A DNA stretch of 64,000 nucleotides from Flavobacterium difficile (GTDB taxonomy: Bacteria > Bacteroidota > Bacteroidia > Flavobacteriales > Flavobacteriaceae). The position numbers were made by a program, and so were the translations under genes. Positions 1-64,000 of this stretch are shown here, one piece after another; the first letter of the stretch is position 1, and every line of letters begins with the position of its first letter. Location: positions 1 to 64,000 of the forward strand of contig NZ_JAAJBT010000002.1 of assembly GCF_011392115.1 (NCBI RefSeq), read 5' to 3'. Under the pieces are notes generated by a model. That model was not told the origin of the DNA. It made no database searches and worked only from the letters and a program-made list of their open reading frames with translations.

Positions 1-21
1 TCCCAACGGGACATTTTTTTT
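1..21 (+). terminator. Possible terminator of a gene left of the window
   Basis: The first bases form a short TCCC-AAC-GGGA hairpin followed directly by a run of T residues. Only four base pairs are visible and the stem may continue outside the window, so this is a tentative plus-strand terminator. Confidence 0.35.
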
Positions 22-334
22 AATCTGAACTTGAATCAGATTCTTTATGAGTTTATTGCAGTAAACTCCTTCTGAAATCCTTCGCGTTAGTGGGTGAAGT
101 GGCATCCTTTTTTTTGTTGTTGTCCTAATTTACCTATCTAAACACCAAACGCCTTCAACAAAATAAAAGATAGAACGTAACATACGACCTCGTTGTAAAA
201 TTAACGTGTGGTATAATGAATACTTCTCTAACGAGGGAACGCTCTAAAAAAGAAATGTGTGTTATCTAATTGACTTAAATTAAATATGATAAGTGGAATA
301 AAAAAAAGCACTTCCAAATGAAAGTGCTCTTTTG
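22..334. other. Non-coding stretch with several hairpins
   Basis: No convincing gene is present. Two tight inverted repeats (AATCTGA at 22-28 with 36-42; GAGTTTA at 49-55 with 62-68) and a weak CTTC/GAAG pair (80-83 with 96-99) are followed by a T-run near 107-115. A longer-range pair, CCTCGTT at 188-194 with AACGAGG at 230-236, encloses about 35 bases. This could be the 3' end of a structured RNA or a group of transcription-stop hairpins. I do not recognise an RNA family. Confidence 0.3.
298..328 (-). terminator. Terminator of the PUR-alpha-like gene
   Basis: AGCACTT (307-313) pairs with AAGTGCT (322-328). The A-run at 298-306 becomes a U-run on the minus-strand transcript, just past the stop codon of the gene ending at 335. 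Confidence 0.75.
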
Positions 335-724
335 TTATATATCGTCGAAATTAATATCTGTATAACTATTTGTAGATGTTGAAGTAATTTCTTCTTCTTG
401 TTGTGTTGAGTCAGAATAGTCGGATTCTTTTTTGAAGTCTTTTTGATGTCTTTCAGAAATTACTTCTTCACCTTTATGATTAATTACATATTCTGTCATT
501 TCACTTAAAATTTCATTGAAAGCGGCAAAATCTTCTTTGTAAAGATAAATTTTATGCTTTTTGAAATGATACGATCCATCTTCTTCTGTAAATTTTTTAC
601 TTTCAGTGATGGTAATGTAGTAGTCATCAGCTTTTGTTGCTCTTACATCGAAGAAGTATGTTCTTCTTCCAGCTCTTAATACTTTAGAAAAAATGTCTTT
701 TTCTAATAATTCTTTGTCAATCAT
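335..724 (-). CDS. PUR-alpha-like (DUF3276) protein
   Basis: A 129-residue protein matching my memory of the DUF3276/PUR family common in Bacteroidota: a short basic N-terminus with RAGRRTYFFDVR, a beta-rich core (DYYITITESK), and a FKKHKIYLYKEDF strand. The last 35 residues are acidic, Ser/Thr-rich and probably disordered. Members of the PUR fold bind single-stranded nucleic acid, so a cytosolic RNA/DNA-binding role is expected, but no specific target is known to me. It is a single-gene unit with its own terminator and stands about 70 bases from the ABC exporter gene, which lies upstream on the same strand. Identity is by family resemblance; the molecular role is inferred. Confidence 0.8.
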   Translation of the reverse strand: MIDKELLEKDIFSKVLRAGRRTYFFDVRATKADDYYITITESKKFTEEDGSYHFKKHKIYLYKEDFAAFNEILSEMTEYVINHKGEEVISERHQKDFKKESDYSDSTQQEEEITSTSTNSYTDINFDDI

Positions 725-795
725 AATCCTTCGTTCAATTATTAGTTTGGTTTAGTGTTTCAAAAATCTAAAAAAAAATAATAGTAAACAATTTT

Positions 796-2559
796 TTAAG
801 CATTTTCTTTTTCAGAAAGTTGTTTTAAATACAAATCTTTGTAAAATCCTTCTTGTGTGACTAATTGATTATGAGTGCCTTGTTGGACTATTTCACCTGA
901 ATCTAATACAATAATTTTATTTGCATTTTTAGCTGCTGAAGCGCGATGTGTAACTATAATTGTAGTTTTTTTATTAAATAATGTTTTGAAATTATTTATT
1001 ATTTTTTCTTCTGTTTCTGTATCAACTGCACTTAAACAATCATCTAAAATTAAAATAGGAGCTTCTTTAATAATGGCACGAGCAATTGAAACTCTTTGTT
1101 TTTGTCCACCTGAAAGAGTGATTCCTCTTTCTCCAAGTATGGTATCGTATTTGTTGTGAAAGGATTGAATATTACTATCTACAACGGCCATTTTCGCTGC
1201 TGATATTATTTCTTCATCTGTAGCGTTTTCTTTACCAAATTTAATATTGTTTTTAATTGAATCTGAAAACAAAAAAGGATCTTGTGGTACAATACTCATA
1301 CTGTTTCTTAGGTGAAATAAATCGTAAGAAGTTATGTTGTAATTATCAATTTTTATTTCTGATTTTTCTTTTACATCATGTATACGACATAATAATGACA
1401 AAATAGTAGATTTACCAGAGCCTGTTTTTCCCATTATAGCTATAGTTTCTCCTTTTTCAATTGTAAAATTAATGTTTTTTAAGGCTTGAATATTTGTGTC
1501 TTCATAGGTATAGCTTACATTTTTGAAAGTAATTTTTCCTTCTATATCTGTTTTAATATTTCCTGTATTTTGAATTTCAGGTTCTTCCAATAAAAATTCA
1601 TTGATTCTTTTTTGAGAAGCTTCTGCTTCCTGAACTAATGAGGAAACCCAACCAAAAGAGGCAACTGGCCACACTAACATTCCAATATATAAAAGAAATT
1701 TGGCAATTATACCGATATCTTTTATTTCACCTTTTACATACATTTGTCCGCCTACATATATCACAATTAAATAACTTAAACCAATTAATAAAACCATCAA
1801 TGGTCCAAATAAAGCTTGTGTTTTTGCTAATGATAAGTTTTTCTTTTTACTAATTTGCGAAAGTTTCGTAAAATAATTGTTTCTGTCATTTTCTAATGCG
1901 TATGCTTTAATAATACGTATTCCCGAAAAGAATTCTTGAGTAAATGAAGAAAGTGTGGATAAATTTTGCTGATATTCGGTACTTTTTTTATTAATTTTTT
2001 TACTTAAAATAAAAATGCTGTAGGATAAAATTGGTAAAGGCAATAGCGAATAAATAGTCAGTTTTACATTAATTGCCGACATACTGATAATAATAGCTGC
2101 AAATCTAATTACAGTATTTATAGTGTACATAACGGCAGGGCCAACATACATTCTTACTTTTCCCACATCTTCGCTTATGCGATTCATTAAATCGCCAGTT
2201 CTATTTTTTTTATAGAAGTTTTGAGATAGATTTTGATAATGATTAAAGATTTCATTCTTTAAATCAAATTCTACATAACGAGACATAACAATAAGTGCCT
2301 GGCGCATAAAAAAGGTTAATAATCCTGCAATCAATGTAAAAACAAAAATTAGAGCAATATTTTCAAGCAATTCTTTTTTTAAGAGAGAAGTGTCTTTATT
2401 TCCTGATTTTAGAAAAGTTTCAATAGAAGAAATTGATTTTCCAACTAATTCTGGAGTATATAATGCAAAAATTTGTGCTACTATTGTAATAATTATTCCA
2501 AATAAAAATCGGTATTTGTATTTTGCGAAATATTTATTTAAATATCGTAATTCTTTCAT
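796..2559 (-). CDS. ABC transporter, fused permease/ATPase (MsbA-like)
   Basis: A 587-residue half-transporter exporter. The N-terminal half carries the six-helix transmembrane domain (hydrophobic segments from about residue 17 to 310). The C-terminal half is the ATPase: Walker A GKTGSGKST near residue 375, signature LSGGQKQR near 485, Walker B ILILDD near 503 and the H-loop histidine in VTHRAS near 536. All catalytic motifs are intact and the length is normal for the family, so it should act as a homodimer (or with a partner) in the inner membrane. The substrate cannot be told from sequence; lipid, peptide or drug export are all possible. It starts at ATG 2559 and is transcribed away from the leucine-dehydrogenase-like gene. 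Confidence 0.88.
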   Translation of the reverse strand: MKELRYLNKYFAKYKYRFLFGIIITIVAQIFALYTPELVGKSISSIETFLKSGNKDTSLLKKELLENIALIFVFTLIAGLLTFFMRQALIVMSRYVEFDLKNEIFNHYQNLSQNFYKKNRTGDLMNRISEDVGKVRMYVGPAVMYTINTVIRFAAIIISMSAINVKLTIYSLLPLPILSYSIFILSKKINKKSTEYQQNLSTLSSFTQEFFSGIRIIKAYALENDRNNYFTKLSQISKKKNLSLAKTQALFGPLMVLLIGLSYLIVIYVGGQMYVKGEIKDIGIIAKFLLYIGMLVWPVASFGWVSSLVQEAEASQKRINEFLLEEPEIQNTGNIKTDIEGKITFKNVSYTYEDTNIQALKNINFTIEKGETIAIMGKTGSGKSTILSLLCRIHDVKEKSEIKIDNYNITSYDLFHLRNSMSIVPQDPFLFSDSIKNNIKFGKENATDEEIISAAKMAVVDSNIQSFHNKYDTILGERGITLSGGQKQRVSIARAIIKEAPILILDDCLSAVDTETEEKIINNFKTLFNKKTTIIVTHRASAAKNANKIIVLDSGEIVQQGTHNQLVTQEGFYKDLYLKQLSEKENA

Positions 2560-2694
2560 TTAAAGTGATATAATTAAAAGTTTTTATGTTTTTTCTTTGT
2601 TTTTTTAAGTGTTTTCAAATTAATATTGCATCATTTTAAATTATTGTATTCGTAAAAATAAAATAAAAAACAAGAATTATTTATAATTTATATA

Positions 2695-2702
2695 TAAATT
2701 TG
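2695..2702 (+). promoter_or_regulatory. Promoter -7 box of the amino-acid dehydrogenase gene
   Basis: TAAATTTG matches the Bacteroidota TAnnTTTG box. It contains the alternative TTG start codon at 2700, so that start would lie upstream of transcription; this supports the ATG at 2736. No clear -33 TTTG is seen. Confidence 0.55.
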
Positions 2703-2735
2703 TATCTTATTATTGATAAAAAATCAAACACACTC

Positions 2736-3842
2736 ATGACAACAGATGTAATAAATTCAAATGAACTACATAAAGTAGATCCTGTTTTTGGTCAAATTTC
2801 TTTTGATGGACACGAACAAGTTGTTTTTTGTAATGACAAAGATACAGGTTTAAAAGCAATAATTGGAATTCATAATACAGTTCTTGGTCCGGCACTTGGT
2901 GGAACTAGAATGTGGAAGTATTCTAACGAATGGGAAGCTTTAAACGATGTATTAAGATTATCTCGCGGGATGTCTTTTAAATCTTCTATTTCAGGTTTAA
3001 ATTTAGGTGGTGGTAAAGCTGTTATTATTGGTGATGCTAAAACAGAAAAAACTCCTGAATTAATGCGAAAATTTGGTCAGTATGTAGATTCTTTATCAGG
3101 AAAATATATTACTGCTGAAGATGTCGGTATGGAAACAAAAGACATGGATACCGTAAGAGAAGTAACTAAATATGTAACTGGAATCTCTGAAAGTAAAGGT
3201 GGTTCTGGAAATCCTTCTCCAATTACTGCGTATGGTGTTTTTATGGGAATGAAAGCGGCTGCCAAACATAAATTTGGTGTAGATACTTTAGCTGGTAAAA
3301 GAGTTTTAGTTCAAGGAATAGGCCATGTTGGTGAAGTTTTAGTACAACATTTAACGAATGAAGGTGCGATGGTAACTATTTCTGATATTAATGAAAATAG
3401 ATTACATGAAGTTGGTTCGAAATACGGTGCAAAAATTTTTACTGGAAACGATTTATATAGTTTAGATGTTGATATTTATGCGCCATGTGCTTTAGGAGCT
3501 ACTATTAATGATGATACTATCAGCAAAATTCAAGCAAAAGTAATTGCTGGAGCAGCTAATAATCAATTAGCCAATGAAGTAATTCACGGTAAATTATTAA
3601 AAGAAAAGGGTATTTTGTATGCTCCAGATTTCTTAATCAATGCTGGTGGTGTAATTAATGTATATTCTGAATTAGCAAATTTAACAGCTGCGCAAGTAAT
3701 GGAAAAAACAGAAAATATTTATAACACAGCAATGGATATTTTCAATTTATCAGATGTTCAAAATATTACAACACATCAAGCGGCTTTAAATATCGCTCAG
3801 AAAAGAATTGATGACCGAAAAAAAGAATTAGAAAACAAATAA
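2736..3842 (+). CDS. Leucine dehydrogenase-like Glu/Leu/Phe/Val dehydrogenase
   Basis: A 368-residue NAD-dependent amino-acid dehydrogenase. The N-terminal domain has the glycine-rich substrate loop (GPALGGTRMW) and the GGGKAVIIGD segment with the family lysine. The C-terminal Rossmann domain has VQGIGHVGEVL followed by the acidic residue in TISDIN. The length and LGGGKAV context fit the octameric leucine dehydrogenase branch better than glutamate dehydrogenase. It likely deaminates branched-chain amino acids reversibly in the cytosol and may help make branched fatty-acid precursors. The start at 2736 (MTTDVINSNEL) was chosen because the longer TTG start lies inside the promoter box. A strong hairpin terminator follows. 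Confidence 0.85.
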   Translation: MTTDVINSNELHKVDPVFGQISFDGHEQVVFCNDKDTGLKAIIGIHNTVLGPALGGTRMWKYSNEWEALNDVLRLSRGMSFKSSISGLNLGGGKAVIIGDAKTEKTPELMRKFGQYVDSLSGKYITAEDVGMETKDMDTVREVTKYVTGISESKGGSGNPSPITAYGVFMGMKAAAKHKFGVDTLAGKRVLVQGIGHVGEVLVQHLTNEGAMVTISDINENRLHEVGSKYGAKIFTGNDLYSLDVDIYAPCALGATINDDTISKIQAKVIAGAANNQLANEVIHGKLLKEKGILYAPDFLINAGGVINVYSELANLTAAQVMEKTENIYNTAMDIFNLSDVQNITTHQAALNIAQKRIDDRKKELENK

Positions 3843-3862
3843 TTCTTTAAAATAAAATATTG

Positions 3863-3870
3863 TAAATTTG
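3863..3870 (+). promoter_or_regulatory. Candidate promoter box upstream of nusB
   Basis: TAAATTTG fits the TAnnTTTG consensus, 49 bases before the nusB ATG. It sits immediately before the terminator hairpin of the upstream gene, so the nusB leader would begin within that hairpin. Confidence 0.4.
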
Positions 3871-3906
3871 TCCCGATGATTTTTTTATCATCGGGATAAT
3901 TTTTTA
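3871..3906 (+). terminator. Strong terminator after the dehydrogenase gene
   Basis: A perfect 10-bp stem (TCCCGATGAT, 3871-3880, with 3887-3896) and a six-T loop, followed by TAATTTTTT. It ends the dehydrogenase transcript just before nusB. Confidence 0.85.
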
Positions 3907-3918
3907 AAGTTCTTAGCC

Positions 3919-4860
3919 ATGCTTAACAGAAGACATTTTAGAGTAAAAGTGATGCAAACCATCTATGCCATGCATCAACATGAATCTGATTCATTAGATA
4001 AAGAAGAAAGATTTTTATTACAAAGTATTGATAATTCTCAGGATTTGTATTTACTAATGCTTTCCATTTTCGATGAGTTACAATTGAAAGAAAGAACCTA
4101 TTTAGAATTAGCTTCAAAAAAACATTTGGCTACCAAAGAAGAACAAAATCCAAATTATAAATTTGTAAATAACAGCTTTTTCAAAATTCTAGCCAATCAC
4201 ACTGCTTTTTATGATAAGTTAGAAGAAAGAAAAATCGATAATTGGAAGCGTAACGACGATTGTATTATCTTTTTATTAGAAGCTATAAAAACTTCTGATT
4301 TATACAAAAGATATATGGCTGTTGAAACGACAGAATTTAAAAAAGACATTTTCTTCATGTATGATGTTTTTAATGAAATTATCGCTCCCAACGAAAAATT
4401 ATATGACTATTTGGAAGATTATAAAATAACTTGGGTAGATGATATTCCGGTTATTAATACTTTACTTTCTAAACAAATTAAGGCGATTAAAAGTTTCGAA
4501 GATACAATAGAATTACCTCAAGTTTTTAAAGATTTAGACGATAAAGAATTTGTTAGAAATTTATTCAGAAAAACAGTTTTAAACGAAGTAGAATTTGCCA
4601 AAGAATTTGAAAATAAAACACCAAATTGGGATAAAGATAGAATCGCAGAATTAGATACGATTATTCTTAAAATGGCCATTTGTGAATTATTGAAATTTCC
4701 ATCAATTCCAGTGAAAGTAACTTTAAATGAATATTTGGAAATTTCTAAAGAGTATTCTACACCAAAAAGCAGTATATTTATAAACGGAATCTTAGATAAT
4801 TTGGTAAAAGATTTTAAAGCTTCAGAAAAATTAAAAAAATCTGGTAGAGGATTATTATAA
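3919..4860 (+). CDS. nusB: Transcription antitermination protein NusB
   Basis: A 313-residue protein that begins MLNRRHFRVKVMQTIYAM, the helix-1 signature of NusB. About 150 extra residues lie between this and the C-terminal NusB helices (LDTIILKMAICELLKFPSIPVKVTLNEYLEISKEYS, near 235-280). Long NusB forms of about 300 residues are usual in Bacteroidota. NusB binds boxA RNA with NusE (ribosomal protein S10) and prevents premature termination in rRNA operons. The gene heads a short unit with the DUF1573 lipoprotein and yajC, spaced 9 and 25 bases apart. Confidence 0.9.
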   Translation: MLNRRHFRVKVMQTIYAMHQHESDSLDKEERFLLQSIDNSQDLYLLMLSIFDELQLKERTYLELASKKHLATKEEQNPNYKFVNNSFFKILANHTAFYDKLEERKIDNWKRNDDCIIFLLEAIKTSDLYKRYMAVETTEFKKDIFFMYDVFNEIIAPNEKLYDYLEDYKITWVDDIPVINTLLSKQIKAIKSFEDTIELPQVFKDLDDKEFVRNLFRKTVLNEVEFAKEFENKTPNWDKDRIAELDTIILKMAICELLKFPSIPVKVTLNEYLEISKEYSTPKSSIFINGILDNLVKDFKASEKLKKSGRGLL

Positions 4861-4869
4861 ATTAGTAAT

Positions 4870-5325
4870 ATGAAAAAAATAGTTAACGTTATTTTAGTTA
4901 CCTCTTTAGTAGTAACTTTTTCTTGTAAAAAAGAGTCTAATGATTCAGAATCTTCAGTTGTAAGAAGTTTACAAGAAAATGCCAAAGTGCCAAAAACTAA
5001 AATTGAATTTGATAGAGAAATTCATAATTTTGGTCAAATTTCACAAGGCGAAATTGTTGAAACTACAGTTTCAATTAAAAATATTGGTGAAAACGATTTA
5101 TATATTGTAGATGCTCATGGTTCTTGTGGGTGTACTGTTCCTGAAGTTACAAAAGAAGCCATCGAACCAGGAGAATCTGCTCCAATAAAAGTAAAATTCG
5201 ATTCTAATGGAAAATCTGGTGAAGTAACTAAAACAGTTATGGTTACTTGTAATACTGCAAAAGTTGTTGAGAATTTTAAAATTAAAGCAAGTATAAGATC
5301 TAGTGATAAATCACAAAAAAACTAA
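4870..5325 (+). CDS. DUF1573 domain lipoprotein
   Basis: A 151-residue protein with a lipoprotein signal peptide (hydrophobic residues 4-16, lipobox ending in Cys19) and one DUF1573 beta-sandwich domain. The domain shows FDREIHNFGQISQGE, then the conserved SCGCT motif in HGSCGCTVPEV, and a GKSGEVTKTVMV strand. DUF1573 domains resemble immunoglobulin-like/MSP folds and are abundant on the Bacteroidota surface or in the periplasm. No enzymatic role is known to me. It lies 9 bases after nusB and 25 before yajC, a common flavobacterial order, so it is probably co-transcribed. Confidence 0.85.
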   Translation: MKKIVNVILVTSLVVTFSCKKESNDSESSVVRSLQENAKVPKTKIEFDREIHNFGQISQGEIVETTVSIKNIGENDLYIVDAHGSCGCTVPEVTKEAIEPGESAPIKVKFDSNGKSGEVTKTVMVTCNTAKVVENFKIKASIRSSDKSQKN

Positions 5326-5350
5326 TAAACGAATCTTTAAAAACTAAGAA

Positions 5351-5623
5351 ATGGATCCAATGTTAATTGTACAATTGGTATTAATGATAGGAGTGTTTTA
5401 TTTCCTAATTATTTTGCCAAAAAATAAGAAATTAAAATTAGAAAAAACTTTTTTAACTAATTTGAAAGCAGGTGATAAAATTATTACAATTGCCGGTATT
5501 CACGGTAAAGTTTCTGAAATTGCCGAAACTACAATCGTAATGGAAACTATGTCTGGAAAATTGAAAATTGAAAAAAGCGCTATTTCAGCAGAAATGAGTT
5601 TGAAATTAAACGAAAAAAAATAA
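5351..5623 (+). CDS. yajC: Preprotein translocase accessory subunit YajC
   Basis: A 90-residue protein with one N-terminal membrane helix (residues 4-22) and the YajC cytosolic signature FLIILPKNKKLK ... LKAGDKIITIAGIHGKV. YajC associates with SecDF and supports the Sec translocon but is not essential in the bacteria where it has been tested. Length and motif order are standard. It is the last gene of the nusB unit and is followed by a bidirectional terminator shared with pepT. Confidence 0.92.
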   Translation: MDPMLIVQLVLMIGVFYFLIILPKNKKLKLEKTFLTNLKAGDKIITIAGIHGKVSEIAETTIVMETMSGKLKIEKSAISAEMSLKLNEKK

Positions 5624-5646
5624 TATTTTTACATTTCAAAAAAAAT

Positions 5647-5699
5647 AAATCCCAAATTCCAAACTGTAAAACAGAAGAATTTGGGATTTTATTTTATGG
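5647..5699. terminator. Bidirectional terminator between yajC and pepT
   Basis: AAATCCCAAATTC (5647-5659) pairs with GAATTTGGGATTT (5687-5699), a 13-bp stem with A/T flanks on both sides. It lies between convergent genes. Confidence 0.8.
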
Positions 5700-5738
5700 A
5701 ATATCCAATTTTGAGATTTGGAATTTTTAAGTTGGGAT

Positions 5739-6986
5739 TTACTTTTTATTCTGAATTGCATTTAATTCTGCAATCTTCACAATCACTTCAATTGCTTTTT
5801 GCATACTTTCTACAGGAACATATTCATATTTTCCATGAAAGTTATGTCCGCCAGCAAAAATATTCGGACAAGGTAATCCCATAAATGATAAACGAGAACC
5901 ATCAGTTCCACCACGAATTGGCTTAATTAAAGGCTTGATGTTTAATTCTTTCATGGCTTGTTCGGCTAATTTTACAATATGCATTACTGGTTCTACCTTT
6001 TCGCGCATATTATAGTATTGATCTTTTATTTCTAAAACAGCAATGGCTTCACCAAATTGTTTTTGATATTTTTTGTTAATTTTCGCCACAACTTCTTCTA
6101 CATACTCTTTGCGTTTTTCAAACTTCTTACGGTTATGATCTCTAATAATTAATTGCACTAAAGTTTCTTCAATGCTTCCTTGAATATTTGTAACGTGATA
6201 AAATCCTTCGTAATTTTTAGTTGTTTCTGGAGTTTCGTCTTTTGGTAATTTAGTAATAAATTTATTAGCTAATAGCATCGAATTTATCATTTTTCCTTTA
6301 GCATACCCAGGATGAACGCTTTTACCTTTGAATGTAATTTTTACACCTGCAGCATTAAAGTTTTCGTATTCTAATTCTCCAATTTGACTTCCATCCATAG
6401 TATAAGCCCAATCTGCACCGAATTTTTCTACATCAAAATGATCTGCTCCACGGCCAATTTCTTCATCTGGAGTAAAACAAACTTTTAATGTTCCGTGTTT
6501 AATTTGTGGATTTTGAACTAAATACTCCATTGCAGTCATAATTTCTGTAATTCCTGCTTTGTCATCAGCTCCCAACAAGGTTGTTCCGTCTGTGGTGATT
6601 AAAGTTTGTCCTTTATATAACAACAAATCTTTAAAATAAGAAGGTGAAAGAATGATGTTTTTCTCTGCATTTAATACGATATCACCACCATCATAATTTT
6701 TAATAATTTGTGGTTTAACATCTTTTCCTGTGAAATCTGGAGTCGTATCAAAATGAGATACAAAACCGATAGTAGGTACTTCGTAATCTAAATTACTTGG
6801 TAAAGTTGCCATTACATAGGATTTATCATCAATTGAAACATCTGACAAACCTATATGTTTTAATTCTTCTGCTAATTTATTAGCTAAATCCCATTGTTTA
6901 GCTGTACTTGGAGTAGTATTAGATTCTGGATCCGATTCTGTATCAACAGTTACATATCCAATAAAACGATCAATTATATGTTGCAT
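5739..6986 (-). CDS. pepT: Peptidase T (tripeptidase)
   Basis: A 415-residue M20-family zinc aminopeptidase that removes the N-terminal residue of tripeptides in the cytosol. Visible motifs include the first zinc ligand region VSHFDTTPD, the bridging aspartate in LLGADDKAG, the catalytic glutamate pair in TPDEEIGRG, the ligand segment [16 protein letters not shown] and the final histidine in [11 protein letters not shown]. The length matches PepT (about 410). It is a single-gene unit convergent with yajC, with a promoter box at 7008-7015. Confidence 0.93.
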
Positions 6987-7007
6987 CTTTTAGTGTTTTA
7001 AGAGCTG

Positions 7008-7015
7008 CAAATATA
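7008..7015 (-). promoter_or_regulatory. Promoter -7 box of pepT
   Basis: The minus strand reads TATATTTG, a match to TAnnTTTG, about 22 bases before the pepT start codon, giving a short leader. The -33 element is unclear because a period-7 repeat lies there. Confidence 0.5.
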
Positions 7016-7069
7016 GTAAAAAGTACGAAGTTAGATTTACGAAGTTTGAAGTAAGATTTACGATATTTT
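7014..7069. repeat. Degenerate period-7 repeat
   Basis: About eight consecutive heptamers can be read in phase: TAGTAAA, AAGTACG, AAGTTAG, ATTTACG, AAGTTTG, AAGTAAG, ATTTACG, ATATTTT. ATTTACG occurs twice, 21 bases apart. The block lies between the 3' end of the TonB-like gene and the pepT promoter. The period equals that of the heptamer arrays in the polysaccharide cluster, but the sequence is only loosely similar. Confidence 0.5.
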
Positions 7070-8060
7070 AATATGAAAAATTATAAGTAATATTACCAGT
7101 TTGTCTATCGGCTGCTGATTCACTTGGTTGCCAGGTAGTTTGTAAGGCATATTTTTTTGCTAATGCAATTAAACAAGCATCTGCTGTTGAACCTTTTGCG
7201 TTTGAAGCTGATATGGTTTTTCCAGATTTATTTACAGTAACTTCAATGACTACTCTACCTGCTTGATTACAATCATTTGATGTTGGTGGAATGTACGCTA
7301 CACGTCTTCCAGATAAAGAATAATTTGTACCTTTTCCATTTCCACTGCCGTTTCCACCACCAGACCCTGAACCACTTCCAGATCCAGACCCTGTTCCGTT
7401 TCCAGATCCGTTTCCACCACCGTTTCCACCTCCAGAACCACCACCGCCATAGTATCCATTTGAGTTGGTATTTCCATTTGCAGAACCTTGATTTCCTGAT
7501 GTAGCGCTGTTTCCGTCACCACCTTTGTTTTTTCCTTTTAGCATATTACTTACCGTACTATTGTTTTTTTTAACGGGAGTTTTTACTGATTCAACAGGTT
7601 TCTCGGTCGGTTTTTTGTCCTTTGGTTTGTTTTTTACTTTTGGTGGAGTTGTCACTTCTGCACCAACATTATCTTGAGTTAAAATTTCTTCTGGCGTTGC
7701 TTCTTCTGGCTCTGAAGCAATGTTTTTCATATTAACTTCTAACGTTTCATTCAAATAATCATCGCCTTTGCCAAAATCAGTATCACCATAATTAAGCGAA
7801 ACGCCGCCACCGCCACCGCCTTGAGCTATTAACATTTCAGTTTTACCATAAGGAGGCCAAAAGCGAAGAAAAAACAATAAAATTAAAATACTGCTAAATG
7901 AATAGATGGTAATTATTAGGGATTTTCTAGAATCAGAAAAATTTTGTTTTTTTAAATATTGAATCAAAACATATAAAACTACAGCCAATATCGCAAATAT
8001 AAGTAGCAACATTGAACCGTGATCATTGATGTATTTTAATATTTTTATAGATTTTCTCAT
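7068..8060 (-). CDS. TonB-family protein with an unusual two-helix N-terminus
   Basis: A 330-residue protein. It has two hydrophobic segments (about residues 15-37 and 47-67), where classical TonB has one. Next come a six-glycine run and the flavobacterial TonB-like segment VSLNYGDTDFGKG, a Pro/Lys/Glu-rich periplasmic spacer (PPKVKNKPKDKKPTEKP), and a long Gly/Asn/Ser-rich linker (about 175-245). The C-terminal domain (about 250-330) contains GRVVIEVTVNKSGKTISA and ends TGNITYNFSY, as in TonB C-terminal domains. TonB transmits proton-motive force from ExbBD to outer-membrane transporters. No exbB or exbD is adjacent. Energy transduction is therefore inferred; a structural linker role is an alternative. 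Confidence 0.7.
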   Translation of the reverse strand: MRKSIKILKYINDHGSMLLLIFAILAVVLYVLIQYLKKQNFSDSRKSLIITIYSFSSILILLFFLRFWPPYGKTEMLIAQGGGGGGVSLNYGDTDFGKGDDYLNETLEVNMKNIASEPEEATPEEILTQDNVGAEVTTPPKVKNKPKDKKPTEKPVESVKTPVKKNNSTVSNMLKGKNKGGDGNSATSGNQGSANGNTNSNGYYGGGGSGGGNGGGNGSGNGTGSGSGSGSGSGGGNGSGNGKGTNYSLSGRRVAYIPPTSNDCNQAGRVVIEVTVNKSGKTISASNAKGSTADACLIALAKKYALQTTWQPSESAADRQTGNITYNFSY

Positions 8061-8114
8061 TCAATCAGATTATGTATAATAACGAATAAAAGTACTAAAA
8101 ATTGTTTAAACAAA

Positions 8115-8148
8115 AAAACTACGTCAAAAATTATTCCAACGTAGTTTT
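8115..8148 (-). terminator. Terminator of the second dehydrogenase gene
   Basis: AAAACTACGT (8115-8124) pairs with ACGTAGTTTT (8139-8148), a 10-bp stem with a 14-base loop, 20 bases after the stop codon of the minus-strand gene at 8169. The A-run preceding it on the plus strand gives the U-run. Confidence 0.75.
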
Positions 8149-8168
8149 ATAAAGGTATTGTGGTGTGT

Positions 8169-9395
8169 TTATACCAATTGTTTCAAGGCAATTTCATAAG
8201 CTCTTGCACTGATATTTGTTTTACTTGAATTAGCGTCAAATGTTTTTTGAATCGCATTTCCAATTATTTCAGAAGCGTCATTAAAGATAGCTTCGTCTGT
8301 CATTTGTACTTTTTTCTCCATGAAATAGGCAAAAACTCTCGCCATTCCACAGTTTGAAATGAAATCTGGAATTAAACTTACTTTGTTGTCTGTTTCTTCC
8401 ATTATTGGCCCGTAGAAAATTTCCTTATCAGCAAAAGGAACATTCGCGCCGCATGAAATAACTTCTAAGCCATTCGCAATCATGTTTTCTACATTATCTT
8501 TAGAAACAATTCTTGAAGCCGCACATGGCGCAAAAATTTGAGCTCCAATTTTCCAGATTTTATCATTAATTTCTGCGAAAGGAATCATTTGGTCAGAAAC
8601 TAATTTATTACCATCTTTATTTCTGAATAATTCTGTAACTTCTTCAAATGTGAAACCATTTTCATTAATTACACCGCCATCTCTGTCGATAATTCCAACT
8701 ACTTTAGCACCCATTTTTGCTAAATAAAAGGCTGCCGCTGAACCTACATTTCCAAAACCTTGAACTATGGCTTTTTTACCGATAACGCTTCCACCGTAAA
8801 TTCCGTAGAAATGTTTCACCGCTTCGGCAACACCATAACCTGTAATCATATCGGCTACAGTATATTTTTTTGATAAATCTGGAGTAAATTCTCCGTTTTC
8901 AATCACTTTAATTACACCCTGACGCAATTGCCCAATTCTGTTAATTTTATCTGCTTCAGTAGGTTTGAAGTGTCCGTTAAAAACCCCTTCTTGCGGATGC
9001 CAAACACCACAATCTTCAGTCATTGGAATTACTTCGTGAATTTCATCTACATTTAAATCTCCACCCGTTCCATAATAGTTTTTTAATAATGGAGAAACAG
9101 CTTTGTACCAACGTTCTAAAACACCTTTTTTGCGAGGATCTGCTGGGTCAAAATTAATTCCAGATTTTGCTCCACCAATAGCCGGACCAGATACTGAAAA
9201 TTTGACTTCCATAGTTTTCGCTAATGAAAGTACTTCGTTCTGGTCTAAACCAATTCTCATACGTGTTCCTCCACCAGCAGCACCACCACGTAATGAATTA
9301 ATTACTGTCCAGCCTTCTGCTTCTGTTTCTGGGTCTTTCCAGTTGAATACAATTTCAGGTTCTTTATTTTCGAATTTATGAAGTAAGTCTTTCAT
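8169..9395 (-). CDS. Glu/Leu/Phe/Val dehydrogenase family protein
   Basis: A 408-residue amino-acid dehydrogenase distinct from the one at 2736. The N-terminal domain has RGGAAGGGTRMR and GPAIGGAKSGINFDP, the family glycine-rich loop with the catalytic lysine. The Rossmann domain has VQGFGNVGSAAAFYLAKMGAKVVGIID. It contains segments absent from leucine dehydrogenase (for example WHPQEGVFNGHF), so it belongs to a separate branch. NAD(P)-dependent oxidative deamination is expected, but the substrate is not evident and glutamate is only one possibility. It has its own terminator and a TAAATTTG promoter box at 9421-9428 on the minus strand. Confidence 0.8.
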   Translation of the reverse strand: MKDLLHKFENKEPEIVFNWKDPETEAEGWTVINSLRGGAAGGGTRMRIGLDQNEVLSLAKTMEVKFSVSGPAIGGAKSGINFDPADPRKKGVLERWYKAVSPLLKNYYGTGGDLNVDEIHEVIPMTEDCGVWHPQEGVFNGHFKPTEADKINRIGQLRQGVIKVIENGEFTPDLSKKYTVADMITGYGVAEAVKHFYGIYGGSVIGKKAIVQGFGNVGSAAAFYLAKMGAKVVGIIDRDGGVINENGFTFEEVTELFRNKDGNKLVSDQMIPFAEINDKIWKIGAQIFAPCAASRIVSKDNVENMIANGLEVISCGANVPFADKEIFYGPIMEETDNKVSLIPDFISNCGMARVFAYFMEKKVQMTDEAIFNDASEIIGNAIQKTFDANSSKTNISARAYEIALKQLV

Positions 9396-9420
9396 ATTTT
9401 AGGTTGTTAATTTTGATATG

Positions 9421-9428
9421 CAAATTTA
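9421..9428 (-). promoter_or_regulatory. Promoter -7 box of the second dehydrogenase gene
   Basis: The minus strand reads TAAATTTG about 26 bases before the start codon at 9395. It lies divergent to, and about 60 bases from, the tetR promoter. Confidence 0.5.
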
Positions 9429-9466
9429 GTTTTTTCACCCAATCAAAAAAGAAATTTTACTTTTTT

Positions 9467-9497
9467 TTTGTTAATTTGATACCGATTGGTATCTTTG
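9467..9497 (+). promoter_or_regulatory. Promoter of the TetR regulator gene
   Basis: TTTG (9467-9470), 19 bases, then TATCTTTG (9490-9497): a full match to the Bacteroidota TTTG-N19-TAnnTTTG arrangement. The gene's ATG at 9501 lies so close that the transcript would be leaderless or nearly so. Confidence 0.7.
9478..9493. promoter_or_regulatory. Operator palindrome in front of tetR
   Basis: GATACCGATTGGTATC, two perfect six-base arms around GATT, placed between the -33 and -7 boxes and overlapping the -7 box. A nearly identical palindrome precedes the next gene (10112-10127). Binding here would block the promoter, so negative autoregulation by the TetR protein is inferred. Confidence 0.8.
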
Positions 9498-9500
9498 CGT

Positions 9501-10094
9501 ATGCGAGCATCAGAAATAACAAAAGCAAAAGTGCTTAAGGAAGCCACAAACCTTTTTAATACAAAAGGATATAAATCTACGTCGTTAAGCGATATTACTG
9601 AAGCTACAGGTTTTACAAAAGGTGCGATTTACAGACATTTTGAGAATAAAGAAAGTCTTGAAATTGAAGCTTTTCAAAAAATGATGCAAGCTATTTTCGT
9701 AGCTTTAAATGAGAAAATTAAGGCTGAAAATAACACAAGAGACAAGCTTTTTTGTGTGTTGAATTTGTTTCAAAGTTACATTACAAATCCACTAATTATT
9801 GGTGGTTGTCCTCTGTTAAATGTTGCTGTTGAAGTAGACGATACAAACCTAGAATTGAAGCAAAAAGCACAACAAGCTTTATCTGTTTTTCGTGATTCAG
9901 TTGAGAAAATTATAATCAATGGAAAAACGCACAAACAAGTAGGTGCTTTAGTAAACGAAAAACTTGTGGCTACCGTATTGATTTCTACCCTTGAAGGTGG
10001 CGTGATGATGAGTAAATTAGAAAATTCTAACTCAGATATTGAGATTGTGGTCAATCATTTAAAAAATTGGATTGTTTCCGATATATTACTGTAA
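9501..10094 (+). CDS. TetR/AcrR-family transcriptional regulator
   Basis: A 197-residue repressor. The N-terminal helix-turn-helix is typical (AKVLKEATNLFNTKGYKSTSLSDITEATGFTKGAIYRHFENKESLE, residues about 8-53). The C-terminal ligand/dimer domain is variable, with GGCPLLNVAVEVDD near residues 100-113, as in the TetR_C family that follows YcdC/LmrA-type regulators. The ATG at 9501 was chosen over an upstream TTG (9486) because that codon lies inside the operator. Palindromes in front of this gene and of the following hydrolase define a likely two-promoter regulon responding to an unknown small molecule. Confidence 0.88.
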   Translation: MRASEITKAKVLKEATNLFNTKGYKSTSLSDITEATGFTKGAIYRHFENKESLEIEAFQKMMQAIFVALNEKIKAENNTRDKLFCVLNLFQSYITNPLIIGGCPLLNVAVEVDDTNLELKQKAQQALSVFRDSVEKIIINGKTHKQVGALVNEKLVATVLISTLEGGVMMSKLENSNSDIEIVVNHLKNWIVSDILL

Positions 10095-10111
10095 AAAAAT
10101 TTAACTAATTT

Positions 10112-10127
10112 GATACCAATTGGTATC
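10112..10127. promoter_or_regulatory. Second TetR operator, before the hydrolase gene
   Basis: GATACCAATTGGTATC, a perfect 16-base palindrome differing by one base from the one before tetR. It is followed by TATCTTTA (10124-10131), a near match to the -7 box. The same protein very probably controls both genes. Confidence 0.8.
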
Positions 10128-10141
10128 TTTAAAATAAAATT

Positions 10142-10981
10142 ATGATGAATTTTAAGATAATAATGCAAAAATTATTGGGATTTTATTTCAATTTATTGTC
10201 ATTTGTATACCCAAAAAAGCTAAAAAAGGATGGATTTTTACTTTTTTGTAATCCGTTTGCACGAAAAGTAAAACCACATCAATTAGAATTTTTGCAAAAG
10301 GGAATGTCGGAAGTTTTAGATTTAGAAGGATTTCAAATTCAAACATATAAATGGGGTAGTGGTTCTAAAAAAATATTGCTTATTCATGGTTGGTCAAGTC
10401 ATTCCTTTCGTTGGAAAAACTATATTGAACATTTACTTAAAAATGATTTTACCGTTTATGCCTTAGATGCCCCAGCTCACGGTTTGTCTTCTGGTAAATC
10501 TATTCATGTGGTTTTGTATGCGAAAGTAATTGACGCTTTTTTAAAAATGAATTCAGAAATTTCATTTATCATTAGTCATTCTATTGGTGGATTTGCCACA
10601 ACCTATTTTCTAGATCATTACAAAACTCATAATCTTGAAAAGGTGGTCATAATGGGAGCGCCAGGAGAAGCCTCTGATTTTTTCGATTTTTATAAACAAA
10701 CATTAGGCTTAACAACAAAATCTCTGCAATTAATTATTGATGAATTTCATGCACAATTAGGAAAAACTCCTAGTTATTTTTCAAGTGCTAGATTTGCTGA
10801 AAGTATTACTATTCCAGCGCTAATCGTACACGATAAAAATGATTTGGCTACGAATTATAATTATTCTATTCGGCTAAATAAGCATTGGAAAAATAGCGAA
10901 TTAATTTTAACAGAAGGTTTAGGACACGATTTAAAAAGCAAAGAATTAATAAAAAAAGTTACTGATTTTATTAAAAACTAA
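10142..10981 (+). CDS. Alpha/beta hydrolase
   Basis: A 279-residue serine hydrolase. Visible elements are the oxyanion-hole motif LLIHGWSSHS, the nucleophile elbow SHSIGG, the acid loop VHDKND and the catalytic histidine in EGLGHD. The N-terminus (FKIIMQKLLGFYFNLLSFVYPKK) is hydrophobic and could associate with the membrane. The substrate is unknown; esters of lipids or xenobiotics would fit control by a TetR regulator. The gene has its own promoter and operator 15 bases upstream, so it is regulated together with tetR though not necessarily in one transcript. Confidence 0.85.
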   Translation: MMNFKIIMQKLLGFYFNLLSFVYPKKLKKDGFLLFCNPFARKVKPHQLEFLQKGMSEVLDLEGFQIQTYKWGSGSKKILLIHGWSSHSFRWKNYIEHLLKNDFTVYALDAPAHGLSSGKSIHVVLYAKVIDAFLKMNSEISFIISHSIGGFATTYFLDHYKTHNLEKVVIMGAPGEASDFFDFYKQTLGLTTKSLQLIIDEFHAQLGKTPSYFSSARFAESITIPALIVHDKNDLATNYNYSIRLNKHWKNSELILTEGLGHDLKSKELIKKVTDFIKN

Positions 10982-11152
10982 AATGTGTTAGTTTAATGTT
11001 CAATCTAATTATGCATTTGATAAATTAGTTTGTTAACTTTTTTGGCACCACTTGGTGGATGGTTAAAAATTATAAATTTCGAATTAATTTTAATTATCTT
11101 CTATGGAATGATTTTTTTAGACATTTCGTTAAGAATTCGTGGCAACAAAATA

Positions 11153-12217
11153 CTATTGATAAATTTCACCAGAACTATGATCCTGTTTAGCACCAGTTAC
11201 ACTCGCTAAAACATTAGTTTCGTTTCGTAATTTTAACACACCAAGTAAGGCAAAAATTAAAGCCTCCTTAAATCGGATTGTTTTTTCGTTTGGAATGATA
11301 ATTTCAATTGTTGGCAAATGAGCTTTCATTCTTTCAATTAGAAAATTGTTGTACACACCACCACCAGAAATTAACAATTTTCCAGATTTTAATTTTAGAA
11401 TTTTTCCGATTTGAAACGCTATGTGTTCAGTAAACGTTCTCATTTTATCTTCTGTTGCAATTGTATAACTTTCTAAAATTGGTAAAACAGTTTCTTTTAC
11501 AAATTCAAAACCAAGTGATTTTGGAAAGGATTTGTGGTAAAATTCTAATTGATTTAATTGTTCAAACAATTCAGAATTTAAATGTCCAGTTTCAGAAATC
11601 TTGCCTTTATCATCATATTCTAATCCGAAAGTATTCGCATAAAAATTTAAAACGGTATTAACTGGAGAAATGTCAAAAGCAATTCTTTGTTGGTTCATTT
11701 CGAAAGAAATATTTGAAAATCCACCTAAATTAAGACAGTAATCATATTCTGGAAATAAAATTCTATCACCAATTGGAACTAGAGGAGCGCCTTGACCGCC
11801 ATATTTCACATCTTGAACACGAAAATTACAAACCACTTTTTGTTTAACAATGGACGCAATTTGCGGTAAGTTTCCTATTTGAAGTGTGTAGCCCTTTTCT
11901 GGCTGATGTAAAATTGTATGTCCATGCGAACAAACAGCATCAAGGTTGTTAATCTTATTTTTTGTAATAAAGTCAGCAATTATGTTTCCTAAAATATTGG
12001 TATATTCAATATTTAAATCTGAAAGTTCATTTTCGTTGAAATTAATGCTATTTTTTAGTTTCGAAATAAGTTCAGGGGTATAAGAAATGGTAGTGCATTC
12101 GTAAATTTCATACGACCATTTGTGTTGATTTATTTCAAATTTTATATGTGCCAAATCAACTCCATCTAATGAAGTCCCCGACATTACACCGATAACGTTA
12201 TAGTTCTGCTTAAACAT
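11153..12217 (-). CDS. anmK: Anhydro-N-acetylmuramic acid kinase
   Basis: A 354-residue cytosolic kinase of the ASKHA fold. The N-terminal VIGVMSGTSLDGVDLAHI is the family signature and phosphate-binding loop, followed by SHGHTILHQPEKG and LNLGGFSNIS; a further glycine-rich loop (LISGGGVYN) is near residue 280. It opens and phosphorylates anhydroMurNAc to MurNAc-6-phosphate in cell-wall recycling. The length is close to the usual 360-370. It is a single-gene unit, divergent from the acyl-CoA dehydrogenase gene. Confidence 0.93.
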   Translation of the reverse strand: MFKQNYNVIGVMSGTSLDGVDLAHIKFEINQHKWSYEIYECTTISYTPELISKLKNSINFNENELSDLNIEYTNILGNIIADFITKNKINNLDAVCSHGHTILHQPEKGYTLQIGNLPQIASIVKQKVVCNFRVQDVKYGGQGAPLVPIGDRILFPEYDYCLNLGGFSNISFEMNQQRIAFDISPVNTVLNFYANTFGLEYDDKGKISETGHLNSELFEQLNQLEFYHKSFPKSLGFEFVKETVLPILESYTIATEDKMRTFTEHIAFQIGKILKLKSGKLLISGGGVYNNFLIERMKAHLPTIEIIIPNEKTIRFKEALIFALLGVLKLRNETNVLASVTGAKQDHSSGEIYQ

Positions 12218-12239
12218 GGGTTAAAAATACAATTTCTTA

Positions 12240-12270
12240 TTGAAAATTTCATATTAAATAACTACATTTG
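12240..12270 (+). promoter_or_regulatory. Promoter of the acyl-CoA dehydrogenase gene
   Basis: TTG (12240-12242), 20 bases, then TACATTTG (12263-12270), a good Bacteroidota promoter, 44 bases before the ATG. Confidence 0.6.
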
Positions 12271-12313
12271 AGCGAAATTTTTAAGAGATATTCAATTAAC
12301 TTATAGTAAAATA

Positions 12314-13453
12314 ATGGATTTTAAATTAAACGAAGAGCAATTGATGATTCAACAAGCAGCTAAAGATTTTGCTGTTACAGAATTGTTACCGGGAGTTATA
12401 GAAAGAGATGAACATTCAATCTTTCCAACAGAGCAAGTTAAGAAAATGGGCGAACTTGGTTTTATGGGTATGATGGTTGATCCAAAATATGGTGGTGCTG
12501 GTTTAGATAGTATTTCATATGTTTTAGCCATGGAAGAAATTGCTAAAATTGATGCTTCTGCGGCAGTAATTATGTCTGTAAATAACTCATTGGTTTGTGC
12601 CGGTTTAGAAAAGTATGGTACTGAAGAACAAAAAATTAAATACTTAACACCATTGGCAAAAGGTGAAGTTATTGGTGCTTTTTGTTTGTCTGAGCCAGAA
12701 GCAGGTTCTGATGCTACTTCACAAAGAACTACTGCAATAGATATGGGTGATCATTATGTTTTGAATGGTACGAAAAACTGGATTACTAATGGAGGCACAG
12801 CGTCTACATATTTAGTTATTGCACAAACAGATGCATCAAAAGGTCATAAAGGAATAAATGTACTGATTGTAGAAAAAGGTATGCCTGGTTTTGAAGTAGG
12901 TCCAAAAGAAAAGAAAATGGGAATTAGAGGTTCTGATACACATACTTTATTATTTAATGATGTAAAAGTTCCAAAAGAAAATAGAATTGGTGAAGATGGT
13001 TTCGGATTTGCTTTTGCTATGTCAACATTAAATGGAGGAAGAATTGGAATTGCTTCTCAGGCTTTAGGAATAGCTCAAGGTGCTTATGAATTAGCTTTAA
13101 AATATTCTCAAGAGCGTGTAGCGTTTAAAAAACCTATTTTCCAACATCAAGCTATTGCTTTCAAATTAGCTGATATGCATGTTAAAATTACGGCTGCGAG
13201 ATTGTTAATTCATAAAGCAGCTGCTGAAAAAGATTTAGGTGAAGATATTGCACATTCAGGAGCGATGGCTAAATTATATGCTTCTGAAATTGCCTTAGAA
13301 GTAGCAAATGAAGCGGTTCAAATTCACGGAGGTAATGGTTATGTAAGCGAATATCATGTAGAAAGAATGATGCGTGATTCTAAAATTACTCAAATTTATG
13401 AAGGAACATCTGAAATTCAAAGAATTGTAATTTCAAGAGGTTTAGTTTCGTAG
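12314..13453 (+). CDS. Acyl-CoA dehydrogenase
   Basis: A 379-residue FAD enzyme of normal length. It shows the signature AFCLSEPEAGSDA, the FAD-binding WITNGG region, and the second signature QIHGGNGY. The catalytic glutamate is in YEGTSEIQR near the C-terminus, the position used by short-chain (butyryl-type) acyl-CoA dehydrogenases. It oxidises acyl-CoA to enoyl-CoA in beta-oxidation or branched-chain amino-acid breakdown, passing electrons to electron-transfer flavoprotein. No ETF genes are adjacent, and chain length cannot be read from sequence. Confidence 0.9.
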   Translation: MDFKLNEEQLMIQQAAKDFAVTELLPGVIERDEHSIFPTEQVKKMGELGFMGMMVDPKYGGAGLDSISYVLAMEEIAKIDASAAVIMSVNNSLVCAGLEKYGTEEQKIKYLTPLAKGEVIGAFCLSEPEAGSDATSQRTTAIDMGDHYVLNGTKNWITNGGTASTYLVIAQTDASKGHKGINVLIVEKGMPGFEVGPKEKKMGIRGSDTHTLLFNDVKVPKENRIGEDGFGFAFAMSTLNGGRIGIASQALGIAQGAYELALKYSQERVAFKKPIFQHQAIAFKLADMHVKITAARLLIHKAAAEKDLGEDIAHSGAMAKLYASEIALEVANEAVQIHGGNGYVSEYHVERMMRDSKITQIYEGTSEIQRIVISRGLVS

Positions 13454-13477
13454 TTTTCGAAATAGAAATAAAAAAAA

Positions 13478-13503
13478 GGCAACCTAAATGGTTGCCTTTT
13501 TTT
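13478..13503. terminator. Bidirectional terminator
   Basis: GGCAACC (13478-13484) and GGTTGCC (13490-13496) with a five-base loop, an A-run before and a T-run after. It separates the convergent acyl-CoA dehydrogenase and murF genes; the T-run overlaps the murF stop. Confidence 0.88.
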
Positions 13504-14785
13504 ATAATAAATCTAAGGTTCTCTCTAGACTCATTCCACGTGAGCCCTTTATTAGTAAGAAGCTGTTTTCGCTTATTTGATTTGGAAATGCAGATTGAAA
13601 AGACTCAAAAGTTTCATGAAAAGTCATGTTGGTGTTTGCGTTTTTATGTGCAAAGAAATCTTTACCAATAAAGTGAAATTTGATGTCTTCATGATGGAAA
13701 CAAAATGCAACAAGTTTATTGTGTTCTTCTGAACTCTCGTTACCTAACTCGAACATGTCGCCTAAAATAGCAACTTTGTTTTGTTCTTCTAATTGAAAAA
13801 AGTTAGTTAGAGCTGCATTCATGCTACTCGGATTGGCATTGTAAGCATCCAATATAATTTTATTTGAGTTTTTTTCTAATAGCTGAGAACGATTGTTATT
13901 AGGAATATAGTTTTCCAATCCGAATTTTATTTTCTCATTCGAAACCCCAAAATGTTTTCCAATTGTAACGGCTGCATTTATGTTATTTGCATTGTATAAT
14001 CCGATTAAATGCGATTGAATTGTAGTGTCTTCAAATTCAATCTTTACCATAGGATTAGTTTCTATGTTTGTTATATTTACAAAATTATTAGGCGCATTGT
14101 AACCAAATGTGATTCGTTTTAAGTTTTCAGTTTTTTCGTTTTGAATGGAATCATCCGTGTTTACAAATACAGTTTTGTTGTTAGAAGAAAGAAACTGATA
14201 TAATTCACTTTTTCCTTTAATGACACCTTCAGTTCCGCCAAATCCTTCTAAATGTGCTTTTCCAAAGTTAGTAATGTAGCCATAATCTGGCTGACAAATT
14301 TCGCAAAGCATTTCAATTTCTTTTTGATGGTTGGCACCCATTTCTACGATACCCATTTCTGTTGAAGTGTCAAATGAAAGTAAAGTTAGAGGAACACCAA
14401 TATGATTGTTCAAATTGCCAATTGTAGCTTTGGTATTAAATTTTTGGGATAGTACAGCGTAAATTAATTCTTTTGTGGTAGTCTTTCCGTTGCTACCTGT
14501 TAATCCAATTATGGTAATATTTAATTGATTTCTATGGAAGTTTGCTAAATCTTGTAAAGCCGTTAATGAGTTGTCAACTAAAATAAATCGGTCATCTATT
14601 TTGTATTCAGCTTCATCGATTATGGCAAATTTAGCGCCATTTTCTATGGCACTTAACGCAAATTTATTTCCATTAAAATTGTCGCCTTTAAGAGCTACAA
14701 ATAAGTTGTCTTTTTGAATTTTTCTATTGTCTGTTGCAATTCCACTTGATTGCAAAAAATAGTTGTAAATTTCTTTTCTTTCCAT
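13502..14785 (-). CDS. murF: UDP-MurNAc-tripeptide--D-Ala-D-Ala ligase
   Basis: A 427-residue Mur ligase that adds D-Ala-D-Ala to the peptidoglycan precursor in the cytosol. Visible elements are the N-terminal substrate domain (GIATDNRKIQKDNLFVALKGDNFNGN), the ATP-binding P-loop GLTGSNGKTTTKE near residue 95, EMGANHQKEIEML, and the C-terminal domain with LDAYNANPSSM and ILGDMFELG. All diagnostic motifs are present. It lies downstream of gldJ on the same strand, but a terminator hairpin stands between them, so it needs readthrough or a weak promoter I cannot identify. Confidence 0.94.
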   Translation of the reverse strand: MERKEIYNYFLQSSGIATDNRKIQKDNLFVALKGDNFNGNKFALSAIENGAKFAIIDEAEYKIDDRFILVDNSLTALQDLANFHRNQLNITIIGLTGSNGKTTTKELIYAVLSQKFNTKATIGNLNNHIGVPLTLLSFDTSTEMGIVEMGANHQKEIEMLCEICQPDYGYITNFGKAHLEGFGGTEGVIKGKSELYQFLSSNNKTVFVNTDDSIQNEKTENLKRITFGYNAPNNFVNITNIETNPMVKIEFEDTTIQSHLIGLYNANNINAAVTIGKHFGVSNEKIKFGLENYIPNNNRSQLLEKNSNKIILDAYNANPSSMNAALTNFFQLEEQNKVAILGDMFELGNESSEEHNKLVAFCFHHEDIKFHFIGKDFFAHKNANTNMTFHETFESFQSAFPNQISENSFLLIKGSRGMSLERTLDLL

Positions 14786-14800
14786 AGTGCTAAAATAAAA

Positions 14801-14826
14801 AAAGCCCTTTAAAATTAAAGGGCTTT
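14801..14826 (-). terminator. Terminator between gldJ and murF
   Basis: AAAGCCCTTTAA (14801-14812) pairs with TTAAAGGGCTTT (14815-14826), a 12-bp stem with a two-base loop. The A-run at 14791-14800 supplies the U-run on the minus strand. Confidence 0.85.
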
Positions 14827-14847
14827 TTTAAAATATTTTAAGAATTA

Positions 14848-16578
14848 TTATCCTCTTACGTTTCCTCTAGGAGTTTTCTTATTGGATTTTGGTCCAACTT
14901 TAGACATTGCACATCTGAATCCAATGTAGTCTGTTGCCATATCTTGTGGGAAATATCTTCTAGAAGCTGGGTCTAACCAGTAAGCTCTATCTCTCCATGA
15001 ACCACCTTTGTAAACTCTAACATTATCATCCACTAATGTAGTTCTGTTGTCTGCTTTATCAAATTGCTTGATTTGGTTTCCAGCACTGTCTACAGAAATT
15101 TTGTGTAATGGTGACTTGTACATTCTTTTGTTAGGATCATTTGCTTTTTCTTTCTCTTCTTCAGAAGATCCGAAATCAAAGTATCTAGTAGATTGTCTGT
15201 CTCCATCTCTGTAATTTCTGTTATCAGATTTGTCGAAATTTTGTCTTAAATAGGTTTCGTTATCATCAACTGGTACTTGTGCAATAGATCCTGGGAAATT
15301 TCTTGCCATCAATTTACCATTAGGTAATGTATCGTATTGAATGTTGTCAACAGTTACTAATTCAACAGTTCCATCTTCACCAATTTTATTTTTTGTGTAA
15401 ACGTTACCTCTGAAATAGTTGAAATCATTTCCTTCATCATCAATAATAGGTCTGTAAACATCTTGAACCCATTCTGCTACGTTTCCAGCCATATCATATA
15501 AACCGAAATCATTTGGAGGATATGCTTTTACATAGTTTGTAATATCAGCACCATCATCAGACCATCCTGCAATTCCACCATAATCACCTTTGCCTTGTTT
15601 AAAGTTGGCTAATTGGTCACCTCTCATTTGTCTTTTACCAGAACGAGTGTATTGTCCTTTCCAAGGATATTTCTTTTGTCCTTTGTAAATATTATATTCT
15701 CTATTTCCTACTAAAGCTAGAGCCGCATATTCCCATTCTGCTTCTGTTGGTAATCTATACTCTGGTAAAATTATACCTGAACTTCTTTGTGCATAAACAT
15801 TTTTAGCTTCAGTACTACCGCCATCTGCTTTTGCTCCTTTTGCTGGTCTTCTTCCACTAGATTTTTGACCCATTGGTTTTTTTAGTACAATTTCCTCATT
15901 TCCAGCAAAAGTTTTTGATGGTGAGTTGATGTAAGATTCAGTATCAAAATTTGATTCAGCAGTTACATCAGCACTAATTTTGTTTCCTTTTTTAAGATAT
16001 CCTTCTTTTTCAAGAATATTTTCATTTACACGATTTGTTCTCCATTCGCAAAACTCTGTTGCTTGAATCCAGTTCACTCCGACTACTGGGTAATTAGCAT
16101 AAGCTGGGTGTCTTAAATAGTTATTTGTCATCGTTTCGTTGTAACCTAAACGATTTCTCCAAACTAAAGTATCAGGAATTGCTCCATTGTATATATGCTT
16201 GTAATTTTCTTCTGTTGGAGGATAAACTGATTTTACCCAGAATAAATATTCAGCGTACATCATATTTGTTACCTCAGTTTCATCCATGAAGAAAGATTGA
16301 ACGTGCTGCTTAGTAGGACTGTTATTCCAGTCGTGCATTACATCATCTTCAACTTTTCCCATTGTAAAAGCACCACCTTCAATAGAAGTCATTCCCGGAG
16401 GAGTTTCTTGTTTTTTGAATTTTGTGTTATACTGGAAACCACCTTTTTTGTCGTTGATTTGCCATCCAGTTGCAGTAGAGCCACCTTTAGTGCTTCCCTT
16501 TTTGCTACAGCTGGTAAAACCTATTGCTATAGTCAACGCTAATAACAATTTTAAAGTCATAATTTTAGTAACTTTCAT
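14848..16578 (-). CDS. gldJ: Gliding motility lipoprotein GldJ
   Basis: A 576-residue lipoprotein with a signal peptide and lipobox ending at Cys24 (IGFTSC). The body is a sulfatase-modifying-factor (SUMF/FGE-like) fold: GMTSIEGGAFTMGKVED, MDETEVTNMMYAEYLFWV, YPVVGVNWIQATEFCEWR, YRLPTEAEWEYAA, YDMAGNVAEWVQD and a C-terminal RVYKGGSWRDRAYWLDPASRRYFP ... IGFRCAMS. GldJ is anchored in the outer membrane facing the periplasm and is needed for gliding and for type IX secretion, partly by stabilising GldK. No catalytic role is known. It sits head-to-head with porU, an arrangement I recall from Flavobacterium genomes. Confidence 0.94.
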   Translation of the reverse strand: MKVTKIMTLKLLLALTIAIGFTSCSKKGSTKGGSTATGWQINDKKGGFQYNTKFKKQETPPGMTSIEGGAFTMGKVEDDVMHDWNNSPTKQHVQSFFMDETEVTNMMYAEYLFWVKSVYPPTEENYKHIYNGAIPDTLVWRNRLGYNETMTNNYLRHPAYANYPVVGVNWIQATEFCEWRTNRVNENILEKEGYLKKGNKISADVTAESNFDTESYINSPSKTFAGNEEIVLKKPMGQKSSGRRPAKGAKADGGSTEAKNVYAQRSSGIILPEYRLPTEAEWEYAALALVGNREYNIYKGQKKYPWKGQYTRSGKRQMRGDQLANFKQGKGDYGGIAGWSDDGADITNYVKAYPPNDFGLYDMAGNVAEWVQDVYRPIIDDEGNDFNYFRGNVYTKNKIGEDGTVELVTVDNIQYDTLPNGKLMARNFPGSIAQVPVDDNETYLRQNFDKSDNRNYRDGDRQSTRYFDFGSSEEEKEKANDPNKRMYKSPLHKISVDSAGNQIKQFDKADNRTTLVDDNVRVYKGGSWRDRAYWLDPASRRYFPQDMATDYIGFRCAMSKVGPKSNKKTPRGNVRG

Positions 16579-16770
16579 ACTTTTGTAGGTAATAATTTAA
16601 GTGCCGCAAGATAGTAATAAACCATTAATATGCAACAAAAAAATAAAAAAAAATTAAACATTAACTTAACTCGATATTATAATAACGTTCAGAGATGTTA
16701 AATATTGTATAAATTCACATATTTATTTATAAATAGCAATATTTTTTTTTATTTTGCGTTACTTAATTCT

Positions 16771-19700
16771 ATGAAAAACTTTTTTATAATATTATTTGTA
16801 GTTCCAATTTTGACTTTTGCTCAAAATTCTAAAGTCTTTACCATCAATTGGAAAGATAATTCATCCCTAATTATTGGTGATATCAAGTATAATTTACCTC
16901 ATTTTGATTCTCAAAATTTTGATTTTGATCCTGCTAATAAAACTGTCAAATATGTCAATGCTTTCAATGTTGAGGGTATAGTTACAGATCAAAATGCTTC
17001 TCTGATTAATGTTTCATATGAAAGTATAAATGTTTCTGATTTAGGGGTTCTGAATGTTTCAAAATTAGCCTCTAAATTAGACTTTATTTCTTTTTCATCT
17101 TTTGCTAGAGAGCAGTCTGTACTTTCTTTCAGTTTTAATCCAATACTCAAAGATGGTCTTAATTATAAAAGAGTTAAGTCGTTTACCGTTAATTATGTAG
17201 TTTCAAATTCAAATAAACAAGCAAACAATAACTCAGTAAATGCTATTCAGAATTCTGTTCTTGCTTCTGGTTCATGGCATAAATTTTATGTCGAAAAATC
17301 TGGAGTTTACAAATTAAGTAAGACTTTTTTACAAAGTATTGGAGTCAATGTTTCTGTCGATCCGAGGAATATTAAAATTTATGGAAATGGTGGTCGAATG
17401 TTGCCTTTATTAAACAATATTCCTTATCCTTTTGACTTAGAAGAAAATGCTGTACAATTCATAGGAGAAGAAGATGGTGTTTTTAATGACAGTGATTTTA
17501 TTTTATTTTACGCTGAGGGTGTTGATACATGGAATTCAGAAAGTTTAACACATGTCAATCAGTTTTCAGATAGGTCTTATTATTATGTAACGTCATCATC
17601 TGGAGTAAGTAAACGCATACAGCCATTTGTGGAGCCTTCTTCAACTCCAAATTTAATTTTATCTAACTACGATGGGTATCAATTTCATGAAGTAGATTTA
17701 GTTAACCCAGGAAAAATAGGAAGAAGATGGTTTGGTGAATCTTTTGATGTAGAAGAAAGTCAAAATTTCGATTTCACTTTACCAAATTATGTTTCAAACA
17801 CTCAGGTTTCAATTTCAGCTAATTTTGCAGCTCTTTCTTTTGTTTCGACTTCTTTTAAAGTAAAAGCAAATAATGTAGAAATTGCCACTGTTCCTATTCT
17901 TGCAGCATCTGGTTCATCTCTAGGTTATGAAAATATTTTGAATACGAATTTTACGCCAACAAATAATTCAGTTTCAATTAATGTAGAATTTAATGATAAT
18001 GGTGTGCCATCTTCAAAAGGATATTTAGATTATATTGTTTTAAAATATCCTGCAGAATTAAAAGGGTATGGCAAACAATTTCTTTTTTCAAATAGTTTGG
18101 TTCAAAATAATATCGGTGTTGGTCAGTTTACAATTTCTAATGCTTCTAATGTAAAATCTGTATGGGATGTTTCTGATATTTATAATGTCACTAAAATTGA
18201 TAATTCATCTAGCTCAATAATTTTTAAATTGCCATTAGGTGGTCAAAAAAAGTTTATTGCAGTAGATTATTCGGATTTGTATAGCCCTTTATCGGATTCT
18301 GACGTTGTAGTAGCAAATCAAAATCTAAAAGGGACCATTTTCAAAAACAGTCAAGGTGTTTTTGAGGATATTGATTATTTAATTGTTACTCCTTCATATC
18401 TTACATCTCAAGCAGAGAGTTTAGCAAATTTTCATAGAAACAATTCTGGAATGAGAGTTAAAGTTGTTACATTACCAACTATTTACAACGAATTTGGTGG
18501 TGGTAAACAAGATGTTGCTGCAATTAGAAATTTTGTAAAATATGTTTATGATAATGCCTCTAGTATATCAAATAGAGTTAAGTATTTGAACCTTTTTGGT
18601 GACGCCTCTTATGATTTTAAAAGTAGAATTATTAACAATTCTAATGTAGTGCCAATTTTTCATGGTTTTTCGGTTGCACAATCTTTAAGCCCAAATAATA
18701 ATAGTAATCTTTCATTGTTTTCTTCCTTCATGTCTGATGATTTTTTTACATTGATGGATGCTAATGAAGGTGATATGCAATCAACTGCGGATTTGATGGA
18801 TTTAGCGGTAGGAAGAATGCTTGTAAATTCAAATGTTCAAGCTGCAGAAATGGTGAATAAAGTTTATGAATACCATCAAGAACAATCCTATAAAAGATGG
18901 AGAAACAATCTAGTATATTATTCAGACGATCCCAACCCATTCATTCCTAGTGACTGGTTTTTGCAAAGAGACTTGAATAATTTAGCGGATCAGGTAGCGG
19001 CAGCAAATCCTTTTTTTAACACCAACAAAGTTTACATAGACGCTTACCCGCAACAAGTTAGTGCTGGTGGGCCCAGATATCCTCAAGCTAAGAAAGCGTT
19101 TATCGATGCCATTGAATTGGGTGCTTTGGTTGTTAATTATTACGGGCATGGTAATGAAGAAAGTTTTGCTGTAGAAAGAATTTTTGAAAAAGCAGATGCT
19201 CAAGCTTTAAATAATAAAAATAAATACCCATTATTTATTACTATTACTTGTGAATTTACCCGATTTGATGACCCAAATCGTCCTACTGGTGGCGAATTTA
19301 TGTATTGGAATAAAGAAGGAGGAGCAATTGCTTTGCTGGCAACAACTAGACAAATCGGTCAGAATTTAGGAATTGTTTTAAATGAGCAGGTTTATGATAA
19401 TTTGTTTACGATGGAAAATAATTCTTATTTGACTATCGCTGAAAGTTTAAGGAGATCTAAAATAGCTGTTGGAAGTTCTAATAAAAGGGTGGTTTTTTAC
19501 ATTGGTGATCCTGCTTTAAAATTAGCTATTCCAAGACCTAAAGTAGTACTTACAAAAGTTAATGGAGAAGATATAAATACAACAACTCTTAGTTTACAAG
19601 CCTTATCACTAGCTACTTTATCGGGTGAGGTTTTAGATGAAAATGATGTTTTAATTTCTAATTATACTGGTGATTTAGCAGTTCAAGTATATGATAAGAA

Positions 19701-20640
19701 TTTAAATAGGTTAACTCTAGATAACGACAACACTTCACTTCCGCCATACAATCAACCAAAATTAAATTTCTCGACTCTAGGAGAAGTTATTTACAGAGGA
19801 AACGCATCTGTAATTGATGGTAAATTTGAATTTAGTTTTGTGGTGCCGCAAGATATCCAAATTCCAGTTGGAAATGCTCGAGTAAGTTTTTATGCTAAAA
19901 GAAATAATCCAATTTTAGAAGACCAAACGGGTTACAACAATCAAATAAGAGTTGGTGGTGTAAATGTTGCAGCACCAGCCGATACAACGCCTCCAAAGCT
20001 TAAGTTGTATATGAATGATACTAATTTTGTTAGTGGAGGTATTACAAATGAGTCGCCAATTTTCTTGGCGTTTTTAGAAGATGAAAATGGGATTAATACA
20101 GCCAGTGGAATCGGACATGATATTGTAGCGATACTAGATGGAAATGAAAATAATCCATTTATTTTAAATGATTATTATGAAACAGAGACTGATAATTATA
20201 AAAAAGGAAAAGTTACCTATCCTTTTAGAGATTTAGCACCTGGTTTACATACCATTTTATTTAAAGCATGGGATGTTTATAATAATTTAATTACTGGTGA
20301 AATTCAGTTTGTGGTTATTGGTGATGGGGATTTAGAGCTCAAAAATGTATTAAATTATCCCAATCCATTTGTAAGTTATACAGAGTTTTGGTTCAATCAC
20401 AATCGTCCTTTTGAGCCTTTAGATGTTCAAGTGCAAATTCTTACAATTACAGGTAAGATAGTGAAAACAATAAATCAAACCGTTGTAAATGAGGGTTTTA
20501 CTTCAAGAGATATTAAATGGGATGGAAAAGACGACTTTGGAGATAAAATTGGTAAGGGCGTTTATGTTTATAAGTTAACTGTTAAATCGTCTGTAACAGG
20601 CAAGAAAACAGAAAAAATAGAAAAACTTGTAATCCTATAA
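16771..20640 (+). CDS. porU: Type IX secretion sortase PorU
   Basis: A 1289-residue cell-surface sortase of the C25 (gingipain-like) family that removes C-terminal signals from type IX cargo and attaches cargo to the surface. A signal peptide is present (MKNFFIILFVVPILTFAQ). The catalytic histidine (His793 in NYYGHGNEE) and cysteine (Cys827 in ITITCEFTRFDDP) are both visible. The end carries a type IX sorting-like domain (NYPNPF ... KIGKGVYVYKLTV), which PorU retains. The ATG at 16771 was chosen because the signal peptide begins there; an upstream start would add 22 unlikely residues. porV follows, and the two act together in the attachment complex. Confidence 0.95.
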   Translation: MKNFFIILFVVPILTFAQNSKVFTINWKDNSSLIIGDIKYNLPHFDSQNFDFDPANKTVKYVNAFNVEGIVTDQNASLINVSYESINVSDLGVLNVSKLASKLDFISFSSFAREQSVLSFSFNPILKDGLNYKRVKSFTVNYVVSNSNKQANNNSVNAIQNSVLASGSWHKFYVEKSGVYKLSKTFLQSIGVNVSVDPRNIKIYGNGGRMLPLLNNIPYPFDLEENAVQFIGEEDGVFNDSDFILFYAEGVDTWNSESLTHVNQFSDRSYYYVTSSSGVSKRIQPFVEPSSTPNLILSNYDGYQFHEVDLVNPGKIGRRWFGESFDVEESQNFDFTLPNYVSNTQVSISANFAALSFVSTSFKVKANNVEIATVPILAASGSSLGYENILNTNFTPTNNSVSINVEFNDNGVPSSKGYLDYIVLKYPAELKGYGKQFLFSNSLVQNNIGVGQFTISNASNVKSVWDVSDIYNVTKIDNSSSSIIFKLPLGGQKKFIAVDYSDLYSPLSDSDVVVANQNLKGTIFKNSQGVFEDIDYLIVTPSYLTSQAESLANFHRNNSGMRVKVVTLPTIYNEFGGGKQDVAAIRNFVKYVYDNASSISNRVKYLNLFGDASYDFKSRIINNSNVVPIFHGFSVAQSLSPNNNSNLSLFSSFMSDDFFTLMDANEGDMQSTADLMDLAVGRMLVNSNVQAAEMVNKVYEYHQEQSYKRWRNNLVYYSDDPNPFIPSDWFLQRDLNNLADQVAAANPFFNTNKVYIDAYPQQVSAGGPRYPQAKKAFIDAIELGALVVNYYGHGNEESFAVERIFEKADAQALNNKNKYPLFITITCEFTRFDDPNRPTGGEFMYWNKEGGAIALLATTRQIGQNLGIVLNEQVYDNLFTMENNSYLTIAESLRRSKIAVGSSNKRVVFYIGDPALKLAIPRPKVVLTKVNGEDINTTTLSLQALSLATLSGEVLDENDVLISNYTGDLAVQVYDKNLNRLTLDNDNTSLPPYNQPKLNFSTLGEVIYRGNASVIDGKFEFSFVVPQDIQIPVGNARVSFYAKRNNPILEDQTGYNNQIRVGGVNVAAPADTTPPKLKLYMNDTNFVSGGITNESPIFLAFLEDENGINTASGIGHDIVAILDGNENNPFILNDYYETETDNYKKGKVTYPFRDLAPGLHTILFKAWDVYNNLITGEIQFVVIGDGDLELKNVLNYPNPFVSYTEFWFNHNRPFEPLDVQVQILTITGKIVKTINQTVVNEGFTSRDIKWDGKDDFGDKIGKGVYVYKLTVKSSVTGKKTEKIEKLVIL

Positions 20641-20656
20641 AAAAAATGTATATTTG
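20627..20656 (+). promoter_or_regulatory. Candidate porV promoter
   Basis: TTG (20627-20629), 19 bases, then TATATTTG (20649-20656), with the ATG 77 bases later. It lies at the porU stop codon and suggests porV can be transcribed on its own as well as with porU. Confidence 0.6.
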
Positions 20657-20732
20657 TTGGCTTGCATAAAAAAAATATAATTATTGAAATAAAATTACAT
20701 CTGAAACAAATAGTATTAACCAAATCAAACAG

Positions 20733-21929
20733 ATGAAAAATCTAATTAAATTATTACCAATCCTTTTAGTTGCTCAATTTACTAAAGCACAAGATAGAGT
20801 AATTACTACTGGAGTTCCCTTTTTATTAATTGCTGCAGATGCTCGTTCAGCTGGTTTGGCAGATATGGGTGTAGCAACTTCTACTGATGCGTATTCGCAA
20901 CAGTATAATCCTTCTAAATATGCTTTTTCAAAACAGCAACAAGGATTTTCTATGAGTTATACGCCATATTTAACAAGTATTGCAAACGACATTTCTTTAG
21001 GTCAAATAACTTATTTTAATAGGTTTAACGACCGTATGGCTTTTGCGGGAAGTTTACGTTATTTCGGTTTAGGAGATATCGAATTAAGAAATTCTTTCGA
21101 TGATCCTGGAAGAACTGTAAGTCCGAATGAATTAGCGATTGATGGTTCTTATTCATTGAAGTTAAGTCCAGATTTTGCGATGGGAATTGCTGGTAGATAC
21201 ATTCGTTCTAATTTGAAAATTCCAGATGCAAATACAGATTCAAGACCCGCTTCTACATTTGCAGTTGATATTTCAGGTATTTATCAATCCGAAGAAGAAG
21301 CCTATGATAGTTTCAATGGGAAATGGAGAGCAGGTTTCAATTTTCAAAACCTAGGACCAAAAATCTCATACGATAACGATCAATTAAATGAAAACTTTAT
21401 TCCGGCTAACATGCGTTTAGGTGGTGCTTTCGATTTTATTTTTGACGATTACAATAAAGTTAGCGTAATTGGAGAAGTTACTAAATTATTAGTGCCTACT
21501 CCACAAATTGCTGGTTCTCCTATAGACACAAACGGTGATGGCGATTTTACAGATCCTGAAGATGTAACGCAATCTGAACAAAATGCTATAAACAATCAAG
21601 ATTATAGAAATATCAGCTGGACAAGTGGTATTTTTCAATCTTTTGGAGATGCACCTGATGGTTTTTCGGAAGAATTAAAAGAGTTTACCTGGGCTTTAGG
21701 TGCAGAATATTGGTATCAAGATTCCTTTGCGCTTAGAACAGGTTATTTTAATGAAAGTGTAGAAAAAGGAGCTAGAAAGTATTTAACTTTAGGCGCAGGT
21801 TTTAAGTACAATATAGTTAATATTGATGTGTCTTACTTGTTTTCAGCATCTAAGGTAAGAAATCCGTTAGAGAACACTTTACGTTTTTCTCTGACTTTTA
21901 ATTTCGGTGACGAATACGATGACAATTAA
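20733..21929 (+). CDS. porV: Type IX secretion outer-membrane protein PorV
   Basis: A 398-residue outer-membrane beta-barrel protein with a signal peptide ending near residue 19 (QFTKAQ). The opening PFLLIAADARSAGLADMGVATSTDAYSQQYNPSKYAF is the PorV/FadL-like signature, and the protein ends on an aromatic-containing strand (LRFSLTFNFGDEY). PorV collects secreted cargo from the SprA translocon and brings it to PorU. Length and context (gldJ-porU-porV) are standard. A strong terminator follows, separating it from cdd. Confidence 0.95.
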   Translation: MKNLIKLLPILLVAQFTKAQDRVITTGVPFLLIAADARSAGLADMGVATSTDAYSQQYNPSKYAFSKQQQGFSMSYTPYLTSIANDISLGQITYFNRFNDRMAFAGSLRYFGLGDIELRNSFDDPGRTVSPNELAIDGSYSLKLSPDFAMGIAGRYIRSNLKIPDANTDSRPASTFAVDISGIYQSEEEAYDSFNGKWRAGFNFQNLGPKISYDNDQLNENFIPANMRLGGAFDFIFDDYNKVSVIGEVTKLLVPTPQIAGSPIDTNGDGDFTDPEDVTQSEQNAINNQDYRNISWTSGIFQSFGDAPDGFSEELKEFTWALGAEYWYQDSFALRTGYFNESVEKGARKYLTLGAGFKYNIVNIDVSYLFSASKVRNPLENTLRFSLTFNFGDEYDDN

Positions 21930-21945
21930 TAGTTTAAATAATCAT

Positions 21946-21984
21946 AAAAAATCCAAATTCAATTTTTTTGAATTTGGATTTTTT
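21946..21984 (+). terminator. Terminator after porV
   Basis: AAAAATCCAAATTCAA pairs with TTGAATTTGGATTTTT (21968-21984), a stem of about 16 bp followed by T residues. Confidence 0.85.
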
Positions 21985-22017
21985 TTCCTAAAAAAATAAA
22001 TAATAGCTCATATCAAT

Positions 22018-22500
22018 ATGAAGGAAATACAAATAGCAACTAAATTATCAGTTTTTGAGTCTTTTGATGAATTGTCTTTTTCAGAAAAAGAATATATGAA
22101 TCAGGCCATTGAAATCAGAAAGAAAGCCTACGCGCCCTATTCAAAATTTCAAGTCGGAGCGGCAGTAGTTTTAGATAATGGTGTTGTTTTACAAGGTTCA
22201 AATCAGGAAAATGCAGCTTACCCATCTGGATTGTGTGCAGAGCGTGTTGCGATTTTTTATGCGGGTGCGAATTATCCTAATCAAAAAATTGTGAAATTGT
22301 TTATTTCTGCAACACCTTCAGATAGAGATTCTGAAAATCCAATTCCACCTTGCGGATCTTGTCGTCAGTCTATCGCAGAATATGAAATCAAACAAGATTT
22401 ACCTATTGAAATTTATTTTATGGGAGCAAAAGGAGCGGTTTATAAATCAGATTCATTAAAAAATTTATTGCCTTTTATGTTTGATAAAAGTAATTTATAA
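22018..22500 (+). CDS. cdd: Cytidine deaminase
   Basis: A 160-residue zinc enzyme converting cytidine and deoxycytidine to uridine and deoxyuridine for pyrimidine salvage. The substrate loop YAPYSKFQVGAAV, the catalytic segment SGLCAERVAIFYAG (Cys ligand and catalytic Glu) and the second zinc motif PIPPCGSCRQ are all present. It is the homotetrameric single-domain type, with about 25 extra N-terminal residues compared with minimal forms. It stands alone between porV and pdhA. Confidence 0.94.
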   Translation: MKEIQIATKLSVFESFDELSFSEKEYMNQAIEIRKKAYAPYSKFQVGAAVVLDNGVVLQGSNQENAAYPSGLCAERVAIFYAGANYPNQKIVKLFISATPSDRDSENPIPPCGSCRQSIAEYEIKQDLPIEIYFMGAKGAVYKSDSLKNLLPFMFDKSNL

Positions 22501-22584
22501 CGATTTCGTTAATAAAAAATAAATTAAATCCATTAATTTCTAAATTTAAGCCTCAATTAATTTTTAGAATAAAATACGTTGTAG

Positions 22585-22592
22585 TATTTTTG
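22585..22592 (+). promoter_or_regulatory. Promoter -7 box of the pdhA-pdhC operon
   Basis: TATTTTTG matches TAnnTTTG, 42 bases before the pdhA ATG; no clear -33 TTTG is seen. Confidence 0.5.
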
Positions 22593-22633
22593 TGGTTCGT
22601 AAAAAATAAAATTAAACAAACAAATCAATTATA

Positions 22634-23635
22634 ATGAAACCAATTACAAAAGAAGTATATCTAAAATGGTATGAAGACATGCAGTTTTGGAGAAAGTTTG
22701 AAGACAAATTAGCTGCGTTATATATACAACAAAAAGTAAGAGGATTTCTTCATTTATATAATGGACAAGAAGCTGTTTTGGCAGGTGCATTACATGCTAT
22801 GGAGTTAGGCGGAAAAGATAAAATGATTACCGCTTACAGAAATCACGTACAACCAATTGGTATGGGTGTAGATCCAAAAGCAGTTATGGCTGAATTACTT
22901 GGTAAAGTAACTGGTACTTCAAAAGGTATGGGTGGTTCAATGCATATTTTCGCAAAAGAACAAGGTTTTTATGGAGGTCATGGTATCGTTGGTGCACAAA
23001 TTCCTGTTGGTGCAGGTATGGCTTTTGCTGATAAATATTTCGAAACAGGCGGAGTTACTCTAACTTATTTTGGTGATGGTGCTGCTCGTCAAGGTTCATT
23101 GCATGAAGCTTTCAATATGGCGATGTTATGGAAATTACCTGTTGTATTTATTTGTGAAAACAATGGCTATGCGATGGGAACTTCTGTGGAAAGAACAGCC
23201 AACCATACAGATATTTGGAAATTAGGTTTAGGTTACGAAATGCCTTGCGGACCGGTAGACGCTATGAACCCAGTTAAAGTAGCAGAGGCAATGCATGAAG
23301 CGATAGAAAGAGCTCGCAGAGGTGATGGCCCAACTTTCTTAGAAATGAAAACCTACAGATACAGAGGGCATTCTATGTCGGATGCGCAACATTACAGAAC
23401 TAAAGAAGAAGTAGAAGAATATAGAAAAATCGATCCAATTACGCAGGTTTTAGATGTGATTAAAGAAAAAAATTACGCTACAGATGCAGAAATCGAAGCA
23501 ATCGATCAAAGGGTTAATGATTTAGTGGCAGAGTGTGAAAAATTCGCTGAAGAATCTCCATTCCCAGAAGCGCAACAATTATACGATGTTGTGTATGAAC
23601 AAGAAAATTATCCATTTATTCCTCACAGACTATAA
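22634..23635 (+). CDS. pdhA: Pyruvate dehydrogenase E1 alpha subunit
   Basis: A 333-residue subunit of the pyruvate dehydrogenase complex. The thiamine diphosphate motif begins FGDGAARQGSLHEA and ends near ICENNGYAMGTS. The phosphorylation-loop region RYRGHSMSDA, conserved in E1 alpha subunits, is also present. It decarboxylates pyruvate with the beta subunit and transfers the acetyl group to E2. Only pdhA and the E2 gene are here; the beta subunit (pdhB) and E3 must be elsewhere, as in other flavobacteria as far as I recall. The gap to pdhC is 3 bases. Confidence 0.94.
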   Translation: MKPITKEVYLKWYEDMQFWRKFEDKLAALYIQQKVRGFLHLYNGQEAVLAGALHAMELGGKDKMITAYRNHVQPIGMGVDPKAVMAELLGKVTGTSKGMGGSMHIFAKEQGFYGGHGIVGAQIPVGAGMAFADKYFETGGVTLTYFGDGAARQGSLHEAFNMAMLWKLPVVFICENNGYAMGTSVERTANHTDIWKLGLGYEMPCGPVDAMNPVKVAEAMHEAIERARRGDGPTFLEMKTYRYRGHSMSDAQHYRTKEEVEEYRKIDPITQVLDVIKEKNYATDAEIEAIDQRVNDLVAECEKFAEESPFPEAQQLYDVVYEQENYPFIPHRL

Positions 23636-23638
23636 ATT

Positions 23639-25258
23639 ATGGCAGAAAAAATCACAATGCCGCGCTTAAGCGACACGATGACGGAAGGAACTGTAGCAAC
23701 CTGGTTGAAAAAAGTGGGTGACACCATTAAAACAGGTGAAATTTTAGCAGAAATCGAAACCGATAAAGCTACAATGGAATTTGAATCTTTTTACGATGGT
23801 GTGTTGTTACATATCGGAATACAAGAAGGTGAATCAGCTCCAGTAGATTCATTATTAGCTATTGTTGGAAAAGCAGGTGAAGATATTTCAGCTTTATTAT
23901 CTGGAGATGCTCCAAAAGTTGAAGAAACTCCAGTTGCAGAAGTAAAAGCTGATGCTCCAGTAACTGCTCCAGCTAAAACTGAAATTCCAGCAGGAGTTAA
24001 AGTGGTAACTATGCCGCGTTTGTCAGATACGATGACAACAGGAACAGTAGCTACTTGGTTAAAAAAAGTTGGAGATACTGTAAAAGAAGGAGACATTTTA
24101 GCTGAAATTGAAACCGATAAAGCTACAATGGAATTCGAATCTTTCAATGCAGGTACTTTATTATATATTGGTGTTGAAGAAGGTGGAACAGCTCCAGTAG
24201 ATACTATATTAGCTATTTTAGGACCAGCAGGAACAGATGTTTCTGGAATTGCTGCTAATTACACAGTTGGTGGTAATGTTGAAGCTCCAAAAGTAGAAGA
24301 AGTTAAAGCTGAAGCGCAAACTGAAGTAACTTCAAGCACTCCAATTGCAGCTTCTAACCCTAATGAGAGAATTTTTGCCTCGCCTTTAGCTAAAAAAATT
24401 GCTTCGGAGAAAGGAATCAATTTAGCTCAAGTAAAAGGTTCGGGTGAGAACGGTAGAATTACAAAATCTGATGTAGAAAACTTTATTCCTTCAACAGTAA
24501 GTGCTCCAGTTCAAACCGTAGCTGAAACCTCTGTAGAGGCTGCTGCTCCAGCAAAAGTTTTTGTTCCAAACGGAGAAAAATTTACAGAAGAAATCAAAAA
24601 TTCGCAAATGCGAAAAATTATAGCGAAACGTTTAGCAGAATCTCTATTTACAGCACCACATTACAATTTAGTAATTGAGGTGGCTATGGATGAAGCTATG
24701 AAATCTAGAGCCGTAATTAATACTGTTCCAGATACTAAAGTTTCCTTTAATGATATGGTGATTAAAGCCTCAGCTATGGCTTTGAAAAAACATCCAAAAA
24801 TTAATTCACAATGGAGAGAAGATGCAATTCTTATCAATCACCACGTGAATATTGGTGTAGCTGTTGCCGTTGAAGACGGATTAGTAGTACCAGTTTTAAA
24901 CTTTACAGACCAAATGAGTTTGTCTCAAATTGGCGCTGGAGTTCGTGATTTAGCAGGAAGAGCAAAATCTAAAAAATTATTACCAACGGAAATGGAAGGT
25001 AGTACTTTCACCATTTCTAACTTAGGTATGTTCGGAATCACAGAGTTTAATTCGATTATCAATCAACCAAATTCTGCTATCTTATCTGTTGGAGCTATTG
25101 TTGAAAAACCAGTAGTTAAAGACGGACAAATTGTAGTGGGTAACACCATGATGCTTTCTCTAGCTTGCGATCATAGAACGATTGATGGTGCAACAGGAGC
25201 TCAGTTTTTACAAACTTTAAAACAATTTATTGAAAATCCAGTTACTATGTTAGCTTAA
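23639..25258 (+). CDS. pdhC: Pyruvate dehydrogenase E2, two lipoyl domains
   Basis: A 539-residue dihydrolipoamide acetyltransferase. Two lipoyl domains (about residues 1-80 and 120-200) each carry EIETDKATMEFES with the lipoylated lysine. They are joined by Ala/Pro/Glu-rich linkers to the E1/E3-binding domain (FASPLAKKIASEKGI ... GRITKSDV, about 240-280) and the catalytic domain with INHHVNIGVAVAVEDGLVVPV and the active-site DHRTIDG. It forms the core of the complex. The two lipoyl repeats are also recognisable in the DNA, showing internal duplication. A terminator follows. Confidence 0.95.
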   Translation: MAEKITMPRLSDTMTEGTVATWLKKVGDTIKTGEILAEIETDKATMEFESFYDGVLLHIGIQEGESAPVDSLLAIVGKAGEDISALLSGDAPKVEETPVAEVKADAPVTAPAKTEIPAGVKVVTMPRLSDTMTTGTVATWLKKVGDTVKEGDILAEIETDKATMEFESFNAGTLLYIGVEEGGTAPVDTILAILGPAGTDVSGIAANYTVGGNVEAPKVEEVKAEAQTEVTSSTPIAASNPNERIFASPLAKKIASEKGINLAQVKGSGENGRITKSDVENFIPSTVSAPVQTVAETSVEAAAPAKVFVPNGEKFTEEIKNSQMRKIIAKRLAESLFTAPHYNLVIEVAMDEAMKSRAVINTVPDTKVSFNDMVIKASAMALKKHPKINSQWREDAILINHHVNIGVAVAVEDGLVVPVLNFTDQMSLSQIGAGVRDLAGRAKSKKLLPTEMEGSTFTISNLGMFGITEFNSIINQPNSAILSVGAIVEKPVVKDGQIVVGNTMMLSLACDHRTIDGATGAQFLQTLKQFIENPVTMLA

Positions 25259-25279
25259 TTTTTAATTTAATTATATAAA

Positions 25280-25309
25280 AATCCCGTCTCGTAAATACCT
25301 GACGGGATT
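25280..25309 (+). terminator. Terminator after pdhC
   Basis: AATCCCGTC (25280-25288) pairs with GACGGGATT (25301-25309), followed by T residues. Confidence 0.85.
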
Positions 25310-25341
25310 TTTGGTTTATGTACGTTTAATTAGTATTTTTA
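25310..25341 (+). promoter_or_regulatory. Candidate promoter of the oxidoreductase-to-manC unit
   Basis: TTTG (25310-25313), 20 bases, then TATTTTTA (25334-25341), a one-mismatch Bacteroidota promoter 22 bases before the ATG at 25363. Confidence 0.5.
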
Positions 25342-25362
25342 ACGTTAGAATTATAAGTAACA

Positions 25363-26616
25363 ATGAAACCAACTATTACTATCATAGGAGCCGGTATTTC
25401 AGGATTAACTGCGGCTGTTTATTTACATAAAAAAGGCTATCCCGTACAAATTTTCGAAGCAACAGATCGCGCTGGTGGTCGAATCAAAACAGATCTTGTT
25501 AATGGTTTTCGCTTAGACAGAGGTTTTCAAGTTTTGTTAACCGAATATCCAGAAGCTAAAGCCTTGTTAGATTATAAAAAATTAAAGCTGAAAAGATTTT
25601 TGCCTGGTGCAAAGGTTTTATATGATGGGGGACAGTTTGATATTGCCGATCCATTCCGTAGACCTTCTTCTTTGTTTTCAACCCTTTTAGCACCAGCAGG
25701 TTCCATAAAAGATAAAATAAATACTTTTTTGCTAAAAAATAAATTAGTTAAACTATCACTTCCTTCTTTGTTTAAGCAGCCTCAAACGGAAACCCGTTTA
25801 AAATTAAAAGAATATGGTTTTAGTGACACCATGATATCACGCTTTTATCAACCTTTTTTCTCAGGAATATTTTTAGAAAACGAATTGAAAACGTCTAGCA
25901 ATATGTTCGATTTTGTCTTAAAAATGTTTTCGGAAGGTGATGCTGCTATACCGGAATTGGGTATGGAAGAAATTCCAAAACAGTTAGTCGAAATGCTTCC
26001 TGAAGATACGATTCACTATCATCATAAAGTTGTTGCCATCGAGAATAATTCAATACATTTTGAAAATGGAACTATTTTACCAATTGAAAAAGTCATTATA
26101 GCTACAGAAGCTACTGCTTTTGCAAGTTCTTATATACCGAAAGAAAAACAAAATTTTCAACAAGTTACCAATGTTTATTTTGAAGCGGAAGAAGCACCAA
26201 CTCAGCAAGCAGTTGTGATTTTAAATGCCTCAACAACTAAAAAATGGGTCAATAATATTACTGTCATGTCTAACGTTTCAGAACATTATGCGCCAAAAGG
26301 AAAAGTTTTACTTTCTGTTTCGTACAACGGAATTCCTTCAGAAGACGATGCCATTTTATCAGAAAATATGAAAGCGGAATTGAAACAATGGTTTGGTCAA
26401 CAAGTAGACAAATGGAATCACTTGCAAACCTACCGAATTCCGTATGCTTTGCCTAATCAAGAGCAGGTTTCCGATGAAGTGATAACTTCACAAATTCAAA
26501 TTAATGATACGCTATTTATCTGTGGTGATCATTTACTAAATGGTTCCATCAACGCAGCCATGAAAACAGGGCGTGTTACAGCAGAAGTTATTCACCAACA
26601 ATTCACAAATAATTAA
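25363..26616 (+). CDS. FAD-dependent amine oxidase/desaturase-like oxidoreductase
   Basis: A 417-residue flavoprotein with the N-terminal dinucleotide-binding motif IIGAGISGLTAAVYLHKKG followed by the GG doublet motif AGGRIKTD, and a C-terminal FAD-closing segment (CGDHLLNGSINAAMKTGRVTAEVI). This layout is shared by amine oxidases, phytoene desaturases and protoporphyrinogen oxidases. The sequence gives no clear substrate and neighbouring genes do not point to carotenoid synthesis. It heads a closely spaced run of five genes ending in manC; the gap to the next gene is 3 bases. Confidence 0.8.
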   Translation: MKPTITIIGAGISGLTAAVYLHKKGYPVQIFEATDRAGGRIKTDLVNGFRLDRGFQVLLTEYPEAKALLDYKKLKLKRFLPGAKVLYDGGQFDIADPFRRPSSLFSTLLAPAGSIKDKINTFLLKNKLVKLSLPSLFKQPQTETRLKLKEYGFSDTMISRFYQPFFSGIFLENELKTSSNMFDFVLKMFSEGDAAIPELGMEEIPKQLVEMLPEDTIHYHHKVVAIENNSIHFENGTILPIEKVIIATEATAFASSYIPKEKQNFQQVTNVYFEAEEAPTQQAVVILNASTTKKWVNNITVMSNVSEHYAPKGKVLLSVSYNGIPSEDDAILSENMKAELKQWFGQQVDKWNHLQTYRIPYALPNQEQVSDEVITSQIQINDTLFICGDHLLNGSINAAMKTGRVTAEVIHQQFTNN

Positions 26617-26619
26617 AAC

Positions 26620-27612
26620 ATGAAAAAAATAGTTCTTTTCCAATTGGGCCTTTTGGCAATCGCTTGTGGTCCATCAAAAATGTTGCCTACTCCAGAAATA
26701 ATTGAAGAAGCACCAAAAAATAGTACTAAAGAGGTAACCGCCTTTGCTAAAGAAGAAAATGTTTCCAAAACGCTAAAATATTTAACTTCTGATGAATTAG
26801 AAGGAAGAAATTCTGGAAGTAAAGGCATTGAAAAAGCAGCTGTTTATTTGGAAAATATTTTAAAAGAAAACGGGATCAAACCGTATTTTAAATCGTACCG
26901 CGATACACTTTCGAACTATGAAAAAACATCTTACAATATTGTGGGTTATATAGAAGGTACAGATCCTGTTTTAAAAAATGAATTTGTAATTATAGGAGCG
27001 CATTACGATCATATTGGTAAAATCGCAGCTGTAAATGGTGATGATATTGGAAATGGTGCTAATGACAACGCAGCAGGTACAACATCAGTAACCGAAGTTG
27101 CTAAATATTTTGCTCAAGCTAAATCTAACAAAAGAAGTTTATTATTTGTGTTCTTTTCAGCTGAAGAAAAAGGTTTGTTGGGTTCTAAACATTTAGCCGC
27201 TAAATTGAAACAACAAAATATGAATTTGTATTTTATGTTCAATTACGAAATGGTGGGTGTGCCGATGCAAAATAGAGATATGCTAATGTATATCACTGGT
27301 TTTGGAAAAAGTAATATGGCTGCCAAAATGAATGAATATTCGGGAGATAAATTGGTAGGATATATTCCAGCAGAAACAAAATACATGTTGTTTAGAGCAT
27401 CTGATAATTTTCCTTTTTATGACGAATTTAATGTGCCTGCTCAAACGGTTTCGACTTTCGATTTTGAAAATTTTCAGTTTTACCACCAACCAGATGACGA
27501 ATTTGAATTGATGAACACCGCACATATTACAACTGTTGTAAATAAAACGATTCCTGTTTTAGAAAAAATGATGAATGCACCGACTAAAGAAATCAAATTA
27601 AATGAAAAATAA
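26620..27612 (+). CDS. M28-family zinc metallopeptidase, lipoprotein
   Basis: A 330-residue protein with a short lipoprotein signal peptide (LFQLGLLAIAC). The peptidase domain shows the zinc ligands of M28 aminopeptidases: IIGAHYDHIG, GANDNAAGTTSVTEVA (bridging Asp), FFSAEEKGLLGS (catalytic and metal Glu) and FQFYHQPDDEF with the final His. It should trim peptides outside the inner membrane. A PA-type insert is absent, so it is the short form. It overlaps the following SDR gene by 11 bases, which implies translational coupling. Confidence 0.88.
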   Translation: MKKIVLFQLGLLAIACGPSKMLPTPEIIEEAPKNSTKEVTAFAKEENVSKTLKYLTSDELEGRNSGSKGIEKAAVYLENILKENGIKPYFKSYRDTLSNYEKTSYNIVGYIEGTDPVLKNEFVIIGAHYDHIGKIAAVNGDDIGNGANDNAAGTTSVTEVAKYFAQAKSNKRSLLFVFFSAEEKGLLGSKHLAAKLKQQNMNLYFMFNYEMVGVPMQNRDMLMYITGFGKSNMAAKMNEYSGDKLVGYIPAETKYMLFRASDNFPFYDEFNVPAQTVSTFDFENFQFYHQPDDEFELMNTAHITTVVNKTIPVLEKMMNAPTKEIKLNEK

Positions 27613-28285
27613 AAATATAATAATTACAGGAACTTCTCGCGGAATTGGTTACGAAATGGCTTTGCAGTTTGCTAATGCTGGTTATAATGTTTTAGCAATT
27701 TCAAGAAAAACACCTCAAACTTTAATCGATCACGAAAATATTACCTGTTTGCCAATAGATATTTCAGATGAAAATCAATTGCAACAAGTAGGAGATTTTG
27801 TGGAGAAAACTTGGAAGAAAGTAGATGTGCTACTTCACAATGCGGGCGCTTTATTGCATAAGAATTTTACAGAAATTACCACACAAGAATTTCAAAATAT
27901 CTATAAAGTAAATGTTTTTGCTGTAGCCGAATTAACCAAAATCTGTATTCCATTTATGGAAAAAGGAAGTCATGTCGTAACCATAAGTTCAATGGGCGGC
28001 ATTCAAGGCAGTATGAAATTTGCCGGACTTTCTGCTTACAGTTCAAGCAAAGGCGCAGTCATTACCTTATCAGAATTATTGGCTGAAGAATACAAAGAAA
28101 ACGGAATCGCTTTCAATGTTTTAGCCTTAGGTTCTGTAAATACTGAAATGTTACAAGAAGCTTTTCCTGGTTACGAAGCACCACTTTCAGCTAAAGAAAT
28201 GGCCGATTATATTTATAACTTCGCTTTAACTGGGAATAAGTATTACAACGGAAAAGTATTGCAAGTGAGTTCTACAACGCCATAA
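27602..28285 (+). CDS. Short-chain dehydrogenase/reductase
   Basis: A 227-residue SDR with the cofactor motif TGTSRGIGYEMA, the structural NAG motif (LHNAGALLHKN), catalytic Ser in ISSMGG and the YSSSKGA catalytic Tyr/Lys. NAD(P)H-dependent oxidation or reduction of an unknown alcohol or ketone is expected. The ATG at 27602 overlaps the end of the peptidase gene. The C-terminus is slightly shorter than the 250-residue norm. Confidence 0.85.
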   Translation: MKNKNIIITGTSRGIGYEMALQFANAGYNVLAISRKTPQTLIDHENITCLPIDISDENQLQQVGDFVEKTWKKVDVLLHNAGALLHKNFTEITTQEFQNIYKVNVFAVAELTKICIPFMEKGSHVVTISSMGGIQGSMKFAGLSAYSSSKGAVITLSELLAEEYKENGIAFNVLALGSVNTEMLQEAFPGYEAPLSAKEMADYIYNFALTGNKYYNGKVLQVSSTTP

Positions 28286-28328
28286 TTGAAATGTACGATA
28301 AAATTTGACAACTGGAAATCATAAATTA

Positions 28329-28931
28329 ATGTCAGAAGTTTTACAAAAATATTTGCCAGAACACGCAGTTGAAGCTGTTTTCGAACTGATAAAAGCCAAT
28401 CACGTACATTTGAAGATTGTAAATGAGCGACAAACGCGTCATGGCGATTATCGAAGACATCCAGACGGGTTTCATCAAATTACAGTCAATGCCAATTTGA
28501 ATAAATACCGATTTTTAATGACATTAGTTCATGAAATTGCACATTTGGTAGCTTTTGAAAAATATGGTAGAAACATTTTACCACACGGAACCGAATGGAA
28601 AATTACCTTTCAACATTTAATGATTCCGTTTATTCGCCCTGAAATTTTTCCACATCAAATTTTACCTTTAATGGCAAGGCATTTTAGAAATCCGAAAGCG
28701 AGTTCTGATACGGATGCGACTTTATCTTTAGCATTAAAACAATTTGATGAAAGAAATACAGAGAATAATTATATCTTTGAAATTCCTTTCGGAAGTGTTT
28801 TTCGAATTAAAAATGGAAAGGTTTTTAAAAAAATAGCCTTGCGTGTCAAACGATACGAATGTTTAGAAATGAGTACAGGTCGCATGTTCTTGTTTCAACC
28901 TAATGCAGAAGTAGAAGTAATTTCAAATTAA
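28329..28931 (+). CDS. SprT-like zinc metalloprotease domain protein
   Basis: A 200-residue protein with HEIAHL (catalytic zinc helix: two His and Glu) followed by HGTEWKITFQHLM, which supplies the third ligand as in SprT/Spartan folds. The C-terminal half has no CxxC zinc ribbon. SprT-like proteins are presumed DNA- or protein-crosslink proteases, but the bacterial role is poorly known. The ATG at 28329 was chosen; a TTG 24 bases earlier would add eight residues with no family support. It lies 16 bases before manC. Confidence 0.8.
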   Translation: MSEVLQKYLPEHAVEAVFELIKANHVHLKIVNERQTRHGDYRRHPDGFHQITVNANLNKYRFLMTLVHEIAHLVAFEKYGRNILPHGTEWKITFQHLMIPFIRPEIFPHQILPLMARHFRNPKASSDTDATLSLALKQFDERNTENNYIFEIPFGSVFRIKNGKVFKKIALRVKRYECLEMSTGRMFLFQPNAEVEVISN

Positions 28932-28947
28932 AGAAATTCAAAATAAA

Positions 28948-30006
28948 ATGAATAAAAATTATTACGCCATATTAATGGCAGGTGGAGTAGGATCTAGGTT
29001 TTGGCCAGTAAGTACCGCTGAGTATCCAAAGCAATTTCATGATATGTTAGGAACTGGCGAAACGCTAATTCAGAAAACGTTTAGTCGTTTGTCGCAAATT
29101 ATTCCAAAAGAAAATATTTTAATTCTTACCAATGAGAGTTATAACGATATTGTTTTAGAACAATTGCCTTCTGTAACTCAGGAGCAAGTGATTTTAGAAC
29201 CAGCCATGCGAAATACGGCGCCTTGTATTTTATATGCTTCTTTAAAAATTAAAAAACAAAATCCAGATGCTTTAATTTTAGTTGCACCAAGTGACCATTG
29301 GATTGAAGACGAAATGCAATTTGCTGCGAATTTAAAACAATCTTTCAATTATTGTGAAACACAAGATACTTTGATGACTTTAGGGATTTTGCCAACTTTC
29401 CCTAATACAGGTTATGGATATATTGAGTACGATAAATTAGATTCTAGATTAATAAAAAAAGTAGCACAATTCAGAGAAAAACCAGATTATAAAACGGCTC
29501 AAAAATTCATTCAAAGTAGAAATTTCTTGTGGAATGCCGGAATATTTATTTGGAGTGTAAAATCTATTGTAGCTGCTTTTGAACGTTTTCAACCAGAAAT
29601 GTACGCCCACTTTTTAAAGGGATTTGACGCTTATAACACCACTGAAGAAAAAGCTTTTATTGCTGAAAATTATCCATTAGCTGAAAACATTTCCATTGAT
29701 TATGCGATTTTAGAAAAAGCTCAAAATGTTTTCGTATTGTCAGCTACTTTTGATTGGAACGATTTAGGAACTTGGGGTTCCTTATACGATAAATTAGATA
29801 AAGACGAATCGAATAATGCTATCGTTAATGCTAATGTGTTTTTAGAGAATGCCACAAATAACATCATCCGAACCGAAGGTAAAAAGCTAGTCGTAATTGA
29901 CGGTTTGAAAGATTATATCATAGTAGACAAACAAGATGTATTGTTTATTTATCCAAAAGCAAAAGAACAAGATATTAAGAAAATTGTAGGAAAATTAAAT
30001 TTATAA
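28948..30006 (+). CDS. manC: Mannose-1-phosphate guanylyltransferase
   Basis: A 352-residue nucleotidyltransferase making GDP-mannose from mannose-1-phosphate and GTP. The start MAGGVGSRFWPVSTAEYPKQF is the pyrophosphorylase signature with the activating Lys. It also shows LVAPSDHWI (metal Asp), FREKPD, LWNAGIFIW and DWNDLGTWGSLYD. The isomerase domain of bifunctional ManC/AlgA is absent, so it is the single-function form. GDP-mannose feeds mannose and fucose glycans, so it may serve the polysaccharide cluster 8 kb downstream even though it is not adjacent. Confidence 0.93.
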   Translation: MNKNYYAILMAGGVGSRFWPVSTAEYPKQFHDMLGTGETLIQKTFSRLSQIIPKENILILTNESYNDIVLEQLPSVTQEQVILEPAMRNTAPCILYASLKIKKQNPDALILVAPSDHWIEDEMQFAANLKQSFNYCETQDTLMTLGILPTFPNTGYGYIEYDKLDSRLIKKVAQFREKPDYKTAQKFIQSRNFLWNAGIFIWSVKSIVAAFERFQPEMYAHFLKGFDAYNTTEEKAFIAENYPLAENISIDYAILEKAQNVFVLSATFDWNDLGTWGSLYDKLDKDESNNAIVNANVFLENATNNIIRTEGKKLVVIDGLKDYIIVDKQDVLFIYPKAKEQDIKKIVGKLNL

Positions 30007-30044
30007 TAATCTTTTTTCAAAATCGAGTTCTGAATCTCAATAAA

Positions 30045-30085
30045 AAATCCCAAATTCCTTTCATTAAAATTGGAATTTGGGATTT
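30045..30085. terminator. Bidirectional terminator after manC
   Basis: AAATCCCAAATTCC (30045-30058) pairs with GGAATTTGGGATTT (30072-30085), a 14-bp stem between convergent genes. The stem sequence is almost that of the yajC/pepT terminator. Confidence 0.8.
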
Positions 30086-30107
30086 ATAATTTTATTTATT
30101 TTTTATA

Positions 30108-30479
30108 CTAAGCTTCTGCAGAAGGAGTTTCTTCCGTTTTATCACCAGTAACATCTTCCACTTTAGCCTCTACTGTATCTACAATTTCAGTAATTTTTTC
30201 TTTGGCTACAGTAGCTTTTTCTTCTGCCCAATCGGTAGCTTCAGAAAGTTTGTCTTTTGCAGTATCCACAAATTGTGAAACTTGTTCCGGCACACCCATT
30301 TCTTCTAATTTCGCAGAAGCTGTTTCTGCAACTTCTTCTACTTTTTCTTTTACATCCGCTACAACTTCTGTGGCTTTGTCCATCGCTTGGTCTGCAAATT
30401 CTGAAATATTTTCACTTGCACTTTCTGCTGTTTGTTTAGCTTTTCCAAATAAAGAGCTAAAAAAATTTGATAATCCCAT
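30108..30479 (-). CDS. Small Ala/Glu/Lys-rich amphipathic helical protein
   Basis: A 123-residue protein of low complexity. After a short hydrophobic start (MGLSNFFSSLFGKAKQ) it consists of repeated amphipathic 11-residue-like helical units rich in Ala, Glu, Lys, Val and Asp (DQAMDKATEVVADVKEKVEEVAETASAKLEE). This resembles YtxH, apolipoprotein-like and LEA-type stress proteins. Such proteins may coat membranes or protect cells in stress, but no function can be assigned. The coding frame is strongly biased and has a clean ATG. It is a single-gene unit with a shared terminator. Confidence 0.75.
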   Translation of the reverse strand: MGLSNFFSSLFGKAKQTAESASENISEFADQAMDKATEVVADVKEKVEEVAETASAKLEEMGVPEQVSQFVDTAKDKLSEATDWAEEKATVAKEKITEIVDTVEAKVEDVTGDKTEETPSAEA

Positions 30480-30607
30480 GATAATTAAATTTTTAGTTTT
30501 CTCAAAGATAAAAGATTAGTAATCAATATGCAACATAAAATTTTTTGGAGCCTAAAATTAATAATTTGCTAACAATGGAAGAATTAATGTAAAAGCAACT
30601 TTCAAAG

Positions 30608-30638
30608 TTTCGCAATCGTTTTCATTTTTCTATATTTG
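30608..30638 (+). promoter_or_regulatory. Promoter of the arginase-ctlX unit
   Basis: TTTC (30608-30611), 19 bases, then TATATTTG (30631-30638), 23 bases before the arginase ATG. Confidence 0.6.
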
Positions 30639-30660
30639 TAATCTATCAACTAAAAAAATT

Positions 30661-31614
30661 ATGAGTCGAGATATAGTATTTTTAATTAATAATTCCGAAA
30701 TCACAGCTGGAACGAGAGGTGCATCATTAGGTCCGATTGCTGTTTTTACAGCAGCCAGGAAAAATAATAAAACTTTTTTTGCAAAGTATCCAATAGAAAA
30801 TATAGTTGAAGTAAATCATCTTTTAGATCAAACTACCAGATTCCAATATGCCAAACGTATTGATGGTTTATTAGATGTTTATACCGATTTAAATCAAAAA
30901 GTTTCAACAGCATTATTACAACAAAAATTTCCATTGTTACTTGCGGCTGATCATGGTTCTGCTGGTGGAACTATTGCTGGAATTAAAACAGCTTACCCGA
31001 ATCAAAGAATAGGCATCGTTTGGATTGATGCTCACGCAGACATTCATACACCTTATACAACTCCATCTGGGAATTTACACGGTATGCCTTTAGCTACTGT
31101 TTTAAATGAAGACAATATATCATGTAAAGTGAATGATTTGTCAGAAGAAACCATAACGTATTGGAATAAACTAAAAGAAGTAGGCGGAATTAGTCCTAAA
31201 GCCTTGCCAGAAGATGTTGTGTATATTGCAGTTAGAGATACTGAAGAGCAAGAAAATAAAATTATGGAACGACTTCAAATTAAAAACTATCCAGTTGATG
31301 AGGTGCGTTCGAAAGGTGTGACCACTATTATTAATGAAATAGAAACTAAGTTGAGTGCTTGCGATCTTATTTATGTTTCTTTCGATGTAGATTCAATGGA
31401 TCCAGAATTAACCTCTCATGGAACGGGTACACCTGTTAAAAACGGTTTAAAACCTGAAGAGGCACAAGCTATTTTAACTTTGTTAGCGAAAAACAAAAAA
31501 ACCGTTTGTATGGAATTTGTAGAAGTTAATCCGTGTTTAGATGAAAAAGTAAATACGATGGCAGAAGTTACCCTTTCTTTAGTAGAGTCGGTAGTAGATG
31601 CTTTAACAAAATAA
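30661..31614 (+). CDS. Arginase
   Basis: A 317-residue ureohydrolase. The manganese-binding motifs are visible: AADHGSAGGT (a variant of GGDHS), WIDAHADIHTP and SFDVDSMDPEL, plus the C-terminal EFVEVNP. It hydrolyses arginine to ornithine and urea; agmatinase or formiminoglutamase would be alternatives, but the NLHGMPLA and TGTPVKNGL segments fit arginase. It lies 36 bases before ctlX, another ornithine-producing enzyme, so the pair looks like an arginine/citrulline breakdown unit. Confidence 0.88.
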   Translation: MSRDIVFLINNSEITAGTRGASLGPIAVFTAARKNNKTFFAKYPIENIVEVNHLLDQTTRFQYAKRIDGLLDVYTDLNQKVSTALLQQKFPLLLAADHGSAGGTIAGIKTAYPNQRIGIVWIDAHADIHTPYTTPSGNLHGMPLATVLNEDNISCKVNDLSEETITYWNKLKEVGGISPKALPEDVVYIAVRDTEEQENKIMERLQIKNYPVDEVRSKGVTTIINEIETKLSACDLIYVSFDVDSMDPELTSHGTGTPVKNGLKPEEAQAILTLLAKNKKTVCMEFVEVNPCLDEKVNTMAEVTLSLVESVVDALTK

Positions 31615-31650
31615 TTTTTGAAATTCAAATCATAAATCCTAATTATACTT

Positions 31651-32589
31651 ATGAGACAAACCACAAACACCATATTAATGATTCGTCCTGTGGCGTTTCG
31701 TAGAAATGAAGAAACGGCTGTGAACAACTATTACCAAAAAGTTTTAGATGATGTAACACCAGAAACCATAAATTTCAAAGCAGTTCAAGAATTTGATGCT
31801 TTCGTAGAAAAACTAAAACATGTTGGTGTAAATGTAATTGTAATTCAAGATAAAAAAGAACCAGATACGCCAGATAGTATTTTTCCTAACAATTGGATTT
31901 CATTTCATGAAACGGGTGATGTAGCTTTATATCCCATGTTTGCTGAAAACAGAAGATTAGAAAGAAGAGAAGATATTTTAGATGTTTTAGAAGACAAAGG
32001 TTTCGAAATCACTGAAATTATGGATTATACTTCTGCTGAAGAAGATACTATTTATTTAGAAGGCACAGGAAGTTTAATTTTAGATAGAGAATTCAATAAA
32101 GCCTATTGTGCACTTTCTCCAAGATCGGATGAAGAATTAATGATTGAGTTTTGCGAAGATTTTGACATGTCGCCAATTATCTTCGAAGCGTTTCAAACGG
32201 TTGATGGAGAGAGAAAAGCGATTTATCACACCAATGTTATGATGTGCATCGCAGAAACATTCGCCGTAATTTGTGCAGATTGTATCGATGATAAGAAAGA
32301 ACGCAAAATGGTTTTAGAAAACTTAAAAGCGGATGGAAAAGAAATTATCTTAATCACAGAAGAGCAAGTGAATAATTTCGCTGGAAATATGTTACAAGTT
32401 CGTGGGAAAGATGACAAACGTTATTTAGTGATGAGCAATTCGGCTTATCAAAGTTTAACCAAAGCACAGATTGATAAAATTGAAAAACACTGTGAAATTT
32501 TACAAGTAAGTTTAGACATTATCGAAGCTTGTGGAGGTGGAAGCGCGCGTTGTATGATGGCTGAAGTTTTCTTACCGAAAGTAGAATAA
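31651..32589 (+). CDS. ctlX: Citrulline utilization hydrolase CtlX-like
   Basis: A 312-residue guanidino-group-modifying (amidinotransferase-fold) hydrolase. Visible elements: FPNNWISFHETG, EGTGSLILD, the catalytic histidine in IYHTNVMMCI and the catalytic cysteine in GGGSARCMMAEV near the C-terminus. The overall pattern matches CtlX, which hydrolyses citrulline to ornithine. Arginine deiminase or dimethylargininase would be the alternatives, but the length and the RPVAFRRNEETAVNN start fit CtlX. It is co-directional with the arginase gene and ends at a terminator. Confidence 0.85.
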   Translation: MRQTTNTILMIRPVAFRRNEETAVNNYYQKVLDDVTPETINFKAVQEFDAFVEKLKHVGVNVIVIQDKKEPDTPDSIFPNNWISFHETGDVALYPMFAENRRLERREDILDVLEDKGFEITEIMDYTSAEEDTIYLEGTGSLILDREFNKAYCALSPRSDEELMIEFCEDFDMSPIIFEAFQTVDGERKAIYHTNVMMCIAETFAVICADCIDDKKERKMVLENLKADGKEIILITEEQVNNFAGNMLQVRGKDDKRYLVMSNSAYQSLTKAQIDKIEKHCEILQVSLDIIEACGGGSARCMMAEVFLPKVE

Positions 32590-32608
32590 TATAAAATATA
32601 GATTAAAA

Positions 32609-32639
32609 AAATCCCGACTTCTAATTGAAATCGGGATTT
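32609..32639. terminator. Terminator after ctlX
   Basis: AAATCCCGA (32609-32617) pairs with TCGGGATTT (32631-32639), with A-run before and T-run after. It serves both convergent genes. Confidence 0.85.
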
Positions 32640-32641
32640 TT

Positions 32642-34081
32642 TTATTTTTGATTCGTTTTAAATTTGGAAATATTTTTTATCATGCCATCGAAAATAAAAA
32701 AGTGAAAAGGTAACATGGCATACCAATACAATCTTCCCCAAATACCATGTGGTCTAAACGTAGCAGTTTGATGTAACGTATTGGTTTTGTCAATTCTAAA
32801 TTCTAGCCAAGCTTCACCGGGAACTTTCATTTCTGCAAATAATAATAAACGTTTATTTGCTTTATCTGCCAATAAAACACGCCAAAAATCTAAGGCATCA
32901 CCATTATCTAAATGCGTGGGATGTGTTCTTCCTCTTCTAATCCCAATTCCTCCAAACGCTTTGTCTAAAATGCCGCGAATGTTCCATATCCAAGTGGCAT
33001 AATACCAACCGCGATTGCCTCCAATAGACCAAATATTCTCTAAAGTTTGTGTAGCATCTGAAATTTTTATTCTCTTTTTGTCTTTAAAACACCCGTATTT
33101 CGGAATTTGAATGTAATTGGAAAGCGGCTGATTCAATCGGCTACTAGTTAAACTATCTTTCCAACTTGAAAGCACAGAATTTTGTTCGATTTTATCAAAA
33201 GCTAATTGTATGGCTTCTCTATAAGTTGTGCCCTCAAACGGAATAATTTTTTTAATTTCTGAATCTTTTGCAATCACTTCGACTTTCAAACTATTGATTA
33301 AATTTACTGCTAAATAGTAAGAAGTTGAGGTGACGAAAAATAACCAATACGAGGACAATCTAGGAGTCATCAAAGGGAAATTATACACTTTTAGTTTTAA
33401 GTTTCTAACTTCCGCATATTGTTCCATTAATTGTTTGTACGTTAAAATGTTTGGCCCGGCAATATCAAAAGATTTGTTATAGGTTTTCGAATTGTTTATC
33501 ACACCAGTTAAATAACGTAAAACATCTCTAATTGCAATGGGATGCGTTCGAGTTAAAACCCATTTTGGAGCGATCATTATCGGAAGTTTTTCACATAAGT
33601 CTCGAATGATTTCAAAAGAAGAACTTCCAGATCCTACAATGATTCCAGCTCGTAAAACGGTTAAATTATAACTTCCAGAAAACAGGATATGTTCTACATT
33701 TAAACGCGATTGTAAATGTTTGGATAACGAATTATTATTAACAATTCCACTTAAATAAATAACTTGTTTAATAGGAGAATCTGCAACATATTTATTAAAA
33801 ATTTTAGCAGAAGTTTTTTCTAATTCATCAAAGTCGCCAATGGAGGTCGACATAGAATGAATCATGTAATAAGCAATATCAACATCTTTTAGAACGGCTG
33901 TGGCTTCATAAGGTTTCGTGAAATCAACTTCCCAAATAGATATTTTTTGCAACGTTTCGTCGTCTAGTCCTAATCGGTTTTTGTCTCTAACTGCGCACAC
34001 CACATCATAACCTAATTGTAAAAGCTCAGGTAATAAACGTCTGGCTACATAGCCGTTTGCTCCAGTTAGTAATATCTTCAT
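32642..34081 (-). CDS. NAD(P)-binding protein with DUF2867 domain
   Basis: A 479-residue two-domain protein. Residues 1 to about 290 form an atypical SDR (ILLTGANGYVARRLLPELL, YYMIHSM, VIYLSGIV, VLRAGIIVGSGSSSFEIIRDLCEKLP). The C-terminal part (about 320-470) is DUF2867 (GCFKDKKRI ... IWSIGGNRGWYYATWIWNIRG ... WRVLLADKANKRLLLFAEMKVPGEAWLEF). This fusion is widespread; its function is unknown to me, with a redox or epimerase role on a hydrophobic substrate only a guess. It is a single-gene unit. Confidence 0.82.
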   Translation of the reverse strand: MKILLTGANGYVARRLLPELLQLGYDVVCAVRDKNRLGLDDETLQKISIWEVDFTKPYEATAVLKDVDIAYYMIHSMSTSIGDFDELEKTSAKIFNKYVADSPIKQVIYLSGIVNNNSLSKHLQSRLNVEHILFSGSYNLTVLRAGIIVGSGSSSFEIIRDLCEKLPIMIAPKWVLTRTHPIAIRDVLRYLTGVINNSKTYNKSFDIAGPNILTYKQLMEQYAEVRNLKLKVYNFPLMTPRLSSYWLFFVTSTSYYLAVNLINSLKVEVIAKDSEIKKIIPFEGTTYREAIQLAFDKIEQNSVLSSWKDSLTSSRLNQPLSNYIQIPKYGCFKDKKRIKISDATQTLENIWSIGGNRGWYYATWIWNIRGILDKAFGGIGIRRGRTHPTHLDNGDALDFWRVLLADKANKRLLLFAEMKVPGEAWLEFRIDKTNTLHQTATFRPHGIWGRLYWYAMLPFHFFIFDGMIKNISKFKTNQK

Positions 34082-34171
34082 GAGAAATTTTTATATGAAG
34101 ATACAAAAAAACAGCTAGTTTTAAAACAAACAAAAGTTAAAGTTAATCGGTTAATGAATTGAAATTCAGTA

Positions 34172-34813
34172 TTAAATTCCTCTGATGATACTTAAAGTAG
34201 CACTAATGATATATTGAATTCCGATTGCAATTGTTAAAAACCCAATGATTCTTGAAATGGCCACAATTCCAGAAGAACCTAATATTTTGGCTAAATAATG
34301 TGCGCTTCTTAATACCAAATAAATCAGAGCAGCAACAGCCAAAATGGCAACACAAGAAAATAAAATTTCTGAACTGGTAATTTTGTTACCTGATTCACTT
34401 AATTCTTGATAATAGGCAATTAATAACGAAATAGAACCTGGACCAGCTAACATGGGCATTGCTAAAGGTGTCAATGCGATATGCTGTCGCGTTTCTACTT
34501 CTTTTTGTACTTTTTTATTGATTCCTTTATTCTTACTAAAATTTCCATTCAATAAAGAAAAACCGGAACTAGCAATAATAATTCCTCCAGCAATACGTAA
34601 AGCGGTAATTGTTATACCGAAAAATTCTAAAACATATTGACCAACAAAAAAAGAAATTAACAAGATAATGCAAACGTTGATTGAAGTAATAAGCGAAGTT
34701 TTTGAACGTTCCGCTGAAGTGTAGCCTTGAGTTAATCCCACAAAAATAGGAACAGTTCCAATCGGATTTAAAACGGAAAATAAAGCGGCAAATAAATAAA
34801 TAAAAATGTCCAT
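34172..34813 (-). CDS. MarC-family membrane protein
   Basis: A 213-residue inner-membrane protein with six predicted helices. It shows the family start (FIYLFAALFSVLNPIGTVPIFVGLT) and the second-half motif ALTPLAMPMLAGPGSISLL, the signature of the MarC/UPF0056 family. Despite the name, MarC is not shown to affect antibiotic resistance and no substrate is established. A TATATTTG promoter box lies at 34823-34830 on the minus strand, close to the ATG. Confidence 0.88.
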   Translation of the reverse strand: MDIFIYLFAALFSVLNPIGTVPIFVGLTQGYTSAERSKTSLITSINVCIILLISFFVGQYVLEFFGITITALRIAGGIIIASSGFSLLNGNFSKNKGINKKVQKEVETRQHIALTPLAMPMLAGPGSISLLIAYYQELSESGNKITSSEILFSCVAILAVAALIYLVLRSAHYLAKILGSSGIVAISRIIGFLTIAIGIQYIISATLSIIRGI

Positions 34814-34822
34814 AGTTTTTTT

Positions 34823-34830
34823 GCAAATAT
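34823..34830 (-). promoter_or_regulatory. Promoter -7 box of the marC-like gene
   Basis: The minus strand reads TATATTTG about 10 bases before the start codon at 34813, so the leader must be very short. Confidence 0.45.
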
Positions 34831-35011
34831 ATCTTGTTATCCAAAGATAGAATTTAAAATAGAATTATTTAAATGTAAATTAAAAAACATTTAGTAATTT
34901 AGATAAAAATAAAACAGATTTTTGCCTCGAATTTTCGAATACTATGAAGGTTGTTTTCGATGAGTTTAATAATTCGTGACTAAAATTATCAAAACTAAAA
35001 ATAAAATAAAC

Positions 35012-35368
35012 ATGAAAACTCTAGTATTAGGCGCAACCACAAACAAAGAACGATATGCATATAAAGCGATTCATAGTCTAATCGATAAAAGTCATCAAGT
35101 TGTAGCTATTGGTACAAAAGAAGGAATGGCCTTAGATGTGAAAATTGAAACCACAAAAATACCTTTCAACAGAGTTGATACGGTTACATTATATCTAAAT
35201 CCGAAAAACCAACAAGAATATTACGACTATATTATTTCTTTACAACCTAGACGTGTAATTTTTAATCCAGGAACCGAAAATCCTGAATTTTACGAAATAT
35301 TGAAACAGAATAATGTTGAGTTTGAAGTGGCTTGTACTTTGGTTTTGTTAGCTACAAATCAGTATTAA
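35012..35368 (+). CDS. CoA-binding domain protein
   Basis: A 118-residue Rossmann-like protein (TLVLGATTNKERYAYKAIHSL ... VVAIGTKEG ... VDTVTLYLNPKNQQEYYDYIISLQPRRVIFNPGTENPEF) of the YccU/CoA-binding family. Single-domain members bind CoA or nucleotides, but their role is not established. The ATG at 35012 was chosen because the family begins with this motif; a GTG at 34976 adds only unrelated residues. It is followed immediately by four AGTAAAA heptamers. Confidence 0.82.
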   Translation: MKTLVLGATTNKERYAYKAIHSLIDKSHQVVAIGTKEGMALDVKIETTKIPFNRVDTVTLYLNPKNQQEYYDYIISLQPRRVIFNPGTENPEFYEILKQNNVEFEVACTLVLLATNQY

Positions 35369-35373
35369 TCGAA

Positions 35374-35437
35374 AGTAAAAAGTAAAAAGTAAAAAGTAAA
35401 AATAGTATTTTTTAAGTTCAATATTTAGCTTTTTACT
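35374..35437. repeat. Four AGTAAAA heptamers with one inverted copy
   Basis: AGTAAAA occurs four times in perfect phase (35374-35401). After about 29 bases an inverted copy TTTTACT follows at 35431-35437, inside the last codons of the convergent symporter gene. The pair can fold into a long A/U hairpin and may act as a terminator. AGTAAAA is also a member of the heptamer arrays in the polysaccharide cluster, so this is a miniature of the same array-plus-inverted-end layout. Confidence 0.65.
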
Positions 35438-36924
35438 TTTGTTGTTTTACTAATTACATACAATCCCATAAACGTTATCAATCCATTTACGATAATTAAT
35501 TCTTCTGCGAATGCGTATGGAATTAGTTTTGGCGCTTTAGGATCAATTCCAGAATTCACACTGATTAAATAAGTAATGGCTGGTGATAGTAAACAAATAA
35601 AAGGCACCAATTTGTCTTTTACGGAACGATTTTTAATTAAAATTCCGAAAGCAAATAAACCTAAAAGCGGTCCGTAAGTATACGATGCGACTTTAAAAAT
35701 TAGTTTCACAACCGATTGATTGGTTAACGAATTAAATATCAGAATCACAATAAAAATTGCTAAAGAAAATCCGATATGAACCAAATGTCTTGTTTTTACA
35801 GTGTCTTTTGTTTCTTCTTTTTTCTCCATGCCTAAAAAATCAATGCAAAAGGAAGTCGTTAATGCTGTTAAAGCCGAATCGGTTGTGGCAAAAGTAGCAG
35901 CTGTTAATCCTAACAAAAACACAACTGCCGGAACTAAGGCGAAATGATTGAACGCAATTTCTGGAAATAATAAATCGGTTCTTACATCACCATTTAAAGT
36001 TGGAACAGCAATGTTATTTTTAGCAGCATACAAATATAAAAGTGCACCCACACTTAAGAAAAATAAATTGATAACTACAAAAATCCCTGTAAAAGTAAAC
36101 ATGTTTTTTTGTGCTTCTTTGATGTTTTTACAGCTTAAGTTTTTCTGCATCAAATCTTGATCTAAACCAACCATAGCGATGGTTACAAAAATTCCACCTA
36201 AAATTTGTTTTATAAAATGTTGACCAGAACCTATAAAATCTTCAAAAAAGAAAATTTTCGAATATTTTGAAGTATTTATTTCTGCAATAGCTTCAGATAA
36301 TCCAAAATCTAAACTTTGGCAAACAAAATAAATGGTAAAGAAAACAGAAGCCACTAAAAATACCGTTTGTAAAGTATCGGTAATAATTATGGTTTTTAAT
36401 CCGCCTTTATAAGTGTAAGCGAAAATTAGTGCTAAACTGATTAAAACAGTAATTGCAAATGGGATTTTAAATTCATTAAAAACGAAACGTTGCAATACTA
36501 AAACTACCAAATATAAACGGAATGCAGAACCAATTGTTCTACTTAATAAAAAAATAAACGAAGCCGTTTTGTAGCTGAAATATCCTAAACGTTGTTCGAT
36601 ATAGGTGTAAATTGAAGTCAGATTCAGTTTGTAATATAATGGTAATAAAACAGTTGCCACAATTATAAAACCTATAGCGTTTCCTAAAATGAATTGAAAA
36701 TAAGCAAATTGATTCGCTTCAACTGCTCCAGGAACAGAAATAAAAGTTACACCCGAAAGTGCGGTACCAATCATTCCAAAAGCAACTAAATACCATGGTG
36801 ATTTACTATTGGCTTTAAAAAAAGTATCGTTACTACTTCCTGATTTTTTGTTCATGAAATAAGAAATTCCGAACAAAACGATAAAATAGGAAAGAAAAAA
36901 AATTAATATAGTACTTGGTTGCAT
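35425..36924 (-). CDS. Sodium:solute symporter family protein
   Basis: A 499-residue inner-membrane transporter with about 13 hydrophobic segments. The SSS-family features are the N-terminal ANSKSPWYLVAFGMIGTALSGVTFISVPG, the helix with YTYKGGLKTIIITDTLQTVF, and ATFATTDSALTALTTSFCIDF, the sodium-site region. The family imports sugars, amino acids, vitamins or sialic acid with Na+; the substrate is not evident. The C-terminal residues (TKVKS) are encoded by the inverted heptamer noted at 35431. A TATTTTTG box at 36937-36944 (minus strand) is the likely promoter. Confidence 0.88.
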   Translation of the reverse strand: MQPSTILIFFLSYFIVLFGISYFMNKKSGSSNDTFFKANSKSPWYLVAFGMIGTALSGVTFISVPGAVEANQFAYFQFILGNAIGFIIVATVLLPLYYKLNLTSIYTYIEQRLGYFSYKTASFIFLLSRTIGSAFRLYLVVLVLQRFVFNEFKIPFAITVLISLALIFAYTYKGGLKTIIITDTLQTVFLVASVFFTIYFVCQSLDFGLSEAIAEINTSKYSKIFFFEDFIGSGQHFIKQILGGIFVTIAMVGLDQDLMQKNLSCKNIKEAQKNMFTFTGIFVVINLFFLSVGALLYLYAAKNNIAVPTLNGDVRTDLLFPEIAFNHFALVPAVVFLLGLTAATFATTDSALTALTTSFCIDFLGMEKKEETKDTVKTRHLVHIGFSLAIFIVILIFNSLTNQSVVKLIFKVASYTYGPLLGLFAFGILIKNRSVKDKLVPFICLLSPAITYLISVNSGIDPKAPKLIPYAFAEELIIVNGLITFMGLYVISKTTKVKS

Positions 36925-37004
36925 AAGTTTTTTTTACAAAAATAACAGAATAATGTAAATTCAAAGCATATTTGTTTACATTTGGAAAAATTAAATTTAT
37001 TGAG

Positions 37005-37496
37005 ATGAAAAACCTACTTACGAAAAAGTTATTTTATTTTCTAACTCTATTATCGGTTTCCTTTTCTTTTGGTCAAGAAGAAATTGTAGAAGATTTTGAA
37101 AATGCGCCAGAAGTATTAATTGAAATGGATTTTAACAAGTCGGTTTATCCAGAGAGTGAAGGCAACGCATATTTTTCTAATACACCTAAAGCAGCTTTGA
37201 TTGGAATGGTAGTGCCGAAAAAATATTCAGATTTAATTGCTGAAATGAAAAAAGAAGCGCCAGAAGGAATCAAAAATTTAAAAACCGGAGAATTTGATCA
37301 TGCGGGTAAAAAAATATTTTTCTATACAGGAAATATAACAGTTGAAAATGGTACAGAAATTTTCATGGAAGTTTTAGTGAAACATTCAGGAGAAAATGAA
37401 TGTATTGTTATCACATCAATGTATGAGCCTGCTGTAAAAGAAAAGTTTGGTAAAGAAGCAAAAAGGGCAATTATTTCTGCAAAAATTATAGAATAA
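37005..37496 (+). CDS. Exported hypothetical protein
   Basis: A 163-residue protein with a clear signal peptide (FYFLTLLSVSFSFGQ, cut near residue 20). The mature part is a mixed alpha/beta sequence with no motif I recognise (PKAALIGMVVPKKYSDLIAEMKKEAPEG ... FFYTGNITVENGTEIFMEVLVKHSGENECIVITSMYEP). It is probably periplasmic. The ATG at 37005 was chosen because the signal peptide begins there. It stands alone before recR. Confidence 0.75.
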   Translation: MKNLLTKKLFYFLTLLSVSFSFGQEEIVEDFENAPEVLIEMDFNKSVYPESEGNAYFSNTPKAALIGMVVPKKYSDLIAEMKKEAPEGIKNLKTGEFDHAGKKIFFYTGNITVENGTEIFMEVLVKHSGENECIVITSMYEPAVKEKFGKEAKRAIISAKIIE

Positions 37497-37555
37497 TACA
37501 GCCTAAAATCTTTTAGAAGCCTATTTATAAATGTAAATAGGTTTTTTCTTTTTAA

Positions 37556-37563
37556 TATATTTG
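37556..37563 (+). promoter_or_regulatory. Candidate promoter box directly before recR
   Basis: TATATTTG ends four bases before the recR ATG at 37568. If used, the mRNA would be leaderless or nearly so. No clear -33 element is seen. Confidence 0.4.
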
Positions 37564-37567
37564 CATA

Positions 37568-38188
37568 ATGGAATTCTCATCAAAATTATTAGAAAATGCG
37601 GTTAATGAAGTAGCAATGCTGCCAGGAATTGGTAAGCGTACTGCCATGCGTTTAGTGCTTCATTTGTTAAAACAACCTTCCGAACAAACGATATTATTAA
37701 CGGAAGCTTTAACTAAAATGCGAAATGAAATAATTTATTGTCAAAATTGTCATAATATTTCAGATCATACAATTTGCGAAATTTGTAATAATCCAACTCG
37801 TGACCATTCCATAGTTTGTGTAGTAGAAGATGTTAGAGATGTAATGGCCATCGAAAATACAAGAATGTATAAAGGAATTTATCATGTTTTGGGTGGGAAA
37901 ATTTCTCCAATAGAAGGCATTTCTCCAAGCCAATTAAACATTACTTCTTTGGTTGAAAAAGTACAAGAACAAAAAGTTTCTGAAATTATTTTTGCACTCA
38001 GTTCTACAATGGAAGGTGATACTACTAATTTTTATATTTTTAAGCAAATTAAAGCGTTTAATATCAACGTTTCTACAATTGCGCGAGGCATTTCTGTTGG
38101 TGATGAATTGGAATATGCTGATGAAGTTACACTTGGAAGAAGTTTGTTGCATAGAATTCCTTTTGAATCCTCAATTAAATCGATGTAA
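37568..38188 (+). CDS. recR: Recombination protein RecR
   Basis: A 206-residue protein of the RecFOR pathway that helps load RecA at gaps. It shows the helix-hairpin-helix region [17 protein letters not shown], the four-cysteine zinc finger ([16 protein letters not shown]) and the Toprim domain starting [14 protein letters not shown]. Length is standard. It stands immediately upstream of the polysaccharide cluster, 52 bases before the wza-like gene, but that gene has its own promoter box. Confidence 0.94.
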
Positions 38189-38213
38189 TTCTTTTAAATT
38201 AATTTGGAAAAAG

Positions 38214-38221
38214 TATATTTG
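38214..38221 (+). promoter_or_regulatory. Promoter -7 box of the polysaccharide cluster
   Basis: TATATTTG, 20 bases before the ATG of the wza-like gene, is the best promoter candidate at the head of the cluster. No further strong promoter was recognised downstream. Confidence 0.5.
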
Positions 38222-38240
38222 TAAAATCTAAAATGAACTT

Positions 38241-39038
38241 ATGAAATTTTTTATAAAAAACATAAAAATATTCTTTATATTTCAATTGTTAGCTTCATGT
38301 ATTCCGTTCAAGGATACGCTTTATTTAGAAAAAAATAAAGATAAAGTTGCAGATATTGAAATAAATGCGGATGCTTATAAGCCTTACAGATTACAAGTTG
38401 ATGATATTGTAGCTATTGAAATAAAGGCTTCAAATCCGAAAGATGTTGAAATATTTAACAAAACAGAATCTAAAACTACTGGTACTGTTACTCAAGATCA
38501 GTTGTATTTTAGTGGATATCAGGTAGATGGTTATGGAAATATCAGAATTCCGGTGATTGGACTTTTAAACGTTCAAGGGCAAACCGTTGATGAAGTGAGT
38601 AAGTTATTAGAAAAAAAATTGTTAGAAGAATATTTTACCGCTGCTTCAAATTTATTTGTAACCGTTAAATTAGCTGGAATTAAATACACGATAAACGGAG
38701 AAATTGCAACCACAGGAACCAATACCGTTTTTCAAGATAAATTGAATATTTTGGAGGCGATTGCTAATTCTGGCGACATTCCAATTACGGGTAACAAAAA
38801 AGAAGTGGTAGTAATGCGAAAAATCCCAACAGGATACCAATCGGGTACTTTAGATTTAACTGATGCAAATGTAATTAATTCCCCTTATTTTTATTTAAAG
38901 CCCAACGATTATATTTATATCAAACCCTTGAAACAAAAAAGTACAGGGTTAGGTTTAAATGGCTTACAAACTTTAACAACAACACTTTCTCTTTTTGGTG
39001 TTTTAACAACAACCTACTTATTAATTAAGAATTTATAA
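38241..39038 (+). CDS. Polysaccharide export lipoprotein (Wza-like)
   Basis: A 265-residue outer-membrane lipoprotein with the lipobox LLASC (Cys20). It contains the poly-export domain (YRLQVDDIVAIEIKA ... YFSGYQVDGYGNIRIPVIGLLNVQGQTVDEVSKLLEKKL) and a following SLBB-like domain (VTVKLAGIKYTINGEI). The C-terminus has a hydrophobic segment (TTTLSLFGVLTTTYLLIKNL). It forms the exit channel for capsule or exopolysaccharide together with the Wzc-like kinase, encoded 9 bases downstream. Confidence 0.9.
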   Translation: MKFFIKNIKIFFIFQLLASCIPFKDTLYLEKNKDKVADIEINADAYKPYRLQVDDIVAIEIKASNPKDVEIFNKTESKTTGTVTQDQLYFSGYQVDGYGNIRIPVIGLLNVQGQTVDEVSKLLEKKLLEEYFTAASNLFVTVKLAGIKYTINGEIATTGTNTVFQDKLNILEAIANSGDIPITGNKKEVVVMRKIPTGYQSGTLDLTDANVINSPYFYLKPNDYIYIKPLKQKSTGLGLNGLQTLTTTLSLFGVLTTTYLLIKNL

Positions 39039-39047
39039 TTTCCTCAA

Positions 39048-41525
39048 ATGTTTGATACAAAAGATATTAAGTTGTTAGGTGAAGGAGCAAGTTTTGATGT
39101 TAAAGGCTTTTTAGTTAAGTTACTTGGGCATTGGAAAATTTTCTTACTCTCTATGTCAATTACTATATATTGGGCTTATCATGTAAATATTCGTAAAGAA
39201 AGCGTTTATGGTATGGATGCCTCAATTGTTGTAAAAGATGATAGTAACCCTATGTTTTCCAACAACACTAGTTTGACTTTTAATTGGGGCGGCACTTCCG
39301 ATAAAGTTCAAACGGTAATTACCACTTTACGATCTAGATCGCACAACGAAAAAGTTGTAGACAAGCTTCAATATTATATCAAATACTTAAGAAAAGGCGA
39401 TTATTTTTATTCTGATGCGTACGGTTCAATTCCTTATAAAGTTGCAATAAATAAGCAAAGAGGGCAATTGGCAAATATGCTTATTAAAATTAAACCAGTT
39501 TCTAATACAGAATTTGATTTTGAAGTAGATTTTGGGGAAGCGAAAGAGGTAATGTTATATCATTATGCCGATTACTCTTCAAGCACTATAAAAGTAACAG
39601 GTAAAAAATTTACTAGTAGGTTTAAGTTCAATAAAGAAATAAATTTACCGTTTTTTAACGGGCAAGTTACTTTAGATTCCTCAAAACCTTTAACTCTTAA
39701 CGAAGAAATTTATGTACAGTTTGATGATTTTAATTCAACTGTAGCCGCTTATAAAGGTATTGGCGTAAATACAGATCCTAAAGCTCTTTCTGTGATTGTT
39801 TTAGACATGCAAGGTTCTAATAAAGCTCGTTTGGTAGAATATTTAAATTCAACCGTAACCATTTTAAGAGAAAATGAATTAGATAGTAAAAATCTTTTTG
39901 CTGTCAATACAATACGATTTATCGACAGTACTTTAAATGAAATTGAAGGACAACTAAAAAATACAGAATCGGATTTAAAAAAATTCAGAAAAACCACAAA
40001 TGTATATGAATTAGAAGCCGGAGGTACTAAACTATCTGAAGAAATTTCTAATCTCGATTTAGAGCAAGATAACATCAAAAGAAAACTTTCTTATTACAAT
40101 TTTCTTAAAAGTTATTTAGAGAAAAATACAGATTATTCTAAACTTCCTGCTCCAGCTGTTGCAGGAATAGACGATCCTAATGTAATTGCTAGTGTTTCAA
40201 AATTAATTCAAATGTCTATTGAAAGAGCCGAAAAGACATTTACTGTTAAAAATCCTAAATTATACAATGAATTAGATTCTCAAATGGAATCACTAAAAAA
40301 AGTACTTTTAAATAATATTGAAAGTTCTAAAAATGTTTTATCCATAGATTTAAGAAGTATCAATTCGCGAATAAAAGAAGCCGAAGGTTCAATAACTGCA
40401 CTGCCAGATAAAGAACAAGATTATATCAATATTTCGAGAAAATACGACTTAAAAGAAAAAATTTACAGTACTTTTCTTGAAAAAAGAAGTGAAGCAGACA
40501 TTGTAAAAGCAGCTAGTGTTTCCGACATAGAATTTATAGATTCTGCCAAAGATGTTGGAGGTGGTTTTAGAGGTCCAAAACGATCTATAAATTACGTTTT
40601 AGCCATAATAGTAGGTTTCTTTTTACCTTTCTTGTACGTTTTAATCATTGCATTATCTGATACTAACATAAATACAACACAAGAAATTTTACAGTTAACC
40701 AAAATTCCTATAATTGGAGTTATTGGGAAGAAAAATTCTGAAAACAATTTATCAGTTTTTGAGAAACCTAAATCGCCATTAGCCGAATCTTTCAGAGCTG
40801 TTCGTTCATCTTTACAGTTTTTATCCAAAAAACAGAATCTAGAAGGCACTAAAATATTAATGCTTACTTCTTCTATATCAGGTGAGGGAAAATCATTTTG
40901 TTCTATAAATTTGGCTACTGTTTTTGCTATGAGTGATAAAAAAACAGTAATTGTTGGTTTAGATTTAAGAAAGCCTAAAATTTTTGGTGATTTTAAAGTA
41001 GATAATAATTTAGGAGTTGTGAACTATTTAGTAGGTCAAAAAACTGCTAATGAAATTATTCACAAATCGCATATTCCAAATTTAGATTTAATAACTTCAG
41101 GGCCAATTCCACCCAATCCATCTGAATTATTAATGAGTGATGCTATGTCGGAATTAATTGCCGAATTAAAAACAAAATACGAATATATTATTTTAGATAC
41201 GCCTCCTGTTGGTTTGGTTTCTGATGCTTTAGAATTATCTCACTTTGCTGACGCAACATTATATGTAGTAAGACAAGCTTTTACAAAACGTGGTATGCTT
41301 TCTGTTGTGAATGAAAAACACTTGCGAGGCGAACTTAAAAATGTAAGTATCATTTTTAACGGGTTCCAAAATAAAGCTAAATATGGTTACGGCTATGGTT
41401 ATGGTTACGGTTATGGTGCTTATGGCTATGGTTATGGTACTTATTATGAAGAAGATAGGAAACCTAAAACTTTAAAAGAAAAAATATTAGACAAACTGAA
41501 TTTATTTAATAAGAAAAATAATTAA
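39048..41525 (+). CDS. Polysaccharide co-polymerase/tyrosine autokinase (Wzc-like)
   Basis: An 825-residue inner-membrane protein. Wzz-type N-terminal domain with a first membrane helix near residues 28-45, a periplasmic coiled-coil region (about 270-480), a second helix near 505-530, then a cytosolic BY-kinase domain. That domain has Walker A SSISGEGKSFCSINLA near 611, Walker A' VGLDLRKPKI and Walker B YIILDTPPVG. A tail of alternating Tyr and Gly (about 780-805) is the likely autophosphorylation cluster. It controls chain length and export with the Wza-like protein. Confidence 0.92.
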   Translation: MFDTKDIKLLGEGASFDVKGFLVKLLGHWKIFLLSMSITIYWAYHVNIRKESVYGMDASIVVKDDSNPMFSNNTSLTFNWGGTSDKVQTVITTLRSRSHNEKVVDKLQYYIKYLRKGDYFYSDAYGSIPYKVAINKQRGQLANMLIKIKPVSNTEFDFEVDFGEAKEVMLYHYADYSSSTIKVTGKKFTSRFKFNKEINLPFFNGQVTLDSSKPLTLNEEIYVQFDDFNSTVAAYKGIGVNTDPKALSVIVLDMQGSNKARLVEYLNSTVTILRENELDSKNLFAVNTIRFIDSTLNEIEGQLKNTESDLKKFRKTTNVYELEAGGTKLSEEISNLDLEQDNIKRKLSYYNFLKSYLEKNTDYSKLPAPAVAGIDDPNVIASVSKLIQMSIERAEKTFTVKNPKLYNELDSQMESLKKVLLNNIESSKNVLSIDLRSINSRIKEAEGSITALPDKEQDYINISRKYDLKEKIYSTFLEKRSEADIVKAASVSDIEFIDSAKDVGGGFRGPKRSINYVLAIIVGFFLPFLYVLIIALSDTNINTTQEILQLTKIPIIGVIGKKNSENNLSVFEKPKSPLAESFRAVRSSLQFLSKKQNLEGTKILMLTSSISGEGKSFCSINLATVFAMSDKKTVIVGLDLRKPKIFGDFKVDNNLGVVNYLVGQKTANEIIHKSHIPNLDLITSGPIPPNPSELLMSDAMSELIAELKTKYEYIILDTPPVGLVSDALELSHFADATLYVVRQAFTKRGMLSVVNEKHLRGELKNVSIIFNGFQNKAKYGYGYGYGYGYGAYGYGYGTYYEEDRKPKTLKEKILDKLNLFNKKNN
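41380..41445 (+). repeat. Coding repeat for the Tyr/Gly tail of the Wzc-like kinase
   Basis: Within the gene, six-base units of the GGTTAC/GGCTAT/GGTTAT type are repeated about ten times and encode alternating Gly-Tyr. Codon variation shows selection for the peptide rather than the DNA. Confidence 0.8.
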
Positions 41526-41528
41526 TTA

Positions 41529-42530
41529 GTGAATTATACTATTCAAAATAAAAAAATTGTCATTACGGGTGGAGCAGGTTTTATCGGTTCTAATTTGTGC
41601 GACTATTTTTTACAAAATAATAATTATGTAATTTGTTTAGATAATTTTTCTACTGGATTTAAAGGCAATATCCAAAAGTTTTTAAATAATTCTAATTTTA
41701 CACTAATAGAAGGCGATATTAGAGATTTTGAGACCTGTAAAAAAGCAGTTGAAAAAGCAGATTATGTGTTGCATCATGCTGCTTTGGGAAGTGTGCCTCG
41801 TTCTATTAATGATCCAATAACAACAAATGATGTTAACGTTTCTGGTTTTTTAAACATGTTGCAAGCGGCAAAAGAAGCTAACGTAAAACGATTTGTTTAC
41901 GCAGCAAGCTCTTCCACTTATGGTGACTCTGAAGCTTTGCCAAAAGTAGAAGATATTATTGGTAAACCTTTATCTCCTTATGCCATTACTAAATATGTAA
42001 ACGAATTATATGCTGATGTTTTCAGTAAAACGTACGGAATAGAAACTATTGGTTTGAGATATTTTAATGTTTTCGGACGCTATCAAACACCAAATGGTGC
42101 TTATGCAGCTGTTATTCCGAAGTTTATTTCTTTGTTTATAAATCACGAAAGTCCAGTAATTAATGGTGATGGTAATTTTTCAAGAGATTTTACCTATATA
42201 GACAATGTAATTCAAATGAATGAATTAGCTTTGCAGGCTCAAAATCCGGAGGCCATTAACCAAGTTTATAACACCGCTTTTGGAGAAAGAACCACTTTGA
42301 ACGAATTAATAAAATATATAAAAGAGTTTCTAAAACCATATGATGCTGAGATAGCCAATATTCCTTGTATTTACGGACCAAATAGAGGAGGAGATATTCC
42401 TCATTCATTAGCAAGTATAGATAAAGCTAAAGATTTATTAGGCTATAATCCAAAATATGCTATTAAAGAAGGATTGAAAGAATCTATCGATTGGTATTGG
42501 AACCATTTAAAAATAAAACAAAATGATTAA
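41529..42530 (+). CDS. tviC: UDP-GlcNAc 4-epimerase (TviC/WbpP-like)
   Basis: A 333-residue SDR-type epimerase. It shows [16 protein letters not shown], then the WbpP/TviC-like [37 protein letters not shown] and the catalytic YAITKYVNE. This branch interconverts UDP-GlcNAc and UDP-GalNAc, or the uronic acids. The start is a GTG at 41529, three bases after the kinase stop codon; no ATG fits the motif. With the TviB-like dehydrogenase at 44615 it can supply UDP-GalNAcA. It overlaps ugd by eight bases. Confidence 0.88.
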
Positions 42531-43911
42531 AAATATTTGCTGCATAGGCGCAGGTTATGTTGGTGGACCAACAATGGCAGTAATCGCACAGAAATGTCCA
42601 CATATTAAAGTTACTGTTGTCGATTTAAATCAGGATAGAATTAACGCTTGGAACCATGAAGATTTAAGTTTGCTTCCTATTTATGAACCTGGTTTAGATG
42701 CCGTAGTTGGTGAAGCTCGTGGAAGAAATTTATTTTTTTCCACTGAAGTTGATCAGGCTATTGATGAAGCAGACGCAATTTTTATCTCAGTAAACACTCC
42801 AACAAAAACATATGGAGTTGGAAAAGGAATGGCAGCAGATTTGAAATATATCGAATTATGTGCCAGACAAATTGCAAGAGTAGCCAAAAATGATAAAATC
42901 GTTATTGAAAAATCAACCTTACCTGTAAGAACTGCTCAGGCAATTAAAGATATTTTAGATCATACTGGAAATGGAGTTAATTTTCAAATTTTATCTAACC
43001 CAGAATTTTTAGCAGAAGGAACAGCTATTGAAGATTTATTTGCTCCAGACAGAGTACTTATTGGTGGTGATACTACTCCAGAAGGGCAAGTTGCCATAAG
43101 TAAATTAGTTGAGGTATATGCCAATTGGGTGAACAGGGAAAATATTTTAACCACGAATGTTTGGTCGTCTGAATTATCAAAGTTAACGGCTAATGCCTTT
43201 TTAGCGCAGCGTGTTTCATCAATTAATGCCATGAGTGAATTGTGTGAAAAAACGGGTGCTGATGTAAATGAGGTAGCTAAAGCTATAGGTTTAGACACTA
43301 GAATAGGTTCTAAATTCTTAAAATCATCTGTAGGTTTTGGAGGTTCTTGTTTCCAAAAAGACATTTTGAATTTGGTTTACATTGCAAAATCTTATGGATT
43401 AAATGAGGTTGCCGATTATTGGGAACAAGTTATCATCATGAACGATCATCAAAAAAGTCGTTTCTCTAAAAATATTATCAGTACTTTGTATAATACTGTT
43501 TCTGGTAAAAAAATTGCTTTCTTAGGGTGGGCTTTCAAAAAAGATACCAACGATACCAGAGAATCTGCAGCCATTTATGTTGCTAATGATTTAATTAGTG
43601 AACAAGCAAATATTGCCGTTTTCGATCCGAAAGTGGAAGCAGATCAAATTCTTTTCGATTTAAATTATCTAGAAACTCGTACGGAAGCAGATAATAAAAA
43701 ATACATTTCTATTGAAAAAAATGGTTATGATGCTTGTAATAATGCTCATGCTATCGCCATTTTAACAGAATGGGATGAATTTAAAACGTACGATTGGCAA
43801 AAAATATACGACAATATGCTAAAACCGGCATTCGTTTTTGATGGTAGAAATTTATTAAACAAAACGGAATTAGAAAAAATCGGATTTATTTATCAAGCAA
43901 TTGGGAGTTAG
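42523..43911 (+). CDS. ugd: UDP-glucose 6-dehydrogenase
   Basis: A 462-residue enzyme of the eukaryote-like UGDH branch, making UDP-glucuronic acid from UDP-glucose with two NAD+. Visible: [45 protein letters not shown], the KSTLPVRTA loop, [13 protein letters not shown], and the catalytic cysteine in [17 protein letters not shown]. The C-terminal domain has [18 protein letters not shown]. It overlaps the preceding epimerase gene. Its stop codon is followed within ten bases by the 16-nt repeat array. Confidence 0.93.
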
Positions 43912-43920
43912 ATTTGGGAA

Positions 43921-44224
43921 GTGGAGACTTTGAGAAGAGGAGACTTTGAGATGGGGAGACTTTAGGAAGGTGAGGCTTTGAGAAGGTGAGACTTTGAGAA
44001 GGTGAGACTTTGGGAAGGTGAGACTTTGAGATGGGGAGACTTTGGGAAGGTGAGACTTTGGGAAGGTGAGACTTTGGGAAGGTGAGACTTTGGGAAGGTG
44101 AGACTTTGAGAAGTGGAGATTTTGAGAAGGTGAGACTTTGAGAAGGTGAGACTTTGGGAAAGGGAGACTTTGAGATGGGGAGACTTTGGGACATGGACGT
44201 TTTGAAAAAGAGATTTTGAGATTG
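43921..44224. repeat. 16-nt tandem repeat array, 19 units
   Basis: Nineteen units of 16 bases run from 43921 to 44224 without an indel; the consensus is GGTGAGACTTTGGGAA with variants such as GGGGAGACTTTGAGAT. The last two units are degenerate. The array fills the whole ugd to four-helix-bundle gene interval. All three antisense frames are open and give repetitive peptides, which I do not regard as genes. Confidence 0.95.
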
Positions 44225-44240
44225 AAAAATTGATAAAAGA

Positions 44241-44615
44241 ATGGCAAAAATTAGTACGCATAAAGATTTAAGAGTTTATCAATTGGCTTTTGAGCTAAGT
44301 ATGAAAATTTATAAAGTTTCGAAAAGTTTTCCTGTTGAAGAAAAATATTCATTGACAGATCAAGTTCGAAGAAGTTCTCGTTCTGTTTGTGCTAATTTAG
44401 CAGAAGCATTTAGAAAAAGAAGATATCCAAAGAACTTTGTGTCTAAATTATCTGATTGTGAAGCAGAAGCTGCCGAAACTCAAGTTTGGTTAGATTTTGC
44501 ATTAGAATGTGAATATATTGATAATGAATTCTATAATGAGATTTATAAACAATACGATATGGTATTAGGAATGTTAGTAAATATGATTGTTGAACCTGAA
44601 AAATGGAGTATTTAA
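44241..44615 (+). CDS. Four-helix-bundle protein (23S rRNA IVS-like), type A
   Basis: A 124-residue protein of the four-helix-bundle family (TIGR02436/PF05635 type, known from ORFs in 23S rRNA intervening sequences and related in fold to the Avd protein of diversity-generating retroelements). Visible: HKDLRVYQLAFELSMKIYKVSK, then LTDQVRRSSRSVCANLAEAFRKRR and a long third/fourth helix ending MLVNMIVEPEKW. It is basic in the second helix and may bind nucleic acid; no molecular role is proven. It follows the 16-nt array and overlaps the next gene by one base. It is only distantly similar to the two other such proteins in this window. Confidence 0.88.
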   Translation: MAKISTHKDLRVYQLAFELSMKIYKVSKSFPVEEKYSLTDQVRRSSRSVCANLAEAFRKRRYPKNFVSKLSDCEAEAAETQVWLDFALECEYIDNEFYNEIYKQYDMVLGMLVNMIVEPEKWSI

Positions 44616-45925
44616 TGTCGCCAAATCACCAAATCACCCAATCACCAATTCGCATTGCTATCCTTGGATTAGGTTATGTAGGACTTCCATTAGCAAGATT
44701 ATTTGCTACTAAGTATCCTGTGATAGGTTTCGATATTAATGAGCAAAGAATTACCGAATTAAACAACGGAATCGATTTGACTTTAGAAGTGGAAGAAGAT
44801 TTGTTGAAATCGGTTTTAAAAACTCATAACTCAACACTTATAACCAATTATTTGCATTGTTCTAATAAGTTGGAGGATATTGCGGATTGTAATTATTACA
44901 TCGTTACCGTTCCAACGCCAGTAGATAAACACAACAAACCTGATTTAACACCACTTTATAAAGCAAGTGAGACCGTTGCAAAAGTTTTAAAAAAAGGCGA
45001 TATTGTTATTTATGAATCTACTGTTTATCCGGGTGTTACAGAAGACGAATGTGTTCCCGTTTTAGAAAAATTATCAGGATTAAAATTTAATATCGATTTC
45101 TTTGCAGGATATTCTCCTGAAAGAATTAATCCAGGTGATAAAGAACATACTGTAGATAAAATATTAAAAGTTACCGCAGGTTCTACTCCAGAAATAGGCG
45201 TAAAAGTCGATGCCTTATACAATAGTGTCATCACGGCAGGCACGCATTTAGCCCCAACAATAAAAGTGGCGGAAGCTGCTAAAGTTATAGAAAACTCACA
45301 ACGCGATATCAATATTGCCTTCGTAAATGAATTAGCAAAAATATTTAATATTTTAGATATCAATACGCAAGATGTATTAGAAGCCGCTGGTACTAAATGG
45401 AATTTTCTTCCTTTTAAACCAGGTTTAGTAGGCGGACATTGCATTGGAGTTGACCCGTACTACTTGGCTCAAAAAGCTATAGAAGCTGGTTATCATCCAG
45501 AAATTATTTTGGCTGGTCGCCGAATGAATGACAGTATGGGTGAATATGTAGCTTCAGAAGTAGTGAAGTTAATGATTAAAAAAGAAATCGTTTTGCATAA
45601 AGCAGAAGTATTGCTTTTAGGAATCACTTTTAAAGAAAATTGTCCAGATGTAAGAAATACTAAAATCGTAGATATTGTTCATGCTTTGAAAGAATATGGC
45701 ATAAATATTACCATTTATGATCCATGGGCAAAACCAGAAGAAGTGCTTCATGAATATGGTATAGTAACTACTAAAACGCTTCCAGTAACTCAATTTGATG
45801 CGCTAATTTTAGGTGTTTCTCATTCCGTATTTCATGATTTAGATATCAAATCTTTAACAAAAAACAATAATGTTGTTTATGATGTTAAAGGATTTCTTAA
45901 CACAGAAGTTGACGGAAGATTATAA
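44615..45925 (+). CDS. tviB: UDP-N-acetyl-hexosamine 6-dehydrogenase (TviB/WbpA-like)
   Basis: A 436-residue nucleotide-sugar dehydrogenase. The Rossmann motif GLGYVGLPLARLFA, VPTPVDKHNKPDLTPL, the YESTVYPGVTE loop, SPERINPGDKEHT and the catalytic GGHCIGVDPYYLA are all seen. The GVDPYYL context is that of the UDP-GlcNAc/GalNAc dehydrogenases, distinct from the UDP-glucose enzyme at 42523. The N-terminus MSPNHQITQSPIR before the conserved IAILGLGYVG is unusual: it is translated from four octamer repeats (44621-44652). An ATG at 44603 is an alternative start. Confidence 0.9.
   Translation: MSPNHQITQSPIRIAILGLGYVGLPLARLFATKYPVIGFDINEQRITELNNGIDLTLEVEEDLLKSVLKTHNSTLITNYLHCSNKLEDIADCNYYIVTVPTPVDKHNKPDLTPLYKASETVAKVLKKGDIVIYESTVYPGVTEDECVPVLEKLSGLKFNIDFFAGYSPERINPGDKEHTVDKILKVTAGSTPEIGVKVDALYNSVITAGTHLAPTIKVAEAAKVIENSQRDINIAFVNELAKIFNILDINTQDVLEAAGTKWNFLPFKPGLVGGHCIGVDPYYLAQKAIEAGYHPEIILAGRRMNDSMGEYVASEVVKLMIKKEIVLHKAEVLLLGITFKENCPDVRNTKIVDIVHALKEYGINITIYDPWAKPEEVLHEYGIVTTKTLPVTQFDALILGVSHSVFHDLDIKSLTKNNNVVYDVKGFLNTEVDGRL
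44621..44652. repeat. Octamer repeats inside the start of the tviB-like gene
   Basis: CCAAATCA, CCAAATCA, CCCAATCA, CCAATTCG in perfect phase, half the 16-base period of the array before the four-helix-bundle gene. They encode the added N-terminal residues of the dehydrogenase. In inverted orientation (TGATTTGG) they loosely resemble the 16-nt unit, so they may be the other end of the same element. Confidence 0.6.
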
Positions 45926-45935
45926 TTGTTTGATT

Positions 45936-46706
45936 ATGAAAGTAGTAATATTAGCAGGGGGTTTTGGTTCTCGATTGTCTGAGGAGACCAGTTTAAAACC
46001 TAAACCTATGGTTGAAATTGGTGGAATGCCTATTTTATGGCATATCATGAAAATTTATAGTGCACATGGCTTTAATGAGTTTATCATTCTTTGCGGATAC
46101 AAAGGATATATGATTAAAGAATATTTTGCCAATTATTATGCACATTTGAGCGATATGACTATTGATCTTGAAAAAAATACAATTTCCTATCACAAAAATA
46201 AAGCGGAACATTGGAAAATTACATTAGTAGATACTGGATTAGAAAGTATGACTGGTGGAAGAATAAAACGTGTACGAGATTATTTAGGAGAAGATCCTTT
46301 CTTTTTAACATATGGAGATGGTTTATCTAATGTAAATATTAAAGATTTACTTGATTTTCATCAATCGCATAAAGGTGCTATTACTATGACTGCAGTTCAA
46401 CCAGAAGGGAGATTTGGGTCGTTACAAATAGGTGATAACAATGAAGTTGTAAGTTTTACAGAAAAACCAAAAGGCGACGGTGTGTGGATCAATGGTGGTT
46501 TTTTTGTATGTGAAGCTAAAATTTTCGATTATTTAGAAAATGATGCTACCATTTTTGAAAAGCAACCTTTGGAGCAATTGGCACAAGATGGTGAATTGTT
46601 TTCTTTTAAACATACCGATTTTTGGAAACCGATGGACATGTTACGCGATAAAATGGAATTGGAAGAAATGTGGAAAAATGACCTTGCCCCATGGAAAATT
46701 TGGTAA
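45936..46706 (+). CDS. rfbF: Glucose-1-phosphate cytidylyltransferase
   Basis: A 256-residue nucleotidyltransferase that makes CDP-glucose from glucose-1-phosphate and CTP. It begins MKVVILAGGFGSRLSEETSLKPKPMVEIGGMPILWHIMKIY, the RfbF/DdhA signature, with the metal aspartate in LTYGDGLSNV and the EKPKGDGVWINGGFFV region. Full length for the family. The ATG at 45936 was chosen because the protein family starts there. It overlaps rfbG by 16 bases and opens the CDP-6-deoxyhexose cassette. Confidence 0.93.
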   Translation: MKVVILAGGFGSRLSEETSLKPKPMVEIGGMPILWHIMKIYSAHGFNEFIILCGYKGYMIKEYFANYYAHLSDMTIDLEKNTISYHKNKAEHWKITLVDTGLESMTGGRIKRVRDYLGEDPFFLTYGDGLSNVNIKDLLDFHQSHKGAITMTAVQPEGRFGSLQIGDNNEVVSFTEKPKGDGVWINGGFFVCEAKIFDYLENDATIFEKQPLEQLAQDGELFSFKHTDFWKPMDMLRDKMELEEMWKNDLAPWKIW

Positions 46707-47785
46707 CTTCATCATTAGCTTATTACACGTCTAATTTTCAGGGGAAAAAAGTCTTTGTAACCGGGCACACTGGTTTTAAAGGAACTTGGCTATTGGTTTT
46801 GTTAGATAAATTAGGCGCCCTAACCAAAGGATATGCCTTAGCACCAGAAAATAATAAAAAAATTTTTGAGGAAATAGCACAAGAAATAACTTTTGAAAGT
46901 TGTATCGATACAATTTTAAATTACGATTCTTTAGAACGTGAGATTTTAGCTTTTCAACCCGATTTTATTTTTCATTTAGCAGCTCAACCGTTAGTAAGAT
47001 TGAGTTATGAAATTCCTTTAGAAACTTTTCAGGTGAACGTAATTGGAACGGCTAATGTTTTAAATGCAGCAAGAAAGTTAGAGAATGCTTGTCAAATTAT
47101 TTGCATTACCACTGATAAAGTATACCACAATAAAGAAGAAATGTATGCCTATACCGAGAACGATCCCTTAGGAGGATACGATCCATATAGTGCTAGTAAA
47201 GCGGCTTGTGAATTAGTTATTGATTCTTATAGAAAGTCTTATTTTAATGTTCAAGATTTTTCTACACACCAAAAGGGGCTTGCTAGTGTGCGAGCGGGTA
47301 ATGTGATTGGTGGTGGCGATTGGTCTACAGATAGGTTGCTCCCAGATATCATGTATTCATTACAAAATGATGTAGAAATTTGTGTTAGAAATCCGAATTC
47401 TATTCGCCCTTGGCAGCATGTGTTAGAGCCTTTGTTTGGTTATTTGAATTTAGCCATTCATTTAAAAAATGATCCCATAAAATTTGGAACATCGTATAAT
47501 TTTGGGCCTTCTGTAGCTGATAATTTAACCGTTATTGAAGTGGTGAAACAAGCCATTGCAGTTTATGGAAGTGGAAGTTATGTGGTACCTGAATTGACTC
47601 AGCAGCCGCATGAAGCCAATTTGTTGCAGTTGGATATTTCTAAAGTAAAGGCACATTTAAATTGGGAGCCAAAATTTTCTGCAGCGGAGGCCATAGCTCT
47701 TACTGTTCATTGGTATAAAAATCATTATCATTCTACAAATGCTTATCAATTAATAGCGCAAGATATCGACCGTTTTTTTAATTAA
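46691..47785 (+). CDS. rfbG: CDP-glucose 4,6-dehydratase
   Basis: A 364-residue SDR enzyme converting CDP-glucose to CDP-4-keto-6-deoxyglucose. It shows VFVTGHTGFKGTWLLVLL, HLAAQPLVRLSYEIPLETFQVNVIGT, ITTDKVYHNKE, the catalytic YDPYSASKAACE, RAGNVIGGGDWSTDRLLPD, and IRPWQHVLEPLFGYL. All are standard for RfbG/DdhB. It is coupled to rfbF by overlap and followed by a reductase gene after 19 bases. Confidence 0.94.
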   Translation: MENLVTSSLAYYTSNFQGKKVFVTGHTGFKGTWLLVLLDKLGALTKGYALAPENNKKIFEEIAQEITFESCIDTILNYDSLEREILAFQPDFIFHLAAQPLVRLSYEIPLETFQVNVIGTANVLNAARKLENACQIICITTDKVYHNKEEMYAYTENDPLGGYDPYSASKAACELVIDSYRKSYFNVQDFSTHQKGLASVRAGNVIGGGDWSTDRLLPDIMYSLQNDVEICVRNPNSIRPWQHVLEPLFGYLNLAIHLKNDPIKFGTSYNFGPSVADNLTVIEVVKQAIAVYGSGSYVVPELTQQPHEANLLQLDISKVKAHLNWEPKFSAAEAIALTVHWYKNHYHSTNAYQLIAQDIDRFFN

Positions 47786-47804
47786 TTTTTATATCATTTG
47801 CCCC

Positions 47805-48713
47805 ATGAAAAAAATTGCAATTTTAGGATGTACTTCTTTTTTAGCTCAAAAATATGTTGCTTTTTTTGCTCCTTATTCAGACTATGAGTTCGTGTTGTTT
47901 GGCAGTAAACCTACTCACGAAACACATGCGTTTTATAACTATTCGTTACCCGATTATCCACTCGATTTAGCAGTTCTAGCATCCTGTGATTTTGTTTTTT
48001 ATTTTTCTGCTGCAGGTGTACAAGCTAACGTCACAACAGCCAACTCTTTACTTTATTCTGTTAATGTTTATGAGCCTATTGCCATTTCACAGTATTTAGA
48101 AACAATTGATTTCAAAGGGCAATTTATCACTTTTGGTTCTTATTTTGAAATGGGGTATACCACTGCGCAACACTATGCATCTGTTAAGGAGCTAATTCAT
48201 GCTGATGGTCAGGTTCCAAATCATTATTGTAATTCTAAACGTCTTCTTACTAGATACATTCATGGTAATATTCACCGAATTAATTGGTTGCATTTTATTT
48301 TACCTACTATTTATGGTCCGGGAGAGAATAAAGCGAGATTGGTACCTTATTTAGTAGATGCTATTCAGAATGCAACTCCTATTCAAGTGACATCTGGTTC
48401 GCAAATAAGACAATACCTACATGTTGACGATGTGGTGCATTTATTAGCAAAGATTACTCAGTCGACTTCCAACCCTAATGGGATTTTTAACGTAAGTACG
48501 AAAGAAGCTTTCAGTATTAAACATATTATTGATACCGTTTTCGAAACGTTACACTTTGTGCCTAACGCTGCAGTTTCATTAATTCAAAGAGAGGATACTA
48601 TGATGTCTTTTTTAGCAATAGATGCAACGGAAACATCGCGTGTTTTTAATTGGAATGCTACACTTTCTTTACAAGATGGAATTAAAACTTATATAACAGA
48701 TGTTACAAAATAA
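47805..48713 (+). CDS. NAD-dependent epimerase/reductase, probably acting on a CDP-sugar
   Basis: A 302-residue SDR of the nucleotide-sugar epimerase/reductase type (KIAILGCTSFLAQKYVAFF, VFYFSAAGVQANVTTA, FGSYFEMG, HYCNSKRLLTRYI with the Tyr-x-x-x-Lys-like arrangement, LPTIYGPGENKARLVPYL and QYLHVDDVVHLL). Following rfbF and rfbG it probably reduces the C4 keto group of the CDP-6-deoxy sugar (as AscF/RfbJ-type enzymes do). The exact product sugar cannot be deduced. It overlaps the next gene by 14 bases. Confidence 0.78.
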   Translation: MKKIAILGCTSFLAQKYVAFFAPYSDYEFVLFGSKPTHETHAFYNYSLPDYPLDLAVLASCDFVFYFSAAGVQANVTTANSLLYSVNVYEPIAISQYLETIDFKGQFITFGSYFEMGYTTAQHYASVKELIHADGQVPNHYCNSKRLLTRYIHGNIHRINWLHFILPTIYGPGENKARLVPYLVDAIQNATPIQVTSGSQIRQYLHVDDVVHLLAKITQSTSNPNGIFNVSTKEAFSIKHIIDTVFETLHFVPNAAVSLIQREDTMMSFLAIDATETSRVFNWNATLSLQDGIKTYITDVTK

Positions 48714-49098
48714 AATTGAAATTATATCTAGAAATAGAATTGAAGATCATCGAGGTTGGTTTTTAAAAGTGATTACAGGAACAGAAAACCATTTGTCTCC
48801 TACTTTAGGTGAGTTTTATGTTACGGTTGCACAACCTAATCAGTCGAAAGGCGGACATTATCATCCAATAGCCAAGGAGTGGTTTACTTTATTAAAAGGC
48901 AGTTGTGTTTTAGAGTTAATAGATATTGAAACTAAAGAATATATTTCTTTGGAGTTAAACGAAAATCAACCGCAAACTATTTTTGTGCCCAATAATATTG
49001 CTCATAATTTTAAAAATAATTCAGCTTCTGAGTTTATTCTTTTGGCTTATTCAGATATTTTATACAACCCAACTGATACGCTTGTTTATCCTTTTTAA
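48700..49098 (+). CDS. Cupin sugar epimerase/isomerase-like (WxcM/RmlC-type)
   Basis: A 132-residue single-domain cupin (EDHRGWFLKV, EFYVTVAQPNQSKGGHYHPIAKEWFTLLKGSCVLELI, PQTIFVPNNIAHNFKNN). Histidines of HYHP and the IAHNF segment follow the pattern of sugar 3,5-epimerases and 3,4-ketoisomerases. Placed between the reductase and the flippase genes, it probably epimerises the CDP-4-keto-6-deoxy intermediate. No C3-deoxygenation enzymes are present nearby, so the product is likely a plain 6-deoxyhexose. Confidence 0.75.
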   Translation: MLQNKIEIISRNRIEDHRGWFLKVITGTENHLSPTLGEFYVTVAQPNQSKGGHYHPIAKEWFTLLKGSCVLELIDIETKEYISLELNENQPQTIFVPNNIAHNFKNNSASEFILLAYSDILYNPTDTLVYPF

Positions 49099-49100
49099 TT

Positions 49101-50327
49101 TTGAAAAAAATACTGTTTTCAAATATCGTTTTTTCCGTTTTAGTTCTATTTTTTGGATTAATTGGGTCAATATTAATTAGTCGGGTTTTAGGACCAGCAC
49201 AGCGTGGAGAAATTGCTGCTATTTTACTTTGGCCTTCGTTATTATTGTATTTAGGCTCTTTTGGAACGTATCAATCTGTTATTTATTTTTTTTCTAAAGA
49301 AAATAGAAACCTAAAGCACATTAATGGTACATTTTTGTATGTAACAGCGCTAAATTCTATTGTAAGTATTTTAGTGGGGAGTCTTTTAATTTTTGTCACA
49401 CTACATGCTTTAAGTCTGCATTTAAAGTGGTATAGCTTACTATTGTTGGTTACATTACCTTTTTCTATTTTTAATCAATTGGTTGCTTCTTTATTACAAG
49501 CAAAATCGAAATTTAAAGTTTTTAATATTACTCGACTTTTTTTTCCAGTAGTTTATTTTATTGGAATTTTATTCCTTTTTTTCTTCCATATTTTAACGGT
49601 TGAAACAATTATTTGGATCCAGATAGGCATAACTTTACTTCAGTTTTTACTGTTTTTAAAAATTTATACGATTCACTTTTCAACAGGTTTTAGTCTATCC
49701 ATTCATAAAAAGACAATTAAAATCATCTATAATTATGGTTTTAAGGTTTGGGTTGGCGATTTGTCTCAGGGCCTCAATATAAAAATGGATCAAATTTTAA
49801 TTTCTAGTTTGTTGCTTTCAGCGGACTTAGGTATTTATGTTGTAGCCAATAGTTTAGCTAGTTTTACTTCCATAATTCCCACGGCTTATAAAACGGTTTT
49901 TTTGCCTAAAGTTGCCTCATTAAAATCGCACTTTGATAAAAAAACGTTAGCTTCAAAGGTACTGTTGCAATTTTTTATGTTGAATGGACTCACAACAGTT
50001 TTTGCCTTGTTTTGCACTCCTTTTGCGCTTCCTATGTTATTTGGTGATGCCTTTTTAGCTGCGATTCCTATTGCTTTGATTTTGTTGGTTGGGTATTTCT
50101 TTTTGAATTTAAAAACCGTAATGGCTGCCCTTGTTCAAGGCTTTGGAAAGCCTTTGTTTTCCAGTTATGCTGAAATTTTTGGGTTAGTCATTTTAGTGTT
50201 TTTAATTTATCCTTTAACCGTTGCGTTTCAACTTACGGGTGCTTGTGTGGCTATATCAATTTCATATTTTTTTCAATTTAGTTTCTTATATGTTTTATAT
50301 TTGCGTTACCTAAATCAAAATAAATGA
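49101..50327 (+). CDS. O-unit flippase (Wzx-like)
   Basis: A 408-residue inner-membrane protein with about 11-12 hydrophobic helices. The start LFGLIGSILISRVLGPAQRGEIAAILLWPSLL is typical of the polysaccharide-synthesis (MATE-like) flippase family. It moves lipid-linked repeat units to the periplasm. The start is TTG at 49101 (KKILFSNIVFSVLV), two bases after the cupin stop; no ATG gives a complete first helix. It overlaps the next gene by four bases (ATGA). Confidence 0.85.
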   Translation: MKKILFSNIVFSVLVLFFGLIGSILISRVLGPAQRGEIAAILLWPSLLLYLGSFGTYQSVIYFFSKENRNLKHINGTFLYVTALNSIVSILVGSLLIFVTLHALSLHLKWYSLLLLVTLPFSIFNQLVASLLQAKSKFKVFNITRLFFPVVYFIGILFLFFFHILTVETIIWIQIGITLLQFLLFLKIYTIHFSTGFSLSIHKKTIKIIYNYGFKVWVGDLSQGLNIKMDQILISSLLLSADLGIYVVANSLASFTSIIPTAYKTVFLPKVASLKSHFDKKTLASKVLLQFFMLNGLTTVFALFCTPFALPMLFGDAFLAAIPIALILLVGYFFLNLKTVMAALVQGFGKPLFSSYAEIFGLVILVFLIYPLTVAFQLTGACVAISISYFFQFSFLYVLYLRYLNQNK

Positions 50328-51352
50328 CCCTACTGTCTATTGCTTTGCCTGTTTTTAATGGTGCCAATTTTATTAGAGAAGCCATAGAAAGTATTTTACA
50401 ACAAGATAGTTTAGCTTTCGAATTAGTTGTTGTAGATAATGCTTCCACAGATAATACTGTAGCGATTGTTAGCGAATATCAATCGGATTCAAGGCTTAAA
50501 ATTATTACTTGTCCAGATCATGTAGGACAAGTGGCTAATGTGAACCGCTCCGTTTCTTATTGTAGTTCCAAATGGATACATTTTTTTTGTCATGATGATA
50601 TCATGTTAAAAGGTTGCGTGACTGAGGTAGTTCGGATTATTTCAAATTTGCCAACGGATCATGATGTAGCTTTAATTAGTCATCAACCTGCCTGGCTCTT
50701 TTCGAATCAAATGGTAAAAGCACCTTTTAATGCGATCAATGGAGTTACCATTCATCCTTATGATGTGTTTTACAAAAGCATCGTCCTAGAAAAGACTACT
50801 TATCAGATTCATCCTAAAGCCATTACTGCTACCTCACTATTTGAAGGAGTAACTACTTATTTTCCAGCTTTAACGACTGCTGTTGTTCGGAAAGACATTT
50901 TCTTACAAATAGGTCAATTTGATGCTCAATATATTCATTTTGATATTTTTTTATGGATGAAGTTAGTACGAGATTATGCTTATATAGAAATTTCTGAAGC
51001 CATGACACTAACTCGTATTCATGGTGCCCAAGTAGCAGTAGATGCCAGAAAAACTTTTCGTACTTTTCAGGATAACAGACTTTTTTGGCCCAATTATTTG
51101 TCTTACTTAGGCTTGCCTAAAAGTTTAAAAAATAAGGCTTTTATTTTTTTGAAGTGCGCTACCACTGCTACTGGAATTTTAGCTGTTACTGTTTTAAAAT
51201 CTGGATGGATTTCAGGTTTAAAATTACTTCCTTACCTTCCGTTTTGGTATTGGTGGTTTATTATATTATATTTACCCATGCGTGTTTGGAGAGAAAAACA
51301 AAATTGTAAAGAAATTGAACAATATGTACCTCTTGAATACATTTATCCTTAA
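50324..51352 (+). CDS. Family 2 glycosyltransferase
   Basis: A 342-residue GT-A enzyme. It begins LLSIALPVFNGANFIREAIESIL, has the nucleotide-binding VVDNASTDNT and the metal-binding FFCHDDIM (DxD-like). The C-terminal 70 residues contain a hydrophobic hairpin (AFIFLKCATTATGILAVTVL ... LPYLPFWYWWFIILYLP) that likely anchors it to the membrane. Donor and acceptor are unknown. It overlaps the flippase gene by four bases. Confidence 0.88.
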   Translation: MTLLSIALPVFNGANFIREAIESILQQDSLAFELVVVDNASTDNTVAIVSEYQSDSRLKIITCPDHVGQVANVNRSVSYCSSKWIHFFCHDDIMLKGCVTEVVRIISNLPTDHDVALISHQPAWLFSNQMVKAPFNAINGVTIHPYDVFYKSIVLEKTTYQIHPKAITATSLFEGVTTYFPALTTAVVRKDIFLQIGQFDAQYIHFDIFLWMKLVRDYAYIEISEAMTLTRIHGAQVAVDARKTFRTFQDNRLFWPNYLSYLGLPKSLKNKAFIFLKCATTATGILAVTVLKSGWISGLKLLPYLPFWYWWFIILYLPMRVWREKQNCKEIEQYVPLEYIYP

Positions 51353-51361
51353 ATAAAACTT

Positions 51362-52054
51362 ATGAATTATAACGATAGCAATTCCGAATATTTAGCGCTT
51401 ACTAAAACGTGGCATGTAGAAGATTCACCATGGAAGGCAAGTCAAATTTATTCTCTACTACAAAAAAACAACATTTCTTTCCAAACAATGGTTGAGGTGG
51501 GATGTGGGTTTGGTGAAATTTTGTATCATCTGGATGCGACATATAATGATAGTACCAAACAATATAAAGGTTTTGATATTGCTGAAGATGCTATTCAACA
51601 AGCTCAAAAGAAACACAAAGAAAATGTTACTTTTCATTTGGAGGATTTTACCCGTTCTAACACCTTTCATGACGTTCTTTTAATGGTTGATGTTTTTGAA
51701 CATGTGCCGGATTACTTGGGCTTTTTGGAGCAATGTAAAACTAAGGCTACTTATAAAGTATTTCATATTCCACTTGACATGCATGTGAGTGCTTTGTTTA
51801 GAAATAAAATGGCACCGGGACGCTATGAGATTGGACATCTGCATTATTTTTGTAAAGAAACAGCTTTGTCTACTTTAGAAGGTTCTGGATATAAAGTACT
51901 CGACTTTTGTTATACGAATGGTGCTAATGAACTACCAAATCGACAGCTTAAAACCAAATTGGCTAATATCCCAAGAAATATTTTATATCCCATTTTTCCA
52001 GACTTTACTGTAAAATTATTGGGTGGGTATTCGTTATTGGTGTTAACCACTTAA
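51362..52054 (+). CDS. Class I SAM-dependent methyltransferase
   Basis: A 230-residue methyltransferase with motif I MVEVGCGFGEILY and the post-motif acidic residue in YKGFDIAEDA. Motif IV lies around LLMVDVFEHVPDY. Its position within a run of glycosyltransferase genes suggests it methylates a glycan or lipid-linked sugar, but the target is not known. No unusual length or missing motif. Confidence 0.8.
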   Translation: MNYNDSNSEYLALTKTWHVEDSPWKASQIYSLLQKNNISFQTMVEVGCGFGEILYHLDATYNDSTKQYKGFDIAEDAIQQAQKKHKENVTFHLEDFTRSNTFHDVLLMVDVFEHVPDYLGFLEQCKTKATYKVFHIPLDMHVSALFRNKMAPGRYEIGHLHYFCKETALSTLEGSGYKVLDFCYTNGANELPNRQLKTKLANIPRNILYPIFPDFTVKLLGGYSLLVLTT

Positions 52055-52063
52055 TTTTACAAC

Positions 52064-52576
52064 ATGTTTTTTTTGTGTAAAAGTATTTTATCCGATTGTT
52101 TGTCTTTTCTAACTCGACTGGTTTCCTATTGCTATTGGAATAGTAAAGGTGTTAGAATTACTTTATCTTGTTCTGTTTCTATGCGAGCTAAAATACAAAA
52201 AGGGTGTGTATTTACAGGCACTACAAGTATTTCAGATCAAGCAGTTATCGGGAAATATACTTATGGTCATAATCTAAATATTCATCATGCTGTATTGGGT
52301 GATTATTGTTCCTTAGCACCCAATGTTTGCATAGGATTAGATGAACATCCATTGGATCAAAAGTCAACTCATCCTCATTTTTATACACCATTGGTTCAGA
52401 AAAATGCAATTATTGGTCATCATGTCTGGATAGGAGCACAAGCAGTTGTTGCCGCAGGAAAAATTGTGGGCGATCATGCCGTAGTAGCAGCAGGTGCCGT
52501 AGTTGTGAAAGATGTACCTGCGCATTTTTTAGTTGGAGGTGTTCCAGCCAAAACGATAAGAAATTTACTACAATGA
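52064..52576 (+). CDS. Hexapeptide-repeat acyltransferase
   Basis: A 170-residue left-handed beta-helix protein. Hexapeptide units begin near residue 45 (VSMRAKIQKGCVFTGTTSISDQAVIGKYTYG) and continue to VWIGAQAVVAAGKIVGDHAVVAAGAVVVKDVPAHFLVGGVPAKTIR. The catalytic-type histidine lies in LDEHPLDQ. It is likely an O-acetyltransferase acting on the glycan. A hydrophobic N-terminus (FFLCKSILSDCLSFLTRLVSY) is unusual for the family and may associate with the membrane. The next gene overlaps by four bases. Confidence 0.85.
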   Translation: MFFLCKSILSDCLSFLTRLVSYCYWNSKGVRITLSCSVSMRAKIQKGCVFTGTTSISDQAVIGKYTYGHNLNIHHAVLGDYCSLAPNVCIGLDEHPLDQKSTHPHFYTPLVQKNAIIGHHVWIGAQAVVAAGKIVGDHAVVAAGAVVVKDVPAHFLVGGVPAKTIRNLLQ

Positions 52577-53748
52577 CAAAGGTGAATCAGAAATATGTGG
52601 TGCTTCATTCGGGTAATCGTGATGGCTATAAAGTGGCTGAAGCCTTATTTACAGCAAATAAGTTACAGTTTTTGGTGACAGATGATTATATTTTTAGGTT
52701 TCTTCTAAAAAAACAGAATAGTATTCCACTTACTCATATAAAAACGTCTTGGTTGGCCGTGTTTTGGTTGGTTTTGTATAAGATTTTTCAGAAACAGTCG
52801 TTCCAGATATATAAAGATAATGCTTTGTCTGTTAAAGGAGCCAGTGTTGCAAATAAGTATCAAACGGCACTTATAGCTTACAGTTACTATGCACTTCCTG
52901 CTTTTGATAGGCTTAATCCAGCATTGAAGAAAATTTTATTTCAATTGCATCCTCATCCTACATACATTCAGAAGTTGTATCAAGAGGAGATAGAGGCTCT
53001 TCCAGAAGCAAAATTTTCGCTCGCACAAGAACATGAATTACAACATTCACCACATTTAGAACAATTAAAAGAAGAGGCGCATCGGGCAGATTTGATTTTT
53101 TGTGCCAGTTCATTTACCAAAAAAACCTTAGATTTTGATCGAGTTCTTGCTCCGGTACATGTGGTCCCTTATGGTGTTACTCTCTCAAAATTTGAGTATC
53201 AACCACGTGTTTTTAAAGAAGATCATTTACGTGTCATATTTGTTGGAAGTATTAACCAACGCAAAGGAATTTATTATTTGTTGGCTGCTATAAAACAATT
53301 GCAAAATGAAAATTACCCCATTCATTTAGATATTTTTGGTAGGGGTATTTTAGATGTAAATTTGGTAGAAAGTTTTCAATTAGCGCATTGTACAATACAT
53401 ATTGCTGCCAGTTTTGAAGAACTTTTAACTGGATACCATCAGTCCGATGTTTTTATTTTACCTTCTATTTGTGAAGGATTCGGACAGGTTATTTTAGAAG
53501 CAATGGCTACTGGTTTGCCTGTTATTGCTACCGATAATACGTCTTTACCTGATTTAATTTCCTCTCCTTCTGAAGGGGTAGTTGTTCCTATACGCGACAT
53601 TACGGCTATAGTGGATCAGTTAAAATTCATGTATCACCATCCTTCACTTAGGTTGGAAATGGGGAAGCAATCCCATCAAATAGCCCAACACTATACTTGG
53701 CAGGCTTTTCAACAACAATTTCTACAAAAATTGATGGCTTATGAATAA
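52573..53748 (+). CDS. Glycosyltransferase family 4
   Basis: A 391-residue GT-B enzyme. The C-terminal donor domain has FVGSINQRKGIYYLLAAIKQL and the EX7E-type motif in PSICEGFGQVILEAMATGLPVIATDNTS. Donor sugar and linkage cannot be told. It overlaps its neighbours by four and eight bases, so the whole stretch is translationally coupled. Confidence 0.88.
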   Translation: MTKVNQKYVVLHSGNRDGYKVAEALFTANKLQFLVTDDYIFRFLLKKQNSIPLTHIKTSWLAVFWLVLYKIFQKQSFQIYKDNALSVKGASVANKYQTALIAYSYYALPAFDRLNPALKKILFQLHPHPTYIQKLYQEEIEALPEAKFSLAQEHELQHSPHLEQLKEEAHRADLIFCASSFTKKTLDFDRVLAPVHVVPYGVTLSKFEYQPRVFKEDHLRVIFVGSINQRKGIYYLLAAIKQLQNENYPIHLDIFGRGILDVNLVESFQLAHCTIHIAASFEELLTGYHQSDVFILPSICEGFGQVILEAMATGLPVIATDNTSLPDLISSPSEGVVVPIRDITAIVDQLKFMYHHPSLRLEMGKQSHQIAQHYTWQAFQQQFLQKLMAYE

Positions 53749-54802
53749 TTTACTAGTTTTATATGCCGAAGTAATGCCTTACAATGTAGTGGCTTTTGAA
53801 ACATTTGCTGCTACATATCCGGCATACCGATTGCATGTAGTTTGTTGGGATGAATCTAAAAAAATTACAGCTTATCAACATCCAAAACATGAAGCTATTA
53901 CGTATTATAGGCAAAGTGATTTTTCGGAAAAAGACTTATTGGCTTTATATGATTTATTGCAACCACAACTTATTTTAGTTTCTGGTAGAATGGATAAAAG
54001 TTATTTGACCTTAGCTGCATATGCCAAGAAAAAAAAATGTATAGTAGTTGGTAATTCTGATAATCAGTTTTTGGGAAGTTTAAAAAATTATATATCAATA
54101 TTTTTTTCCTTTTATCTTTATAAACGTTATTTTACTCATATGCAAGTTCCTGGTAGTTTGCAATATCGTTTTTGTAGGCTTTTGGGGTATCAAAAAGAAA
54201 AGATAATTTTTCCACAATATACAGCTGATGTATCGTTGTTTGAGGCAGCCTATTTACAAACTAAAACTAAAAGAGTGTATAAGAAGATTTTATTTATTGC
54301 TCGATTAGAATCTGTTAAAGGGATTGCTTTATTATTAAAAGTTCATCGCGAATTGTATAGTTCGCAACAAATTACAACCCCATTAGTTGTTGTAGGAAGT
54401 GGAAGTTTGCAACAAAAATTGAATTTGAGTTATCCTGGTATCACATATTATCCTTTTATGAGTCAAAAAGAAATAGTAACTTTATTAGATGAGATACAGT
54501 ATTTTTGTTTGCCAAGTTTGTATGAACCATGGGGTGTGGTGCTTCATGAAGCTGCAGCGGCCGGATTGCCTATAGTTACAACATCTGTTTGTGGTGCAGC
54601 TAGTACCTTTGTTACGCCAACAGCTAACGGTTTTGTGATTGCGCCAAATTCTGAAAAAGAATTGAAAGAAGCCATGCTTGCGATGCATGCTAAATCAAAT
54701 GAAGAAATTAAAAAAATGGGTGAAATAAGTTATCAACTGTCAAAGAAAATAACTCCAGAAATGTGGGGAACTAGTTTGATGCAATTAATTGAAAAACGAT
54801 GA
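53741..54802 (+). CDS. Glycosyltransferase family 4
   Basis: A 353-residue GT-B enzyme with FIARLESVKGIALLLKVH and PSLYEPWGVVLHEAAAAGLPIVTTSVCGA, the donor-site signature. The N-terminal half is divergent and short. It overlaps the polymerase gene by four bases (ATGA). Substrate unknown. Confidence 0.85.
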   Translation: MNNLLVLYAEVMPYNVVAFETFAATYPAYRLHVVCWDESKKITAYQHPKHEAITYYRQSDFSEKDLLALYDLLQPQLILVSGRMDKSYLTLAAYAKKKKCIVVGNSDNQFLGSLKNYISIFFSFYLYKRYFTHMQVPGSLQYRFCRLLGYQKEKIIFPQYTADVSLFEAAYLQTKTKRVYKKILFIARLESVKGIALLLKVHRELYSSQQITTPLVVVGSGSLQQKLNLSYPGITYYPFMSQKEIVTLLDEIQYFCLPSLYEPWGVVLHEAAAAGLPIVTTSVCGAASTFVTPTANGFVIAPNSEKELKEAMLAMHAKSNEEIKKMGEISYQLSKKITPEMWGTSLMQLIEKR

Positions 54803-56061
54803 TTTATTTTGATTTAATTTTAGTGGTCTCTCTATTTGCTTATCTATTTTTAAATAAAAAATTTGATTTGCTCAATCCATCTGTTATTTTCCTTCTTTTT
54901 CATGTTTTTTTCGTTACGTTCAAGTGTGTTCAAATCTTTTTCTTTGATGCTAAAATTATTTCAAATCAATGGTATAGTAATTTTGTAACTGTTGAAGAAA
55001 TTGAGAAAGCGATTTTTTTAGCTGATATTTCTTTACTTGGTTTTTTTGCTGGATTTCATCTTTTCACAAAAAAGTTTCAAAAAAAAGGACAACGTTTTAC
55101 TCAAAAATTTCAGGAACTTAAAGAAAAGAAATCTATTTTATTAAAAAGTTATTTGTTGTTATTAGTTCCTTTGGGAATATTTGGATTTGTCTTTTTTTCA
55201 TTTGTACCTGGTTTATCAAGTGAAGAAATTGTGTATGATACAATTCCTCTAATTTTAGGTAGTTTAGGAATAGTTTCTGCGGTTATTTTACTGTATGAAA
55301 AAGGTTTTGTTTGGTATTATGTAGTTTTCTTTTTCATAATGGTTGTGGCGTATTCTTTGCAAGGAACGTTGCGATTTCGAGTTATTTTACCTTTTGTTTT
55401 TGTTTTGTTGTTGTATTTAAAAATACAGCAATTAAAGTATCCGCCTCTTAAATTTGTAGTATTGGGATTTGTATTACTTTTATTAAGTTTTCCTTTGAAA
55501 GAAATCGGTAAATCTTATCAAGAAGGTGAAACGATCCGTTTAACAGAAGTACTTTCAGATTCTTATGAAGAAGTGGTTTCGGGGGAATCGGGCGATTTAT
55601 CATTTGTTGAACAAAGTGCAGCTATGGTAGGTGCCATTGATGTAAAAGACATTATTTTTTATGGCGGAACCTATCAACCTATTTTGTTTTTTTGGGTGCC
55701 AAAAAAAATATGGGCAAGTAAACCAAGATTAAATCAATGGCAATTTGATATTTCAATTTCAGGTAGAGAGTTTGGAGAATTGGGACAAATTTCAATGTTA
55801 AGTGGAGAATCGTATGCTAATTTTAGGTACTTAGGGGTGTTTTTCATTCCTTTTCTTTTGGCTCGATTTTATAGTTATTTGTTCCATGTTTACCAAAACG
55901 TGAATTATAAACATCCTGGTTTTTTATTGTTACTTTTGTACAATATGGTTTTGTTTCAAATATGGCGAGACGGTATGATATCTTTCATAATGTTTCCAAT
56001 TACGAACTATTTGCCTATTATGCTTTTATATTTTATTAAAAAAACAATTCCTGTGAAATGA
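54799..56061 (+). CDS. Polysaccharide repeat-unit polymerase (Wzy-like)
   Basis: A 420-residue inner-membrane protein with about ten to twelve hydrophobic helices and a periplasmic loop (around residues 220-320) that contains charged residues and aromatic motifs (KEIGKSYQEGETIRL, FWVPKKIWASKP). This profile, position between glycosyltransferases, and presence of Wzx and Wzc point to Wzy. Such polymerases have low sequence conservation, so the call rests on topology and context. Confidence 0.72.
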   Translation: MIYFDLILVVSLFAYLFLNKKFDLLNPSVIFLLFHVFFVTFKCVQIFFFDAKIISNQWYSNFVTVEEIEKAIFLADISLLGFFAGFHLFTKKFQKKGQRFTQKFQELKEKKSILLKSYLLLLVPLGIFGFVFFSFVPGLSSEEIVYDTIPLILGSLGIVSAVILLYEKGFVWYYVVFFFIMVVAYSLQGTLRFRVILPFVFVLLLYLKIQQLKYPPLKFVVLGFVLLLLSFPLKEIGKSYQEGETIRLTEVLSDSYEEVVSGESGDLSFVEQSAAMVGAIDVKDIIFYGGTYQPILFFWVPKKIWASKPRLNQWQFDISISGREFGELGQISMLSGESYANFRYLGVFFIPFLLARFYSYLFHVYQNVNYKHPGFLLLLLYNMVLFQIWRDGMISFIMFPITNYLPIMLLYFIKKTIPVK

Positions 56062-57182
56062 TTATTTTAATTAATTGTTCCAACTTAAAAGTTGGTGGTG
56101 GTTTGCAGGTAGCACATTCGTTTTTATATGAAATTAAAACTAATGTGGAACACCAATTTATTGTAGTTTTGTCCGATTTTTTAAAGTACCAAATCGATCA
56201 AACCGAATTTCCAGATAACTTTAAGTTTTTTCATTATTCTATAAAGCCTTCTGCCTACAAAGCTATTTTTGGTACTGATAAATTCCTGTCTGATCTTGAA
56301 GATAAATATAATCCTGAAGTGGTTTTTTCTGTTTTTGGACCTACATATTGGCAACCAAAAGCGAAACACATTTGCGGATTTGCAAAACCAGATTATATTT
56401 ATAAAAATTCTCCTTATTTTAAACAACTTTCACTCTTTCAAAAAGTTAAGTTGAAAGCTAAGGAGTTTTTCCATATGTTCGATTTTAGAAATAATAACGA
56501 AGGTTTAATAACAGAAAGTACTGATGTTACTAAAATTCTTCAAGAAAAAGTGACTCAGAAAGTACACACCGTTACAAATTATTACAATCAAATTTTTGAA
56601 AATGAATCACTTTGGGATAAAAAAGTAGTCCTAAATGAAGCTGAAGATACTATTAAATTACTGACTATTTCTGCCAATTATCCACATAAGAATTTAGGAA
56701 TAATTAAAAAAGTAATTCCTGTTTTAAAAGAAAATTTTCCAGAATTTCAATTCAAGTTTTTTCTTACGATTGATAGAAACGAATTTGGAATTTCAGAATC
56801 TGATTCTTTAAATCAAAATATAGAATTTTTAGGTAAAGTGTCAATTAAACAATGTCCAAACCTATATTCTCAATGTGATTTCTTATTTTTACCCACTTTG
56901 TTAGAATGCTTTTCCGCATCGTATTGTGAAGCTATGTTTATGCAAAAACCAATTTTGACATCCAACTTATCATTTGCAACAGGAATTTGTGGAAAAGCCG
57001 CGTCTTATTTTGACGCAATTGATGCAGAAGATATTGCTAATAAAATTGTAGATTTAGCTTCAAGTTTAACGCTGCAAAAACAACTTATTGAAAATGGCTT
57101 ATTACAACTTAAAAGCTTTGATACGGCTAAAGTTAGAGCGCAAAAATATTTACAAATAATCACATCAAAAGATGAAAATTAA
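56058..57182 (+). CDS. Glycosyltransferase family 4
   Basis: A 374-residue GT-B enzyme beginning IILINCSNLKVGGGLQVAHSFL, a glycine-rich N-terminal motif typical of this group. The donor domain has LTISANYPHKNLGIIKKVIPVL and LPTLLECFSASYCEAMFMQKPILTSN. It overlaps capE by 11 bases. Substrate unknown. Confidence 0.87.
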   Translation: MIILINCSNLKVGGGLQVAHSFLYEIKTNVEHQFIVVLSDFLKYQIDQTEFPDNFKFFHYSIKPSAYKAIFGTDKFLSDLEDKYNPEVVFSVFGPTYWQPKAKHICGFAKPDYIYKNSPYFKQLSLFQKVKLKAKEFFHMFDFRNNNEGLITESTDVTKILQEKVTQKVHTVTNYYNQIFENESLWDKKVVLNEAEDTIKLLTISANYPHKNLGIIKKVIPVLKENFPEFQFKFFLTIDRNEFGISESDSLNQNIEFLGKVSIKQCPNLYSQCDFLFLPTLLECFSASYCEAMFMQKPILTSNLSFATGICGKAASYFDAIDAEDIANKIVDLASSLTLQKQLIENGLLQLKSFDTAKVRAQKYLQIITSKDEN

Positions 57183-58215
57183 AGACAAAATATTATTAAT
57201 AACTGGTGGAACGGGTTCTTTCGGAAACGCGGTATTGAGTCAGTTTTTACTTACCGATCATTTTAAGGAAATTCGAATTTTAAGTCGTGATGAAAAAAAA
57301 CAAGACGATTTAAGAAAAAAAGTCAATAACAATAAAGTAAAATTTTATCTGGGCGATGTTCGTGACGCACAAAGTATAGACGCAGCAATAAAAGGTGTTG
57401 ATTATATTTTCCACGCAGCCGCTTTAAAGCAAGTGCCTTCTTGTGAATTTTTTCCCATGGAAGCCGTAAAAACCAATATCATTGGAACAGATAATGTATT
57501 GACCATCGCAGAAAAGTACGAAGTAAAAAAAGTAGTGGTACTAAGTACAGACAAAGCCGCTTATCCTATCAACGCAATGGGAATGTCGAAAGCAATGATG
57601 GAGAAAGTGATGGTTGCCAAATCTCGTAATTTAGACGATACTAAAACAATTTTTTGTGGTACTAGATACGGAAATGTTATGGCATCTCGTGGTTCAGTGA
57701 TTCCTTTGTTTGTAGACCAAATGAAAGCAGGTAAACCCATTACGATTACCGATCCAAATATGACACGTTTTATGATGACTTTGGAAGACGCAGTAGATTT
57801 GGTGCTTTACGCTTTTGAAAATGGTAATCAAGGCGATTTATTCGTGCAAAAATCTCCAGCTTGTACCATTGAAGTTTTAGCAAAAGCTTTAAAATCACTT
57901 TATAATGCTAACACAGAAATTAAAATAATCGGTACACGTCATGGGGAAAAATTATTCGAAACTTTAGTGAATCGAGAAGATATGGTTAAAGCGGAAGATT
58001 GTGGTAATTATTTCAGAATTCCTGCAGATAATAGAGATTTAAATTACGAACAATATTTTTCTGAAGGTGATGTGCAAGTAACAGAATTAGAAGAATATCA
58101 TTCTCATAATACAGCTATTTTAAACGTGGAAGAAATGAAACAATTATTGTTGAAATTACCTTTAATCAGAAAAGATATTTACGGAGAAGAAATTAATAAA
58201 TATTTTGATTTGTAG
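57172..58215 (+). CDS. capE: UDP-GlcNAc 4,6-dehydratase/5-epimerase (CapE-like)
   Basis: A 347-residue SDR enzyme of the CapE/WbjB/FlaA1 group: ITGGTGSFGNAVLSQFL, HAAALKQVPSCEFFPMEAVKTN, VVLSTDKAAYPINAMGMSKAMMEK (catalytic Met-x-x-x-Lys variant), TRYGNVMASRGSVIPLF and ITDPNMTRFMM. It performs the first step of UDP-L-FucNAc synthesis, and is followed by capF and a wecB/capG-like gene. Its stop codon is followed at once by a heptamer array. The cytosolic membrane-anchor of FlaA1 long forms is absent. Confidence 0.9.
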   Translation: MKIKDKILLITGGTGSFGNAVLSQFLLTDHFKEIRILSRDEKKQDDLRKKVNNNKVKFYLGDVRDAQSIDAAIKGVDYIFHAAALKQVPSCEFFPMEAVKTNIIGTDNVLTIAEKYEVKKVVVLSTDKAAYPINAMGMSKAMMEKVMVAKSRNLDDTKTIFCGTRYGNVMASRGSVIPLFVDQMKAGKPITITDPNMTRFMMTLEDAVDLVLYAFENGNQGDLFVQKSPACTIEVLAKALKSLYNANTEIKIIGTRHGEKLFETLVNREDMVKAEDCGNYFRIPADNRDLNYEQYFSEGDVQVTELEEYHSHNTAILNVEEMKQLLLKLPLIRKDIYGEEINKYFDL

Positions 58216-58216
58216 A

Positions 58217-58405
58217 AGAACTAAGTGGAAAGAGCCAAGTGGAAAGAGCCAAGAGCCAAGTAGAAAGAGCCAAGTGAAAAGAGCCAAGAGCCAAGAGCCA
58301 AGTGAAAAGAGCCAAGAGCCAAGAGCCAAGTAGAAAGAGCCAAGAGCCAAGAGCCAAGTAAAAAGTGAAAAGAGCCAAGTGAAAAGAGCCAAGAGTCAAG
58401 TAAAA
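58217..58405. repeat. Heptamer array B, 27 units, forward
   Basis: Twenty-seven in-phase heptamers, mostly AGAGCCA with AGTGGAA, AGTAGAA, AGTGAAA and AGTAAAA interspersed. No base insertion or deletion breaks the phase. It begins two bases after the capE stop and ends 32 bases before the start of the four-helix-bundle gene. The antisense frames encode a hydrophobic low-complexity peptide, not considered a gene. Confidence 0.97.
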
Positions 58406-58437
58406 GTTAAATATAAGCCATATAAAATGTATTGAAA

Positions 58438-58785
58438 ATGAGACAAAATGATTTGTTAGACAGAACTTTTAATTTTGCAGTTGCAGTTTTAAAATTTTTA
58501 AGAACCATTGAAAGTTTACCTGAAAGTAATCTTATCAGATATCAACTTGGAAAATCGTGTACTTCAGTTCGAGCGAATTATGAAGAATCTCAAGCAGGTT
58601 CATCAAAAGCAGATTTCCTTAATAAAGTTAAAATTTCATTAAGAGAAGCTAGAGAATCAAATTATTGGTTAAGAATTATTAAGGCATTAATCGAGAAAGA
58701 AAATATAGAATTAAACAATTTATTACAAGAAAGTCAAGAATTGAAAAAAATATTAGGAGCAATCGTAAACCATTCAAACAAATAA
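58438..58785 (+). CDS. Four-helix-bundle protein (IVS/Avd-like), type B
   Basis: A 115-residue protein of the four-helix-bundle family. Visible: LLDRTFNFAVAVLKFLRTIESLPESNLIRYQLGKSCTSVRANYEESQAGSSKADFLNKVKISLREARESNYWLR, with conserved polar positions of the second and third helices, and the C-terminal helix ending IVNHSNK. Its sister at 61598 is close. Between the two, 30 codons (58588-58677) differ by seven synonymous and one conservative codon change, implying selection on the protein. Start at ATG 58438 by comparison with the sister (ATG 61598). Role unknown; nucleic-acid binding is inferred from the family. Confidence 0.9.
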   Translation: MRQNDLLDRTFNFAVAVLKFLRTIESLPESNLIRYQLGKSCTSVRANYEESQAGSSKADFLNKVKISLREARESNYWLRIIKALIEKENIELNNLLQESQELKKILGAIVNHSNK

Positions 58786-58810
58786 TAAATGAAGCAACTC
58801 ATTACTTTTC

Positions 58811-58845
58811 GAGAACTTGTTTCTTTTTACTTTTTACTTGACTCT
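58811..58845. repeat. Inverted heptamers after type B gene
   Basis: About five in-phase heptamers in the opposite orientation: GAGAACT, TGTTTCT, TTTTACT, TTTTACT, TGACTCT. In reverse complement they read AGAGTCA, AGTAAAA, AGTAAAA. They end nine bases before the capF start. Confidence 0.85.
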
Positions 58846-58853
58846 TTATAATT

Positions 58854-59969
58854 ATGAAAATAGGAATCACAGGCCAAGACGGTTTCGTAGGCAAACATTT
58901 ATACCATACATTAGGATTATTTCCAGATGAATTTCAACGTGTCGAATTTCAACGTAATTTTTTCGAATCGGAAAGTGATTTGGATCAATTTGTTTCACAA
59001 TGTGATGTAATTGTCCATTTAGCGGCTATGAATCGTCACGAAAGTCAGGAAGTAATTTATGAAACGAATGTGAATTTGGTTCAAAAATTAGTGGCTTCTT
59101 TAGAAAGAACAAATTCGAAACCACATGTTTTAGTTTCTTCTTCTAGTCAGGAAGAACGTGATAATTTATACGGAAAATCAAAAAAAGAAGGCAGAGAACT
59201 ACTTGCCAATTGGGCTAATAAAAATGAAGCTGTTTTTACAGGTTTAGTAATTCCAAATGTTTTCGGACCTTTCGGGAAACCTTTCTATAATTCGGTTGTA
59301 GCCACATTTTGTTATCAAGTTTCTCACCATGAAACTCCGAAGATTGCTATAGATGGCGATTTAAAATTGATTTATGTAGGCGAATTAGTAGAAGAAATCA
59401 TCCAACAAATCAGAACCCAAAAGCATCAGTCAAAACTAGAAATTTCTCATACTTCTGAAAAGAAAGTTTCTGAGATTTTAGCTTTATTACAACAGTATAA
59501 AACGGAATATCAAGACAAAGGAAGTATTCCCACTTTAACATCAACTTTCGAATTAAATTTATTCAATACGTACAGATGTTATATGGATATTGCCACTCAT
59601 TTTCCAGTAAAATTAACGCAACACACCGATAGCAGGGGAAGTTTTGTAGAAATTATTCGGTTGGAAGTGGGCGGACAAGTGTCCTTTTCCACCACTGTTC
59701 CAGGAATAACAAGAGGCAATCATTTTCATACCAGAAAAATTGAACGTTTCGCCGTAATTAAAGGAAAAGCTCTAATTCAATTGAGAAAAATTGGAACGGA
59801 TGAGGTTTTAAACTTTGAATTAAATGGAGACGAACCGGCTTATGTGGATATGCCCATTTGGTACACACATAATATCAAAAATATCGGTGATGATATGTTA
59901 TATACGAACTTTTGGATCAATGAATTTTTCAATCCAAATGATGCTGATACGTATTTTGAAGTGGTTTAA
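58854..59969 (+). CDS. capF: UDP-2-acetamido-2,6-dideoxyhexose reductase/epimerase CapF
   Basis: A 371-residue bifunctional enzyme. N-terminal SDR domain: GITGQDGFVGKHLYHTL, HLAAMNRHESQEVIYETNV, SSSSQEE, the catalytic LYGKSKKEGRE, and VIPNVFGPFGKPFYNSVVATFC. C-terminal cupin domain with GNHFHTRKIERFAVIKGKA. CapF carries out the 3-epimerisation and 4-reduction in UDP-L-FucNAc synthesis (CapE-CapF-CapG). The order capE, capF, wecB-like is preserved although each junction is interrupted by repeats. Confidence 0.93.
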   Translation: MKIGITGQDGFVGKHLYHTLGLFPDEFQRVEFQRNFFESESDLDQFVSQCDVIVHLAAMNRHESQEVIYETNVNLVQKLVASLERTNSKPHVLVSSSSQEERDNLYGKSKKEGRELLANWANKNEAVFTGLVIPNVFGPFGKPFYNSVVATFCYQVSHHETPKIAIDGDLKLIYVGELVEEIIQQIRTQKHQSKLEISHTSEKKVSEILALLQQYKTEYQDKGSIPTLTSTFELNLFNTYRCYMDIATHFPVKLTQHTDSRGSFVEIIRLEVGGQVSFSTTVPGITRGNHFHTRKIERFAVIKGKALIQLRKIGTDEVLNFELNGDEPAYVDMPIWYTHNIKNIGDDMLYTNFWINEFFNPNDADTYFEVV

Positions 59970-59970
59970 A

Positions 59971-60194
59971 AGAGCCAAGTGAAAAGAGCCAAGAGCCAAG
60001 TAGAAAGAGCCAAGTGGAAAGAGCCAAGTGGAAAGAGCCAAGTGGAAAGAGCCAAGTAGAAAGAGCCAAGAGCCAAGAGCCAAGAGCCAAGTAGAAAGAG
60101 CCAAGTGAAAAGAGTCAAGTTAAAAGAGCCAAGAGCCAAGTGAAAAGAGTCAAGTAAAAAGAATCAAGTACAAAGAGCTAAGTAAAAAGTGATA
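59971..60194. repeat. Heptamer array C, 32 units, forward
   Basis: Thirty-two in-phase heptamers of the AGAGCCA/AGTRRAA type (224 bases) starting one base after the capF stop codon. No phase slip. No gene follows before the inverted end at 60222. Confidence 0.97.
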
Positions 60195-60221
60195 AAATAA
60201 TAAAAGTGTAGTTATTATAAA

Positions 60222-60256
60222 CGAAACTTTTTACTTTTAACTTTTGCCTTGGAGCT
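60222..60256. repeat. Inverted heptamers before wecB
   Basis: Five in-phase inverted heptamers (CGAAACT, TTTTACT, TTTAACT, TTTGCCT, TGGAGCT), 27 bases after array C and 13 before the wecB ATG. They form the right end of a gene-less element. Confidence 0.8.
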
Positions 60257-60269
60257 TAAAAAAAGATAT

Positions 60270-61406
60270 ATGAAAAAACTAAAACTAGTAACAGTAGTAG
60301 GAACGCGACCAGAAATCATTCGTTTGTCGCGAGTAATGGCGGCTTTGGATGCTTCTGAAGCGATTGAGCATATTTTGGTGCATACCGGACAAAATTACGA
60401 TTACGAATTAAATCAAATCTTTTTTGACGATTTAGGGATTCGTAAACCCGATTATTTTTTAAATGCTGCTGGAAAAACAGCTACGGAAACAGTTGGGCAA
60501 ATTTTAATTACAATCGATCCGCTTTTAGACGAAATTCAACCGGATGCTTTTTTGGTATTAGGTGATACGAATAGTTGTTTGTGTGCGATACCTGCAAAGA
60601 AACGTCAAATTCCGATTTTCCACATGGAAGCTGGAAATCGTTGTTTTGATCAGCGAGTGCCTGAAGAAACGAATCGTAAAATTGTTGATCATATTTCTGA
60701 TGTGAATTTAACGTACAGCGATATCGCTCGTGAATATTTACTTCGTGAAGGTTTGCCTGCTGATAGAATTATCAAAACTGGTTCGCCCATGTTTGAAGTT
60801 TTGAATCATTATTTACCAAATATTCAAGCATCTGAAATTTTATCTACTTTAAATCTAGAAAAAGGAAAGTATTTTGTTGTGTCTTCGCATCGTGAAGAAA
60901 ATATCAATAATCCAGAAAATTTTAATGGTCTAATTGAAAGTTTAAATCAAATTGCCGAGAACTATAAGTTGCCAATTATCGTAAGCACGCATCCACGAAC
61001 TCGTAATAAAATTGAAAGTGAAAAGGTTAAAGTTCGTGAACAAATTCAGTTTTTAAAACCCATGGGATTCAACGATTACAATGCCTTACAAATGCACGCT
61101 TTTGCCGTATTGTCAGATAGTGGAACGATTTCAGAAGAATCTTCGATCTTGAATTTTCCAGCCTTAAATATTCGTCAAGCACACGAACGACCTGAAGCGA
61201 TGGAAGAAGCATCTGTCATGATGGTCGGACTTTCGCCTGAAAGAATCATGCAAGGCTTAGTACAATTGCAATCGCAAAAAACAGGTTCAGAACGAAATTT
61301 CCGCCCAGTAGCCGATTATTCGATGCCTAATGTTTCTGAAAAAATGGTTCGTATCATTTTGAGTTATACGGATTATGTGAACCGAGTGGTGTGGAGTAAG
61401 AAGTAA
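60270..61406 (+). CDS. wecB: UDP-N-acetylglucosamine 2-epimerase family (CapG/WecB-like)
   Basis: A 378-residue non-hydrolysing 2-epimerase: KLVTVVGTRPEIIRLSRVMAAL, LVLGDTNSCLCAI, HMEAGNRCFDQRVPEETNRKIVDHISD and SDSGTISEESSIL. In this context (capE, capF upstream) it is the CapG/WbjD-type enzyme completing UDP-L-FucNAc; WecB (UDP-ManNAc) is the alternative. The ATG at 60270 was chosen over a TTG at 60249 that lies in the inverted repeat. The stop codon is overlapped by the first heptamer of array D. Confidence 0.92.
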   Translation: MKKLKLVTVVGTRPEIIRLSRVMAALDASEAIEHILVHTGQNYDYELNQIFFDDLGIRKPDYFLNAAGKTATETVGQILITIDPLLDEIQPDAFLVLGDTNSCLCAIPAKKRQIPIFHMEAGNRCFDQRVPEETNRKIVDHISDVNLTYSDIAREYLLREGLPADRIIKTGSPMFEVLNHYLPNIQASEILSTLNLEKGKYFVVSSHREENINNPENFNGLIESLNQIAENYKLPIIVSTHPRTRNKIESEKVKVREQIQFLKPMGFNDYNALQMHAFAVLSDSGTISEESSILNFPALNIRQAHERPEAMEEASVMMVGLSPERIMQGLVQLQSQKTGSERNFRPVADYSMPNVSEKMVRIILSYTDYVNRVVWSKK

Positions 61407-61580
61407 GAGCCAAGTAAAAAGAGCCAAGTGAAAAGTGTGAAGAGCCAAGTGAAAAGAGCCAAGTAAAAAGTGAAAAGAGCTAAGTGAAAAGTGAAAAGAG
61501 CTAAGTGAAAAGTGAAAAGAGCCAAGTAAAAAGTGTGAAGAGCCAAGTTAAAAGAGCCAAGTTAAAAGAGCCAAGTACTA
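61406..61580. repeat. Heptamer array D, 25 units, forward
   Basis: Twenty-five in-phase heptamers (175 bases), starting at the last base of the wecB stop codon. It has more AGTGAAA and AGAGCTA variants than the others. It is followed by TAAATAT...GCCA, which resembles the sequence between array B and its four-helix gene. Confidence 0.97.
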
Positions 61581-61597
61581 TAAATATTTGCCAAGCA

Positions 61598-61948
61598 ATG
61601 AAAGAAAACGATTTATTAAAAAGAACATTTAATTTTGGGGTTGACTGTTTGAAATATTTGAGAAAATTAGAAACAAATCCTGAGAATAATTTGGTGAGAT
61701 TTCAATTAGGGAAATCATGTACTTCAATTGGTGCAAATTACGAAGCGTCTCAAGCAGGTTCTTCAAAAGCTGATTTTATAAACAAAGTAAAAATTTCTTT
61801 AAGAGAAGCTAGAGAATCTAATTATTGGTTAAGAATTTTAAAGGAATTAACTGAAAATAAAGATATTCAACTTGAAATTTTAATTCAAGAAAGTAAAGAG
61901 ATAAAAAATATTTTAAGCGCAATTGTAAATCATTCAAATAAAAAATAA
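61598..61948 (+). CDS. Four-helix-bundle protein (IVS/Avd-like), type B sister
   Basis: A 116-residue sister of the protein at 58438: LLKRTFNFGVDCLKYLRKLETNPENNLVRFQLGKSCTSIGANYEASQAGSSKADFINKVKISLREARESNYWLR and the same IVNHSNKK end. The C-terminal helix region (about 80-105) is more divergent between the two. The ATG at 61598 is used; a longer ORF from 61505 would translate array D and is rejected. It is flanked left by array D and right by inverted heptamers, the same layout as the type B element. Confidence 0.9.
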   Translation: MKENDLLKRTFNFGVDCLKYLRKLETNPENNLVRFQLGKSCTSIGANYEASQAGSSKADFINKVKISLREARESNYWLRILKELTENKDIQLEILIQESKEIKNILSAIVNHSNKK

Positions 61949-61980
61949 CTTATGAAACAAAACATGGAAAACAAGTATCT

Positions 61981-62051
61981 TTTTACTTGTCAAAAACTTG
62001 GCTCTTTTTACTTTTCAAAAACTTGGCTCTTTTTACTTTTTACTTGGCTCT
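61981..62051. repeat. Inverted heptamers after the type B sister gene
   Basis: Seven exact inverted heptamers (TTTTACT and TGGCTCT). The first 50 bases are two copies of a 25-base unit in which the heptamers are separated by an 11-base insert ending CAAAAACT. The block ends eight bases before the start of the next gene. Confidence 0.9.
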
Positions 62052-62058
62052 TCATAAT

Positions 62059-63276
62059 ATGAAACTTATTTTCCTTGCTTTAGCTTATCCTAAAATTCCT
62101 AGTTCGAGTAATTTATATACCGATTTGATGGAAGCATTTCGCGATCAAGGTCATGACGTTTTTGTGGTGGCACCAGCTGTAAGTGATAATGAAGTTGGCT
62201 TGATTCAGGAAGAGGGTATTCAGGTTATTCGTGTAAAAACACTTCCGTTATTAAACGTAAATCCAATTCAAAAAGGAATTGCGAATGTGTTGTTGCCTTT
62301 TCAATATAAAAAAGCGATTAAAAAATATTTCAAATCTGAAGCTTTAGATTTGATACTTATGCCAACGCCACCAATAAGTTTAGTTGATGTGGCGAGTTGG
62401 TTAAAAAAGAACTATCAATCGAAATTGTATTTGATTTTAAGAGATATTTTTCCACAAAATGCTGTCGATTTAGGTATGATGAAGAAAGGTGGAATGTTAT
62501 ACAATTTCTTTCGAAAAAAAGAACATTTATTATACGAAGTGGCTGATGAAATTGGCTGTATGTCGCAAGGAAATATCGAATATGTAATTCACCATAATGC
62601 AAATGTTTCCACTGAAAAATTACATTTATTACCGAATTGGCAAAAAGAAATTCCACAATTTTCTGATGATGTAATTGCTTTAAGAACCAAATACAGTTTT
62701 GATGATAATTTCGTGATTATTTTTGGTGGAAATATTGGTTTGCCTCAAAAGTTAGAAAATATATTAGCAGTTGCCGAATTGTTTCAACCTGAAGATAAAG
62801 TCTTGTTTTTTATCGTAGGTCAAGGAACGGAGAAAGCGAAAATTGAAAAATTAATAAAAGAAAAAAACCTTAAAAACATTGTCATTAAGAATTCTTTACC
62901 TCGTGAAGATTATCAAAATATTATTTCAGTAGCCAATTGTGGTTTGATTGCTTTACATGAAAATTTTACCATTCCGAATATTCCATCCAAATCGTTGAGT
63001 TATTTCAATGCTAAAATTCCCGTTTTAGCAGCCATTGATGAAAATACAGATTACGGAACCATTATTCAAGATGAAGTAAAAGCTGGAGTTTGGGCACCTT
63101 CCAACCAACCCAATCTAATCAAAGAAAAAATTGATTTATTGCGTTCAAATCCGCAACTTTGTAAACAAATGGGAGAAAATGGGTATCAGTATTTTATCAA
63201 TAATGTGACACCTAAACATAGTTATGAGATTATAAAGAGGCAAGTGGGAAGTGGAAAGAGCCAAGTAAAAAGTTAA
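62059..63276 (+). CDS. Glycosyltransferase family 4, WbuB/FucNAc-transferase-like
   Basis: A 405-residue GT-B enzyme. MKLIFLALAYPKIPSSSNLYTDLMEAFRDQGHDVFVVAP resembles WbuB-type L-FucNAc transferases; donor-domain features are IIFGGNIGLPQKLENILAVAELF and ALHENFTIPNIPSKSLSYFNAKIPVLAAI. Location directly after the UDP-L-FucNAc genes supports that donor. Start at ATG 62059, since a longer reading would translate inverted repeats. The last residues (QVGSGKSQVKS) are encoded by the first heptamers of array E, so the native C-terminus seems to have been replaced or extended. Confidence 0.87.
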   Translation: MKLIFLALAYPKIPSSSNLYTDLMEAFRDQGHDVFVVAPAVSDNEVGLIQEEGIQVIRVKTLPLLNVNPIQKGIANVLLPFQYKKAIKKYFKSEALDLILMPTPPISLVDVASWLKKNYQSKLYLILRDIFPQNAVDLGMMKKGGMLYNFFRKKEHLLYEVADEIGCMSQGNIEYVIHHNANVSTEKLHLLPNWQKEIPQFSDDVIALRTKYSFDDNFVIIFGGNIGLPQKLENILAVAELFQPEDKVLFFIVGQGTEKAKIEKLIKEKNLKNIVIKNSLPREDYQNIISVANCGLIALHENFTIPNIPSKSLSYFNAKIPVLAAIDENTDYGTIIQDEVKAGVWAPSNQPNLIKEKIDLLRSNPQLCKQMGENGYQYFINNVTPKHSYEIIKRQVGSGKSQVKS

Positions 63277-63480
63277 AAGAGCCAAGTAAAAAGTTAAAAG
63301 AGCCAAGTAAAAAGTTAAAAGAGCCAAGTAAAAAGGATCAAGAGCCAAGTGGAAAGAGCCAAGTAGAAAGGATCAAGAGCCAGGTTAAAAGAGCCAAGTA
63401 AAAAGTAAAAAGAGCCAAGTAAAAAGGAGCAAGAGCCAAGTTAAAAGAGCCAAGTAAAAAGTAAAAAGAGTTAAGCAATA
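63236..63480. repeat. Heptamer array E, 35 units, forward
   Basis: Thirty-five in-phase heptamers (245 bases exactly). The first six lie in or at the 3' end of the glycosyltransferase gene. The last heptamer (AGCAATA) supplies the A of the ATG of the following sugar transferase gene. Types include AGTTAAA and AGGATCA as well as the usual ones. Confidence 0.97.
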
Positions 63481-64000
63481 TGTATTCAAAAATAGTAAAA
63501 CCAATTTTAGATTTTCTACTTGCTGTGATGGGATTTATTATCCTTTTGCCAGTATTTCTATTGGTGACTGTTTTGTTGTTTTTTGCGAATCAGGGAAAAC
63601 CGTTTTTTATTCAACGTCGTCCTGGAAAAAACTGTGAAGTATTTTCAATTATCAAATTCAAAACCATGAATGATAGAAAAGATGCTTCAGGAAAATTATT
63701 ACACGATTCGGAGCGCTTAACGGCTGTTGGTAAGTTTGTTAGAAAAACCTCTTTAGATGAAATTCCACAATTGTTGAATGTCATAAAAGGGGATATGAGT
63801 ATTATTGGTCCTAGACCCTTATTAACTGATTATGTACATTTGTATAACGAATACCAAAATCAACGACATACAGTTAAACCAGGCATTACTGGTTGGGCTC
63901 AAGTGAATGGGAGAAATGCGATTTCTTGGGAAAAAAAATTCGAATTAGATGTTTTTTATGTACATCATATTTCATTGGTTTTAGATGTGAAAATTTTACT
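63480..64000 (+). CDS. Sugar-phosphate transferase (PglC/WbpL-like), cut by window end
   Basis: The first 173 residues of an initiating glycosyl-1-phosphate transferase of the bacterial sugar transferase family. A membrane segment (LDFLLAVMGFIILLPVFLLVTVLLFFANQG, about residues 10-40) is followed by the conserved PFFIQRRPGKN, KFKTMND, the catalytic SLDEIPQLLNVIKGDMSIIGPRPLL and PGITGWAQVNGRN. It links the first sugar to undecaprenyl phosphate, so it likely starts repeat-unit assembly. The 3' end lies outside the window. The start codon is formed in part by array E. Confidence 0.92.
   Translation, partial: MYSKIVKPILDFLLAVMGFIILLPVFLLVTVLLFFANQGKPFFIQRRPGKNCEVFSIIKFKTMNDRKDASGKLLHDSERLTAVGKFVRKTSLDEIPQLLNVIKGDMSIIGPRPLLTDYVHLYNEYQNQRHTVKPGITGWAQVNGRNAISWEKKFELDVFYVHHISLVLDVKIL

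Follow-up and report, generated by a model that had tools for sequence, protein, structure and literature searches.

The window, by which we mean the whole stretch of 64,000 nucleotides analysed here from the genome of Flavobacterium difficile, contains two elements of the same layout, B (58216-58846) and D (61405-62052), whose components are listed in Table 1. In both, an array of forward heptamers precedes a small gene, and heptamers of the same kind follow it in the opposite orientation, forming terminal inverted repeats. The unit consists of AAG and four variable bases. Element B lies between capE and capF; the neighbours of the two elements match PF02719 and PF14667, which fit capE and capF, and PF02350 (UDP-GlcNAc 2-epimerase). 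Its arms are unequal, with 27 forward units facing five inverted ones. The only open reading frame of at least 80 aa between the arms is a gene of the S23/IVS family, and the element carries no transposase. A search of positions 56500-64000 against Rfam returned no match up to an E-value of 0.5, and the site is the capE/capF junction, not a 23S rRNA helix. The anatomy proposed in an earlier note on this DNA is confirmed: array B, a 115-codon Avd/IVS-like gene (115 aa) and five inverted heptamers lie in a row between capE and capF, and array D (25 forward units, 24 of them within 61405-61576) with its own 115-aa gene and inverted units ending at 62052 repeats the arrangement. The sequences of both also support the note's view of an element-like unit ending in the same heptamers in opposite orientation.

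Table 1. Heptamer and related arrays, and S23/IVS-family genes, in the window.
Feature	Position	Strand	Remarks
Period-16 (2 x 8) array A	43913..44188	+	in front of third S23/IVS-family gene
Third S23/IVS-family gene of the window (L002)	44241..44615	+	short octamer run past stop
Forward heptamer array B	58216..58404	+	27 consecutive AAGNNNN units, directly after capE stop codon
S23/IVS-family four-helix-bundle gene B	58438..58785	+	115 aa; PF05635, TIGR02436
Inverted heptamers closing element B	58812..58846	-	five units
Gene-less forward array C	59970..60193	+	32 units, between capF and epimerase gene
Inverted heptamers of gene-less element C	60223..60257	-	five units
Forward heptamer array D	61405..61579	+	25 AAG units in register
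S23/IVS-family gene D	61601..61948	+	115 aa; 72% identity to B
Inverted heptamers closing element D	61978..62052	-	left limit approximate
Gene-less forward array E	63235..63475	+	33 AAG sites in register

What is the protein enclosed by these arms? In the profile search, proteins B and D both score above the thresholds for PF05635 (23S rRNA-intervening sequence protein) and TIGR02436, protein B with 54.7 bits (cut-off 33.8) and 74.1 bits (cut-off 24), respectively. The AlphaFold model (pLDDT 94.1) comprises four helices and is matched in Foldseek by 2RLD and 2GSC, entries of five chains each. Avd of the diversity-generating retroelements (4DWL), itself a four-helix fold, is a weaker match, with a TM-score (TMq) of 0.72, an E-value of 0.086 and about 12% sequence identity; unlike Avd, proteins B and D have no adjoining PF00078 reverse transcriptase. 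The assignment to an Avd/IVS-like four-helix bundle is supported by both profiles, by 2RLD and, weakly, by Avd itself, and a resemblance between PF05635 and Avd is also stated in a passage of PMC10053308. The PHROGs collection gave no match, and a phage search gave two weak tblastn matches. In PADLOC, a type I restriction specificity subunit model shows a weak and partial match to protein B (E 0.0005), confined to the C-terminal part of the model (345-440 of 470).

Heptamer arrays are by no means restricted to the two elements. The pattern (AAGNNNN)x4-AAG has 638 matches in the 2.95-Mb genome of F. difficile, the highest number among the genomes counted, and the arrays lie far above chance because the reversed-pattern control has 23. 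By hand count, AAG is at least 90% fixed and the other four positions are variable in nine of the 11 AAG-type arrays, which reach up to 66 units; the remaining two have two positions at least 90% fixed. Short-period arrays of any kind number 87 in 464 kb, 53 of them intergenic, compared with 16 in a shuffled copy, and arrays lacking a gene are dispersed through the genome. The same genome holds nine S23/IVS-family genes (ten rows, two of which are apparently one broken gene). For the third gene of the window, L002, the arms fail the shuffle test. Family genes that are interrupted by stops or apparently frameshifted (L005, L009/L010) retain short repeats nearby, and their arms failed this test as well.

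The combination of family gene and complementary flanks recurs widely. The S23/IVS family is present in all 41 genus genomes searched and in at least 114 of 148 phylum genomes. From a larger total we analysed 178 oriented loci, comprising nine from F. difficile itself, 30 from the genus, 80 from a scan of named genomes (many of them MAG contigs that may be mislabelled), 30 from the phylum, 15 from three genomes of relatives and 14 out of 24 plasmid records; these samples favour family members with high scores. Short or N-bearing flanks removed ten loci from the comparison with control ORFs and seven from the shuffle test. Measured against a control set of 298 ORFs from the same loci, complementarity of the arms lies above the 95th percentile in 141 of 168 loci and above the 99th in 99 (some of the counts derive from printed fractions), and it exceeds all 50 shuffles in 128 of 171 loci, the other 43 not standing above their shuffles. 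By sample, the loci above all shuffles are 6/9 (own genome), 23/29 (genus), 63/74 (scan), 15/30 (phylum), 10/15 (relatives) and 11/14 (plasmids). In 92 of 168 loci the arms rank each other within the best 5% of all possible partners. The best period is 7 in 89 and 8 in 13 of the first 119 loci. The expectation of the earlier note that flanking arrays recur around homologues of the protein holds for the mirror-image character of the flanks; it is weaker for tandem periodicity alone, which among 168 loci exceeds the 95th control percentile in only 93 of the upstream and 46 of the downstream flanks (from fractions of 0.554 and 0.274). The unit differs between loci and matches between the arms of one locus, and both the end sequence and the period vary widely. 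Inspection by eye of the plasmid loci reveals the layout in Cyanobacteria, a spirochaete and a chloroflexote, and more weakly in a clostridium. On three cyanobacterial plasmids the S23/IVS gene lies between cas2 and cas1 (L204, L205) or before cas1 (L216), and at L209, L211, L214 and L217 it is found among methylase, helicase or restriction-modification genes. The mirror-image flanks around most of the family genes examined suggest that a selfish kind of DNA element, akin to the sequences inserted in some rRNA genes, is widespread.

The unit also follows the protein from site to site. Among 173 loci, arms taken from different loci match one another if their proteins are similar, even where the neighbouring genes differ: for loci with different neighbours the median cross-arm score is 16.5 at protein identity of at least 60% (631 pairs), 11.5 at 45-60% (2411 pairs) and 9.0 below 45%. 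Protein identity and cross-arm score are correlated with a Mantel r of 0.448, the maximum of 999 permutations being 0.092. Of 138 loci, 82.6% share their period with their closest relative at a different site, compared with at most 81.2% under shuffling, and among 25 loci with a period other than 7 only nine do so; the tendency of the period to follow the clade appears positive but modest. In six of 17 clusters of at least three loci sharing their neighbours the arms covary at the 5% level or better, one of these clusters being the site before ndpA described below; 11 do not, four of them pointing in the opposite direction. We propose that an element and its unit are inherited and propagated jointly. 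The further possibility that a cognate gene controls the abundance of AAG arrays is unsupported. Close relatives of gene B (E <= 1e-20) occur in two of 61 genus genomes; one of the two (G023) has few AAG matches, 29 vs 17 in the control, and G309, which lacks a close relative of gene B, has 140 vs 10, its five S23/IVS genes sharing no more than about 20% identity with B and D.

These observations bear on the reading in which the arrays are ordinary intergenic repeats or hairpins, grown by slippage and spreading alone, with the gene as a chance passenger. The arrays do outnumber the genes, as the 87 short-period arrays attest, AAG arrays are found in a genome that has no close relative of gene B, and the junction of array E holds about three units in G309 vs 33 in F. 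difficile. A chance passenger, however, would hardly be surrounded in most loci by arms matching well beyond those of other ORFs, nor would the unit be linked to the protein at different sites. We consider this reading unlikely.

Comparison of gene junctions shows presence of the elements in some genomes and absence in others. For capE-capF, a match to capF was found in 28 of 199 genus genomes and 19 loci were inspected, including that of F. difficile. In G309 and G311, where capE is 90-94% and capF 87-89% identical, the junction is empty, with stop and start codons overlapping. In 15 other loci capE lies 443-666 nt from capF with, as judged by eye, another gene between them, and one more locus has no capE on its contig. 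The earlier note had looked to empty sites in close relatives as a mark of mobility, and at capE-capF they are seen in both G309 and G311. The two empty relatives and the overlapping codons suggest that the element was gained at this junction, the alternative being loss. At the junction between capF and the epimerase gene, G309 has no insert, G311 a small hairpin lacking a gene, and F. difficile the long array C. The junction before ndpA was located in 60 of 61 genomes, and tblastn places a family gene there in 23 of the 60; five of these matches lie 76-254 nt away from ndpA and may be decayed. The remaining 37 genomes have hairpins lacking a gene, no feature recognisable by eye or, in G193, masked bases. 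In the 21 genomes with usable arms at this site, a genome's own arms score 17.76 vs 12.86 for exchanged ones, a difference reached in none of 2000 shuffles.

Could the elements be transposon-like? Under this alternative the inverted ends would be iterated DNA sites bound by the S23/IVS protein, and a host transposase or recombinase would move the element. Inverted ends and empty sites fit such a process, the gene-less arrays could be MITE-like, and the complementarity of the arms resembles shared unit identity more than RNA pairing. In some pairs at different sites, for example among L029, L031 and L187, DNA homology begins about 40 nt before the start codon and ends about 30 nt after the stop codon, an extent corresponding to arms and gene; over 806 matches between elements with different neighbours the median extents are 0 and -30 nt, that is, the gene alone. 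Against this stand the lack of a transposase in the element and of a clear target-site duplication by eye at the capE-capF junctions, whose flanks are too diverged for one to be called, as well as the highly variable end sequence and period. The strand preference of the long arrays, described below, would also be unexpected for a purely DNA-based process. We hold a transposon-like nature to be rather unlikely.

Long AAG arrays (at least three pattern matches, counted by hand) between co-directional genes have AAG in sense orientation at all 16 sites (17 rows), and those between convergent genes directly follow the co-oriented stop codon in four of four cases, the sites on contig C1, in G309 and in G311 being taken from among the matches listed. 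Short runs of one or two matches between co-directional genes are sense in two cases and antisense in nine, and the inverted arms of B, C and D account for three of these nine. Further AAG rows fall within ORFs or between divergent genes. The sense bias of the long arrays points to a process linked to RNA or transcription.

One such process would be reverse transcription. A retroelement that encodes no reverse transcriptase might be assisted by a resident one, much as Avd assists in diversity-generating retroelements; the weak structural match to Avd and the sense bias speak for it. The locus itself holds no reverse transcriptase, and the only PF00078 match of the genome lies on contig C3, the window being on C2. 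A resident reverse transcriptase as a requirement is not supported, since 18 of 41 genus genomes lack a PF00078 match (the only profile used, and several assemblies are incomplete) and all 41 carry the family. Genomes without PF00078 average 4.4 family matches and those with it 5.8, computed by hand among the matches listed. This explanation is very improbable. The suggestion of the earlier note that mobility would need outside help agrees with the absence of a transposase from the element; a need for a resident PF00078 reverse transcriptase is not supported.

A further alternative concerns folding of the transcript. The arms would be kept for an RNA stem that is cut by RNase III, the element leaving the transcript as the intervening sequences of 23S rRNA do. 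Element D folds with its gene in the loop far better than shuffles (z -7.2), and the covariation of the arms at the ndpA junction points in the same direction, as does the RNase III excision reported for Coxiella and other intervening sequences (PMC4990558). The fold of element B, however, is no better than shuffles (z -0.03), and the forward arm of B greatly exceeds the inverted one in length. Arm mismatches compatible with G-U pairing are not in excess, with 161 vs 187 in 146 loci (p 0.18) and 64 vs 92 when one locus per cluster is taken (p 0.03, in the wrong direction). The matching of the arms therefore looks like shared unit identity and not like selected base pairing. The transcript structure envisaged by the earlier note, with the gene looped out between complementary arms, is borne out for D and not for B, and the mismatches carry no G-U signature. 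We regard maintenance of the arms for an RNA stem as quite unlikely.

We consider it reasonably probable, if short of assured, that B and D belong among the small selfish elements of IVS (S23-protein) type but reside at gene junctions and not inside 23S rRNA, with a unit probably read by their own protein. Forward array, S23/IVS gene and inverted array would together make up one element. The 7-nt unit, an invariant triplet with a free spacer of 4 nt, would most likely be the recognition site of the oligomeric four-helix protein encoded within, read once per unit, and the gene-less arrays would be derivatives that arose by deletion or spread in trans. TRAP is a ring protein that recognises, in RNA, a short core motif recurring at even intervals. 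By analogy, although the TRAP protein is unrelated, a similar mode of binding would explain the combination of triplet and free spacer. We infer that the protein binds the unit on sense RNA, that paired arms may be processed by RNase III and that the element moves.

The closest known counterparts are the intervening sequences of 23S rRNA in Coxiella and Leptospira, with which B and D share the S23 family and an ORF between complementary ends. As described in PMC4990558, the Coxiella sequence is a selfish element that contains an S23 ORF, is closed by a terminal stem of 28 bp and is excised by RNase III; it bears three tandem GACAGAT heptamers before the start codon, or two in some strains, and according to that paper its S23 protein is probably not expressed. 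B and D differ in their position at mRNA gene junctions, in forward arrays of dozens of units and in the presence of dispersed gene-less arrays. The STRR repeats of Cyanobacteria are likewise tandem heptamers at gene junctions. Arrays of this kind (TAACTGA) at gene junctions of Cyanobacteria and Bacteroidetes, with indels in steps of 7 nt and relatives devoid of them, were surveyed by MacGregor 2015 (PMC4679880), according to whom no transfer mechanism was evident. The arrays described here resemble them as tandem heptamers at gene junctions and differ in their association with S23/IVS genes and with inverted arms; the main text of that paper uses none of the terms 23S, intervening sequence or four helix. 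Within the PMC open library searched, we found no paper linking the S23/IVS family to arrays outside rRNA.

The elements have a wider significance. A common family annotated as 'four helix bundle protein' or S23 gains a matched putative nucleic-acid partner, testable gene by gene, and the dispersed heptamer repeats, for which the 2015 survey (PMC4679880) saw no transfer mechanism, gain a possible source. The intervening sequences of rRNA would find their place within a larger class of gene-junction elements. It is possible, if doubtful, that the S23/IVS (Avd-like) family forms the core of a cross-phylum class of self-spreading short-period-repeat elements, in which ring proteins would read their own triplet every 7-9 nt, the arrays would serve as both landing platform and ends, and the gene-less arrays would be satellites. 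If true, such a class would account for the heptamer repeats seen in Cyanobacteria and Bacteroidota and bring them together with the rRNA intervening sequences.

Several further arrays deserve mention. In G022 a short AAGC-type heptamer run occupies the same place in four near-identical repeats (L331-L334); recent transposition was considered for the four identical copies and rejected, as they sit in long repeats that appear by eye to be rRNA-operon (tRNA-23S) spacers. Four adjacent arrays of ACTTCTA-type heptamers lie within about 900 nt on contig C2 of F. difficile (448570-449489), a region with no called ORF of 100 aa. In the window, a short gene-less run of AAAGTAA repeats (35372-35402) begins 3 nt past a stop codon, and the glycosyltransferase ORF ending at 63276 runs into array E (63235-63276), so that the tail of its protein is made of translated heptamers.
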